The position numbers and the translations under genes are program-made. The notes beneath the pieces are model-generated. The model searched no databases. It saw nothing but the letters and a program-made list of their open reading frames with translations, and was not told where the DNA came from. Shown here piece after piece: positions 1-64,000 of a stretch of DNA of 64,000 bases. The DNA is from Gymnopilus junonius (Eukaryota > Basidiomycota > Agaricomycetes > Agaricales > Galerinaceae), in assembly GCA_015501075.1 (NCBI GenBank), contig JADNYJ010000031.1, positions 124,001-188,000 on the forward strand, written 5' to 3'. Every line of letters begins with the position of its first letter. Position 1 is the first letter of the stretch.

Positions 1-618
1 TTCGTACAAGCGCTGAGCCGTCTGGTGCGAGTGAAACAGCACGAAGAATTTTGGTGACATTATCCCTATTTAATCTCAAGTCCGACAGGATTGCAACAGC
101 TCGCTATTAGATGAAATTAGACTTGAGGTCATGCGGATTGGGAAAAGAGGTGAGTAAGACGTACTGGAACATTGATTCCCGTATCAAGATGCCAATACGC
201 GTCTGCTAGTGCAGCGAATTGAGGAGGTATGGACCGCTGTTGCTGGAAATGGCGTTCCCTGCCGTCCTGATGCCACTTCAGCAGAAAATAGACTAGGCAA
301 TCCTTCTTCAGTGTGTCATAGCTCGACGATTCGATGGCTTCTAGCAACTCTCTGAGCCTTGCTTCATCTACAGGAGGGTAAAGGGAATATATTTCCTCGA
401 TGCCTCCGGACTTGAGAAGGATATCGAATAGTAATATATCGTTCATGTCCGCCCGTCGAAGGCGTATTTGTTCAGGACACGGATCCTGCCATGGAAAGTT
501 ATTTGAAACATCGAAGAAATTGATGAATGGTGAATAGCGCGTCGGCTGCACTGCATCCTGTGTCGTAATTTCAGCGATATGAATGGATGCAAGACGAACA
601 GCGACTTACGACGTCCAT
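1..618 (-). CDS. ELYS-like nuclear pore complex assembly protein, 3' end beyond window
   Basis: Proteins with an ELYS-like domain help assemble nuclear pore complexes on chromatin. Three exons can be read. Exon 1 (618-610) codes only M-D-V. A 52-base intron (609-558, gtaagt...cag) follows, exon 2 is 557-165, a 61-base intron is 164-104, and exon 3 runs from 103 off the left edge. The joined protein has the helical pattern of the ELYS-like family: YSPFINFFD near the start, DILLFDILLKSGGI, LYPPVDEARLRELLEAI, a lysine-rich CLVYFLL helix, and RAVAILSDLRLNRDN across the last junction. A start inside exon 2 would need GTG; the MDV exon supplies a proper ATG in good context, so I chose it. The C-terminal part is outside the window. 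Family call is from remembered pattern, exon joins are seen directly. Confidence 0.72.
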
Positions 619-1396
619 GGTCCCAACGAGAACAACGTCAACTTTCAACAAAAGCCATGAGCCACACATTATGTAATCAGAACGAGAGCACTAACTCCCA
701 CGCCCTCATCCTCTAACAATGACATACTTCAAACATACTTAGTAAACACGGTCGACACTCGACTCCCTGCCATCGTCTGGGCTTTGGACTCAAACAGCAT
801 GCCAGATGCAGGTGATTCAGCCCATCTTCGAGTAAGAACCTGGGAGCGTGTTGTCTTCGCAAACGTCTGGTGCGCTCTTACCTACTCACATTTAAATTTC
901 CAGGACATCTGCTTCCGAAATACATAATCATGCGCCAGAAAAAGTGCTGACCCCTTCTCGATACAATTAGCAATATATATGACTGATCTCGTCCACCTCC
1001 GGCGACCTCGATGACAGATGTGCTCAACCTGTCTCTATTTTTAGCGTCGATGACAAAATTTCAATATAGGTAGCCGCGTGGCACAATCCTGATTTTTAAC
1101 GGTTACGCGAAACCGCCTACGCGCGTCCTACACTGAGCCCATCCATCAAGACTTCAGAGCTTCGGCCTTTATATGGTCCTGCATGTGAGTAAGCTAATTT
1201 ACGCACTGTCTTATCAGCATCGTTGAAAAAAAAAAACCCTCCATGAAAGATGACGCAAGCATGTCTTTCTACCCGGAACGCCTCTGCAATATAAAAGGGA
1301 GAGTGATTAGACTCAAAGGGCCTTCAAGTCGTATCCCAACATTTATTCACCGTTCAACTGCACCTTTCCTCTCTCTCTCCTTCTAACTGTCTACCG
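619..1396. promoter_or_regulatory. Divergent intergenic region with TATA box for the OYE-like gene
   Basis: This gap separates two divergently transcribed genes. A good TATA box (aatataaaag) lies at 1289-1298, about 100 bases upstream of the ATG at 1397, and a pyrimidine-rich stretch (1366-1390, ctttcctctctctctcc) follows it, a common layout before fungal transcription starts. No coding pattern was recognised elsewhere in the gap. Confidence 0.55.
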
Positions 1397-2980
1397 ATGC
1401 CTTTCAAGGCTCTCTTTAAGCCCCTCCAACTGTGCGACATTACCTTGCGAAACCGCATAGGAATGTCCGCCCTTACAAGAGACCGAGCCGAGGACACTTA
1501 TCCTACCGAACTCATGAAGGAATATTACGTTCAGCGCGCTGTTGGTAGGGCAGGCCTGATTGTTACAGAGGGAATACTGGTTTCTCGTCACGGGTATGCT
1601 ACATTTCGAACTTCTTTCGATGAAAACATAGTGAATACGCGCTACAGTATACCTTGGCTGCATGTTCCTGGAATATGGGATGACAAGCATGTCGCTGGCT
1701 GGAAGGCCATTACAGAGGCTGTCCATGCAGTCGGTGGTAAGATCTATGCACAGGTCAGTGCACGTCACAGTAGTTACTTTGCGATGTTCAAAACGGTCTG
1801 ATATATTCCATAACGCAGCTAGCTCATGGTAAACACGATGACATGCCAGTTGACTGGACCTCATGAAAATATTTAATATCTAGTGGGCCGGCTGTCACAT
1901 CCAGAGGATCCACAGCAAAAATTATCAGGACTGGTGAACACTATTTTTCTCTCTTGAGTCATGATTTCTATGCTGATTTACATACATTTTAGCCTGTATA
2001 TGCCCCTTCAGCAATTCCAATCAGAGGAATGAAATATCGCCATATTTCTGGTAGTTCTGGAATCCCTATTGTGAGAGGCGGTGTTTTTCAAACATCTAAT
2101 GCTTACCTGAAAACATTAATTGTAAGCCAACTGCAGTCGAAGATCCTCGACTTCTTATAGAACAATTCAAGCATGCAGCGTACAATGCCAAGAGAGCCGG
2201 ATTTGATGGAGTGGAACGTATGTTATCGCTGATATTCCGATAAAGTTTGATGTTGATCATTTCTTTTGCAGTACACGGAGCCAGTGGAATGCTTGTTGCG
2301 CAATTTCTTGATCACAGTTCCAACCAGCGTACAGACGAATGGGGAGGAAGTGTGGAGAATAGAGCACGCTTTGGGTTAGAAGTTCTGAAAGCCATGACTG
2401 AAGTTTATGGGCACAACGTCGCTGTCAAGGTTAACCCTGCCGGAGGGGCGAATGATATGGGGTGCGCGGCTTTTAGGCCCAACTAAATCTGGCTGACCTC
2501 CTTTTGACACCAGAATGCCACTGCAAGACACCCTGGATACATTTTCCTATTTCTTAAGCGAAGCGGACAAATTAAGACTGTCTTATATTGTCATATCGCG
2601 ACACAATCCCAAGTTTGACACCGTTATAGATGGTTAGTTTATTCGACTTCCAGAATTTTCTTTTCTTATTAACCAATTATTCAGGCATTCCACGTGGTAC
2701 TCCACACAACGAACTAGAGGCTTACCGTCCTTTTGTAAAGCATTCCTCGCTCTTCCTCAATGGAGGGGTCACTCCTGAGGAAGCGGAATCGCTTACTTCG
2801 CAAGGAAAAATCGACGGTGTATTCTTTGGTATCGGGTGGATTTCTCATCCGGACTTGACGAAGCGAATAGAGTACGGGCTGCCCCTAGACACTCCTCCTA
2901 GCGTGGCTCATTTATACAGCCCGAAGGAGGGAGAGGATTGGAGTATTGGATATACTGATTACCCAATTGCAGCGCGTTAA
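1397..2980 (+). CDS. Old Yellow Enzyme-like NAD(P)H:flavin oxidoreductase, copy 1
   Basis: OYE-family enzymes are FMN-binding TIM barrels that reduce activated alkenes with NAD(P)H. Nine exons join into 378 codons without a stop: 1397-1593, 1648-1753, 1819-1828, 1884-1933, 1993-2070, 2127-2217, 2272-2461, 2514-2632, 2685-2980. Exon 3 is only 10 bases. Family marks are L-R-N-R-I-G-M-S-A-L-T-R near the N-terminus, Y-Y-x-Q-R-A, AGLIVTEG, W-D-D-K-H-V-x-G-W, A-H-V-G-R, the HGASGM active-site region, NQRTDEWGGSVENRARF, and GKIDGVFFGIGWISHPDL near the end. Length fits the family. The catalytic histidine is present, but the usual N/H-G-Y that follows reads S-G-M, so the tyrosine proton donor is missing. 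A TATA box lies upstream. The exon 5/6 acceptor (gtaag) is weak but conserved in position with copy 2. Confidence 0.85.
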
Positions 2981-3918
2981 GCGTCAGACAAGGAACTCTA
3001 ACAAGTACAAGTTTATTGATTATATATTGCTTTGCTGTACCATTTATGTCATTATTTTAGCATCACAAAGACTCATCTGAATTTTGAGCCTCCTTACAAA
3101 ATTTCGCGAGCGACCCACGGACGACCATAAAATTCAGTCACCTTAGACTCTTGGTCCAGTCAGTTCATTCGTAATTGAAGGGAAAAGAAAACACCACCAT
3201 TTGACTGCCCAGCAGCTCTATGACTCATTTGGTATTTGTTATTTCAACTTCTTCTGTCGCGTCATTGTTGAAGGGACGATAGTCTATACTCTCATGAACA
3301 GTAAGCTTACTCTCGGAAGCTCGACTTTCATCAAGATCCCAGCAAAAGTTATACTCTGTTGGGGCTATTGACCGGGAGCGAACATCAAGTGTTACATTAT
3401 CCCAGCATGTATGCTAGCGTTTCCAGCAACTTGCGGACTCGGGGTCCACGGACATTCATTCATGATTTTCCGTTACGTCAGGCCTCCGTCAAGCATTGAT
3501 CCCGAATCATTTTGTAGGCCTTATCAGGCAAGGCACTGACCTAAATTGGCAAAGTGGCATCTATTTTCAGTGCTTCTGACAAAGCGCCAGGCACAATCGT
3601 GAATGACGGGATTTGTATCCCGGTGGATCGTTGGCACAACTTCACAAGCGCTTGGTATTCATCGCTCCGGGGCTGTCAGATACGTCAAGGATTATAAATT
3701 TGAGTAAGCAGGTTTACGTTGAACATCGTCGTCCTAGCAGAGGTGCTGAAAAGTTTGCGAGAAGTTGTATTTTACCCTAAAAGGCCAAGGTAACCATAGA
3801 GAAATGAGAAGCGTCTTTAAAAATGGAGGAAAAGACAGGTCCACGAACCCAAACTTTTCTGGTACCCCCTCCCAAGTTCGTTAAATCTTGATACCTTGCC
3901 TTTTGCGATTCTCCAAGG
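2981..3918. other. Intergenic region between tandem OYE-like genes
   Basis: No gene or repeat was recognised. The stretch holds the terminator region of copy 1 and the upstream region of copy 2. Short open frames here lack codon pattern or family similarity. Confidence 0.4.
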
Positions 3919-5526
3919 ATGCCATACGAAGGCCTTTTACGTCCTCTCCAACTGGGCGACTTTACCTTAAAAAACCGCATATGGATGTCAGCCGTCTCTA
4001 GAAATCGTGCAAAGAACTCGTACCCTACAGAGCTGATGAAGGAATATTACGTGCAACGGGCTGTTGGTGGTGCTGGCCTAATTATTGTAGAGGGAACACT
4101 AGTTTCTCTCCACGGGTTAGTTTCTTTCTGATTTTTGATTCGAAAACTGATCTTAGTCTTTATACAACTACTATAGTGCGCCGTTCTTGAATATATGTGG
4201 GATGACAAACATGTTGCGGGATGGAAGAACATCACGGACAGAGTTCACGCTGTTGGCGGCAAGATCTATGCTCAAGTGAGTAGTGCTGCTTCTTTCATGG
4301 CTTAAAAGTAAGAGTTGACATCCCATGTTTTGGTAGCTTTCTCATGGTAAGTATTTCAACTGGTCGACGGTATGCCAAAAGGACCTACTCAACATTATAC
4401 CCAGTTGGCCGCCTTTCGCACCCGGATGACCTAAACCAGAAGTTATCAGGATTGGTAAGTCTCGTTTTCTCTTTAATACCATTCTTTCTTATTGTATTAT
4501 TTCATCAGCCCGTATACGGTCCCTCGGCTATCCCTGCCAGAGGGATCAAGTTTCGTAATGTTTCGGGGGGTGTCGACGACTTTGTTGTGAGGCTTTTCTC
4601 TTTCGATTTTTAATCTCGCCTTATAATCTTTGTTTATTGAAAGCCGCGAGCAGTCGAAGATCCTCGAATCCTTATCGAACAATTCCGGCATGCAACGATT
4701 AATGCCAAGAAAGCGGGCTTTGATGGAGTTGAACGTACGTATATCTAATTTATTGATGACGAAGCAAGCGCCGATCTTCGCAAAGTCCATGCTTGCAATG
4801 GAATGCTTGTCAATCAATTTCTCGACCTCAGCTGCAACCAACGCACCGACGAATGGGGAGGCAGTGTAGAGAACCGGTCCCGTTTCGGCCTGGAAATCTT
4901 GAAAATCATGATTGATATCTTTGGTCGCAACGTTTCTGTGAAGGTCAATCCGGCTGGAGGACCCAGCGATACAGGGTGCGCAATTTATTTTACAGTATAT
5001 GCGAAAGATTGTGCTAAAATTTAGGAATCATATAGGATGCCGCTGAAAGACACCTTGGAAACATTTTCGTACTTCTTGAGCAAGGCAGACAAATTAGGAG
5101 TCTCCTACATTGCTATAAGTCGGTATGATTCCAGGTACGATACTGTCATACACGGTGAGTCCCATTCGTCTTTCGTAATATAAATAATATTCTCAACTAC
5201 ATTTAGGTGTTCCTCGCGGGGCCCAGCACAACGAATTGGAGTCCTACCGCCCTTACATAAAGAATGCCAAACTCTTCCTCAACGGACATGTCACTCCCGA
5301 CGAAGCGGAACTACTTATTTCACAAGGAAAGATTGACGGTGTATTCTTCGGTAATGGCTGGATTTCTCACCCGGATCTGGCTAAACGGTTGGAGCATGGA
5401 CTGCCCTTAGACGTTCCTCCTAGCGTCGCTCATCTATATGGCGGGGCAGATGAAGACATTTGGAATGTCGGTTATACGACTATCCCACTGCGACGTACTA
5501 GAATTTGGCGTCGGAGAATTAGCTAG
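3919..5526 (+). pseudogene. Old Yellow Enzyme-like oxidoreductase, copy 2, with a 1-base frame lesion
   Basis: This is a tandem paralogue of the gene at 1397-2980, with the same exon order and phases: 3919-4115, 4177-4275, 4337-4346, 4405-4454, 4509-4586, 4644-4734, 4786-4975, 5036-5154, 5207-5526. Six exons have exactly the lengths of copy 1, including the 10-base micro-exon. The exception inside the gene is exon 2: after the donor at 4116 the acceptor at 4176 leaves the frame one base out, so W-D-D-K-H-V-A-G-W is reached in the wrong frame (99 bases against 106 in copy 1). No alternative acceptor repairs it. Everything else reads well, including DEWGGSVENRSRF and GKIDGVFFGNGWISHPDL. The active-site region is HACNGM, again without tyrosine. 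The last exon is longer and ends in an arginine-rich tail. It may be a young pseudogene, or one base may be missing from the assembly. Confidence 0.72.
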
Positions 5527-8500
5527 AGGATATATCATGCAATTTTATTTGAGCGTAGTTTGGAACTACATATACATGTCTAAACTTGGATCTCAGCTTT
5601 GGTACTTACTGTGAACTAGACATATGTAAGTATTAGTATAAAACATCAGTTCCGTTGGCCATGAGGATTATACTCAGCGCCTCTAATGTCCTCGCGTGTC
5701 TGGCGTGTCTAGTCCCATTAGGGATGATTCGGTTATCGTCTTGATGGTCGTGCATCAGCCCATCAAAATGGCGATGCGCGATGGAGCGACGCTATCTGAC
5801 AATTAGAGTGATTTTTTATTGGCGGAGAAATGCGCCGCCCTGCACATTGCAAGTGTGATGCTTGTTTCGCTTAGCCTAAATAATGAACGAATTCGCCGGT
5901 TGCTTTCTGAATAGGCGCTAGCGACTAACTTACAGGCCGAGGCATTGATATCACTACGTGGGCGCTGGACACGCTTGGATACGGATGGATCATGCGTGGC
6001 CGACATAAGATTTAGAATTGACTGACAGCTTGAGCCGACCGGGAACGGAGAATACGTCGATGTCAAAGCAAGGCCTGTAGTAAAATGGACGCCGTCGAGA
6101 CCGGCGGCAGTAATTAAAGGACTCTGAATTAATAAGCCTTAAGCTAGAGCCTGAGCTAACATTCTTGAAGCTACATACTTACCTTGAAATTCGAACGGCC
6201 CAGACGTAAGAGATTGAAACCTGTCAGATTGCATTTATAAATTTGACTTGAGCTGCTCAACGAATTGCCCAAAAATATTAATGTTGCACTCCGAGTCGGA
6301 GTCCGGAGGAGGAATCGATGACGTCGGCGCCTCGAGGCTCCGTCACTCTCGGTAATCATACCCAAGCTTCAAGTCCTATCAACAGGCGATGCATTGATGT
6401 AAATAAGTATTGATAGGGTCTACATAAAGTATAGAAATGCAAAATACAGTAGCAACACTGATGGCGCTGACGAGGACAGTCCTGGACTGAGCTCGGGCCT
6501 CCTAGCCAGCCATGCTCTAAATATAGAGCGCTGGGGCAAAAGAGTCGCATCCGTGGTCCGTTATCCGGAGTGTCCGCATTAAAAGTTCAAAGAACCTTCG
6601 GACAGACGTTAGAACGTATTCGGATTTGCTTGCATAGAATATTCATGTACGTATGCACGATGGAAGAGAAAGTGCAAACGCGTGTATAAGTAAATCCATG
6701 GAGGTGGACCCAGGTGTTACCGGAAGATTGGACGGAGAATAACTTGAAGTAACTCTCGTCAAAATCCTGGTGAGCAGTTCTGGGCTAGACCGCGGCGTGG
6801 TAGCGCCTTCCGCACGACGGTCGACGAAAGTCCTCGACGTCGCTTGGTCCAACGATGAGAATGAGGAGTTAAGATGAAGAATGAAATGATGTGACTGGAA
6901 GCCAAGTGGCAGGTTCTGGGGATAATAAGGCGATTGTACGGGTGTTTATATACCTTTTGGAAGGATATTCGAGTCCAGCTGCCTTCTGATGTGAATTGTA
7001 GCTCATATGCTAATATCATGAGCAATCAATGACAAGATCAATGACAGCGGCCACCCACTGGCATGCCCAGCCTGAGTACAGATACTCTCGGTAAGAGGGC
7101 ATATCACATCGTCTGATACCGGACTTACAACGGCTTGAGAAAATAAAAATAAAAGAATTGACTATGTATGGTCACTCGCTATAGCTAGGTATAGGAGCCC
7201 CGGAAAGAGGCCTACCTCCTTTGCTGCAGCTCACTTCCAAAAGGGCGAGTCGGAACGGAATTCGGAAAAGGGTGGCACAGATTTTTCCTGTCATCCGTGG
7301 ACCGTGGTTTCATGCTAACGTATACGTATACGCCACCGTCATGTTACCTCTCATTATCCCCTTTAACTTCAAGTTATCTCAGTCAAACAAGCACAGGCTA
7401 AATCAGGCTGTGTCGGATAATAGATGGCGAAGCTCTTGAATCAAACTTGGAACGTCATTCGGATTTCTAAGAAGGAGAAGAACCGTTTACTTTTTACCGT
7501 TCCTGTTACTTTGACTTCCAGGGTGGGTTTACCTTCCTACATCGAAGTTCCAATATTAATCCAGTTCTCACAACCTACAGGCGTACTACATCAGTACAAA
7601 GTTAAGTTTAGAATTCGAAAATCCGGGCGAAGGCTTACTTTATAAATTATAGTATACATACCGAACTTGGACCAGTCCTTATCTCTAGCCTGTAATGAGA
7701 CGATTGAGATCCACAAGGGGTTACTTAAAGGTAAGTACTCGTGATCTATCAGATCCAGAATAACTTTTTGCGTTTTGTCATTTGTGGGGCCTGTACTAAA
7801 GCGTTCGGTTTGCAATCTTGAGTAGATTCGAATTCGCTTCCGACCACTTGCTTGGTGGGGTGGGCGAGTGTGAAGTAGGGTGGAGAGATGAAAGTAGCCT
7901 CGAGGTGATGGTGAACTGTCTGCCTGAACTTAAGAAAGAAAGACGATCGACGGAAGAGAGAAAATGAGCATGGGTATGGTCTAATTGTCGGCTGGAGACT
8001 GGAGACTAGAGACATAAGGAGGAGGACAGATCGTTTGGCGTTCAGTTAGCCTTGAGGTCGCTTGCGCACGCGATATTGAAATTTCGTTTGGAAGTGAGTC
8101 CCTGTACTCACTGTAGAACATTCTCGCAGCGATTCATACCACGTAGTGCGAACACGTAGATAGCCCATGTAAAGTATGTGAGTATACCATATGTTTTCAG
8201 TTTGTGATACATATCACGTCGTGCCTTGCGCATTATTTCCTGTTATTTCGTACATCCATCAGTGATCATGATCATTGCTGGAGAACGGTAGCTCACCTCA
8301 CAACATATTACTAGCCTCGAGGCCAAGAACCCCAGTAGACCTCGTGCAAGTCGACTATACTCCGCCCGGGGCTAAGCACGTCTCGAAATGAAAAACCTGA
8401 TCATGAAATACGCGGAGAGAGGCACGCCAAAGCCTGCATCAGTGATCAGTGATCACGATCAATCAACCAACCCTTGGAATTACTGGACTTGGATAATTTC

Positions 8501-10445
8501 CGTATTGGACTAGCGAGCTAAGAGCATTTTTTCTTAAATTTTCGCGTTGTGATGCCCTTCATGCCTTGAGGGTGCCGGATAAGGCTAATGAGGGTGGGAG
8601 TTTAAAGGGGGAAAAGGAGAAGAGAAGAAAATTCTGAAGAAAGAAGACCAAACGTCACCGGTACCCTCGTGATTATTCGATCGGTTGGTTGCGGGGAGAT
8701 TAGGCTTATTCCCATTGTTCACGATTAGGGAGAAGGGCAGGTGCGCGTGCTAGGAAGGATTTGCGTGCGTTCGGGCTTTTGCGTTGCGGATAAGAAAAGA
8801 TGAGATGCTGGGGCCCATAGCTGGTTCAGTGATTCTGAAAGGAACCTTACGCCTAAGACGGAGATTCAATAGCTCCCATGAAACTTTTTTTAGGGATGGG
8901 GATGGGAGTGACCATTGGGATGCCTACGGTAAGTGGTAGTATTACAGCTTAAGATAGCGATGCCCAGATCAAGGTTATGAAAGTGGGTCGACGTCTCGTA
9001 GAGATAAGCTAAGATAGAATGAGGATCTAGAGTGAAACAGATACGTAGCGGACAGATGCGGGGGCAGAACGTAGGCCGGACTCCGGAGAGAGACAAAAGC
9101 GGTGGCTTCGAAATTGAGTGATGCAGTGACTGCACAGGATTTTTAAGGCAGTTAACTGGCTATAGATTAACGTAGGGGTGGGAAGTTGTGTTGAACTACG
9201 GAGAAGACACCAGAAGTAACGGGAAAGGGGCGAGGAGAAAGAAGGGAGTGGAGGGAGGAACAGGAGAAACTTTTGATATTGAGCGGACGTTTAGAAGGTA
9301 CTAGTCTCCAAGTCCAGACTAAAACTAAGAAAAAAAGAGGTTAGGATAGGTAACTGCGGGCGTTGACAGTCTGTTTGTGAATTGTGAAGTTTTGGAAAGA
9401 AGAAGCACTGAAAAAAACGTCAGGGTGAGCTAAGAATAATGGGCCCCATTGTCGTGTGCCTGGGGTTTTCATAACAATGCGTTTGATGTAGTTTCCAGTG
9501 TTTATTTGCCTGCTGTTGTGATAGAGCGCAGGATGAAGACGACGACGACGGGACTGCAGAACAAGAGGTAGAGACAAGACAAAGCGTCGCCTTCGCGGAG
9601 AAGCAGCCAGGATGTCAAGGAGAGAAAAAGATGCAGATTGAATTGTCCCATGCCTGTGGGATCGGCGGTTACGATAATAGATGCACACAAGTATCAATTA
9701 TATAATCAGAAATCAATAGAATTGCGGCAAAGCTTGGACAAAGCGCTATTTGTGATGGAGTCGAAGCGTTGGAGGAGTTGGGCGAGCTGTCATGTGTCCA
9801 GGGAAACTGGAGACAATTGCCATAGGCAATGTGAATGAAGCCGAAACAAACACTTGACGTGTATTGTGATCGAGGACAATGTAAAATGGACAGAGACCAG
9901 AAGACAGATGGCGTGCTGAATAGACGGTCCAAGCGACAAGAACAACAGGGCAAGAATGGTGGTAGGCCTCAAGGCGGCTGAGACGCATTAATTGAGGGCA
10001 CGGAGGCGGAGATAGTTGTGGTCCACAACCGATGGAAAGCGATGGAAGGATGAGGAGAAGATTGGGAATTGAGAACAGCAGTGCCAAAGGAGGACAGGCT
10101 GGATCGGCGAGTGGAATCTGGCCTACCGAGGGAGTCGGGTGACCCGCAGGTCGTTCCCAGCTGGCCATTTTAGGAAGCAAGCCACATGGAGCTGGGAAAG
10201 CGTCTAGGTGCACGAGGCGGTGCTTTGTCCGACCAGATAAGGAAGCAGATCAATTGAAACGCCACCGTACAAACAGCGGCAAACAGGGGTCGCGGGGATG
10301 AAGATATTTGATGTGGTTCCCACGGGGGCTATCTGACCTCGTTTTTACCTTTGCCCACAAATTACATTTGAACTCTGCCTGCCCTCTCTCCTCCGTCTCT
10401 CCTCTCCTTCTCATTCCCCCGTCGCTCTTCCCCCCTCTTCCCAAC
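5527..10445. other. Long non-coding stretch, no recognised gene
   Basis: About 4.9 kb without a supportable gene. Short open frames on both strands have no family resemblance and no consistent splice pattern. Visible details are clustered TGATCA-type palindromes (8260-8275 and 8440-8465), an AG-rich segment near 9185-9290, and a strongly pyrimidine-rich run (10375-10440) directly before the next gene, probably its core promoter. Confidence 0.4.
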
Positions 10446-11795
10446 ATGATGCTCCTCCAGAAACCACAAGCTGTATCCCTTTCCTCTCCGGCCTTGTACA
10501 CGCATAGGCGGCATCCGTCCGCCCCCGTTGTTGTACAGCCCACCCGCACTCCCGGCCTCCTTACCCTTTCAAAACCAATCAGACCCTCTCCACAGCGCCA
10601 GGCGACCCCCCAGTACCGCCGGGAGCCCAGGTCCGCGGTCAAGCCAGCAAAGCACGCTTCCGCCGTGGTCCGTGCGCAACCCCTTACTCCGGCGGCTGAG
10701 ATCAAGCCCCCGACCGTCCAAGCTGTACCCGCTACACCTTCCCCGCACTCTCGCGGCAGGTCGCAAGCCAAGCAGGCAAAGGAAAAAACTCAGATTTACA
10801 GGTCAGCTCGCGATGTTTGAAATTTGGTTGGTGTTGAGTCACGCTGACAATTTGCCGCCCCTCTCCATTCCAGGAGTGCCTCTCATTCTTCTCTTCGTGG
10901 CAAGCATGGACGTCAGCCCTCGCCACCCACCATCAATACCACTCAGCAAACGCAACAGTCGCAGCAAGCTCCCTCGCAGGCAGAGGCCAACGTAGTACCC
11001 CCTATAAAGTCCTCGAACCTTTTCGACCCCTTTCTCGACCATTCTAATTCTCCTCCCCCTTCTCCATCTCTCGGCTCCAAGTCCTCCGGCAAACTCGCCC
11101 GTCGCAGGCAACAAATGGCCATTCATCCACCCACTGTTCCATTGTCGAGGGCCATTCCCGTTCCCAAACCATTGCGGACCAAGACTTCTATTATTTCCTG
11201 CTCTGAGCCTTCTCTCTCGCACATGATGCAGCCATCCCAGGCCGCCACCCATCCCTCCACGTATCAGGATTTCCCCATCTGCGACGACTCGACTGAGGTG
11301 ATCGACCATGAGTACCCCTCTTTCCCATCAACCCCTCGTCGATCCACCCACGCTCGCAGTGGCCCAAATACATCCCCACTGCCAACTCGTAACAATGGTG
11401 TCTTCGATTTCAATTTTCCCCCCTCCACGCCATCAGCCACTACCGGTAAGAGGGGCACTAGGAAGCACCGACGAGTTCCCAGCGAAGGCGTCTTCAACAT
11501 GTCGTCTGACGAGGACTTATCCACCGGTCCAGGTGGTGTCGTTCTCAACGCAAGCGTGCAAACCCTTTTCGGATTGACGTTGGGCAAGAGGACCTCGCTT
11601 CCTGCGTCTCCTTTCTCTACACCAGTTCCAGCGCGTGACGCGATGGTTGCGCCCATGGGCAGCCGAGAGTCGTCACCTTCTTCCGACTCGTCCAGCGAGT
11701 CGTATGAGGCGAAGAAGAAGGCCGGCTATTTTGCGAGTTCCATGTTCCAGAACTCGCCTTCCCCAGAGGAGCTTCCGGACCCTCTCAACCTCTGA
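10446..11795 (+). CDS. Disordered protein with C-terminal PNRC/Edc1-type decapping-activator motif
   Basis: Two exons (10446-10801 and 10874-11795) join across a 72-base intron (gtcagc...ccag) to give 425 residues. The protein is almost entirely low-complexity, rich in Ser, Pro, Thr and Arg, with a Gln-rich patch. The only folded-looking motif is the last 25 residues: YFASSMFQNSPSPEELPDP. This matches the pattern Y-A-G-x-x-F followed by SPSPxxLPxP of the metazoan PNRC and fungal Edc1-like family, whose proline part binds Dcp1 and whose aromatic part activates Dcp2 in mRNA decapping. I therefore infer a cytoplasmic decapping enhancer. ATG 10446 follows a long pyrimidine tract and is preferred over the in-frame ATG at 10308, which would lie upstream of that tract. 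It is alone, with kilobases of non-coding DNA on both sides. Confidence 0.65.
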
Positions 11796-14755
11796 GTTGG
11801 GCAACCGATCGCTATCCTTTTTTCCTTTCTTTCTTGTAACACCAGTGATTTTAGAGAAGATTTAGAGGTACGCTGCGTTCTTTTGAGACCTTCTGGTCGG
11901 ATTAATCATTGGTATTCATTCAGCTCTTGGGAAATTTGTTTCTAGACTGTCATTTTTTGCCACCCCCCACACCACCACCACACGCTGCATCGCCTGCTCT
12001 ACTCGCCTACTGTTGCTCGTCGCCTCGCCTCTAGTGCTTGCTCCTCCAACGGAACCGTTGACAACTTCCCCTCGATCGCCGTCACCATCCGTCTACCCAT
12101 CTCGTCCCTCCCGCCGCAAAAGCACCTTGCACAACTACACTATACCACTTTGATGATCCCCAAAATCATTCTAAAACCAAGTGTATCAACATAATCAAGC
12201 ATTATCGTTATTCGCCTGTCTAATTCCAATTGTTCAACAACAATGTACTTTTTTTTTTGTTCAAGACGTCGCTTTTTTCGTTGTTCGTCGTCTTCGTTGC
12301 TTATTGTCGGGTGTCTTCGGGATTTTGGGACGGAGTGGAATGGGAGGTCTACGTCATCATTTCTGTTGTGGGTCGGGTCGGGTCTCGTCATCCGGCTTTG
12401 TTCCTTAACCGGATCGGCCGTGATATCCCGACGCGCGTCATTCCCCTATCCGCTATTTCTTTTCACCAAACGAAACCGACCCCTCCATTCCAACTCGCAG
12501 ACAAGCAGAAGTTTATATTTTTCCCCTTCTAACTTGCCAGCGTTGTGAGGGGTTCTGTACCTCCTTTTTTCCTCTTTTCATCTCGCAATTGCACCTGCAT
12601 CTATAGACGGCGCCTGCGCCTGCACGTCAACCATTTAACGACGCATGCATCCACCATTCCCATTCATCCATCATCATCAACTTGCATCATAACGGACACG
12701 ACGAGCAAATAACGCTAGCATATTCAAGCAAAGTATTATTTTTTCCCTTTTTTTTTCTCTCTCTCCTCTCCGCTTTCCCTTGCGGCTCCTCTATCTTCTC
12801 TATTGTCTCGTTTGGGGTTATTGGCTGTATTATTATACTCTTTTTTTTTCTGGGTTTCTGATCCCACACCACGGTTTTTGATAGACGGTTTATGGCTATT
12901 AGCTTTTTTGGACACCCGCGCGCTTTTACTTTTAGGGGGGAATCTGAGTTTAGGTTCAACTTGTTGAGCTTGAGCTTGAGCTTGGGTTTCCCCTTCCCTC
13001 CGACCGCCCGGTCCCCTCTCACCACTGTGCCCACATTACAACGTTGTGCAGTTGGTTGTATCACACCTCGTTCACTCGTCACCATCCCGTCTCTACATTG
13101 TTGTCGACGTCCATGCCCTTCCTCTTCCCGCCGTTTCCTCATCACCACTCTTCAAATGCCCAATGCATAGGTATCGAAGCGTCTTTGGCGTCTCTTCTGC
13201 CCAGCCTCTCATACCGCCTACCCACCTCTACCTACAATGCGCACCCGCATAACAACCCCATCTATGTCACCTACTCTCCTTTACTTGTTACTTTTCTTAC
13301 CTACCTATCCCACCCAGCTACTATCCTTTGGAATTTTTTCCTTGTGTTTCCCGTGTTTCCCTTTTTCCATTCCACTACGTGTTTACCTGTGTCTCTGTTT
13401 TTTTACCACCGGTTGAGATTACCGCTTACGGCTCCAACTCCCCCCCTACTTTATTATTTTTCTCTTACTTATTGTCAATAAACAAACCAAGTTGTATTAT
13501 CCACACCCCACACCCCATGTCCTCCGCATCTTATATCCTCCCCTCTTGCATCTTGTGCATGCCCTCCCTTGCATACCTTTTTTTTTTGATCATCCGAGCA
13601 TTGTCCTATATCCATAGCTTCTGTTTCTTGTGTTGCAATGCGAATGCAAAACGCGATGTTGATAATTATCGTGTGATTCCATGCGATGTCTGACGGACAT
13701 GTCGAGGATGAGCTGTTGTTTGACATTGTCGCCTTGAGCTCTAATCAGCGACTACCGGCTTCGCGTCGTTCACGCTTGCACACTTTTCTTTCAGTGTAAC
13801 CCTGCCCATTCTTTCACTCGGCTCGTCGTGTTTTTAGTATAATCATAATCCTCTTGTCTTTTCAATTATTTGGTTCGTTTTTTTTTTTCATTCGTTCATG
13901 GTCTTATTCCATTCCGTTTGTTTTTATTTTGCCGGACATTCTCTTGTACCCTTCCTCTGTTCTGTCTTTTCTTTTTGTCCTGCTTTTGCTTTTGCTTTTT
14001 TTTTCTTAATGAGTGTCGCGGCTGTCTGTTTGTTCCTTCCTCATAACTCCCCCCCTGCCCAAAAAATCTGTATCAAGTATCGGCCCTCGTTCTCAGATTG
14101 TTTCTGCTTCTTGTCCTTGCATACCCATCAGCAACAACAGCAACGTCAATGTAGCTGCCGTCTCCCTTGGCTCTGCGTTCTCCTCCGTCTTCCTGCATCC
14201 CTACGCAAGATGTATGCGCCGCCTTCTATTTATTTTAGGAGTCGCGCGCTTTTGTTAGGTATGTGTCCTTTTTTTTTTCTTTTCTTTTGAACTGGGACGT
14301 TGTGAGGCTGAGCGCTGATGGATTGTGTCTTTTTTTCTTGTAGGCTTCTATTGTCAGGTCGTACGTTGAGGATAATGTTTGTAGTGTAAGGGTTCTGCTG
14401 CTTCATCTTTTCTCGTTGTTCTTTTTTTTCATGGATTTTCAAGTGGTTTGCTCAACCTCTTCTTGCTTCTGGCTTTTCACTCTCTTACTTTCCCCCTTTT
14501 TTGTGTCTTTTTCTTTTTTCTTTTCTCCCTATCCTGCATGATCAATCGTGGACAACAAAGATTAGCACAATCTTCAAATACCCAATACCATCATCCAATT
14601 GCAACGTGGACATCAACACCTCATCATGTTCTCCAAACCCAAATCAGACCAGACCGTGACTATGGCCGTGGCCAATCCGAAACCAAAACGCAAAGCCAAA
14701 GCAAGGCATAGAATGTACCACCACCATCACACCAAATCATTGATTCGATTCATTG
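11796..14755. other. Pyrimidine-rich 3-kb non-coding region
   Basis: Downstream of the PNRC-like gene the plus strand is strongly C+T-rich for about 3 kb, with many T runs of 8-10, CT-rich blocks and a short tandem array of about GAGCTT units near 12966-12985. Open frames here are made of low-complexity residues and are not supported. It could be a long 3' untranslated region, a non-coding RNA or the regulatory region of an unrecognised gene. Confidence 0.4.
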
Positions 14756-15264
14756 CATCTGCATCGCATCACCTGCAGTTTATCTCCTTTCATTTTTTTC
14801 TTATTTCTTTTTCATTTTTTTTCCTGTTACTTACCCTAGGGTGGGGCAGTTACACAGCGCGCACGCGATTTTTTATTCCTAATAATCATCGTCGTCGCGT
14901 GTGCCCATGTACATAGACATACAAAGTTACCCCTGTTCCAAGCACTGCGTCTTTTATCACCCACTGTTCTATTAAAATCCCCTACAATATAGGATGAGCC
15001 TTATCTTGCCCAACGTCCGCTATTACTTTTTCTTTTCTGACGTGCCGTTGGATTAAGGGTGATAAGCTCGTGGGCTTTCAATTGCAGCAACCCAGCCCCG
15101 AGGAGATCACACGGCTGTAATTAAGTCTGAATACAATACATTACAAAAGCAACTTCCGTTTTCTATCATCACTAGTCCGTCTTTCGTCAACGTGTTACAA
15201 GAGAGTCCTGACAACTGGTCAAATTTTGTGGAAGGTTGATCATACACTAGCGCAGATTAATGCC
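14756..15264. repeat. Direct repeat copy A (related to 18147-18820)
   Basis: Blocks of this segment recur in the same order and orientation at 18147-18820. Shared landmarks are catctgcatcgcatca (14756/18147), ttttctgacgtgccgttgga (15034/18386), gaatacaatacattacaaa (15129/18687) and gcagattaatgc at the end. Copy B carries about 210 extra bases in the middle. The right end of both copies stops at the last codon and stop codon of the WD40 gene read on the minus strand, so copy A looks like a duplicate of that gene's 3' flank, now downstream of the Crinkler-like pseudogene. Confidence 0.75.
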
Positions 15265-15329
15265 AAAGGACACTCACTTCGTATATTACATCCAGCTGCA
15301 TACCAGATAGAACGTTAACGCGAAAGAGA

Positions 15330-17018
15330 TCACTTCATGTTAACGGTTGCTGAATAGAGAGGTATGTCTCTAAGCACTTCAGGAAGCTGTGGGCAAACCA
15401 TCGTCTGATTGGATGGAATGATGAACACAAAACGCCAATTGCATGCAGGTGGAATGCCTGGGCATGCCTCGAGAAATACCTTAAGCCCAGCCTTGACAGG
15501 TTGACTTTCACCTATGGTGAATTGGAAGAAGTACAGGTAACCACCGGATACGATGAATGAGTCGATTGCCACTTGGTCTGTCTTCAAGAGCAATCAGTAT
15601 GCACCATCTTCGACGGGTGGCGGAGTGTCACCGGATTCAATGGCCGTGGTCGGCTTCAAGTCGAGACGAGTTGTGGCTGCAATGCCTCCTTGCGAGAGAC
15701 CTCCAGTTCTCTATTCTCGAGGAAGATGTGACTCGAGTGCCACTGTGGCGTCCCACTTCCTACAGCAGCCCAGCCGCACCATTGGAACTAAGTCAGATGC
15801 CGACCATTGCGTGGGATGCTTCGACCTTCTCAAATCGCCAGTAAATACGGATTACGTCGCGTGTTCCATGTGTCGAAGGCGGTTTCGGAGCATTGATTGA
15901 ATATGAGGAGTGATGGGCATTATGTTATGTAGACTCTGTGGGTCGAGCGGATCTTTCCCGCGGATTAAAAAAAAGTTTTTCGGAGACCCCATGCATGGAA
16001 AGGGATGAGTCTCAGAGATCAGTTCCTCGAGGTTGGAAGGCGTCATATGAGTAATCGTATGCTGAACCTCAAGTCCATATCGAATCTTGTCCTCCGGCGC
16101 GGCGAGGTCTTTCCAGAGACAGGTGTGGGTCCAAACGCACGTAGATGGCGGTCGTATGGATAACATCAAGATTTGTTATAGATGTCCTAAAGACGGTAGA
16201 TATGGTCAATGCATCCGACTGAAACATGGATTGTACTTACAAACAAAGCATTTCCTTTCGCGACCACGGATTCATGAGGAGACCGTGAACCGGGTCGTCT
16301 TCTGGAGCCCTTCCATCGCTGCTTGTTCGGGGGGGTGGCTAATATGACAAAAAGTCGCGTCCCCTGCTCTATCAAGTTGGGAGGAATAACTTCTCCAATA
16401 CTGGCAGAGTCTATTAATGTCCAAACTATTCTCTCAAAGGAAAATGAGGAGAATTCTTCAGGCTTCATAAACACCCCTTCTTTTATGAACAGATAACACG
16501 TCCCGTTAGTATACCAAATGACGGGCTTCTTTTCGCCAAGTCGGCGGCGCAATGCATAATATATCCAAACCGATTTTCCTGAATATCATGTAAGTGAGGG
16601 AAACAAGCAATAGAGGAGAATTCACATATTCCAGGATGCCCGGTAACGATTGAACTGGGAGCTTCACTCCCCATAGGATCCTTGGCCAACCACTTCTCCA
16701 GCTCGTCATAAATGCGTATATAATCCTCACGGACCCAGATTTTCTGAATTCGGATACCGCTGACATTCGTATCGAGGACATAGCAGCCGTCAGTGATATC
16801 ATTGGGGTCCACATCCACCAACTCGCGACCGGCGAGTTGCGCCACCTGGCTTCCTCCTCCTTCACGTTTTTTCCCCAATATTTTCTGTGCAACGCGACGC
16901 AAGTGTTAGAAGAAACCTTTTTTGAACGCCATAACTTCAAAGTTGCTGTGTCAGAGCCAACAACGTCTTCTAACGATGATCCAGGTCCTGTGCAAGACAT
17001 AATGAGAGTACATAGCAA
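15330..17018 (-). pseudogene. Crinkler-like P-loop NTPase gene, decayed
   Basis: The pieces resemble the long CRN/RHS-type P-loop proteins common in Agaricomycetes. In order (minus strand): a short N-terminal exon from 17018, IWVREDYIRIYDELEKW, a Walker A region (IVTGHPGI then K-S), KKPVIWYTNGTCYLFIKEG, PITPHIQSMLRNRL, an IRIYWRF block, and a C-terminal exon (VSGGYLYFFQFTIGESQPV, WRFVFIIPS, IPLYSA) ending at 15330. Lesions are clear: the Walker A glycine codon across the exon junction near 16573-16635 reads TGA; another TGA lies near 16180; frame changes lie near 16135 and 15850. The 3' end abuts direct repeat copy A. Family proteins are thought to be nuclear-acting effectors or self-defence proteins. 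The call rests on the combination of P-loop and C-terminal motifs. Confidence 0.65.
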
Positions 17019-17039
17019 GAGGTCTGAGTCGAGTCTCGA

Positions 17040-18140
17040 CTAGTATGGATGAGCAAGTTTCAATTTCAATAAAACAACGTCATAATCCCCGGATGTGAAT
17101 ATCTTGCACTACTTGCTTACATAAGCTACTGCTGCTTTCTCAAGTTTTTATATCCAATCCCGCTACGCTGATGGAGCCGACTTTGGGGAAATGTACGGAG
17201 TCACTTCCACTGCCCTGCCGCAGGAGTTCTACTGGGCATGGCGTTATTGTGCTTACTTAAGGTTGGATGTAGCACCTGGACCAGGTGTGAGTGCCTTGGT
17301 CTTCTTGGTGAAACAGGGCGAGCGTCATGGTGAGATGGAGTGCTCGTCTTTCGCAAGTCCTGGGCTGAACATAGCTCTTTATCAGAAACAATATTTTGAG
17401 ATGGTCGCCAGGCGAACTTCTGCCGCCACCGTCCATGACAGCCTTGACATCTCACTGATTTGCTGGGCCTGCCTTGTTTCTTCATCGTCGACTTCATAAT
17501 CAAACTCTCGACACCAACAACAGCCTTCACCACCAATTGCCCCCAATGACTTCGAGACTGTCTGGAGTTTCGGGTGATGGGCTGGGGGGCGAGGATGAAC
17601 CAGAAATAGTCCCATTTCCGCCCTTGCTGAGTTGCGTGGATTGCCCAAGGTAATTCTCATCAAGTTCGGAAGAGCCCTCTCTCCAAGGAAAGTTCGCAAG
17701 TCTGGGCCACGGTATAAATTAGGCGAAGGCATCTCGTCGATATTCGCATCTCTTCCATTTTGTACGCCCGTCCAGCTGCTCGGTGTTTGTTACGTTTGAT
17801 ATGAACACAGAGCATTGGCGGTTTTCATAGAAATAGAACTCGAAATGGCATCTGCACCAAAAGAATCGCCATCAACTTGTTCGTCACTTGCATTTCTCGG
17901 CCGGCTCTGTTAGAACGATACTCATGCAGTGAAGATAGATCCTGGACATTATTGGAATATGATGGCGAAAGCAAAATGTATCTGTCCTCCTGTTCCATGA
18001 CGTCAAGTCGTCCAGTTATAGTTCCATTTGGCGGTCGGGGTTTGGTAACGCAGGGAAAGGTCACAGCCGTCAAGCTCGGGTTCGGACGTCTCTACCATTT
18101 CCTTGTCAGTATCACACATCAAATTCAATTCAATCAATTT
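17040..18140. other. Unassigned stretch between Crinkler-like pseudogene and repeat copy B
   Basis: About 1.1 kb with short open frames on both strands, the longest being minus 17732-17382. None resembles a known family. It lies inside the segment bounded by the two direct repeats, so it may belong to the same inserted or duplicated block. Confidence 0.3.
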
Positions 18141-18146
18141 CATTCT

Positions 18147-18820
18147 CATCTGCATCGCATCAACTGCAGTTTGTCTTTGGTGACAATGTGCCGAGCGCAA
18201 TTTTTCGTTCCCGATAATCGTCGACGTCGTCTGCGCTTTACATACCCGTACGTAGGCAGCTACCCCTGTACCCGACACTCCGTCTTTCATCAACCACTGT
18301 TCTATCGAAACCCCAGCAATATGAACAGCACATAGTACTACCCTTATCTTGCCCAGTGTCCTTTTGATGGCTCATTATCTTTTCTGACGTGCCGTTGGAT
18401 AAAAGAAAAAAGGAGTAAGCAGTTGGTGTTACTCATAAAAATATGTATATAGTTTGAATGTACTTAGCGCTGATTTGAATTAAATCGAGTCAAATCAAAC
18501 CTACTCTGCATTGTACAACCCAATCGCAAAGGTTGTAATAATAAAAATGGATCCTCCGTCTTCAATGCACCTAATTACCCAGGTGCACTACGTTCGAGAA
18601 GGTCGTGTGTCCTGCAGTGAGCTGGAGACTTTCGGTTACATATCCTATTCATTATGTATGTGTACACTACGCATGTTTGAATACTTGAATACAATACATT
18701 ACAAAGCAATTTCTATTTTCTATCATCACTTGTCCGTCTTCCGTCAATGTGTTTCAAGAGCGTCCTGACGGTTGGTCGATTTTTGGAAAAGGTTGGCCAT
18801 ACGCTAACCCAGATTAATGC
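18147..18820. repeat. Direct repeat copy B (related to 14756-15264)
   Basis: Second copy of the repeat described at 14756-15264, in the same orientation and about 3.4 kb downstream. It overlaps the stop codon and 3' flank of the WD40 gene (minus strand), which is probably the original context. It has extra sequence at roughly 18415-18680. Confidence 0.75.
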
Positions 18821-21800
18821 TCGTCTAGAGAGAAGGTGCTGCCGGACATGCTTGAACCTATTTGATAAGGTGACGCGCTGCGCGGGAATTCGAGGATGTT
18901 CCTTGGTGTATGCTCTGTATCTGACTGATCCTCATGTTCTCGCGTCCAAATTCGAACAGCACCATCGTGACTTCCAGTTGCGAACATGAACGGAGACGCC
19001 ACTGAATGATTCCAAGCGATAGAGGTGATGTCGCCCCCGTGAGCCTGAGCACGGATGATGTGCAGCAAGGTTCCGGACTCCTGATCCCATATATGAATAT
19101 CGCCAGCTAAACGAAAAAGTTTAGTAAGTTATCAATCAGAGGGAATGAATTCGCACATTTCCCAGCACATAAAACCAGTTCGTTATGGTGACCGCCGAAA
19201 TAACTAGGACCTGCGAAATTGATTCTGACCTTTGGCATGTATGTGTGTCTATGCAATAATCAGGAGGGAGGATCTCTTGTGAGGATCTATGGACGGTACC
19301 GCAATGAGAGCCGAGAACTCATGGAATTGTTATCCCTGTCCTTGACTAATTCTACTTTCCATAGTTGTGGAGGGGCCTGATTAAATGTGGCGTTAATTAT
19401 AGTAGACAAGCCTGCACAGAACGACCAACCTTCGACTCGTAGCTGATAAGAGCAATCAGTCCGCTCCGAGTGGTCTGAGCTAGTGTAACGCCTCTGACGT
19501 CTTCTAGAACAGGGGTAAGACTATGAAATCCAATGAGGAAAACTTCTCTGTATAAAAGAAAGGGTTGACTTTTCTATGTGCTTCGTCTCGACATTATAAA
19601 CTGGGATAAATGCGTAAGGGAAGGTATCGAAGACAAAGTTGATCAACATACCAACCAGCCGCTTTTCTACTCGTGATCTGCTAGGCTGCAGACCCGTTGG
19701 AGACCTTAACAGCGGTCCTACGCCAACAAGCCGTAAGGAATCGGGGGTGATAGCAATGTCATGAAGCTTCATGTTCCCAAAGTCGTATTCATCTAAAACC
19801 TGATATAAATCAATTAAGAATAAGCCATTGCGTTATAATGCTGCAGGAAATACCCTACTTTACCGCTTAGGTCCTAGATAGCATCTATTCGATCCAAAGA
19901 ATTCCATTTGTAAGGGTTAATGGACGCACTAGTTTGACCGCGATGGACCCTTCGATCGACAGGAATGCTAAAGTTCATTCAAAATAAGCCAGAAACGAGT
20001 AAGATGCACCCTTCGCTATCTCACCTTCACCATGAGGAAACCAGGTAACGACCTCAATTACTGCATTTCTATTGATGGTCCTTTCACAGACGCCACTCTA
20101 ATGGAATATACTTAATATCGAAGGAGGCAGAAATTGGGTTTGCTTGCCTCTGCATTCCAAACTTTAATGCCCCTTGTCATCTTCGTGAGTAGAAGCTTCC
20201 CATTCGGCGACCTGATAGAACACTTAAGCACGAGGATGACTCAGGTTACATTGGATCGCACCAGGCAACAAGACCAACAAAGCCCTGTGGATGAGCAAGT
20301 GTGCGATGTGGCATAAAAGGATGCTGCATTTGGTAAATAAGCATTTATTCCATGTTATATTGAAAGTTCCTCACCCCGACCCGGAAGATTACAGAAGTCT
20401 TATCCCAGCTGCAAAAAGATTGCCGTTGAGCGAGATGTGAGTACTGCGAAAGTTGGATAGCGACACACCTAGACGTTGCTAAGAATATTCCATCTGGCGA
20501 GAAAGCCATGTGCCGCACTAATGCACTGTGAGCAGCAAGATCGTGTGTGCACTCCAGTTCCAACAATTTCGGCACAAGCGCTGATACCCGCGCCCTTTTG
20601 AACATAGAAGAATCCCCTCCAAAGGTTTTCCTGCTTTTGTCGTCTGCTGATGTAAAACCAGATGATGCAGTCCGTCGTCGAATAGGTTCAGGTTTGCTTA
20701 GGAGCGGTGATGGGTTCGCCTGAGCGATGACATTGTGCATCCTCACATTCCGCATCGCATTCTTCCAGAGCTGTTTGCCGCGCGTGGGGGAGCTTGGAGA
20801 AGGGACAGGGTTTGGCGAGCTGGGTATAGTAAATTCAGCATCAGCAGGGGAGTTGAGAGGCGTGGGTGGGATGAGAGGCGACACAGGTTCACTGATTACA
20901 GCAGTAACATCAGAAGGCCTTCCTGGTTCAGGGCTCATTGGCTCCTTGGGCTCGTAATTCGGGTCGTAAGGCATAGTCATAGGTAACGTGTTTGATTCCA
21001 AGTCGTTCCTTTCGTGACCACCACCTTGGCAAACAAAATGGGACCTGAAGGCCATGCACAAATGCATTAGATATTCCTGAAAATGAGCCAACTGTCTCTT
21101 AGTTATCCTCCACCATCTTTGGACCCGAATGACTCCGGAAAGATTGAAGAACGTGTCTGTAACCTCATCGAGGACATCACTAAGCCACTTCTGACCTTGA
21201 TGCCTTGCGAATGCCCATCTTTCAGACGCGAACCATGCAGAAACAGCTGCAAGGCCGAAAGAGGTGAATGCCGTAAGTACAGTTGTTAAGTGCGAGGTAA
21301 TTCGTGCCTAGAGTAAATCAAATTTACAATTGCGAGGACATTGACACCAACTGTACTTACCTGATGAGAAGCGTATGTAAAACAGCATAATCCAAGTGAA
21401 AAACACGCCACAGACAAAACGAGGAATACAAGAGGAGATCTTTTGATCCATATCAATACCCACCATGGCACGCGGTGACCTGGAGAACGACTGCAGCGAA
21501 AAAGGGGTTGAAGTCCCTAGCGATATGACCAAGACAGGGTAGAGTGGACGTACTACATAGCCTGCTTCCATGTGAGACCAAGAAGGCTGTTCACAGCTGC
21601 GGCGATGCTGAATACCAGGGAACCAAACCAAAGACAGTTGACCGAATTTGATACGCCAGTATTATCAAGCTGATAAGAGAATTGCATTGTTGTAGCAGTG
21701 ACAGCTGAGAAAAAGGTGGCGACAGTAGACAGGTTGAGAAGATTCTCAGCTCCGTGCTTCTGTGCGAAACGGATGGTCGGCACGCCTGGACAGTGGTCGT

Positions 21801-22985
21801 TTTAGCTGTGCATACAACTCTTGATGAATGGCACATACCAACTTCGATAAACATCGACAACGAGGACGTAAGTTCATCGATATGGGCTCCCATTTCGGAT
21901 GACAGGTCGTGAACATATCTTTGGACAGCCGGATAACGAAACTGGCCTAGAGATTGAATTAAATGGGTAATGATCTGTTAGAATAGGCAACAACCAACCG
22001 GTGTATTCCTTCAAGCATGACGACCAATACTGGGAGTTTATTCAGCGAGCAATCAAAATTAGGCCGAAATGAATAGAACTCACATTGAGGTCGCCCTCAA
22101 ACGACAGGATGGAAGCATTGACTGCCTCATCTGTGAATTCTGGAAACTCGTTTAAGCAGCGCAAAAAGTTGGTGACCTCTTTGGCGAGCTGTTCCAGTTG
22201 TTCGGGAAATGATTCAGGGTCCAAGTTTTCGGCTACTGTGGGACGAGGGATATGCAGCTGCGCTTTACCCTTAACACGTCTGATGAATGCCCTCTTGCGC
22301 CTCGAGGCAGTAGGTGAATCTACATTGCCGTCGCGTGCTATATGGGCGATTTTACGTGGAAAGAGGTTGGCCGCGTTTTCATGATACAGAAACAAGAGTT
22401 GAGCTAAGCGATCCCGGAGGTGAAATGCGGATGAAAGAATGGCCACGGAACTGCCAAGTTGCCGGGCAGCATTGGCAAAATTTCGCAGCTATTGAGGTAT
22501 CAGCGTGAGGGAAGCGAAGCGAGAGCAGCAACAATGAATACCTCTTTGTCAAGGTTGTTGATCCTCCTGCGAAATGAGTCAATGGGTCATCATTAGCGGA
22601 CAAAGGCTGAGCATACCTTTGAAGTTGATAAAACACCTCCGCCCCAACATTTTGTAAATGTTCATTAACAGAAGCTATAGAGTTCATCAGCATGAGCATC
22701 TCGAGAGCAATGAAGATCATAAGTACGAGCATCTTTTTCGTCCTCAAACGTCGTAGCATTGTTTTGAGCTAAACCCACTCAACATTTTGCCAAATTCACA
22801 AAGTCAAAACGACGACACTCACAATAGCTGGTAGATTCACTGTTTCGAAGAAGCATCTCCACCAGATTCATAATCGTTTCTCGCCTGGTCGGAGAATGAC
22901 GCTCGGAGGCATCTGCAGACGAGGACATCAATGGGGGCCCTTCTGGTAGGTCGCCAGGGTCATGAATGGGTGTAGATGATTTCAT
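18814..22985 (-). CDS. Membrane-anchored WD40-repeat protein
   Basis: Many short exons on the minus strand form one long protein. The N-terminal part has coiled-coil/helical sequence (RRINNLDKELRNFANAARQL, SSAFHLRDRLAQLLFLYHE) and then hydrophobic segments (FFSAVTATTMQFS, WFGSLVFSIAAAVNSLLGL, VFLVLSVACFSLGLCCF), likely membrane spans. After a Pro/Ser-rich linker comes a WD40 propeller: AAHSALVRHMAFSPDGIF, TSSWDKTSVIF, KMTRGIKVWN, KLHDIAITPDSLRLVGVG, ELVLCAGKSGDIHIWDQ, ITSIAWNHS and FATGSHDGAVRIWT. The last two resemble the C-terminal repeats of WDR26/Gid7-like proteins. Splice joins keep frame through the propeller, with one GC-AG intron (gcaagc donor near 20134). Near 22680 the frame between the second exon (ARTYDLH...DELYSF) and VNEHLQNVG is one base out, a lesion or sequence error. 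Function unknown; a membrane-tethered scaffold is inferred. First exon is MKSSTPIHDPGDLPEG from 22985. Confidence 0.75.
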
Positions 22986-23919
22986 ATACCGGATGAACTT
23001 TCTTTGGGTAGAATTTTATGTAGGTAGAAAAGTCAGGTTCTATATTAGGGTATAAGAACGCTGCCAAGCTCTTGCAGAAGTAGTTATTTACCTGACAAGG
23101 TAGCCGTCTGGGAAAATGTAATCGTTAATATCGTTATCGTGAAAAATACCCGCTCGTTATAAGTGGAGATCTTAGACAATGGTGAAGAGAAGATGGGCGG
23201 TCGAACTGCAAGCACATTGTCCGGGTCAGGGTCAGAATCAGGAACAGTTTTGCCGGGCTAAGAATCCTGATCTGGCAACCTCCATCAGCCTGCAATATGA
23301 CGAGCTTGCTTCTGGCCACGTTTTCAGCTTCATGGATTTTGCCTTCGCGGAAACGTCATGGTTATAATCTCGCAACGTAAAGACGCGTCCCAAGCCTATT
23401 TCGCTTTCGTGCAAGCCAGCTTGGAGCGGCGTGATAAAGGTGAGGACAAAGGAAGGAAAAACATCCCAATTTGGCATGTGCAAATTTTGAACAAAATCAA
23501 CCAAACAAACCATTCTTGCAAGCTGGCCTTTTGACCCCGAACGGCGCTTCATCATTCGGCCTGCATTCGGCAGGCTAGCTAGTTCCAAAAACATATTATA
23601 TCCTTTTCAACGGTAAGAAATATAGAACACATTGAATATAATGGTATCTTTGGATGCATTAAACGTCCTTGTAACTGGGAATAAATCGACGTGGTATCTA
23701 CCGTAAGTTTGTATAAATCCGAAAAAAAGAAAACATGGAGCTCGTCAACTTGAGAGGGTGATAATGTGGATGTATTTGATGCAGTTCTACATCTCGAATG
23801 CACATAATGGCAAATGCTGGTCTATGCGAGGCATTGGCAAGCCGAGATGACAATTTTGTGAAGTCGTAGATAGTCATGGTTTCTGCAAATAACGGCGGAA
23901 GCTTCATCAAGTTGTTCAA
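22986..23919. other. Intergenic region, WD40 promoter side and MFS 3' flank
   Basis: The WD40 gene starts at 22985 and the MFS gene ends at 23920, both on the minus strand. Open frames between them show no family similarity and no convincing splicing. Nothing else was recognised. Confidence 0.35.
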
Positions 23920-26241
23920 TCAAGAAACTGTCTTTTGAGGCAATGTCGAGTCACGAGTTAGAGGATTCCTGGCACGTAAATCGGCTCCTTTGTAATAAAG
24001 CCATATAGGGAACGGGATGCCTAAGACAATACCCAAACCAGCAAGGAGCTATCGGAAAGAAAATATTGTACGCGTGAGTTGGAAAAATCAATAACCGTTA
24101 CTTTATCTACGTACCGAGTTACCGCCGCCGAGGCCAAGCGCATCGAACATTTGCTGTCCGAAGAGAGGGAAAGCGAAACCCAACAGTGAGCGGAAGAGCT
24201 GAGGAAAGAATGGTATATCAACGAGGGATATTAAAAGTGAACACATATCGGAGCCACTCACAGCAGCCGCAGAGGTGGCGCTTGCCGCGTAGACAAACGA
24301 ATCGACCAAATACAGCTGGATAGGAAGGCTGTTTGGAAACGCATGAATATTTTCTGGCAGAATAAGAGTAGAAAGCTTCTCTCACAATGTGGTCATCATC
24401 CCAAAGCCAAAGATCCCTGTGCCAATGATGGGCATAATCCAGTGTATGCCAGCTTGTGCAGACCAGCCATACCAGCTAATGAAAACGAAGGTGAGATTGA
24501 GGGCAGAGTTGTCCTTAATGAGGACTCACAAAAGTCCAATTGGAACAAAGAGGGACCCAAAAGCAAGGGCGGGAATACGCATTTCCGGTGTGCAGACACC
24601 ACCATTCTTATCTCCAAGCTGCAACGTAGAAAGCCTGTGAGTAAATAGGACAGCGACTTAGAGTCCGTAAACGTACGTATTTATAGACTTGGTCTGCGAA
24701 TTTGGCACCAAATATTGTCGCCAACATAAAACCCACGCCTAAACCAAGGTAGGTGAGGCCACCTATTCCCGCCCCAAATCCATAGGTCGACTGGAAGAAC
24801 TCTAAGAAGGGAAAATATGAATAAAACATCCAACGACACGCTGGGAAAGGGCGCCAAACATACGTGCAAACGTTGCGAACATCAGGTAGTAAATTCCATA
24901 CATGCTGTAAGAAGTGATTAGATGTCGACAAGAAGTGTATAGGATTATCACTTACAAGGCCATATACAAACTGAGCATAAAGCAGATAAGACTGCGGAAA
25001 AGTAAAGTAATCGGCCGGGAAAGGTTAATCCAGAGAACGTGCAATTTGCTTCCATGCTCTTTCTGCAGATGAGGATGAGCTTTTGCCACTTTCTCGGGAT
25101 CTCCGGACTTGGCAGCCTTGCGCTGGCGGATAACAGGTGCATATGTCTCCCTCAGCAGAGGAATGCTAAACGCTCCACAAACGGCGCAGCACCCTAAAAA
25201 ACCCACCCATGAGAATGACAAAAGGTGAATGGACTGAGGGTATTACGCACCGGCAATTACAATGAATACCCATTTCACTCCCACAGTTTGAGCGATGAAC
25301 CCACCAGCTATTGGGCCGACAACAGGACCTATGAGAGGTCCAAGACTAAAAAGGGCCATAGCAGACGCTCGGTCCTTTGCCGCAAACAGGTCACCGACGG
25401 ATCCTGCACCAACAGCAATTGGGGCACTGCCAGATAATCCCGCTAGGATGAAAATTGAACTCTAGCAATTCCAACGCGAGATAACATACTCTTACAAAGG
25501 AAACGAAAGCCGATGAAAGAACCGACCGTTGGTGCGAAAGCACATCCGATACAAAAAGCCAGTGTAAAGATGTTGCCGATATGAAGGACCTGCACGACAT
25601 GTGAGGACTTTATCATAAAAAAGAGTAGACTTTCAGCATACCCATGTTCGACCATACATCTCAGAAACAGGTGCAAGGAATAGCGGCTATGGATTAAACA
25701 GTCAGATGACAGATATTGTCGAGGCGAAGAAATACTGACGCCGAGGGCAAATGATACTAGAAAGATACTCAAAGTCAAGGCAGCGACTGTCGGACTTGTA
25801 ATTCCGTATTTTATAGCAAGATCAGGTATGCCAGGGGCCATCATAGAACTAGTGAGTGGGGATACAAAAGTATACGCAGAGACCTAGACAGCGTGGTTAT
25901 CAGTGTACATAACGACACATAGCAAACGACACATAGGAGAAAAGACTTCGACGCACAATGCCAACAGCTGTCCACTTCCTTTTACTCGACCAATTCCTCG
26001 CATTGTCAGGATCGTCCTCCCAATCATCCTCGACATTCTCGAAGGCTTCTTCAACTTTGTCTTCGGGTAATGCTGACTCCCCATGGCCAGGTGCATATCC
26101 ACCTCCATTCTGATATGGAGTCGCCTCCCTTTTCTCGTTCGGTTGGACATGGGTCAAAGACGAATCCACGGAAGGTGCATGTGACAAAGTAGGAACCCCT
26201 CGCTCAGGTTCCGTGAAAGCTTTCTCGTCGTTGGAAGACAT
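23920..26241 (-). CDS. Major facilitator superfamily transporter, DHA1 drug:H+ antiporter type
   Basis: Proton-coupled exporter of the plasma membrane, 12 predicted membrane spans. The protein starts MSSNDEKAFTEPERG, has an acidic hydrophilic N-terminus (VEDDWEDDPDNARNWSS, typical of fungal DHA1 carriers), then SPTVAALTLSIFLVSFALG, LHIGNIFTLAFCIGCAFAP, ALFSLGPLIGPVVGPIAGGF (motif C of drug:H+ antiporters), WVFIVIAGCCAVCGAF, FGAGIGGLTYLGLGVGFM, and VFRSLLGFAFPLFGQQMF, and ends in SLLAGLGIVLGIPFPIW plus a short tail. About ten exons; exon 1 ends near the donor at 25970 (gtgcgt). The ATG at 26241 is chosen because the ten residues encoded upstream in the same frame are unlike the family. No lesion seen. 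Substrate cannot be told from sequence. Confidence 0.85.
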
Positions 26242-28620
26242 GGTATTTGGACAGAAATCGCCTAAAAGCACGACCGAGAAGGAAGAGCGGTTCTGGAGCG
26301 GTCCAAGATGGGAGACACCCCTCTTGGGAACTCATTTCTTTCTAGTCTGTTCTTTAAGCAAACAAGCATAGTGGGGTACCGGCCGATGTTCAAAGTTCAC
26401 GTTATAACATTTTGGTCAGAAAGATTATCCGGCGTTTTGGCGGCCCGATCAGTTTTCACCAAGAATGACATAAGACCGCGGGGTTGACGCGGGGAGTTAA
26501 AATCATGAAGGCTCACATCGTCGAGGCATGTAAAGGAAAACTCACGGAGGCCTTCGTATCAACCTTTCATTGTGGATTCATTCCTTCTGCTTTGAAACAT
26601 GAGCCTGGAAACTTTATATATGTCAACATGGGTTATAAAGTAATAGAAAAGGTACACGGCAAGTCACAGTAGGTCAAGGCCTGCCAAGGCCAACCCGCGA
26701 TCAGATTGCAAATCAATGTGCTCTCAAAGCTAAAAATACAACGTAGGCGCTATACATAGTGCACGCATACGGTCAGGTTTCAATGCCAACGTCCAACAGC
26801 GACGTCCACGCACACGTCAAGCTGTGCAAAGAAAGCAATATAAGGATGTAACCTTGCTTATCATTTTTCAACCCTACCTGGTGCTACTATTAAGTAACTG
26901 ATAGTAAGTGTTGGTTTGCCCAGTACTTATGCCGAGGGATTTACGGGGCGCTTGGGCAGGCGCCGAGCGTGCCGAGAGTCACGTGCTCGTGACCTGCAAT
27001 CGAGGGCGGACGCGTCGCGTTCGAGCGCCTGGGTGTCCTCCAAAGTCGAGAGAACTTGCAGGCACGGCTTTCCCCAGCTCGATCGGGATGGACACCGAGG
27101 GCAGATTGATGGGACTGATGTGCTGGGTGGCCCAAAAATAGCCCACTTCTCAGCCCATCACTTGGCAGCGGGATGCGTCTTTGGCAGCCGTCTTCGGTCT
27201 CATCTCGAGCTCTGTTCCCTCCCTCCCTTGCTTAAACACATCTTATGTACCATAATAATTACACAGAAATACAGAAACATGTACTAAATATATTACAATG
27301 GGAATAGACAGTGGCAGTGGCCTTTTCAATGCAGTTGAACTAGGTACTGCTTCTGCAGGCTGCAATTTGAGCTGGTTCAAGTCAATAAGTATTCCTTTTG
27401 GTGGACATAAGTTCAATAAGTAGCTTATCTGGAGGGATTTACGGTAAATCCAGCTCGCTTTACCCTGGATTTACACAAAATGAGCTGGTTCATTTCCGCT
27501 GTAAAGCCAGAGCCTCGGAGTGATGGGTGGCTCAAGCGCTCTCCCGAGCATGCCGGTGTGAGCTCATGTACACTCTAGACACGTCTTTTCCATACCTCTG
27601 AACTTCAAAAAAATTTCTCTGCCTCCTGAAAAGAATGCTGAAATTTTGGTAATTCTATTCTCTTTTACCAAAAAATTTCCCTGGAGTCCCTACTGTACAT
27701 ACATGACTCTAAAAAAAGCCTTTGTAATTGACTTTTTTTCCGCAAGCTCGGTTACCTTCATGTTGCAATCACATCACGCCCAGCCCAGAACTGGACAAGT
27801 TCTGATGTGTTCCGGGACGCCATCCTCGGGTCCGTGCTAAAAATATCTGGCTTTACAGGCTTTACAGTAAATCTATCCAAATAACCCTACTTATCTCCGC
27901 TTTGACTGTAGTGGTTCAGAGATCTATGAATCTGGCCCACTGCGATGGAATGATTGAGGTCATCAGGAGGTTCGTTCTGCAGACGGCTTATAGGGACTCG
28001 GTAGCGTCATCGCAGCTTCATTATTCAGCGCTACTTAGATGGCGCCTTTAGGCGGGTCCGAGCCCATGATAATTTGCAGGCACCATTCAAACAAATAAGG
28101 CGATCTCGGATCTGACGGAGCTCCACTGCAAGACTGCAGACAATGACAAAAGTCTCAAAGCAGAGGTATAACAGCCAGCTTCTCCGCACGGGGTCAAATA
28201 TTTAAGCATTCATGTCATCTGGGATTAATGCGTCGAAGAGATTATATCTATCAGTACTGTGTCTAGTGATGCAATGGTGTATACAATGTTCTAGCCACCT
28301 GGGTGGGATATCCAAAAAATCGTCCATCAAGAAGAGGTAAAAGTGTGACAGATTATCTAGAACTAAATTAGCGAAGAGCAATAACGACTGTTTTGCAACA
28401 AAAGAAGGACATGCATGGATGAATAAATGGATAAGCTTGAGCTTGCTTGAGCATCAGTGAAAGTCAAGAAAGACAATGCGCGTAGAAAAGAAGCATTATA
28501 AATTACAGTGAACCGAGGAGGAAAGGGCTTTCCTGGGTTTATATCTCCTAAATACTGTGTATGTACTTGCTGGGCGTGGATGTGGATGACAGTAGATTGC
28601 GAGGGGATGAGGTTGGCTAT
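26242..28620. other. Intergenic region with a GC-rich island and AT-rich flanks
   Basis: About 2.4 kb without a supportable gene. Positions 26930-27100 form a clearly GC-rich island with CpG-rich words (acgcgtcgcgttcgagc) in AT-rich DNA. From 27435 to 27451 there is a palindrome (ggatttac-g-gtaaatcc) with partial echoes at 27466 and 27862. The word gagctggttca occurs twice (near 27369 and 27480). These could be worn mobile-element traces, but no ends were defined. Confidence 0.35.
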
Positions 28621-30474
28621 TCATGAGCGAGAGAGGGTTTCATGGATAGAGCGAACGATAGCTTGAACATCGATCTCAATAGCCTCATCACGAGGCGGGG
28701 ATATGGGAGGAAGCTCAGAGGTAAAGGGTCTATTACATATGACTTAAGATAAGCTCGATATGAATATAAGCCATCAACATACCGGCTGCCTTGCCATGCA
28801 ACATAGTGCAGGCCAAGAGAACGCATAGCAAATTCACGATCTCTGACAAATTTGCCGGAAGGGAACAGCTCTACTAATGTTGACTGTGGAGTGGGTCGCA
28901 TAAAGACGGCGTCCATCAGATGATTGCCATGCACACTGAGGATGAGCTAACGTAGGATGAATTAGTAATGAGTCCAATACAGAAGAACAGCTGTAAAAAG
29001 GCTACTGTAACTTACCGAAGACTTGACTATGGCAGTCATGCGCTCTGTCCAGTCCGTTTCTGACGTCTGCGTTGAAACGATGTGCAGCTCATATCCACGA
29101 CTCCGTGCCATCTTTTCCAAAGCCCGCACGAGATTTTGATGTTCTTCGGTCGAGAGCTTAGGGCTACTGTCAGACTGCGTGTGCAAGTATGTGACAGCCT
29201 TCTTCGCTCTAGGGTTGATTTCATATTCCTCCAAAAATTGCGCTAAATTTCGCCGCACAGGTTCCCACCAATGATCTGATGTGTCCAGGTCAAAGGCAGG
29301 GGAATAGACAGGAAGACCGTCCATAACCGTCTTCTCAGCAATAGTCCTATCCACGACGACCAGGCGTTCCAAAATGAAAGGAATTTCCATCTTCTGATAA
29401 TCGTCCCAATCTTCATAATACTGCACTGTCAGCTGCGGGAATGCAGCTTTCGCAAGATATGGATGAAAGCCTGTCTCTGCTCGCACACGCTTTATCCAGT
29501 GGTTTTCATATGGTGGGTTCTCATCCGTGAAGAAGCGGTTATGAGGAAAAATGAGTCTACGGGGAGGAGGAAGTCTGGTATGGCCTGTCGAGTCTATTGC
29601 CCTGTCTAACGAGCTGTAAGTCCTCCATAGAGCAAAGAGCGTGGAATTGTCTGTGAATGGAAGACGTTAAAAAGGGACTGAAGTCCCAAAGCTGAGAAAA
29701 TACATACGAGGTGTTGAGTCAGCGTCCATCCAAGAAACCCCACGAATACTATTTTTCGCTCAAGCATCAGCACCAAGAAAGCTCAAAAAGTATAATGAAC
29801 GCACGTCGAACCGTAACTTCCCATAAGCTTACGGCCCTCTTCCGTTGACAGAATCTCCCACTTTGCAAATCCGTTCCCCGCATGCGAGACAATGGTTGAC
29901 ATGGGTGGCAGAGCGTTCGCCCTGTCCGCAATTACATAGACAGTCCCATTGAATACGTAGACATTATCTAGGACATTATAACCTAAAGCAAAGCGTTCAT
30001 GATTACGGTGACCTGGGTCAAAGAAAGAATGACATACCTGGCGCATGCTTCACCACCCTTGTCTGCGGTAAGTCATCCCCCCACCTCTGTAAAGCATTGT
30101 CAACAGTCGAGTCTCCTAAAGGTTCGTCGTCCACTTGAATGGCCCTCGGATTTTCTATCCACATCGCCCCATGCCTCCCAGTCCCTTTCGGCTGGCTCCT
30201 TTCTGACCCATCACCAGCGACGTGACCTTCCTCCCATGTCCAGTCACCAAAGATAGCTAACTCTAAAGAATCTCGCCATCCAGGGTACTTCCTTCCGTCT
30301 TTCCCTATCACTCTCGTCCTCCCGAAGCCTAACCGGCTGGAAAACAGCGCCCTGTGTCGCTGAAGGATCAATTCCCAGGATTTGCAGCGAGGTGTCAATG
30401 TTGTACGCCAGAAAATAGATAATTAGCGATAGGAGAATGAGTGTAATTTCCCGCTTGTCTGGCGTGCTGTCCAT
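28621..30474 (-). CDS. Glycosyltransferase family 61 protein (type II membrane protein)
   Basis: GT61 enzymes transfer xylose, GlcNAc or related sugars in the secretory pathway. The start is at 30474 (MDSTPDKREI), followed at once by a signal anchor (TLILLSLIIYFLA). A 54-base intron (30406-30353) joins to YPGWRDSLELAIFGDWTWEE. Further exons give VYVFNGTVYVIADR, SWMDADSTPHNSTLFALWR, RRLIFPHNRFFTDENPP, and the catalytic region: YELHIVSTQ, a splice junction, then LILSVHGNHLMDAVFMRPTP, STLVELFPSGKF and EFAMRSLGLHYVAW, typical of the family's nucleotide-sugar site. The last exon codes an acidic tail ending at 28621. All junctions hold frame and no internal stop was seen. The usual HGAGL block reads H-G-N-H-L here. 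Substrate is not predictable. Confidence 0.8.
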
Positions 30475-30893
30475 CGCATAATTTTGTCGGTTTTTCACCG
30501 AAGGGAGTAGGATAAATTTGGGATAAATCGTCGATTTGAGGGGCTGCTTGATTGCTTCAGTTCTGGGCAACGTCTTCTATTCCTAACATACACATACACC
30601 ATACCTCATTGTTCCCGAAATCCTTCCCCCGCCGTTTCCTAAGCCAACTTGTAGTGCCCAATGCCAATTGCTTTCGGAGTCAACTAGTCATCATCTGCAT
30701 GGGCAAGGTCATCTTGGACAAGTAATAGATCCCATCATCAAGGGACAGCGATAACCGTGAAAGACTTTGTCATCAGGCAGTCAAACATAAATTACATTCA
30801 TCACGATTCATCCGCCAATAACACAGAGAAACCGAAGTAAAATACACAATAGGTGAAGCTGAAGAGGGAGCAAGATGTGTAGATACGAAAAGA

Positions 30894-31633
<740 letters not shown>

Positions 31634-31817
31634 GTTTAATAATTTAGAAGGTACAGCGGTAGAATTACAGAAGAGCGGAAGAGATGGTAGTGGTTCAGGT
31701 TCAAGGGATAATCAACAAAACGCACCAAACGGCACGTCCTAAATGTGTGCACGGTGCACGTGACCAGCGCGTCCCAAATTTTGCCGGCCGGCTTCGCTTC
31801 CACAACACTCCCCAAAT
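31634..31817. promoter_or_regulatory. Bidirectional promoter between H2A and ATP10
   Basis: Only 184 bases separate the H2A start (31633, minus) from the ATP10 start (31818, plus). The core promoters of both must lie here or overlap the leaders. No clear TATA box was seen on either side. Confidence 0.5.
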
Positions 31818-32908
31818 ATGCTTGTGCCTTCATGGCAGCTCCGTAGTTTCTTGTTAACGCAGACTAGATGCTTTCGCCGTAATATCCATGCATCCTCCAC
31901 ATTAAGGCTCGAAAATACACCAAAGAAAGATGTACCAGCACCCCCAGATCCCAAAAACAAACCATTACCGCCTCTTAGTCGACCTTTAGGTGTACGCCAG
32001 CGACCCACGACGGTGGCGCGCTCGCGGGCGGAAAGGGTGAAAGATTATTTGCAAACAGAGAATTTGGAAGCGCAGCGGCGACACTTGTAAGTTACGGTCA
32101 ATGTGTCTACTGTTTCCAAGCCTCAGTCCTTTTCAGAGTCAAGGAGGCTACCAAAGGATACTTTCACGATTTAAACATGACAAGGAAACATGGTGGAAAA
32201 ACTTGGATTGCCCCTAAGGTCCTTATTCGTGAAGATGTACAGTCACTGTCATTTCTGGGTATCCAAAACGTTTTCTAACGTATCTATGTCAGAAAGCACT
32301 CTACCTGCCGAACCTTACAGGAAGCAGCCTTGACGATGGCACGAAGAAAGATACCACGACGATGTGCTTTGGCCGTATAACTGCGCTCGCCATACTCGGA
32401 ACACAAATTTCTGAGGTACGTTGCACAACCATTGTGGCTAATGGTCACATTTTGAAATGTTTTTCTCTTCCCGCAGGCCCACGCCCAATCCTTTACGTAT
32501 AGAACGAACGCTCGCTACGGCCAGAACCCCTTATACCAGTACGTCCAAATCAACGTTCAAGAGAACCTCCTCAAAGCCTTCCTCGTCAAACTATACGCTC
32601 GTTCTCTCCGTGTGACCGTACCCAAAGGACAACAACCGAACTACCTAATATCAAGTCAAAATCTCGAATATCTCCGTGATCCTATGGGCATGACAAATAG
32701 CAAGGTTGGCTATGTATATTTGATCGACGAGAATCTCAGGATTCGGTGGGGTGGTTCGGCGGACGCGACACTACAGGAGGCAGAATCTCTTGAAAACTGT
32801 ACGGGAGTTCTACTGAAACGACTGGAGGAGAAAAATGCGGCCAAGGATACAGAGACTTCGAAAGAAACTCCAAAAGAAGCTCAGGAGTCATCAAAAGCTC
32901 CCTCATAG
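31818..32908 (+). CDS. ATP10: Mitochondrial ATP synthase assembly factor Atp10
   Basis: Atp10 is a mitochondrial inner-membrane chaperone needed to assemble Atp6 into the FO part of ATP synthase. Four exons (31818-32086, 32137-32236, 32293-32415, 32477-32908) give 307 residues, all in frame. The N-terminus (MLVPSWQLRSFLLTQTRCFR) is basic and Ser/Leu-rich, a mitochondrial presequence. Family landmarks: GGKTWIAPKVLIREDKALYL, PNLTGSSLDDGTKKDTT, an ARYGQNPLYQYVQINVQEN block, and near the end VGYVYLIDENLRIRWGGSAD. The last 30 or so residues are Lys/Glu-rich. The start shares a 184-base promoter with H2A. The C-terminal exon has been partly copied at 33576-33761. Confidence 0.9.
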
Positions 32909-33575
32909 CCGGTGCGTTATTCGTATGACAAGGTTTTCTTCAATCATCTAACGCCACCCATGGGATAGCCCGTATCTACTTTGAACTCATCATTATCTTA
33001 TATGGATTTCCCGACCATCTTCATTGTCTCTAGAAACTAAATTCATCTCATGGCATCTTCAGCGCAAAGAAAGGGTGCCCCTGGTATCTTTTCCATACAT
33101 CCTTTTTCCACTCTTCAAAGGTCGGTTTTGAATCTTGGACAAGAACCAGCTGGCGAAAGACAAGGAAGAGATTCGGAAGATCGAAGAAGTCAGTGCCAAT
33201 GGTAAATGGAAGACGTTGGTATTTCTTCCCACCGCGGACATGTGCGCCAAGGTCAGGACGTCCGAGAGATTCAAATGTATTGACCAAGATTTTCTCCAGC
33301 TCGCTGAGTCCTGTATTGAGGCTTTCAGTGTGATCATCTCTTTTTGGACTAACCTTGACGCTCACCGTTGTGTCCATCATAGAAGGGTTGAACGTCAAGG
33401 AAAGCTAGTGGCGCAGCAAACGCCTCTTCCTTAGTGATCGTGTACGCCCTGTTAAACAGTTGCAGATGAGATTCACCTCCTTGAGATATTACAAACTTGC
33501 CACTCCCAGTCTATCGTTCCCAGGAACGAATCGTCACGGAAAAGCCAGTGGTCGCCTTTGTCGTCAATGGTCACG
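32690..33575. repeat. Tandem duplication unit A: ATP10 3' end plus APH-gene 3' end
   Basis: This unit contains the genuine last part of ATP10 (plus strand) and, facing it on the minus strand, a truncated copy of the last part of the APH-kinase gene. Unit B (33576-34560) repeats the arrangement: a truncated ATP10 end, then the genuine APH end. The junction lies at about 33571-33580, where the APH-like GDHW-coding stretch runs directly into the ATP10-like sequence. The simplest reading is an unequal tandem duplication across two convergent gene ends. Confidence 0.8.
33048..33574 (-). pseudogene. Truncated duplicate of the zinc-finger/APH-kinase gene (3' part)
   Basis: On the minus strand this holds a kinase C-terminal portion close to that of the gene at 34060-35571: FLGTIDWEW, ITKEEAFAAPLAFLDV, GGKKYQRLPFTIGTDFFDLP, NLFLVFRQLVLVQDSKPTFE and a tail ending at 33048. 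It starts abruptly at the duplication junction, with no zinc finger, N-lobe or start codon, so it cannot make a kinase. Between the aligned blocks the differences are mostly substitutions, so the duplication is not very recent. Confidence 0.8.
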
Positions 33576-33761
33576 ACGAACAGCCAAGTTGGCTATGTAT
33601 ACCTAATTGACGAGAATCTTAGAGTTCGCTGGGGGGGTTCGGCGGACGCTACGCTGCAGGAGGCGCAATCACTCGAGAGCTGCACAGGGGTGCTATTAAC
33701 TCGATTAGAAGATAAAAATGCGAGCAAGAAGATGGAAGTCCAGGAAGTCGCTCCACAATGA
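33576..33761 (+). pseudogene. Truncated duplicate of the ATP10 C-terminal exon
   Basis: About 60 codons nearly identical to the ATP10 end: VGYVYLIDENLRVRWGGSAD, TLQEAQSLESCTGVLLTRLE. It begins at the junction with the APH-derived sequence and lacks all upstream exons, the presequence and the catalytic core region. The apparent ATG at 33558 comes from APH-derived sequence, so it is not a natural start. Confidence 0.8.
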
Positions 33762-34059
33762 TTTTCATAGCTAGTTCCACTTCCGAGCCTCAGAGCACAG
33801 TAATAAAAGGAATCAGGAATGCTATGTTAACGAACAGCGACCAACATCTTTGTAACGTCTCTCACCCAGTCCTTGAGAGACTGACACGATGTCCAATCAT
33901 CTCTGATTTGCCAATTAGCATTCCAAAACATTGCTGGGTGAGTTTCGAATTGAAATCTCAATGTTACACTTTTTATGAATAAGGGAACTGAACAAAGTTA
34001 AAGAGATCCAAGAAATTGATTAAGGCTAGCTGGTGATGCGCAACCTCAACATGATGAAG

Positions 34060-35571
34060 CTAGGACATCGTCTGCGATGCCAGAAAAGAATGGTCCTTGT
34101 ATTTCTCCCAAGCCTCCTTTTTCCATTCACCAAATGTTGGCTTTGAATCCTGCCCTAGAACCAACTGACGAAAAGCGAGGAAGAGATTAGGAAGGTCAAA
34201 GAAGTCAGTGCCAATGACAAATGGGAGGCGCTGGTATTTCTTGCCACCACGCACAAGCATGGCAAGGTCAGGGCGTTGAAGCAAGTCGAACGCACCAGCA
34301 AATGCATTTTCGAGATCGCTGAGATCTTCAAAACATTTTCAGATTTCCTGTTTCTGTGGAAAGAAAAATGGCACCCACTGTTCTGCCCGTCGTAGAACGC
34401 CCCGATGTCAATGAAAGCCAGTGGCGCTGCAAAGGCTTCTTCTTTAGTGGTCGTATAAGCCCTGCCATGGATCAGCTTCACTCTTTCAAACCGAATGCAC
34501 TGACTCACCATTCCCAGTCTATCGTGCCTAAGAAGCAATCTCCGCGGAAAAGCCAGTGATCCCCTTTGTCGTCGGCATGTCTGATATAGAAAAGGTGCGG
34601 ACCTTGCTGTTTTGGATAGAGCACCTTAATCAGCTCAATAACTTCAAGGTGAACGAGATAGGCATCGAGAGCGTTTTCGGAATACTTATGGCCGCCTTCA
34701 ATCAGTGAGAGCACTTGTTCAACCTGAGCAATGCGAAATTCTTGAGGATTTTCGAATGGACCCAATTGAGAAAGGCGCCCTTTACTATCTTGTCCGCATA
34801 GCGTTGGTTCTACCATAGGTCCGACGAACATATCGGAGCCATCGTCGGACGTGAAGGTCAGGCAACCAATAGCGCTGTATGCAAGCTCCTCAAGCTTGAC
34901 GAAGTCCTTCGCTATTTCGGTTATCCAAGATTTTTGCTGCCCGAGCGTACCATCCATGAAAGAAGCTTTGCCATCAAGCCATTCGAGAAAGAAGTAAGGA
35001 CTCCTCGCTCCTCTTGGAATGACGCAACGACTCCTGGCCTTCGCAATTCTCATACCAACGCTTTCCAAGGCAGTAAGGGTCGCAACTTCGCTTCTCATCT
35101 CTTGAATTAGAAGCTCCTGGGGGGAAGCGCTTCCGCCTTGGAGGGCGAGACGTACAAGCCACTTGTCGCTATTCTTGAATGTTAGTGGAAGATGTAGATG
35201 TTTGCCACCCATAAGAGCTACATCTCGAGAGACCGGGATATCAAGATGGCAATCCTTGACTGTCACTGAACCAACCCTTCCAGTTTTGATAGCATTATTC
35301 AATATACGACTCTTATCAATGGAAGAGATCTGCATGTTAAAGTTGTTATTCGATGTCTGTGCGTAGGCGGTGTTGTACGCATCGCCATCCTACAATCTCT
35401 TTTTATCGGTACCCTTGGAAGTCATTTCGTTAATAATTGCGACCTACTTACGGTAGGACACTCATGAAATGCTTTTAAGGCATGCTGACCACAAAGATGG
35501 CGGTCGCAGGTATAACAGAACTCCGTAGAGGGGCTAGGGCAGTACGAACAGTTGTGGAGGGGCAGAACCAT
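34060..35571 (-). CDS. APH-like kinase with N-terminal zinc finger
   Basis: Exon 1 (35571-35452, 40 codons) encodes a cysteine/histidine cluster: C-x2-C (CSYC), then C-x2-C (CYTC), CGQH and H-E-C-P, a B-box/AN1-like zinc-binding pattern. A 61-base intron joins it to exon 2 at 35390, which continues with a phosphotransferase (APH/choline-kinase) fold: GKHLHLPLTFKNSDKWLVRL with the nucleotide-binding lysine region, QEMRSEVATLTALESVGMRI, SPYFFLEWLDGKASF, and LFYIRHADDKGDHWLFRGD with FLGTIDWEW, the usual catalytic and D-W metal-binding block (HADDKGDHW in place of HGDLHxxN). Two more introns lead to a C-terminal part ending at 34060. Frame is intact. The substrate is unknown; fungal APH-like proteins are numerous. 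Its 3' end was duplicated toward ATP10. Confidence 0.7.
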
Positions 35572-35817
35572 GGGGCAATGAGTTTCTTTGTGACTCAAGA
35601 CGAGTAAAAGATGGGTAAAAGGCGTTCTTTTCTTCGGACCGCATTGGAAGCTAAAAACACACACGGTGGTACACACAAGTGGGCATTGATGACAACTGTG
35701 ATGCCCGTGGGAGTGGATTCGAGTGTGTGCACCACAGCATCCCTAACATTGAATGTACTTAAAATGCGAACCTTGGGGCCTTTTCAGCGTTCACGCATTT
35801 CGCTTCAAGGCTGGTGC

Positions 35818-36840
35818 TCAAGAGCAACGATATTGAAATTTACAAGTCGATTCTAAATTGCTTCCTGACATAAGACCCACCCCGATGATATCAAGAAGGG
35901 TACTGAAGCATGAAAATTGCTGCCCAAGTCCTGAATAAGAAATAATTTAATGCTTGAGGAAATGTACACCCACCTTTGTTCGGATCTTCCTCATTTCGCC
36001 GCTGCCACCACTCCATTAAACAGTTACTTGATGTACTGCGGGCATCAGAACATGCGAATTCGAACGTCAATCTCTCTCCCCAAGAGCAGCTGAACGAGTT
36101 ACGCCAGTCGAAGGCCGTCCCAGGAGTGACCTGGAAGATATCAACCCTGTCGCGCCGCTGAGGTGGAGCGTCTAGATGAGCAGCAATGTCAAGCTGATAA
36201 ACAAATATGGAGAACGCCTGATCATCCAAATTGTCATCGAAATCGTAACGAAGTTGCAATTCACAGCGGTCGACACCGAAATCCACATCATCAAACTGCA
36301 CGATGGTTGAAGTCTAAATCGACCAGCTGAAGAAAAAGCTCCATGAGAGAAGAAAAGAAGTACCATCAAAGTAATTTCAACCCTTTCGTCAGCGGAAGAT
36401 ATTAACTCGTTGAAATTTGTGTCTTGTTCCCTGTCCGCATCGACGTGAGCTATGAACGAGGGATAGCTTAATATCGTTCCCGGCATAAGTGGGCTAGGGG
36501 ATTGAGTTTTGCTTCCTGTCTGTGGCGGAATGAGTGGTAAAGAATAATGAAGGAGATCGAATTGCTGTCGCGTCGCTGAGAAGATGGGATCAAACAAGGA
36601 CGGATTGGAAGCAAGCAGGCAGTTTATGAAGGTGCATACGATGCAGATCGCCACTGCCCAGGCCGACATCAGGTCTGAATGAGATTCGTGCAAATTTCCA
36701 AGCTCGTTGTCGTCCGAATTCCCGCAAACATGACAGGCTTTGCTCCTGCGACTGTCGGTCTCCTGCAACGCCCATACCGATGACAGTACTTCGCGACTAT
36801 CGACCGGGATTAGAGGCTTGCTGGAGGCTTTGTTGGCCAT
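35818..36840 (-). CDS. Unknown single-pass membrane protein
   Basis: Three exons on the minus strand: 36840 to about 36364, about 36314 to 35977 and a last part ending at 35818. The start MANKASSKPLIPVD is preferred to an ATG five codons upstream. The N-terminal 50 residues are hydrophilic and contain C-H-V-C (KACHVCGN). A hydrophobic span follows (MSAWAVAICIVCTFINCLLA). The rest is probably extracytosolic or lumenal, beta-rich (STIVQFDDVDFGVDRCELQL, FSIFVYQLDIAAHLDAPP). That layout is similar to other Agaricomycete membrane proteins of unknown role; I do not recognise a named family. Splice junctions hold frame. Confidence 0.55.
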
Positions 36841-37551
36841 TCTGAGAGGACACAAGCAAGAATTTGGGGCCCATATGCTGCAGAGTGTGTCTGGAGCTCA
36901 GAAATGATGATTCGGCATAAATTTAGCTCCTCCAGATACCAGGCCAGACAAACCTGAGAAAGGTCGTCGGGTGCATCTCGGCTGGAATAAAACGATGGCA
37001 GTCTATGTTATTTTAAATTTATAAGGTTAATATTCTCCTCGACAAGAGGGTAGAAATGTGGATCATACCATAAACCCGAACCATTTTCTTCTGTTGTTTG
37101 AACCTGGCTACCACTCGTCAAAAAATACGAAATCAACCAGCATCCAGTTATTTACGTAAACTATTTTCGCACATGAAGGAGACTTTCGGGCCGTTATTTT
37201 CCCACATCAATATGTATCCGTTCATTTTCATTTTGCATTTCATTCCGCTTCGCTCACCGCACATTGTCTTTGGAACCTTCTTGACTCTTTAACTTGTTTC
37301 ACTTACCAAGGCTTGCTCGGAGGCGCACCCATCTTCAAGTACAAAATTCTAGCAATGTGTGGCCTTGGACCTCCGAAGATGATATCGATGGTGACTAATA
37401 ATGCGCTCTTGTGAGAGATTTGACTGAACTGCGCATAGACATGCGGGCAATCTTAGATCATGGGACAATACATAAACCAGCAGTTCGTGAAGGGGTTCAC
37501 GAGCCTTTACGCATTCCAATCGTTACCACCTATTCTCTCGATTGATAAGCG
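36841..37551. promoter_or_regulatory. Divergent intergenic region
   Basis: About 0.7 kb between the divergent unknown membrane protein (minus) and the proline iminopeptidase-like gene (plus). It must hold both promoters. No TATA box in a convincing position and no other gene was recognised. Confidence 0.35.
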
Positions 37552-38765
37552 ATGTCCGCAGAAACTGAGGGCAAAGTCGACTTCAAAGTCGGTTCGGAGA
37601 CCTATCAGACCTGGTACAAAACATATGGCGATATCAAGAATAGCAAGCATCGCCCTGTCGTTGTTGTTCATGGTGGCCCAGGAATGAGCCATCATTACCT
37701 CCTGTGCGTTGGATTACCCTTCAGTACTAAAATTAAGAAAGCTAACAACGAATTGGGCAGGCCACACAAAGCCATATACGAGAAACTTGGGTACGTTATC
37801 AACCTTGCTTTCTCGTAGTACAAAAACTAAATTCAATTGCCTGCAGGATCCCTGTCTTGTTCTATGACCAAATCGGCAACGGCGCATCGTCGCATTGTCC
37901 AGATGTGCCAAAAGAATTTTGGACACCCGAGTTGTTCATGGATGAACTGGACAACTTACTCAATACTCTCGGCATATCTTATGACTTTGACCTCCTTGGG
38001 CAATCATGGGGAGGTAAGCCAACAAGGTTGATATTCTCCTGGGGCTCGATATGGAACTGAATCATCGTACCTGTAGGAATGCTGGGTGCACAATACGCTG
38101 GCACCCGTTTACCGAAAGGCTTAAAGCGCCTGATCATTTCCAACTCTCCCGCTTCCGTACCGCTGATGGTGAAGGGAACCGAAATGTTGTTGAGCAAGTT
38201 CTCTCCAGACTTCGTGGAAACGGTACGCAAGCACGAAGCGGCTGGAACATACAACGACAAGGAATACCAAGATGCGACCCAAGTATTCTACAGGAAGCAT
38301 ATTTGCACCACGGATCCGTGGCCAGAAGAATTAAACGCTACGTTTGCCTGCGCAATTGCAAACCCTACGATCTATCATGCCATGTACGTCTTGATCGCAA
38401 ATGTAAAGCCTGCAACGGGTCTCCTAAAATATTGACTTGCTTCTAGGTTAGGACCATCGGAATTTAGCATTATCGGAAGTCTGAAGGATTGGTCTATAGT
38501 TGATATCCTTCACAAGATAGCCTACCCTACGCTACTTATTTCTTCTACGGAAGACGAGGTACAGGAACTTTCCGTCCGCCCTTTCTTCTTGAAGATTCCC
38601 AAGATCAAATGGGTCGAGTTTCAGAATAGTTCACATCTCCCTGCGTTTGAGGAGCCTGAAAGGTGAGTCCCTGCACCTCGGCGTGTAATGTGATACCAAC
38701 CTTGATATCTTTCTTACAGATACTTCCAGGTTCTGTTTAATTTCTTGACAGAGGTTGAGGCCTAG
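37552..38765 (+). CDS. Proline iminopeptidase-like alpha/beta hydrolase (peptidase S33)
   Basis: S33 peptidases release N-terminal proline, and related fungal members act as L-amino-acid amidases. Six exons (37552-37703, 37761-37790, 37847-38013, 38077-38383, 38447-38662, 38720-38765) give 305 residues. Seen: oxyanion motif HGGPGMSHHYLL, then FYDQIGNGASS, the nucleophile elbow G-Q-S-W-G-G (catalytic Ser) spanning exons 3-4, RLIISNSPASVPL, and at the end YPTLLISSTEDEVQ (acid region) and SSHLPAFEEPERYF (catalytic His in S-S-H). Length and triad order fit the family. Exon 2 is only 30 bases. The frame is intact throughout. No signal peptide, so cytosolic. Confidence 0.88.
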
Positions 38766-39091
38766 AAGAAGGGCGGCATGTGCTCAGTTCCATGATCAAA
38801 AGGCATTCCGTGTAATATTATTCGGCGTCGTATCTGCTGTAAAGCCTGTAATTGAAACGAGATACGCATGGCTTGTGATCTTGAGATTGAGGAAAACAAG
38901 CCACCTTGAATCTTGATCGAGTCGGAGAAACGTTCTAATTTTGGCGCTCCCCACCTCTTCACACCACTCTTACACCATCTAGCAACATTGGGACATCCTG
39001 TCAGGCGTCACTTTCCACTTCCCGCAATTAGCTAACTTCCGATTTAAATTTCAACTTCGAGTACTGACTTTGATCCGTATTCCTATTCATT

Positions 39092-39613
39092 ATGTCGACC
39101 CCCATAACGCGAGAGACTTTCATTTCTTCTGACCATGTCAAAGTCGCAGCAGCCAATCCAACCATGGTCAAGCTTTCAGCAGACGGCGAAGGCATTGAAG
39201 ACGTGCCAGTTCCTGCTAGTATCAAGGAGACGGGTATCCTTCCAGATGGCTACAGCGTCGGTGAGTGTTCGAACGAAGCTCATTGAGCACATTGCTGACG
39301 CCTGTTCCAGACTTCATCCTCGACCCAATAGTAGTGATCAAAGCGCTAGCCAAGCAAGATATCACAACAGTGGAGTAAGAATCAGCCCTGTTCTCTTCCA
39401 AAGTTTATATATGATTTTTTTTTCAGGCAACTCTCTGACTCCCTTTTGGACGATTTAAAGGAGAAGCTTAACTCACCTGAGAACTTGAAGATCGTTCCGA
39501 CGTCCATTTACGAAGAAGTAATTAGCAGTTGCTCTTTCGCTCCACCTATTTACTAACCGTATTATGCACTCCAGAAGCTAGCAATTGCTACATCCGACGA
39601 GTCGGAAGAGTAG
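39092..39613 (+). CDS. Small conserved-looking protein of unknown function
   Basis: Four exons (39092-39260, 39311-39374, 39427-39517, 39575-39613) join in frame to 120 residues. Composition is acidic, helical in the second half (IVVIKALAKQDITTVEQLSD, SLLDDLKEKLNS), with no membrane segment or signal. Ends D-E-S-E-E. The clean splicing in four places and lack of stops argue for a real gene. No named family was recognised. Confidence 0.6.
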
Positions 39614-41273
39614 TGTTTGGCCATGGTCAGACAGACGAAACTGTGTAAACGCCCTTATAGCCATGTATTACCTTTTACCAGAAGCATTTCTATTATAGTT
39701 TCACAGCACGCAATTTCTGAAGTCGAAATAACTTGTTTAGCAATGAGCTTGGAGTCGTAAAATATTGATTTCAACATTTTTTGACTGGATTACAACACAT
39801 TACTCAAGCATTACTCGTTAACGAGCTCCAGTCAGATGCAACTCGATGAGATCTTGCTGAACTCCGACAGCATGTTATCTAGATGATGGGGCGGAAGGCT
39901 ATCGATCTAAACATCTCCTGGCCAGCGCCCGGGCGCTTGATTTGCCTCAGGTTAAGCTATTCTAATTGTGGCAACTGCATTACATTGTTCAGCAATTGAT
40001 CGTTGTCCTCGAAACTTGGGTGAACCAAGCGTTTAACGAGCGTCATCTCCAGACCAGAGTTGCGTTCGCTGAGAGCCTCTTGATTTTTGGATCTCAGCTT
40101 CAATAAGCTTTAGCCTCTTGAACAAGCTTTGCTTAGCAGTAAAATAAATATCTGTAAGGCAATACCCAAGTCCCGAAGAGTTGAAGATTAATGACATGTA
40201 AGTACTTGGCGACAGGCCCTATTGGCCATCACAATCTTTTATTTAGAGGAAATTATTTAATTGATACATCATTTTTTCTAATCAGAGAGTTCCTCTGATT
40301 TATCACTTCAGAGGACCTTTTTTTATTTAACACTCGAAAAAGGGTGCCCTGCGGGCACAAAATAGATATACTCCCTAACCTCATACCTAACTGTAACCTT
40401 ATCCTTAAGCCTCACCGGTGAAAAATACGCGACCGTTTTTGGATAAATGTGTGGGAAGAGGGCGTGATACGTATATCACGCCTCTAGGATCTGATCAGAG
40501 GAATTTCAATTTAGTAACATTAGTTGATTCAACTTACATCATTGCTTCTAATCAGAGGACTTTCTAACCGAAATGCCACTATGCCAGAATCTGAGGTCGG
40601 CGAGCAATAACTTGAACGAACTGGTTGTTGCCAATTTCCATCTACGAATAGGGTAAATCTATACATTGCCTCAATCATTTTTCGTCACTGATCAGAACAC
40701 TTGTTGTAGCAACGAGCTCTCTCCGTACAGGCATCGCAGGGGCTGGGTTGTCGCTGGGGTAATAATCACTTCTATTAGATGGGTTGCACTATTCCCGCTT
40801 TGTGTGATGACTGATATCTCCGAAACGAATCCTCCTAAAGTGTGTACCCTAGTCATTATGAACCATATGAAGTCTGCCTTTAATTTTAACGGCTTCAATT
40901 ATAGGTAACTCCATATTGAAGAATCGAGATACTCGAACATTTTGCTTTGTTTTGAATCACAGCAACTCCTGACAGACCTGACAGATGGCTAATGTTACTA
41001 GTTTTCCGTTTATTTTCCAAACACTTGGAAGTAAAGAACATAGACCATTTGTCACCGAAATACCGAACGACTGTGATTCTGTACAGTCCATACGGATAGC
41101 AACCACATCGTTCAATCATCCTCTTAAAACGACTAACCCTGTGTAGGCAATTCAAATTAAACCGACTGTGGTCCTGGGTAGTAACCGAAGGATGGGCAGC
41201 ATAAATTGCCTGCAGCAATGAGTGTCCATTCTTCGGCCGGTCCCTACACAATCTCTTCTACATCATCCTTACT
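39614..41273. other. Intergenic region with short hairpins and a direct repeat
   Basis: About 1.7 kb without a gene. A 22-base direct repeat (20 of 22 identical) ending aatcagag lies at 40266-40287 and 40536-40557. Between them are hairpins: aatcagag/ctctgatt (40280-40300), gtgccc-tgc-gggcac (40347-40361) and ggcgtgata/tatcacgcc (about 40461-40482). This looks like a small non-autonomous element or its remnant; ends were not proven. Confidence 0.4.
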
Positions 41274-42134
41274 ATGCGCTGGTCGCTTATTGCTTTGCTC
41301 TTTGCTGCAACCTTCGTCGTTGAGGGTGTATTTTCTGTCCCAACCGATGTGTCGTCCTTGGAGAAGAGGGCTGGTGCCCGAAGCAGAAAACCGACAAAGC
41401 TTACTGCTGGCTCTCTGAAGAAGAGCAGCAAGACATATCGAAAAAATGCGCTCTCCGGAAAGACGTATACAAAGTCCAAAACACGGGGAAAGGTTAAATC
41501 AGTCAAAACTCCAAAGTCCCCTCCCAAGAATAAAGATGCAGGTAAGCGAAGCAGTCATACATATACTGAATGCAGTAATATAATCCTTCTTTTCAGACCA
41601 CATTCTCGAGTCTCAGACAGTAAAAAAGGCTCTGAATAAAGGCGGTTACCATACGACGAAGTATGTCAATTGCTGAGATGATTCAGATGCTTTTTCAATG
41701 CGAGCCCTTAGGCAACTTGGCTCTAAAGCCCATAAAGGCATAAAGGACGCTCTAAACCATTCGAAGAACATGGCATACGTGGACAAGGACATCAATAGGA
41801 AAGTTAGTAAAATGATAAAATTACGTGTCAACTTTTTCATCTTTCCTACAGAAGGGACAAGCGACCAAAGCTGCGCTTTCTGGGAAAAAGCCTAACGTTA
41901 GCCCCCATGTTAAAGACTATGTAAAGCGCACTTCTGCAGCCGGTAAGAGTACGGCGAAAGCAATAGACGGCGTTTTGAAGAAGGTAAGCCCAAATAACTA
42001 CTTATATAAAATAAGCCGTAGACTCAATCACCCAATAGCACGGGGTAAAGGGCGTCAGCGTTCAGAAGGAGCATCAAGGCGTGTTAAAGCATATGGGTGT
42101 CAAAAGAGAATTGGCATTGAATGACCTTGATTAA
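41274..42134 (+). CDS. Secreted lysine-rich protein with a Kex2-type site
   Basis: Five exons (41274-41541, 41597-41660, 41712-41802, 41852-41983, 42039-42134) give 216 residues. The first 21 residues are a clear signal peptide (MRWSLIALLFAATFVVEGVF), followed by a short propeptide ending S-L-E-K-R, a Kex2 cleavage site. The mature part is very basic, with repeated G-K/L-K-K patterns, SGKTYTKSK, TKAALSGKKP and KAIDGVLKKHGVKGVSV. No cysteine-rich fold. It is not a known family to me. A paralogue in inverted orientation, decayed, is found at 47902-48990. Role could be in the cell wall, antimicrobial or signalling; this is inference only. Confidence 0.7.
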
Positions 42135-43796
42135 TTTATAACTTATCATAGAAGAATCACCAGCCTAGTACATGCTTAAAGGAAGAAATTATTTCACTGA
42201 AAAAATTGTCAATGTGCTCTCAAAGCATTTTTAAATGAGGGGTGAGGTAAACCCATGCTATCCTGTATCGAGCTCCTTGCAAAAAGAGTGCCGAAGCGCC
42301 TCGATAGTCGCCTAACCTAGTGGGGATATTTATGTTCAAGCCAAAATAAGCAATTGTTGGTCTAAATTTGGCAATCAATAGACTAGGCTCAGCTAAGCAA
42401 GAAATTCCCACCCACGTGAAAGCGTGGACGTGTTTTGGTACGAGACTAATCAATAGACGTGGATTCGATAAGGCTCCGCATTTGAACTGAAACGGAATAA
42501 TGTACGTGAGCCTTGAAATAAATAATTATTTGTCTATTTACGTTCTACCCGCTGCAGAATGTGTTCCTGGCAACTCATTTCTCGAACATCCTTGCAGAAA
42601 AGAATGCCATTACCGAGACTTCATTAATTTCACCCAGTGTAAGTAGTCGTCGAAATTAACCAAATCATTTCATTATCTAACGGTTAATGCAGAGTGAATG
42701 CCGCCCTCAGTTATTGCAGCTTTATTGTTATTGACTAGTAGTGCACCCGGGAAGCGGGATCCCACTCATGCTTAAGCTACAATAAAGAAGGGCCTTATCT
42801 TCTGAAAATGCTACTTCCAACCTTTCTTCATAATCAAGAAACCTAAAGGCTCTGAAGCTTTGGAGGGTCTGAGAAGTAATATCCAGACATTTGAACTGTA
42901 GATTTTCTTGAACTTCCATTAACGGACATGTAAATTTTCTATCGATGTTCATGTTCAACTTGACAAATTCTTGATCATTCTTGACTGAACGTTCTCTATA
43001 GACACAATGAGCACGTTCAAGCCAGAGTGGGGAGTATAGATTAGTCCTTGAGCGGCCAGGCTTATGTGTGACCCTACTAAAATAGTGCCACTTCACAACG
43101 CATCGCATGACACTCGTCAAAATATCTGCTTATATTACAGCTGAAATGCATCAAAAATGAGGTTGAGAAAATGACAAGAAAATATTGTGGGACAGGACGC
43201 GAACACTGGCAGGAAATCCAAGCTCTCACCTACATACTTGTCATGGCAGGTACATCATCACCGGCAAGAGAGAAAAAGCAGTCATATGTATAAATGTATC
43301 TAAAATTTGGTCTGACTGCTACTTAGCCCAGACGCGCTCCGACGCCATGTGATGGAAGAGACTTGATGTCGGAGTCGATCTGTCTGAAAAATGTACATAA
43401 CACAGCCAAATAGCGGGAGAGTCACGTGTGTGATGTACTTGAAGTTGATCCCGTAACGCGATGTTACAGTTTTGGCAGCGCCCAATTCTTCTTCATCTTC
43501 CCATCTTCATCTTGCTTTTGTACAAGATTCTAGGATTATATCGTTGTCAGTTTCGATTTTCTGCTCGAAGCTTTATTCCTAACTGCTCATTTTACAAGGT
43601 TCATGGGATATTTGACCCAGGAAGACCAAGAAGACAGGGTTGCAACGCATTAGTCTCTCGGGGTTTACACGTCGAAGGGTCTTGTTATCTGTCCGATAAC
43701 TGCATTACCTGCGCCCCTTTGAACCCGGCTTCACCGGTCGCAGCGATTTACCAAGGACCTTTGCTTGTCAAGAGACCACACCTCGGAGACATTTCG
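42135..43796. other. Intergenic region
   Basis: About 1.7 kb between the secreted lysine-rich gene and the next plus-strand gene. Open frames such as minus 43120-42728 are without family likeness. The stretch 43461-43796 is open in the frame of the next gene and may be its leader or extra N-terminal sequence, but the ATG at 43797 is a simpler start. Confidence 0.35.
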
Positions 43797-46700
43797 ATGG
43801 CCACCCTAACAAAACCGAAGTCGATGACCCGTGCTCACTCCAGCCCACTCCTGGACTCACAAATACCATCTCCATTTCCAAGGGAACAATTGGAACACTT
43901 CTCTCGACTGGAGCTGGGGGAAACGGCGGACCTTGCACTCACAGCGAGGCATGAGCCTAACGGGCATCAGGTGGCTGCGGCAGCATCTGAGGGCGAAGAA
44001 GGGTTTTCAATAAGGATTGAACCTCCAGCGAGCTCCAACATAGTCACTCTCGTATGTTGTGCAGTCTTTTCGGTTTACTAGCTAATCTCACCTGCTTCTA
44101 GAAAGATGTTATGCCATCTATCTTCTACGTCCAGAAGTCATGTCTCATGACGCTAAACAATCTACTCTCCGGTCCAATTGGATGGCATCCGATCCTTCCA
44201 GATCGCCGGCATTCGATGCCACCTTCATCTAGTTCTGCTGTCACTTCTACTCAGGAGTTAGGTTCGTCGTCTTCAGCACTTCAGACCCTGGTTACCAATT
44301 TGCGAAACCACGAAGCCAATGGAGAAATGGTTGAAGCACGAGACACATACTCTGACTCAGACTTGCTAGGCGAGCTCAAGCTACGCATCGAAGCTTTCTC
44401 TTCCTCGCTGTCACTACGCGATGCCTCGCTCGCGAAAGCTCTGGTATCACTTTTGACAGATCTAAATTGGTTATCTGAGATTCAAGCCGATATTTCAGAT
44501 TTACCGAGTCAGAGTTTGGATGTGGAAACTTCGAGCATCTTGGACGCTCCCCCGCCCGTTGACGTGTTTGATACATTAACTCGTCAACTCAGCGACCTTC
44601 AAATAGAACGTTTATCTTCACAGGCTGCCCTCCTCGCTCCTGGTGCATCACCTTTAGTCGTCGTTGAAACAGCTCTCCTATGGTCCCGCATCGATTCCGA
44701 ACTGGAGAACGTTGTGGCCTTATGCAGGGAACGCACAGAAGTCCCTCCAAAATTTGCCCATGAATACCTCCCACCCCAATACGATGTGGCCGATTATGAT
44801 TTTGAATACCCACCAGATTATGATATGGAAGGGCGGCCATCAGTTGATGATACCAAGTCTACATCTGGTCTTACCCAACAGACAAACTCGGCCCGCCATG
44901 TCGATGAGAAGATGTGGATGGATTTCGAAGCTGTGACAATGGCTATTGATAGATTGTATATCGTTGCGCCCCAATTGCACAACCAACGGGTGGAGCTGAA
45001 GTCGACGAAGCTGGCACAAATGGAGAAGGCGAGACGAGAAGGTCAGGATGCGTCGTCGTCAACGGAGCAAACACGGAGAGCGAAAGGCAAAGAGCGGGAT
45101 GCCAGAGAATTTGAGAATCTGCTGGATCTGATTGGCAAGGCTTCTGAGAGGACGCTCAAAGATCAATCTGTCGTGTTGGATGGAAGTATGCAGAGCAGAT
45201 TTGAAAGAGCACGACGGCGGGAGTCAGCCAAGGTTCGTCCTATAGTTTATGTCTTACTACGTTGCTTTCTTCGGTCTGACTATCATTGTCAGAGGGACGC
45301 ATTTGTTGAACAGCTAGTCCGACACTCGGAAGCTGGTCGAATTCACGGTCAAGATGCTGTGTTACCAAAGTTGAAGGACCCAGAAGCTCTGTTGACGTTG
45401 CCGGAATTCATGCGGGAGCCTCTTCCTGCGTCAGAACGAATTAAGGATGACAACGCTCTCCTGACGCTTCCTGAATTCGTCAAGGAAGCTGTGCCGCAAT
45501 ATATTGCGCAAGCCAACGGGGCAGAACGTGCGCCGTCTAAAACTACGAAGGTCAAGAAAGAACGTAGTCGGAGCTTGTCTGCCCCTCCGCTAGCGTGGCT
45601 TCGATCATCATCATCAAGGCTTTCTCTGTCAAGCTCATCCAACAGTAGTTCGTCTAAAGGGAAATCCAAAGCCTCTGAAAGTCATGGTAATGTCCAGCAC
45701 AACAGTCTGCATAGATATGATATTGACATATAATCTTAAGGATTTGATGTCGTGTACGTTGCCGAAAACCACGAAAATCTACACCACACTCTCGCCTTCC
45801 TCACTGTGACTGGAGTCAAGCCTGGGACTGACTTGCAAGCCGAAGTCCTGCCGCCGTTCCTCGATAACCCAAAGGAAGGTGGAGACCATCTTGTTGTCAA
45901 AGCTGGCCCCTATTCCTCTCTGCCTCTCATGCTTCCAGCCCATGTTACTCCTGGACCTAAGGAAGTACGAGCGCAGAGCAAGCACTACGAAGTCAAGCTT
46001 ACCAACCTCCCTACCACTCCATCCTCCGATCCAAACGAACCTATATCCACGCCTCTCCTCGATGCCTCTCAGTTACAATCCATCCATCCAACGTCCTTCC
46101 TATGTGCTCATGTTCGCTTCCTTCGATTCAGTCTTCTAAAGTTGACAGTTATCGGGATTTACCTTCTGAACACTGGGAAGAACTTGTTGAAGCTTGGATG
46201 TGTCATAGCGACCAGAAGCTTCATGATCAAGTTACCAAGCATAGCAGGAGAGGTTCTGGCCCTCTACGGGTGAGGCTTTGGTTGGGGGAAGTTACATCCT
46301 TTTTGAAGAGTCGGCCATGAATCTGAACAACTTGCATTTAACTCAAGAGACTAGGGTAAGTTCCTAATTCCCTTGTCTGTCTTGCCTTTTTCTTTTTTTT
46401 TCTTTCCTTTTGTCATTTGGGACGAAAAGAAGACTGGCGTTGGCTTTCCACCGACGGCTGCCGTCGACATTGACCTGACCATCCACGTGGTCATCCAGGT
46501 TCTTAGGAATCTGATAGATTATGCTGGAGAGGACGGGCGTGGCGGACGCAGCTCTTCCAGTTGATACAACTTGTCCTAGATCAATGCATTGTCGGCTACT
46601 CTTTCAAACAACTCTCATGCCTAACAAGGTCCATTTCATGGGAGCTACGCTGGAGTACACATTTTTCAGAAATTCTGTGTTTTGCATTCCTTTTTCTTTA

Positions 46701-47468
46701 TCTCTTGTCTATTATATCTTGCGCTAACACTGTTTCTCTTCTAGCATAATGATAATTGGCAGTTGACAAGGTGCCTGTGTGGTGCTATCATTGGGCGTTG
46801 CCAAGAACGAGAGTCGGATGAAGGAACTACCACGATCTTTAGGGTTCTCAAGTATGCTGTTCGTCCTGTCAGCTTAACAGCTGAGTTCGTCTTCTTCCTT
46901 TCTCTCAAGTGACTGCCTTTTGATGCTAGTGACAGTCCTGTGAAGGTTCCGTTATCTGCCTTTATCGTTGAAGATATGACCGAGTTCGTTCAAGCACATG
47001 CATCATATCGCTTTGTCATTCAAGATGAAGAGGAGGAAAAGCCTAGAATCCTTGTGAGTGTATCTGTACCGTACCTGCCCAGACTTGTCAAGCTGACACT
47101 GTGTGATTAGATTTGGTTGTTCAAACCCAGGATTCGCCTGGCATATACTACTCCTACATCCCGTGCCATCCCGAGAAGTGCGAACATCTTGGCGGCCAAA
47201 GTTCTCTTCAAGCTCCTGAAGCCTTCAGAAACGCCACCTGATATCAAGAGGTGAAGTTTTTAATTGATCTATGTTGATCATGACAACTGACTCACCTTAC
47301 TTTAGTCTTTTGGACAGATACCCTGGCTTCCCTCAAGCAGAATACCTTTCTTACCCCATGCCGATATGTCGCCGTCTTGCGGGCTTGCTGAGGGAAAGCA
47401 ATACAGCATATCCGGAGGGCTTGAGGATGATGACTGGGCTTGAGGTTGGGTGGCTCCAACGCCGATGA
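43797..47468 (+). CDS. Coiled-coil/disordered protein continuous with a UBE3D-type E2-binding domain (frame-disrupted)
   Basis: The upstream part (from MATLTKPKSM at 43797, introns at about 44051-44101, 45233-45292 and 45686-45739) is helical/disordered, with two near-repeats ALLTLPEF and a Ser-rich run. Without a stop it leads into a HECT-like E2-binding domain (UBE3D/Ipa1 family, ubiquitin-related): LPLMLPAHV, HPTSFLCA, SCSLPSIQSSK, SYRDLPSEHWEELVEAWMCH, GSYILFEESAM, RCLCGAIIGRCQE, YRFVIQDEEEEKPRILIWLF, AAKVLFKLL and GLRMMTGLEVGWLQRR at the end. Two -1 shifts occur within about 150 bases (about 46103-46112 and 46245-46258). Without them the domain matches the family from start to end. No ATG precedes the domain independently, so I list one feature; two genes fused by annotation are also possible. 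The 46360-46740 exons are not resolved. Confidence 0.6.
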
Positions 47469-47901
47469 AGGTGATATAGATTTGTTCAGCTTGATTTTTG
47501 CTACATTTCCTCCTCAGGTCTCTATCTTTACGGGATTTGCGATGTCAGTAATGCGCTACTTGTCTCTAGATTTTTTTTCTGTGTCTACCTTCGCATTGTT
47601 TTAATAACTATAGGTCGTTCAACAGGAAGAGACGCCTTGTGCATAGTTGCATCGTTTTACAAAATCAATCATTTGATAACTTCAATATTACCGGCACATT
47701 CTTAGACCTTGACGCTACTTTATAGCTACCATATTGTCCGAACGAACACGCAACATGCACTCAAAGTACTTTCGAAGTGTGAACTGTGCCAAGAAATGGT
47801 CACCATGAAGGGAGCTTGTATTGGCATTAGCTCAGACGGTAGCAATGGTAGGAATTGGTTTGGGTAATACGACGAGCTAAGCTAATGCCGTGTTATCTAG
47901 T

Positions 47902-48990
47902 TCATGCCCCCAGCTTTTTCAATACCTTGCTCTGTTCATTTTGAACGCTGACACCAGAGACACCACTCTATCGAGACTTCAGCATGCTTCTCCTTCCGAA
48001 CGACATCTTGACTCGCTTTTTTCAAGATGTCATCAATCGCCTTTGCCGTATTCATACTTCCTTGGGCAGTTTGCTTCACATAGTTTGTCACATAGGGGTT
48101 GACCACGGGCGTCTTCCCGGAAAGCGCAGATCTGGTTGCCTGTCCCTTCTAAGCTGGAGGTCAAGCTGAATATCTATCTTCTAGTTACCGACCTATTGAC
48201 GTCCTGGTCCACGAAAGTCATGTTATTGGAATGATTCAAAACGTCCTTAATCTCCTGATGGGATGGTCCAGGAAGGTCCTGGATAAATTATAATAAACCA
48301 TCAAATCAAACAGGAAAGCCCATAAATGGACTTACGAAGGTGATTTATATCCGGCTTTTTGCAAGGTATTAGCAACAAGCTGAGCCTCCAGAACGTGATC
48401 TGAGAAGAGTCCGTCTGTCAGTGTTCCATGGTTCCTGAATGGAAAAAAGCATGCTCATCACTTACCTGCATCTTTTCCTTTGGGAGGGGCGGATGGAGTT
48501 GTTACAGACTTAACATTCCCCGCCGTAGTGTCCTGGGTGTACGTCTTGCCACCCAGAGCAGTCATTCGATATGTACTCTTTTTCAGAGTCCCAGCGTTGA
48601 AAGTCGGCGTCTTTCAATCAATTTCCCTGGCTTCCAGGCCCTTTGTAAAATCCCAAAACTCGGACTCGGGAGACTTTTACATGACACTCTTAGCTCTGTA
48701 CTGGTGCCTGTAAGATGCGTAAATTGGCCTACGCTGCTGTAGCCATAGGAATGTCCAATGTATCCTTCTCCAATTTGCTTACCGTCCTCACCATTCACTT
48801 TTCTACCAGCAAGGCTGGGACCTGTAAGCGAAGACTGGTCAGAAAAACTATTTCCGGCAACATTCTAAGAGTTACTCACTTTCAGAGATGGCATTTGGGT
48901 CGGCGAATTGTCCAGGATCCTTAATACTAAGGGTATTTTTGGAGCGAACCAGTGGCCTGCAGTTTACAATTGCACTCTGAAATGCCGCAG
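47902..48990 (-). pseudogene. Decayed paralogue of the secreted lysine-rich protein
   Basis: On the minus strand the exons match those of 41274-42134 in order: STYRMTALGGKTYTQDTTAG, NVKSVTTPSAPPKGKDA then a donor, DHVLEAQLVANTLQKAGYK, IKDVLNHSNNMTFVDQDVNR, KGQATRSALSGKTPVVNPYV, MNTAKAIDDILKK and SGVSGVSVQNEQSKVLKKLG ending at 47902. One intron begins with gc (gcgagt). Upstream, the reading frame of the conserved block contains a TGA (48608 region) and a TAA near 48680, and no proper signal peptide start was found. An alternative 5' region (48700-48990) encodes unrelated sequence. A pseudogene is the best reading, but an altered first exon cannot be excluded. Confidence 0.6.
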
Positions 48991-50464
48991 CAAGCAAAAT
49001 AAAGCTAATAGCGGAACCTTTATGTACTCGAGGAGTTTGTCAAAATGAAGGAATTCACTGATAGGTCCTACAATTGAATTCAGGGTTTTATACTTACTTC
49101 AATGCCGGTCAACCCATTCGATCTGCTCAGTTATGCAATAGACGCCCACTAGGATCAGGATTGAGACAAAAGCTCCGGCGAATAACTATTGCCTAGATCA
49201 AAACTCTAGATAACAAGAACTCAATGATAGGTACTACTGTATGCTACTGTTATAGTCTTACGTCAAGCCACTGCTGCATCAGCAAAACGTGATTTTTACG
49301 GCATGAAAAAGCCAATTCTCTGATGCTTTGGCCCTCCATGGGCGATTACGTAGTACTGTACAGCATGCCATAACACCATAGCATGGGTTCTTTCATACAT
49401 AGCAACCATATGTGACTGCCGAGTTATATGGAGCTGTAAGAAGTGTTACGTCAGACTGAACCATTCAAAGAATTCCAGTTCTGCTGAAAGATGCAGACAC
49501 GAAGATGCAAGGCAGTGCGCCACACTGAATCCTGATTGATATTAAGTTGCCATATATAGGTTTGACTTAAATGATCATCGAGGCAGGGTTCTGTTGTATT
49601 AGTAGCCCGCATCTACACTTATTGCATGTAGTAAAAATGTTAAGTATAGCCTAGGTATATTCGCATTACGTATATTACGATTGACTTTGAAATTCTCTGG
49701 CAGCTGGCTGCATTGGTAGACCGATTCTGATGGCATATCGAGGCATCTTAATGCACACTAATTTTCGAAGCTGCGTAAAAAATCTTGGAACTTTGTTAAT
49801 GCCTTGTACTTTTTTGCTTTTTAATTTAGCTCAGGCATTTTCTCGAGCCGGGATAATTCCTCCAGCCTTGCTCTATTTCGTAAATTTGAAGGTGCCAACA
49901 TCTTCCCTTAGGTGCAGAATAAGCACAAGTATGGAAGGCCGCGTAGAGGTTACATCCATAACTTTATATGCTTAGAAACATCCAGTCTCCGTGCGCAGAT
50001 AAGGTGCGTTCTAAGGAGTTGGTACTTCTGACGCACTACCTGGAAGTACTTATTCTACTCAATGAACAACTTGAAAAATCCCTCAATTTTATTCTCGTAA
50101 GTATGCTGCCATATTATCAGAACATTCCAGCAGCGAATTTACTACTTATATTCAAAAAACTTGGAGCATCTCAAAGCTAAGCCAGAAGGCGGACGCAAAT
50201 TAAAGCTGACTCCAGCCTACAGAATCAGATCATAGATGGTCCTAATAAGGTGGCTAGACTTCAGGATCCCAATGAAGCTGTTAAACATAGAACTAAATCA
50301 AGATCTATGACTTTAAGAACATCGGTATTAAGGTCGTAAATTAAGTCTTCTAGACAGGTTGAGTGCAGAAAGCTAGAGTTGAGAGTAAGTAGAAGTACCA
50401 GTAAGAACGGACTCTGGACCGGACTCCGAAAATGCCGGCAACTGTGCTTTGAATATCGACTGTC
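48991..50464. other. Intergenic region
   Basis: About 1.5 kb of AT-rich DNA without a supportable gene on either strand. Short open frames lack codon pattern. No repeat stood out. Confidence 0.35.
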
Positions 50465-52521
50465 ATGTCAAATCGACTGGGATCTCCAAGTCGGCACCCT
50501 TCAACTACACAACTACCAGGAGGCAGTCGTAAGCCGACACGTCTCACATCTCTCGGGATACCTAAGCGCAGAAATGTTCCCCCAATGTCCCGCCGAGCGT
50601 CGGTGGCGGGTCTGACGTCAGGGCAGAAAGCCCAAAGAACATCCAAGACGATACAAAGGCTCGTGGAACTCCCTTCTGCTCCTCAAACACGACCTTTATT
50701 GGCTGAAACTGATGATGAATTGACGCTGGGATATGAGACGGAGGCGGGCGTGCGGGAATACAAGAGCCAGGCGGAGCGGATGACGAAGGACCAGCGAAAG
50801 CAGGCTGGGTTCAAGAGGATCACGGCCTATTGTGTTGCAGAGTCTTTCAAGATGAAGTTGCTGGCGTCATTTCTCAAGAGGGAGCACAACGTGTCCCCCA
50901 GGGCGTTCGATGAGGCGTTGTATGTGGTGAGTCCTATGTCAATTTTGCTTGGTTTCGCAGTGTTAACCAGGTTTCGCCTAGATGTATCACTTGCCTCTTC
51001 TACCGGGATATGGTCCCAATGCCAACATACGTTCCTCCGCACCAAGCAAGCTGAAAACGGGAAAATCATATAATGCCCATCTCTCTGAAGCAGAAGAAAA
51101 TGGGTATCAAGGACAATACTTCACTTCGCCAGACGAACAATCGTCTAGCACCCATTTGCAAGGCTATATCTCTTCTAGTTCTCCTGTACAAGCCCGAAAT
51201 TCAAGACTCGCTGAGGCCTCGGCCCCTATTTTAGGCCCCCCTCCACAAACATTTGAGGAATCCGAACCAGAACCTGGCTTTGCGACAGAACCAGAAACAC
51301 CTTCCACGGAGTCACAGAAGGACTTTGCTCCTACCCCAGCTGAGCCGGATCCAGGAGCAGAAACAGACCCTGGGACTTATGTACGTTGGAAGTCTCCAGT
51401 GGAAGACATGGATGAACCAGAGCATTCGGGCAAGAAGGGCAAGGACGCCGAAGAGGATGTCGCAGAGGCGGTATTTTTCGAATACGGCGTGGTTGTTTTC
51501 TTCGGAATGGAGGAACAGCACGAGAGAGATATCATTGAAGACATCGACAACGCGGGGATTATGAAACGAAAACTGAACGGAGACGACTGGGAAATCGAGG
51601 AATGCCATTATGCAGTTTGTGTTTCCTTAATCTCAAGCTTTATACCTCGTGCTAAAATTCACTAGTTAGACCCACATATAGCCTATCCACGTATCTACAA
51701 CGATTTCTTCAGTAAGGCTCCTTTTACTCGCGACTTCTTCCCTGGCCAACTAACGCCACTCAATAGCCCTCAAATCCCGTTCGCACCTGCTCAAGCTCTC
51801 CATCGCTCATGCTCTTGCCCAATCCACCCTTCTTGCCCGGTACGAAACAAACGCCCAGCGCGTCCTCTCATCTCCCTTGACCCTCTCAATACCTCAGCAA
51901 TTAGCAGTATCAGGAGCTCTGAAGCTGCGACGACATGACGCCCTCAAACTGACCGGTCGTCTGTTTAAGCTCCGACGAGACGTGAATTTGGTATCAAATG
52001 TCTTGGACGTGCCAGAGTTATTCTGGAGCGAGGCGAGCTTGAAGGATTTGTATGATGCAGTCAGGGAGTATATGGAAATTCGGCCGAGGGTGCAGGTATT
52101 GAATGAGAAACTAGGTGTGGCGAGTGATTTTGTGAGTGTTATTTTCATTTGACTTGCTCTGAGAGATTTTATTAATGTGCTCTTGACAGTTGGACGCCAT
52201 TCATGACCATCTCAATAATTCCTCCATGGAACGAATAACATGGATCATCATATGGTATGATTATGATTTTCTCGCGACTGTATAGTCTTTAACATTTTGT
52301 TGATAGGCTCATCGTTGTCGCGTGTGTGGTGGAACTTGTCAGTCTAAATTTCCATTTTACTTTCCTTGCCTATCCTGAACCTATCTCCTTTAACGCAGGG
52401 CGAAGTCGTCGCAAGGCTGGTTTTCCACGAAGTAAAATCTCGGTCTTTCATGTCTTCTATTCCGCCTCTTTCAAAAGAAGATTCATTACGGGCCCTAGAG
52501 CGTCTTATGGTCCAATCCTAA
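50465..52521 (+). CDS. RMD1/RMND1-family protein (DUF155)
   Basis: Members of this family (yeast Rmd1/Rmd8, human RMND1) are membrane-associated proteins linked to mitochondrial translation or to sporulation. Seven exons (50465-50926, 50982-51614, 51666-51711, 51767-52131, 52190-52254, 52307-52337, 52399-52521) give 574 residues in frame. The conserved core begins ITAYCVAESFKMKLLASFLK and runs through YHLPLLPGYGPNANIRSSAP, EAVFFEYGVVVFFGMEEQHE, DIDNAGIMKRKLNGDDWEIE, HIAYPRIYNDFFTLKSRSHL, VLDVPELFWSEASLKDLYDA and a C-terminal span RITWIIIWLIVVACVVE. The N-terminal 100 residues are basic and disordered; a Pro/Glu-rich loop of about 100 residues interrupts the core. The start has the best in-frame ATG before the core. 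Confidence 0.85.
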
Positions 52522-54406
52522 AAGAACTTTACTATAAACATTGTCCATGGCACTATCATCGTTCTTTCACAGTCTAGTACTCATCGGTTTACCACAATAT
52601 TCATGGACTCTGTTCTTATGTCTTGTTTTCCTTTTTTTCTTCTTGATCAATCTTGTACAGTATTATACCATTTTGCATTTAGGTCAGCAATGGCTAGTTC
52701 GTCTTTGATGACGAGGCGGCAATTTCATCAATAATATTGGATAGGTCGAACACTTCTTTATGGAATATCAAGCTATGTAGAAGAAGTCCGTTCATGATGA
52801 CCTCCTAATGTTGCAACACACCAAGCCTATCGTGATATACTCAAGGAAGTGCTCGCCAAGTACACCCTGGAGGAGAAAGATCCACCTGCAGTTTATGCCT
52901 TCGTTCCCAGAGCAAAGCATCCAGTTGAGGATAGTCAAACGCTTCGAAGTTTTAAGCGGCCACGTCAAAGCAAAGCTGGAGGTTCCTGTCATTAACAGGA
53001 CTCACTGGTTCAATGACTCAGAAGACAGGTGAAAAGGTGTAGCCAAGTCTCATATTAGGCTACAATCTCCGAAACCTTCAGCTTCCATGACTGTGAAAAA
53101 ATTTGACCATTGTACATTCGTAGGAGCAATCAAATAAATTTCATGTAGTAAGAGAACGACGTAACCTTGAACTGCTTGAGACTCTCAGTGAGAGCTCAAT
53201 TTCAAATAGTGCTGGGTTAGATTGCTCTCGGCCGATGTTATGTTATGTGAGATACCTCCCGGCTCTCTGTGATGTGAGATACCCATGTTAATAACTGTTA
53301 GATATATACGTCATAAATATTACATAAGCGGATTTTCTGCCGCTTTTTAAACGCGGAAAAGCGCAGGAAAAGGTCGAATTTGGCATCCCGAAGAAATTCA
53401 GGATTATGCAGCTGCGTGATTCGACGTATTTGAGATTATTTGATCCATATTTGGCTTCAGATGTCTGCCGTCAATGATTTTCCCATGCGCCATATGGGAT
53501 TTTCCAAGAATTTCCAGGAATTTGCTCCAGCCAAGCAAGAAAACGGTGCAAGATAGGTCTTTTGCCAGCATAAAATTGAGAGCCAAATCGAGAAGACGCC
53601 CAGGGTATATCACAGTATATCACAGCCAGTTTTCGACCCCTCCTTGTGAGATATGTTAATAACGTGTTTGTTACCTTGTTATATAACATTTGTGATGATG
53701 GGGTAAGTAACAAACCCTGCACTAATTTCAAAGCTGTCGGCACGTGGTTTACGTAATAACGGATACGTATGTCTTTCGCTCAACACCTTTAGCCTCGACT
53801 CGTCGAATCTCGATCTTTTTCTTATCAACCAACCAACACCCTGATTCATCAGCTGGCTTCCACCTGTACGTAGTTAGCTCTTTCGTGGAGAACCCCGGGG
53901 CTTCTTGTTCTCTGTGTGATCTTTTGTACTTCTAACTTGCTACAAACTTTAATAATTTCAAACCTTGAATATTGGTTGCTACTGGTTTCGTCCCACCGAT
54001 AGGACGCTCATATTCTTCGGCCTTAAGCGCCTTCAGGGTTACACCAGCGCTGAGTTTCCTGGCCTTTGTATGCCAAAAACGACTAGCACGAGATATTGAA
54101 AAGGGCACGTCAAATCTATTGGGTAAAGGGACACAACTCTCACAACACGGGCCTAGTGAAGAACCGACTCTCACAGGTGGAAAGATTTGGTAAGGGGCAC
54201 GCGAAGTGACTTTGGACACGAAAAAAGAGTTTTTCAAACAGGGCGTCCTATATTCGATATTGACAACACTTGACAGGTCGGGATTCAGCTCTGCCTAAGC
54301 ACCTGATGGAGCTTATTTTTGTTCCTAGCTTACATTTCCCAGATATTTAGCCATCTTCGTTACGCTGAAAGCTTACTTGAGCCCGACCTGACAAGTTACC
54401 TCCACG
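52522..54406. other. Intergenic region
   Basis: About 1.9 kb without a supportable gene. The word tgtgagatacc occurs twice (near 53247 and 53272) and tatatcacag twice (about 53609-53627). No family similarity was seen in any open frame. The final 200 bases are presumably the SLATT gene promoter. Confidence 0.35.
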
Positions 54407-55385
54407 ATGTCCTCCCAATCCCAACGCCCTACCATCATAATACGGCCCACAGACGACGCAGCACCTGTGCCACCATCAGTTCGTGAACGCGATCCTTTTT
54501 CATCCGTAGAGGGCAGTCCTCGCCGCGGTGATCATGAAGTCAAAGGAACAACGGGACAGATGCCTTCTACGTCGGCCAACATTTATGAAGCACCACCGAT
54601 TACCGTACGGCCTGATGATGGTAGCTCCGACAACCACACGAACGAGTCACCGCAGCATAATGTCAGTCAAGGTTTCCACGCCAGTTACGCGTCGCAAACG
54701 CGATCCCCCCGTTTTTCTGAAGGACGTTATCCTGATCCACGGCCTCCGATGCAACGGCGATCCACAAGAGAAACTCACACATCAAGTTACACGAACCCAA
54801 AGTTCAAAGCTGATGGCAGTGTTGAGATTGTAGAAGCCGGCTATGTTGTGTGTTGACTTGCGTCTGCCAAACCTAGTCTTTTTAACTGGTTTTACTTGCT
54901 AGGCATCTACCCTTTCCGATCGATTACAGCCTACAATCAACTCTGCCACCGAAGCGAAGAAAAATCCGCCAGGACGGCGACGTTGAATACCTGGGTTCTT
55001 AATGCCGCCATTGGCTTGCAAGTTCTTCTTGGTTCATTGACTACCGGTCTATCAGCCGTTGCGGCAACTGGAGGTAAATCGGTATGTGCTTGATGTTCGA
55101 CTTCAATGTATAACGCATCTAACTGCGCCAATATTAGAGCGCTGTACAGACAACTATTCTAGGCTCGTACCTTTCCTTCATTCCACAACAAGGGGCTTGA
55201 CTCGTTTCCAAATTTCTAGGCGGTTTGTCAACGATTGTAGCCTCTTACCTCGCCAAAGCCAGGGGTTCAAATGAACCTGACTTTTCCAATACTCGCGTCA
55301 AAAATCTTGAGCAGTTCTTAAGAGATTGTGATGCGTTCGTAAGGGATTATGGGCACGTGGTCACGGAAAAGGACGACGACGATTT

Positions 55386-56122
55386 CAAGGGGGTCCCGGG
55401 CCGTAAATCCCGGAACGTACCCCGGGCGGTTGGTTCCAAGTTGGTTCGGCCGTCAGGCTGTTAGAAAATTTTGGGAATACCCTCCATAGGGCACAAAATT
55501 GGTAGGAAATATAGCTCAGAAGTGACATACCAAAGTGGATTCATGCACAGAGCAAGTCTTGGATGTATATTTCATAGAGAAAAAGTAATAACTAGTCTGT
55601 AGACATGATATTGGAGGTTATTATATAATGATCAGATAAGATCAAGATAAGACAAAACATAGCCCAGACTACAGGCATAGGAGAGCGACGAAATCTACAC
55701 TTCGCAGTCTCAAAATAGGACGGAAAGGCATCATATACAAGGGCTGGATGATTTCTTGTGTGGCCTAAGGGTTGATCCGACTGCCGACGATGTAATTGAA
55801 TGCAAAAGACCTGGATGTGAGATGAGATGGGTGAGTATTCCTATGATTATTCACATATATTCTCCCTAACAAACTGAATCACTGTTTATCTCATTCTAGT
55901 ACCATCTAATATGTGTATCTGCGGATCAAGCGCCACACAATTGGGCTTGCAAGGCTTGTACGAAGTCCAAGAGTGGACGAGGAGGAAAAGTAGCATGGTG
56001 ATGATGTCATATTTCCTAATTTAGATATGCAGATCAATCACGTGAATGGGCAGTTGGTTCGAGGAGGCCGTTAGAAAAAATATGGAGGATAGTTGACCAA
56101 TTTATATCCTGGTACCCCCTTG
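55386..56122. mobile_element. DNA transposon (non-autonomous, 737 bases) with 8-base target duplication
   Basis: The left end reads CAAGGGGGTCCC and the right end, on the complementary strand, CAAGGGGGTACC, giving terminal inverted repeats with one mismatch in the first 12. The flanks carry the same 8 bases, gacgattt, at 55378-55385 and 56123-56130. An 8-base target duplication is typical of hAT elements and occurs also in some other cut-and-paste families; I cannot assign the family firmly. The inside carries a small coding remnant of a PHD-like finger (see 55742-56001) but no transposase catalytic block. The SLATT reading frame runs up to one end and away from the other. Confidence 0.8.
55742..56001 (+). 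pseudogene. PHD-like zinc-finger fragment inside the transposon
   Basis: Reading plus strand from about 55742, the sequence gives GLDDFLCGLRVDPTADDVIE, then C-K-R-P-G-C-E-M-R-W, an intron (gtgagt at about 55830 to ctag near 55900), Y-H-L-I-C, W-A-C-K-A-C and a stop at about 56001. The C-x4-C ... H-x2-C ... W-x-C-x2-C spacing is the C-terminal part of a PHD-type finger. Such fingers are common near transposon genes of Agaricomycetes. The rest of the gene is missing, so this is a remnant carried by the non-autonomous element. Confidence 0.5.
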
Positions 56123-56303
56123 GACGATTTAAACAAACAACTAATAGGCAAGAGAAAGCGCCTAGAAGAAATTCTAGGCAATATCAATGCTCCCGATACT
56201 AACAAAAGGTGAGAGCCTTTGCTTGCATTCATTTGTTCTGTTTGGGGCTAATACATCTCTGACTAGGGCCGCGACCACGGACAAGTCGGGATCTCCTGTA
56301 TAG

Positions 56304-56819
56304 TTGCGCTATCTTCCTTTTTTTCCTGGGAAACAGGTGTTCTTCAGCTTTCAAGCATTATTATACCCCGTACAGTATGTAGTTTTTCATCATGTTATTA
56401 TTCCCTGTTACTTTCAGATCTTCAGTTCCTCTCAGGGGAGTACTACAATACACGAAGAACAGTCTCCCCTTTCCCTCTAACGTTTCTCCGTGCGACTCCT
56501 TCCAGCATTCTAGGCATATCTGTCGGTTTGCTTTATGCCGTCAACAGCGTAAGGGCGCCTTCCAAAAACTAACACAGCTCTAGAAGAGGGGAGTCAGGAA
56601 CGTGAAGAAGGATTATTTTTTCCAAATTTCCGGGTCTGAATTTGACATGATCTCTATTATTCCTCCAGAGGTTTAACAAAGTCGGTTGGCTACGGGGACC
56701 TGCTTTTTTTCCCCAGATTTGCATCCCTTGGCGGGGTTTCACCAAAAGATTGCCTCATAGATTAGTAAGCAGAAATTTCCTTTTCCTTTTACGCCCATGA
56801 GTCATGAGCACATCTTCAG
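56304..56819. other. Short intergenic region
   Basis: About 0.5 kb, AT-rich, with T runs. Nothing recognised; includes the likely promoter of the following APH-like gene. Confidence 0.3.
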
Positions 56820-58266
56820 GATCTCAGAGCTCTGACTCTGAAGACGACCCGCAAGTCGAGTTCACTTCCAAAATCGTGGACTAGGATGCTCTCTCTTCCC
56901 TGCCCTGCAAACATTTTGATGTTGAGTCATCACTGGGGTGACCAACTTTCCGGAGGATACAATCTTGCCCGTTTTTTGCACCTGCATGACTCTCAAAATA
57001 CGACGCTCGTCGCCCGGGTACCTTTGAGATCCGAGGATGCTATGTCACCGACGCACGGTCGTGCCATTTCGAAACGCCTCGAGAGCGAAATTGCTACCAT
57101 GGATTACATTGAACGGTTCACAAACATACCCGTACCGCGTGTGTACCTTCATAGTGACCACTCAGAGCAGCAAGTACGGTCACCTTATCTTCTCATGTCG
57201 AAGGTTGAAGGTGTGCCTCTTGTTAAATTATGGGACAAGATGGACGACGACAAGCGGCTCGTTGTGCTGCGCCAGGTCATTGATATCATTTTGGAGCTCT
57301 GGTCCCATCGCTTTGATAAGACCGGTGCCCTGTTCAGACGACCTGAAGTGGGTGATGGAAGGGTTCCTGGTTCGTTGAATCTTCCTCAATGCTTTACGGA
57401 CCCGATGAGACTGATCCCGGGCGGTTCTTAAACACCATGTCTTACCGTCACGCTGCTGAATATTGGTTAGCCTACGCGAATGCAAAAATCCAAAGCATAC
57501 GCGATGAATGGTTTGGTAACAAAGATCAACTTGAAAATGCAGCCTTCTGGTTCATGCGCTCTCTCATTCCTGCCTTATACGACCCTTCTATCGATGCTCA
57601 ACTTGAAGGTTTCCCTCTAAATCATGGCGACTTCCACTCTCAGAACATCATGATCGCCACACCCACCCTCGTATTACTGCAGTGATCGATTGGGAACTTT
57701 CTGGCACGGATTTTTCAACAAGTTTGCTCAGTATCCTCTTTTTATCGTCGATCATCCGTACTGGAAAGACGACAACCCCTTGCGTGAGCGAAATGTACGC
57801 GATCAAGCTACCTTCGACCAGCTCATTCGTGAAGGGGAACAGAAGCGCAAGGCAGTCGGCAGCCTGCAACTTTCACGTCTCATTTGCGATAGCTATTGGA
57901 ATTTATCTCTTCCAGCAGGTGATGACAAATACTTTATGGATGTTCTCGCCAGTCTACCCTCTGCTCTTTAAATTCGTCTTTGGAGACGATACTGAAGATA
58001 GCGACGACGATGACGAAAGCAGTGACGAGGAGAAATTCTCATTCTCCACGGGGTACTATTGGGCACTTAGGACGAAGGGAATACTAAGGAAGGACGAGGA
58101 AGCTTTGGAAAAGGATCACTTAGTATGGCTCGAAGCAAGAGATGTTCTAGGCGAAGCCGAGGTTGGTAACAGGATGGAGAGGGCAGAATTCAAGGAACTG
58201 GTCTCGAGGCATGCAGACAGTTTCGCGGAAGGAGGCAAAGTATGTTCATGGTTGGAGTCGCAATAA
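56820..58266 (+). pseudogene. APH-like phosphotransferase gene with several frame breaks
   Basis: Reading in pieces the sequence is a fungal APH/protein-kinase-like phosphotransferase: ALSSLPCKHFDVESSLG, QLSGGYNLARF, TTLVARVPL, SEIATMDYIERFTNIPVPRV, SPYLLMSKVEGVPLVKLWDK, RHAAEYWLAYANAKIQSIRD, GFPLNHGDFHSQNIMI (catalytic H-G-D-F-H-x-x-N), then VIDWELSGTDF and QYPLFIVDHPYWK, and an acidic C-terminal part ending in WLESQ. The pieces are in different frames: changes near 56935 (L-G to D-Q), 57385, 57660, 57715 (T5 run) and 57950, plus a possible in-frame TAG at 56882, unless a 30-base intron spans it. Each piece is long and unbroken, so decay is either recent or the base calls are short in homopolymers. 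Confidence 0.7.
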
Positions 58267-58350
58267 AAATATTGTAGAACACCATTTCTCCAGAATTTAA
58301 ATAGCATTAAAATGAGCTGAAAATTTGTAAGACGCAAGGGTCGATCACGC

Positions 58351-59721
58351 ATGTTGTCGTTATCGATCGTCCGAATTCTCCGTCGGCCTTCACTCAACAT
58401 CTACAAGCACTGGTGTTCGAGTGCCGTCATGTCTCCAATTTCAGCCCAGCAGCAAAACATCTTTGTCGCCGTCGTGGGTGTCGGACTCGTAGGGTCGGAG
58501 TTTATCGACCAATTACTCTCAATCCCATCACAAGTGTCCCCATTCAAACTCATCTCTCTCACATCATCATCTCGAACTCTTTTTGTCGGCAAAGAGAGCC
58601 CCATCGCTCCGGATGCCCCTTGGAAGTCTCTCCTGGCAGCATCTTCAGCACCTCCTGACTTAAAAGAGCTTACTGCTCGTCTGACCCAGCTGGTAGCTGA
58701 GAAGGAACGGGTTGCGTTGATCGACAACACATCCTCGGAAGCAGTGGCTGCTCTATATCCGACTTGGTTGAAGGAGGGTGTCAATGTCATAACGCCCAAC
58801 AAGAAAGCCTTCTCCGGGGATGTAGAATTATACTCTGAAATCCTAAAGGCCAGTCGGGAGAGTGGAGCGAAGTTTTTGAATGAGGCCACTGTTGGCGCGG
58901 GTTTACCAGTCATAGCTCCTCTGAAAGAGTTAGTTGCTACTGGTGACAAGGTACGCAACTCTCTTTTTTTTTAAATGCTGCCGTCTTGAATAACTCCTCA
59001 TAGATTAAAAAAATTGAAGGTGTCTTTTCTGGGACGATGAGTTATATCTTCAACGAATTTTCAACGGGCAAACCAGACGGTCCCGCTTTCTCGTCAGTGG
59101 TGGCAATTGCAAAAGATAAAGGCTATACGGTAAGGCGCCGATCCTTTTCATGACAACGCTTAATCAAATCGGCGACTAGGAACCTCACCCAGCAGATGAC
59201 CTCAACGGCTTTGATGTCGCCCGAAAACTCACTATCCTGTCGAGGACAATCTCTTCCGCACCAACCTCGACTCCATCTACACTGCCCTCTTTGCAATCAT
59301 TTGCATCTGTGAAGATCGAATCTCTCATTCCTGCGCCTTTGGAAGGCATACCTACAGGAGAGGAATTCCTCAAACGTCTTCCAGAATTTGACGAAGAATT
59401 TGCAAAACTGCGAACTGAAGCGAGCAAGGAAAACAAAGTGCTCAGATTTGTCGGCGTGGTCGACGTTGCTGGCGGCCAGGTCAAAGCAGGCTTAGAAAAG
59501 TACGTTTTATATATACTTTCATTATTGTCGTTCCCGCCCTGAAGAAAGTATGAAGGTATCCTGTTGATCACCCTTTCGCAACATCACTTGGTGGATCAGA
59601 TAACATTGTCATGTTCCATACTGAAAGATATAGCCCCCGACCCCTCATTATCCAAGGGGCTGGGGCTGGAGCAGCCGTCACCGCTATGGGCGTGCTAGGC
59701 GACTTATTGAAGCTGACGTAA
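58351..59721 (+). CDS. HOM6: Homoserine dehydrogenase
   Basis: Catalyses NAD(P)H-dependent reduction of aspartate semialdehyde to homoserine, shared by methionine, threonine and isoleucine synthesis. Exons 58351-58950, 59004-59129, 59180-59499 and 59556-59721 give 403 residues, or 377 from the second ATG (58429). Seen: the Rossmann motif VGVGLVGSEFIDQLL, VALIDNTSSEAVAALYPTWL, VNVITPNKKAFSG, EATVGAGLPVIAPL, GVFSGTMSYIFNEF, K-G-Y-T/EPHPADDLNGFDVARKL (substrate-binding and catalytic region), SLGGSDNIVMFHTERYS and GAGAGAAVTAMGVLGD. The frame is intact. The 26 residues before the second ATG are basic and hydroxylated like a targeting leader, but most Hom6 proteins begin near the second ATG, so the start is uncertain. 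Convergent with the GNAT gene. Confidence 0.92.
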
Positions 59722-59852
59722 GGACTTGCTACTGTTGAAATCCTTCAAAGTGTAAAATAAACTCGTTGGGGTAACCATACTCGCAATTCCCCTCCTTTCC
59801 CTGAACCCGAATGCATAGAAGGTCATAAGCTTGCTCACCGCCTAACTACTTT

Positions 59853-60521
59853 CTATGAAGGTGTTTCTGCTTCTTCTGATAGGAGGGTCTCTTCGACATC
59901 AACCACTACTCGCTCCTGTCCTGCAGCTTTTTGGCGTTCCAGCCACCAGTCCTTCGTCGCGACATACTTCCAGTCCTTTTCCTCCTCTCTCCACTCGCCC
60001 GAAAGACCGAGTTTCTTTTCGAAGAGACCTCGCATTGGTGCATTTTCGTCAAGGGTACCGAAGTACATTGTTTCAAGTCCTAGGTGATCGAACCCATATG
60101 CGAAATTCAGATCAAGAGATTCAACGGCGTAGCCCTTGCCCCGAATCGACGGCCCGCTATTGAGCATGATGCCGCATTCTGCTGTCTTATTCACGAAATC
60201 TAATGGCGTGAGTCCGGTGTCACCTATAGTTGCCTCCTCCGAAGCATCGTCGGCCTTTTCTGGGAGCAATACGACAACTAAGAAAAAGGCTTTGGTTCCT
60301 GACTCTGCTCTCCACTTCTGAACCTGCTTTTGGTTTGATTCATTCGTGATCTTGCCTTGGAGAGAGCGAAGGAAAGGGACGTAGAGTGTGCATAGGGGGT
60401 CGTTGCCACGACGGGTCAATGAAGGTACATCGCTGTACTTGGGCGAGCGCAATATAATCCTAGCTCGAAGAGAGCGGGAGCGGATGGTTATAACCCGAGC
60501 TCGGGGAGTTGAACTTGACAT
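59853..60521 (-). CDS. GNAT-family N-acetyltransferase
   Basis: Single-exon gene on the minus strand, 222 residues. RimJ/RimL-like GNAT enzymes transfer acetyl from acetyl-CoA to amino groups. Seen: N-terminal basic strand RARIILRSPKYSDVPSL, LRSLQGKITNE, AFFLVVVLLPEK, CGIMLNSGPSIRGKGYAVES (the R/Q-G-x-G-Y/K CoA-binding motif as IRGKGYA), AYGFDHLGLETMYFGTLDEN (the last conserved strand-helix) and a Trp-rich end. The start MSSSTPRARV at 60521 is preferred to the in-frame ATG at 60536. Acidic Glu-rich tail. Substrate unknown. Confidence 0.72.
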   Translation of the reverse strand: MSSSTPRARVITIRSRSLRARIILRSPKYSDVPSLTRRGNDPLCTLYVPFLRSLQGKITNESNQKQVQKWRAESGTKAFFLVVVLLPEKADDASEEATIGDTGLTPLDFVNKTAECGIMLNSGPSIRGKGYAVESLDLNFAYGFDHLGLETMYFGTLDENAPMRGLFEKKLGLSGEWREEEKDWKYVATKDWWLERQKAAGQERVVVDVEETLLSEEAETPS

Positions 60522-60763
60522 GGCGGGCGAGAGCAAAGCATGCTCATTATGGCATCCTGTGTTACATTCCCGCGTATTTGATGTCTGTGCCCGGCACCTA
60601 CACTTGTTTGAATTGTTGGGACCATATGGAGTGCACGAGTCATCCTTATCGGATGTCCCCTACCGCTGTGTAGTACCAGCTTCCGGATCGGTGACTGTCG
60701 GCTACTAGTCATGATGCCTTCTTTCTGAGTGCCTGAGTTTCGCTCTCCTTCTCTCTTATTGCG

Positions 60764-61154
60764 ATGCTGTTCAACTCCTTCGTCGTTGCATTCTCCAGCA
60801 TCCTCCTTGCTCATAGCGCTTTTGCTGCTTTGACTGCCGACCAGGTCGTGTCCATCATCGGCGCCGTCATTCCGCTTTAAGGGCCAAGAATAGTATTCTT
60901 GAAGAACTCACTCCATCATCACGTCCTGACCAAGTTCAGGCGAAGTGACGGGTAATTACTTCTTGCCTCGGATGTCATTTTTATTGAAATGATTAGGCCG
61001 TCTTACAAAACTTCCAAGGGATTACAACTGTCGGAGGAGATCCGATCGATGCAAGGAGACTCGCCATTTACAGGCGACACGGCACAGTGGCAGTCCATCT
61101 CCAATGCATATACAGGAATGAGCCTAAATAAGATTATTTTATTTGTGAATTAAT
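60764..61154 (+). pseudogene. HsbA-like secreted protein gene, decayed
   Basis: Starts with a good signal peptide (MLFNSFVVAFSSILLAHSAF) and A-L-T-A-D-Q-V-V, typical of hydrophobic surface-binding protein A (HsbA) and related cell-wall proteins of Agaricomycetes. The frame meets a TAA at 60878-60880. Beyond, in other frames, the family pattern goes on: SILEELTPSSRPDQVQAK, an intron-like gap ending in tag, AVLQNFQGITTVGGDPIDA, then after another shift MQGDSPFTGDTAQWQSISNA. So at least two frame changes occur. The family is secreted and binds hydrophobic surfaces. The lower part of the domain is not recognisable. Confidence 0.6.
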
Positions 61155-61607
61155 CGCTCATGAAACGAACAGTCTGTGGATGTCGAACAGGCACTTTTAG
61201 CAATTCTAGCCTACCTCAAGTGGGGAGGGATGCCCTTGAGACCAATGCCAAGGCGGATTGCTTGTTAGTCACCAGGACGAGAGTCATCAGCGCTGCCGTC
61301 GACGCTCATGTACATGTCTGGTTAGAAGGCGAAATTCAGTGTGGTGACTTTAGCGTTACAATCAAGCTATAAATATTATGAAAATGTTATAACCGGATTA
61401 TAATCGTGACCTGTTGGGATGTCAGGGCACGTGAGCGTGATTTTGAACTTTAGGAATCAATATTATAGTTTTAGTTTTAAATCAGACTTGGGTCCTTCCG
61501 ACGACCACAGTTGAACCAAAGTCTCCAGGTCCTACATCCAGCGGTCAGTGCCAGGACGTTGAATTCAGAAGGACAAAACTACATTTTTAAAGACGTCTTC
61601 ATCACTC
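61155..61607. other. Intergenic region
   Basis: About 450 bases; an open frame at 61160-61372 is present but with no clear family match. It may be a worn remainder of the HsbA-like gene or chance. Includes the likely promoter of the methyltransferase gene. Confidence 0.3.
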
Positions 61608-62705
61608 ATGTCTTCCAATGGCCGAGATGCTGAGGACATTCTCAGCGAATCGTTAGAGTTCTTGGGAGGTCAGCCAGTGATCGACGATAACATTATCAGA
61701 TATGGGCCTCTAGTCTTGTCATTACCACCCAAGGTATGTTGTACTGCAGACAAAATTACATCCACTGATAGTTCTCTTCAACTTCTGTTTCTAGGAAGGC
61801 AAAGTGCGCTAAGCATAATATCAATTCTTTAGATCGGTCCTTAAGCGTAGCGCTTTCAAAAGGCGAATACGCTATTAGCAGATCACCTATTCTCTCCAGC
61901 TTTGTTTTTAGCTGAACGTATTGAAAGAGGATTGTTGAATGTCGGCCGGAAAACTGGTGGGCACTATGTCTACCGATCTATCTTTCGTTCGCCGTTTCTC
62001 ATTCCCAATATCGATGAGATAGTCATTGAGCTGGGTGCAGGGAGCGCATTACCTTCGCTTTTGTTGAGCACGCAACCTGATCCTCCGTCCGTCGTCGTCA
62101 TTACCGATTATCCAGACAATGGAATCATGGGAAATTTGCGCAAGAACATCGAGAGAAATAATGCACTAGTCACTAAGGGGTGTATAGTGCAATGCGAAAG
62201 TTACGATTGGGGAAAGGATCCTGTCAAATTACTGTCAGTTCCGAGCGAGTATTCTCTCAACTTTGCGGACTAAAACTTGTGAATATCAGGGAACTAACAA
62301 ATTCGCCTCTGCCGGGATACGACGTCGTCATTCTTTCGGATCTACTGCACTTTTTCGACTCCCATGATGTCCTGATAGCCTCGGTTATAATGTTGCTCAC
62401 TAAAAAGAAGGAAGCTAGGGTATATGTTGGGGTGAACCATGCAATCTCTCTCCCTTTGCATTTTGGAACTCAAACGTCTTATAATTAAGGCCGGAAAGTA
62501 TACACACGCTGACGTGTGCAACAATTTTCTAGTAAAAAGCGAGTCCGTTGGAATACGGTTCGAAGAAATTTCTGATGAAGAAGGTGAAGGCAAATGGTTG
62601 GGCACTCTTTCAGTGAGCAATCTTGACCACGAGGCTCTGGTATTACGCAAAAACAATTGTCGATACTGGGTCGGTCGTTGGTCAGATCTCGAGAATTTGC
62701 CGTGA
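61608..62705 (+). CDS. Class I SAM-dependent methyltransferase (NNT1/EFM7-like)
   Basis: Six exons (61608-61733, 61795-61803, 61863-61956, 62023-62233, 62290-62431, 62490-62705) join in frame to 265 residues; exon 2 is a 9-base micro-exon. SAM-binding motif I reads VIELGAGSALPSLLL, followed by VVVITDYPD (acidic residue of motif II) and GYDVVILSDLLHFFDSHDVL (motif IV region). The N-terminal part has FLGGQPVIDDNIIRYGPLVL and LLADHLFSPALFLAERI. Ends with an N-C-R-Y-W-V-G-R-W pattern. The overall type is the lysine or N-terminal methyltransferase group, often annotated in fungi as nicotinamide N-methyltransferase; true substrate is probably a protein such as EF1A, by inference. Confidence 0.72.
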
Positions 62706-63013
62706 TTGCTACAAACAAGCAACTTTCCTGGTTCAAAAGTAACACGTGTTATTATTTCTCTATATATAAGTAAACAATGAAGATATCAGCTTGACCCAGT
62801 AGTCGAAATTTTTAATCTATAAGACCAACGCGATACGCGTCGCAATGTCACTCGCACGTGACCTTTGTCACGGGCGCGCTTGTGTTGGCGGAATATTTGT
62901 TGGAGCATGGTCCATCATCGCCGCTATAGTAATCCAACCTCCAAGCTCGACAACTTAATTTCATGCCACATTCGGTTTTCTTAGGCGCTATTTTTTCCTC
63001 ACACTCATAGACT
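62706..63013. promoter_or_regulatory. Short intergenic region upstream of EXO1
   Basis: 308 bases between the methyltransferase stop and the EXO1 start. A TATA-like AT stretch (tatatataag) lies at 62761-62770, far from the ATG, more likely part of the terminator of the upstream gene. Two MluI-like CpG words (acgcgt) and cacgtgac occur near 62829-62860. Nothing else recognised. Confidence 0.35.
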
Positions 63014-64000
63014 ATGGGAATTTCTGGGCTACTACCAGCTCTTAAGTCGATACAGGTTACCAAACATCTTTCAGACTATTCTGGCAAAACAGTGGCCGTT
63101 GACGCGTACGTCTGGCTTCACAAGGGTGTATACTCATGTGCCACAGAGCTGGCTACTGGGAAGGCTACACACAAGTGAGTATTAGCTGAGGGGATACGGA
63201 TTATTCGCTCTTATGTCTGACTATATCCTTACAGATATGTAGACTACGCTATGCACCGTGTTCGTCTTCTGCGGCACCACAAGATCGAACCCTACATCGT
63301 ATTCGACGGTGGTCCTCTGCCAGCTAAGAAAGGCACCGAAACCGAACGGAAAAAGAAACGAGAGGAGAGCTTGGCAAAAGGAAAGGCATTGCTGGCGCAG
63401 GGCAAACACTCGCAAGCGAGAGACTGCTTCGTCAAATGCGTGGACGTCACACCTCAGATGGCATACCAATTAATTAAGGCATGTCAAATGATCTGTCGCT
63501 ATGATTTTTTTCTAACCGTGCCTGCTAGGCTCTGCGGGCAGAGTCCGTGTCCTACGTCGTCGCCCCCTACGAAGCCGATGCTCAGCTTGCATATCTAGAA
63601 CGGACTGGCATCGCAGATGCCATCCTAACGGAAGACTCTGACCTTCTTGTATTCGGGTGCCAAAATGTACTGTTCAAGCTCGACACCGTGGCGGGCACGG
63701 TCGTCTCCATCTCAAGGAAAGATTTCGGTTCCGTTGCAGCTTCTTCGTCTGACGCGAATGGGATTTCTCTCATCGGCTGGTCCGATGTCCAATTTCGGGC
63801 TATGACGATACTGAGTGGCTGCGACTATCTCCCTAGTATTCCTGGTGTTGGGCTCAAGACCGCCTGTGCTCTGTTGAAGAAATGGAAGACTCCAGAGCAA
63901 GTGATAAAGGCCATTGCTATGGAGGGCAAGAAGAGCGTCCCTTCTGGCTACCTGAAGCAATTCAGATTGGCAGAGAAGTGCTTTCAACACCAGCGCGTAT
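63014..64000 (+). CDS. EXO1: Exonuclease 1 (XPG/Rad2 family), 3' end beyond window
   Basis: 5'-3' exonuclease and flap nuclease of mismatch repair and recombination, nuclear. Exons 63014-63174, 63235-63478 and 63529 to the window end. N-terminal XPG domain: MGISGLLPALKSI, VAVDAYVWLHKGVYSCA (catalytic Asp), HKYVDYAMHRVRLL, PYIVFDGGPLPAKK (catalytic Asp), then the internal XPG motif VAPYEADAQLAYLERTGIAD with the acidic pair and ILTEDSDLLVFGC. The helix-hairpin-helix region follows (ILSGCDYLPSIPGVGLKTAC). The intron after exon 2 begins gc (gcatgt donor at 63479). The start is chosen because M-G-I-S-G-L is the invariant N-terminus that leaves the glycine for active-site packing. Frame intact to the edge. 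Confidence 0.93.

Follow-up and report, generated by a model that had tools for sequence, protein, structure and literature searches.

A probable non-autonomous P-superfamily transposon inserted in a SLATT-domain gene of the mushroom Gymnopilus junonius

The window analysed here, a stretch of 64,000 nucleotides of contig JADNYJ010000031.1 from Gymnopilus junonius, holds on its plus strand a gene with a fungal SLATT domain that is split in its later part. The first exon (54408..54847, 3' border placed by eye) matches the N-termini of relatives, the second (54903..55080) carries the first part of the SLATT_fungal domain, and a small exon with the residues SAVQTTILG follows at 55138..55162, with borders by eye. 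The next intron (55163-55219, borders likewise by eye) starts with GC, whereas a paralogue has GT at this place. Beyond it lies the exon that is cut by the insertion (55220..55385); the rest of that exon, beginning DLNKQLIGKRKRLEEILGN, was placed at 56126..56209 by alignment to relatives, and the last exon and the stop were assessed by eye alone. The likeness to SLATT_fungal (PF18142) consists of two stretches above the curated cut-off of 26.5 bits, 54857-55090 with 36.5 bits and 55201-55461 with 52.4 bits. The window gene differs from the complete domain in one open gene in that its match ends at profile position 101 of 121 and a frameshift lies upstream. A part for the gene in self/non-self recognition is hypothetical, and the role of SLATT proteins as pore-forming effectors is itself a prediction, made for conflict systems of prokaryotes (PMC7159879). 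The neighbour just downstream, at 56808-58266, encodes an APH-type phosphotransferase (PF01636 in 56808-57428); its coding sequence is divided among several frames, and it, too, may be interrupted. Elsewhere in the window, positions 10001-14000 show strand asymmetry, with a GC skew of -0.29 and an AT skew of -0.34 in 12001-14000.

The foreign segment occupies 55386-56122 on the plus strand and is 737 bp long. Its first bases are CAAGGGGGTCCC and its last bases GGTACCCCCTTG, and GACGATTT stands on each side as a target-site duplication without strand (55378..55385 and 56123..56130, from flank comparison). Coordinates, ends and the 8-base flank are as given in the initial annotation of this DNA; the terminal inverted repeats, at 55386..55408 (starting CAAGGGGGTCCC) and 56100..56122 (last bases ACCCCCTTG), have arms of 23 nt with 78% complementarity. 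Further in, a subterminal motif, AGGCTGTTAGAAAA at 55455..55468 and AGGCCGTTAGAAAA at 56065..56078, is repeated near each end in direct rather than inverted orientation. When random 737-bp segments of the window were drawn, an 8/8 flank arose by chance three times in 200,000 draws, and neither CAAGGGGGT nor ACCCCCTTG was found in the window apart from the insert's own. Being short, multi-copy, bounded by inverted ends and a duplication, and encoding no transposase of its own, the insert qualifies as a miniature inverted-repeat transposable element (MITE). The insertion of a transposon at 55386-56122 is well supported, and the claim that it lies in a SLATT-domain gene holds, given the duplication and the two PF18142 stretches.

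The host gene can be read against its relatives. Other SLATT places in the genome are three at C556, one at C534 and one at C477, the last scoring the same as one at C556; at all three contigs single match rows reach profile position 119-121, one of them with an internal stop. SLATT relatives in Galerina, Hebeloma, Psilocybe and Crassisporium continue unbroken to a C-terminus such as ...KRRRFEELLGNANG, with which the right-hand piece of the split gene aligns. The helix KRKRLEEILGN, which had been placed at the end of the protein, aligns there at the conserved KRRRFEELLGN. Each copy of the duplication stands in phase 0 of its frame, so that the frame is kept at the insertion site. Read through from the left, the SLATT frame reaches a stop at 55462 after 25 codons of the insert, and about the last 20 positions of the domain would be lost.

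The proposal that the frame closes exactly once the insert is removed must be limited to the insertion site, since further upstream the gene carries another defect, a frameshift. In the exon at 54903-55080, the part before the transmembrane core matches all eight relatives in one frame (0 of 300 shuffles each), and the transmembrane core matches the same eight in a different frame, with scores of 85-115 against 13-17 in the other frames; shuffles were made for the upstream part, and the downstream part is judged by scores. The alignment shows a short frameshift within A-rich sequence, a common kind of assembly or sequencing error, and the other SLATT exons align well with relatives. It is nevertheless rather doubtful that the gene was intact until the transposon arrived and that the shift is such an error: the intron noted above has, by eye, GC in place of the paralogue's GT donor, and protein records from this contig (301,278 bases) are absent among the best 120 of 227 SLATT matches, a weak point in that the search had a length window and annotators may have missed the gene. 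Either the SLATT gene was already decaying, as the sequence may indicate, or the assembly is in error at the frameshift; since the gene also carries this upstream lesion, the insertion may well have hit a gene already in decay. A search with the left flank for an empty allele gave one match, the locus itself.

The check that had been proposed, a search for other copies with the same ends, succeeded. Against its own genome (58.0 Mb, 898 contigs) the insert gave 41 match rows and near-complete copies in 12 places including the window, the other 11 at 86-98% identity by BLAST. The copies at C50:96157 and C354 match from base 58 together with a short left-end piece, with a gap near the left end. 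Nineteen rows were cut out with their flanks for scoring of duplications, truncated copies being left out, and 18 of these 19 (two of which are one locus) have exact 8-bp duplications: 14 are 8/8 as cut, and four more are so with the end placed at CAAGGGG, one base further in. The exception, L036, has a 5/8 duplication and a mutated left tip. In the multiple alignment of the 12 near-complete copies, an 11-bp segment at 55429..55439 occurs in the window copy alone; apart from this private segment, the closest copies, at C124 and C522, are each separated from it by one gap and two substitutions. A sister group, of which four copies were aligned, measures about 841-865 bp, with a likeness of 73-76% in the left part and about 70-72% in the right part.

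Some further observations concern the copies as a set. The alignment of the 12 near-complete copies has 74 variable columns; transitions account for 64 of these and changes of the CpG to TpG/CpA type for 51, the pattern expected if a silenced repeat decays through methylation. L030 (C50) and L029 (C354) are one locus present twice, 99.6% identical. Because two element loci, L030/L029 and L046 (C199)/L047 (C889), occur in duplicate with flanks about 99.0-99.6% identical, the assembly seems to include, in places, a second haplotype or segmental duplicates of recent date.

The search of the own genome revealed no intact element that pairs CAAGGGGGTCCC ends with a transposase. The two longest copies with such ends, of 5.4 kb (L034) and 3.1 kb (L037), were considered as autonomous elements and rejected, as they contain nested insertions; those were named by eye as a Copia-like polyprotein of 1,263 aa in L034 and a Tc1/mariner-like transposase in L037. 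The left end is present at L035 on C13, and a search of L041, beyond it on the same contig, for a transposase gave no match. C121 and C429 have the CCCCCTTG right end and a PHD-like exon; a left tip (one mismatch allowed) and a transposase were not found in the sequence examined there.

The coding remnant inside the insert is informative about its origin. A first remnant exon at 55681..55830 (plus strand, its 5' border that of the open frame) ends ...IECKRPGCEMRW and is followed by a GT..AG intron at 55831..55899 and a second exon at 55900..55998, which reads YHLICVSADQAPHNWACKACTKSKSGRGGKVAW and comprises what looks like the C-terminal half of an ING-type PHD finger and a basic tail, then a stop. 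The pattern of the second exon is present in 11 of the 12 near-complete copies and absent from C320. The window tail by itself matches ING4 with E 3.2e-5, a match that takes in the W preceding F/Y-H in the motif, and a profile of nine tails, from seven relatives, a 5,973-bp element described below and the window, finds ING/YNG1 PHD fingers in the PDB with a best E of 2.6e-9. With a profile of the seven relatives the window tail scores E 2e-6, while 2,000 shuffled versions of that tail got no further than E 0.0026. The two remnant exons, scanned separately, gave no Pfam PHD family at E 1, and several sister copies (e.g., C82 and C896) have DDCLC at the place of DDFLC in the window copy, so that by eye one Cys expected among the Cys4-His-Cys3 ligands is F. 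The PHD-like remnant reported earlier is real; most probably it derives from the parent transposon, as the 3' end of its coding part, rather than being a captured fragment. ING PHD fingers read methylated H3K4, and the W before YH belongs to the ING binding cage. The insert's finger differs from ING/YNG1 in standing at the end of a transposon protein, and its histone binding is putative.

When the genome was searched with the window PHD tail, longer elements appeared among the weak matches. One on C138 (L054, minus strand) is 5,973 bp long, has CAAGGGGGT...ACCCCCTTG tips and is flanked by the exact duplication GGCCACAC; an internally deleted relative, 3,263 bp long with ATTGATAC duplicated, lies on C109. 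(At L053 1455-2409, also on C109, there is a separate 955-bp element with CAAGGGGGTCCCGCCGG inverted ends, an 8/8 duplication GTTATTGC and an open frame of 159 aa with no Pfam match over cut-off.) The 9-bp tips of the insert are the same in the 5,973-bp element, whose last exon is PHD-like (...CRVPGCKTIW / YHLVCIGL...; YNG2 at E 2.7e-4 for the tail), with an intron that by eye falls at the same W/YH codon junction as in the insert. In the window copy, the left subterminal region around the motif matches the right subterminal region of this partner better than all 200 of 200 shuffles, and three other tested family members likewise score above all 200, the shuffles keeping dinucleotides only approximately. 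Because the remaining DNA is hardly similar to the insert outside the tips and the subterminal motif, the 5,973-bp element would at best be a relative of the mobilising element.

In tblastn searches of 17 loci, a P-type transposase was found at L054 and in none of the other 16, and the 5,973-bp element is the single one found here that combines such tips with a P transposase. Neither CAAGGGGGT nor ACCCCCTTG was found in the ~1.5 kb flanks of 12 P-transposase loci, a weak scan, as those loci include the 5,973-bp element, whose own ends lie further out. A P-type RNase H fold with the D, D, D(2)H, E signature is found in the transposase family of the putative partner and not in the insert, and the modelled protein P0018 has K instead of E at residue 537. 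None of 11 transposase relatives passed a Pfam cut-off, and a sequence search of the PDB with one transposase gave no convincing match. There are at least 193 protein relatives of the P-type transposase; among the matches listed, many of them fragments, the PHD pattern was found in 7 of 120, and among those listed that continue for over 450 aa beyond the LE motif in 6 of 23, being absent by that pattern from the other 17. To judge from these proteins, the PHD tail may not be general in the family.

The ends and the 8-bp duplication had also suggested a KDZ identity. The insert could be a non-autonomous member of the KDZ (Zisupton/Dileera) or hAT groups whose likeness to the P-type partner stops at the ends and the PHD exon: the genome is rich in KDZ transposases (79 PF18758 match rows), and 8-bp duplications are also made by Zisupton, by a Dileera family and usually by hAT (PMC12730594). 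We consider this improbable and dropped the KDZ identity, as the sole element with these tips and a transposase is P-type and shares the PHD exon and its intron site; moreover, no CAAGGGGGT end was found in 12 KDZ loci, where L010 has the loosely similar GGGCACCCCTTG and flanks of ~1.5 kb are too short to settle the matter. That the insert is a spliced, introner-like intron in a gene for a normal SLATT protein is very improbable, for although the phase is kept at the site and the frame would survive with 7 of the 15 GT/AG pairs close to the borders, splicing is unlikely because the left border has five GTs nearby and no GTRNGY donor among them, the paralogues and orthologues are continuous across the site, and the upstream frameshift persists even with the insert spliced out.

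We therefore favour, with good confidence, a non-autonomous cut-and-paste element of the P superfamily that was recently inserted in the late part of the SLATT-domain gene, a confidence slightly reduced because a single element combines these tips with a P transposase. The insert would derive from a P-type element that lost internal sequence; the protein of that element probably joined a P-type RNase H core to a C-terminal ING-type PHD finger and had, by eye, a zinc-finger-like N-terminus, and the insert would have been moved in trans by such a transposase. The insertion, with its exact 8-bp duplication, keeps the phase of the SLATT gene at the site, and the SLATT frame, read as it stands, runs into foreign codons.

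P elements are already described from Basidiomycota. Autonomous and non-autonomous rust-fungus elements with 8-bp duplications (Repbase P-1_MLP, P-2_MLP, P-N1_MLP, P-N2_MLP and P-1_PSt) were reported in 2011 (PMC3164196) and share superfamily, phylum, duplication length and both forms of autonomy with the insert; they come from rusts and not from mushrooms, and the parts of that report used here do not mention a PHD finger; the comparison is one of description rather than of sequence. The Drosophila P element and the zebrafish THAP9 transposon resemble the insert family in their 8-bp duplications, inverted ends, internally deleted copies and D, D, E RNase H core, and differ in having inverted rather than direct subterminal repeats and a THAP DNA-binding domain, with no PHD finger mentioned in the sections of the review drawn on here (PMC7776569); the same sections state that the THAP domain is not found in fungi. 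Our literature search found no account of a PHD-tailed P lineage in mushrooms, and Repbase, which lay outside that search, may catalogue it. Through its partner, the element points to a previously unnamed P-superfamily lineage in mushrooms.

The RAG1/RAG2 system offers another comparison. RAG2 has a PHD finger, and like the partner family this system couples a DNA-cutting RNase H enzyme to such a finger; in RAG the PHD is on a separate protein, in contrast to the one protein of the mushroom element, and RAG1 is a far weaker fold match to the transposase family than P transposase is. It is conceivable, though we regard it as unlikely, that an agaricomycete P-type transposase with a fused ING-type PHD finger reads methylated H3K4 and steers cutting or insertion to active genes, as a single-protein counterpart of RAG1 with the RAG2 PHD; if this were true, the exon insertion in this gene would be one result of such targeting.

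For the SLATT gene, which was possibly already decaying, the split amounts to ordinary damage by a transposon. The element is more informative than its host gene, pointing to a P lineage in mushrooms that Pfam barely recognises and some members of which have an ING-like PHD end, and with it chromatin-guided P-type transposition becomes testable outside animals.
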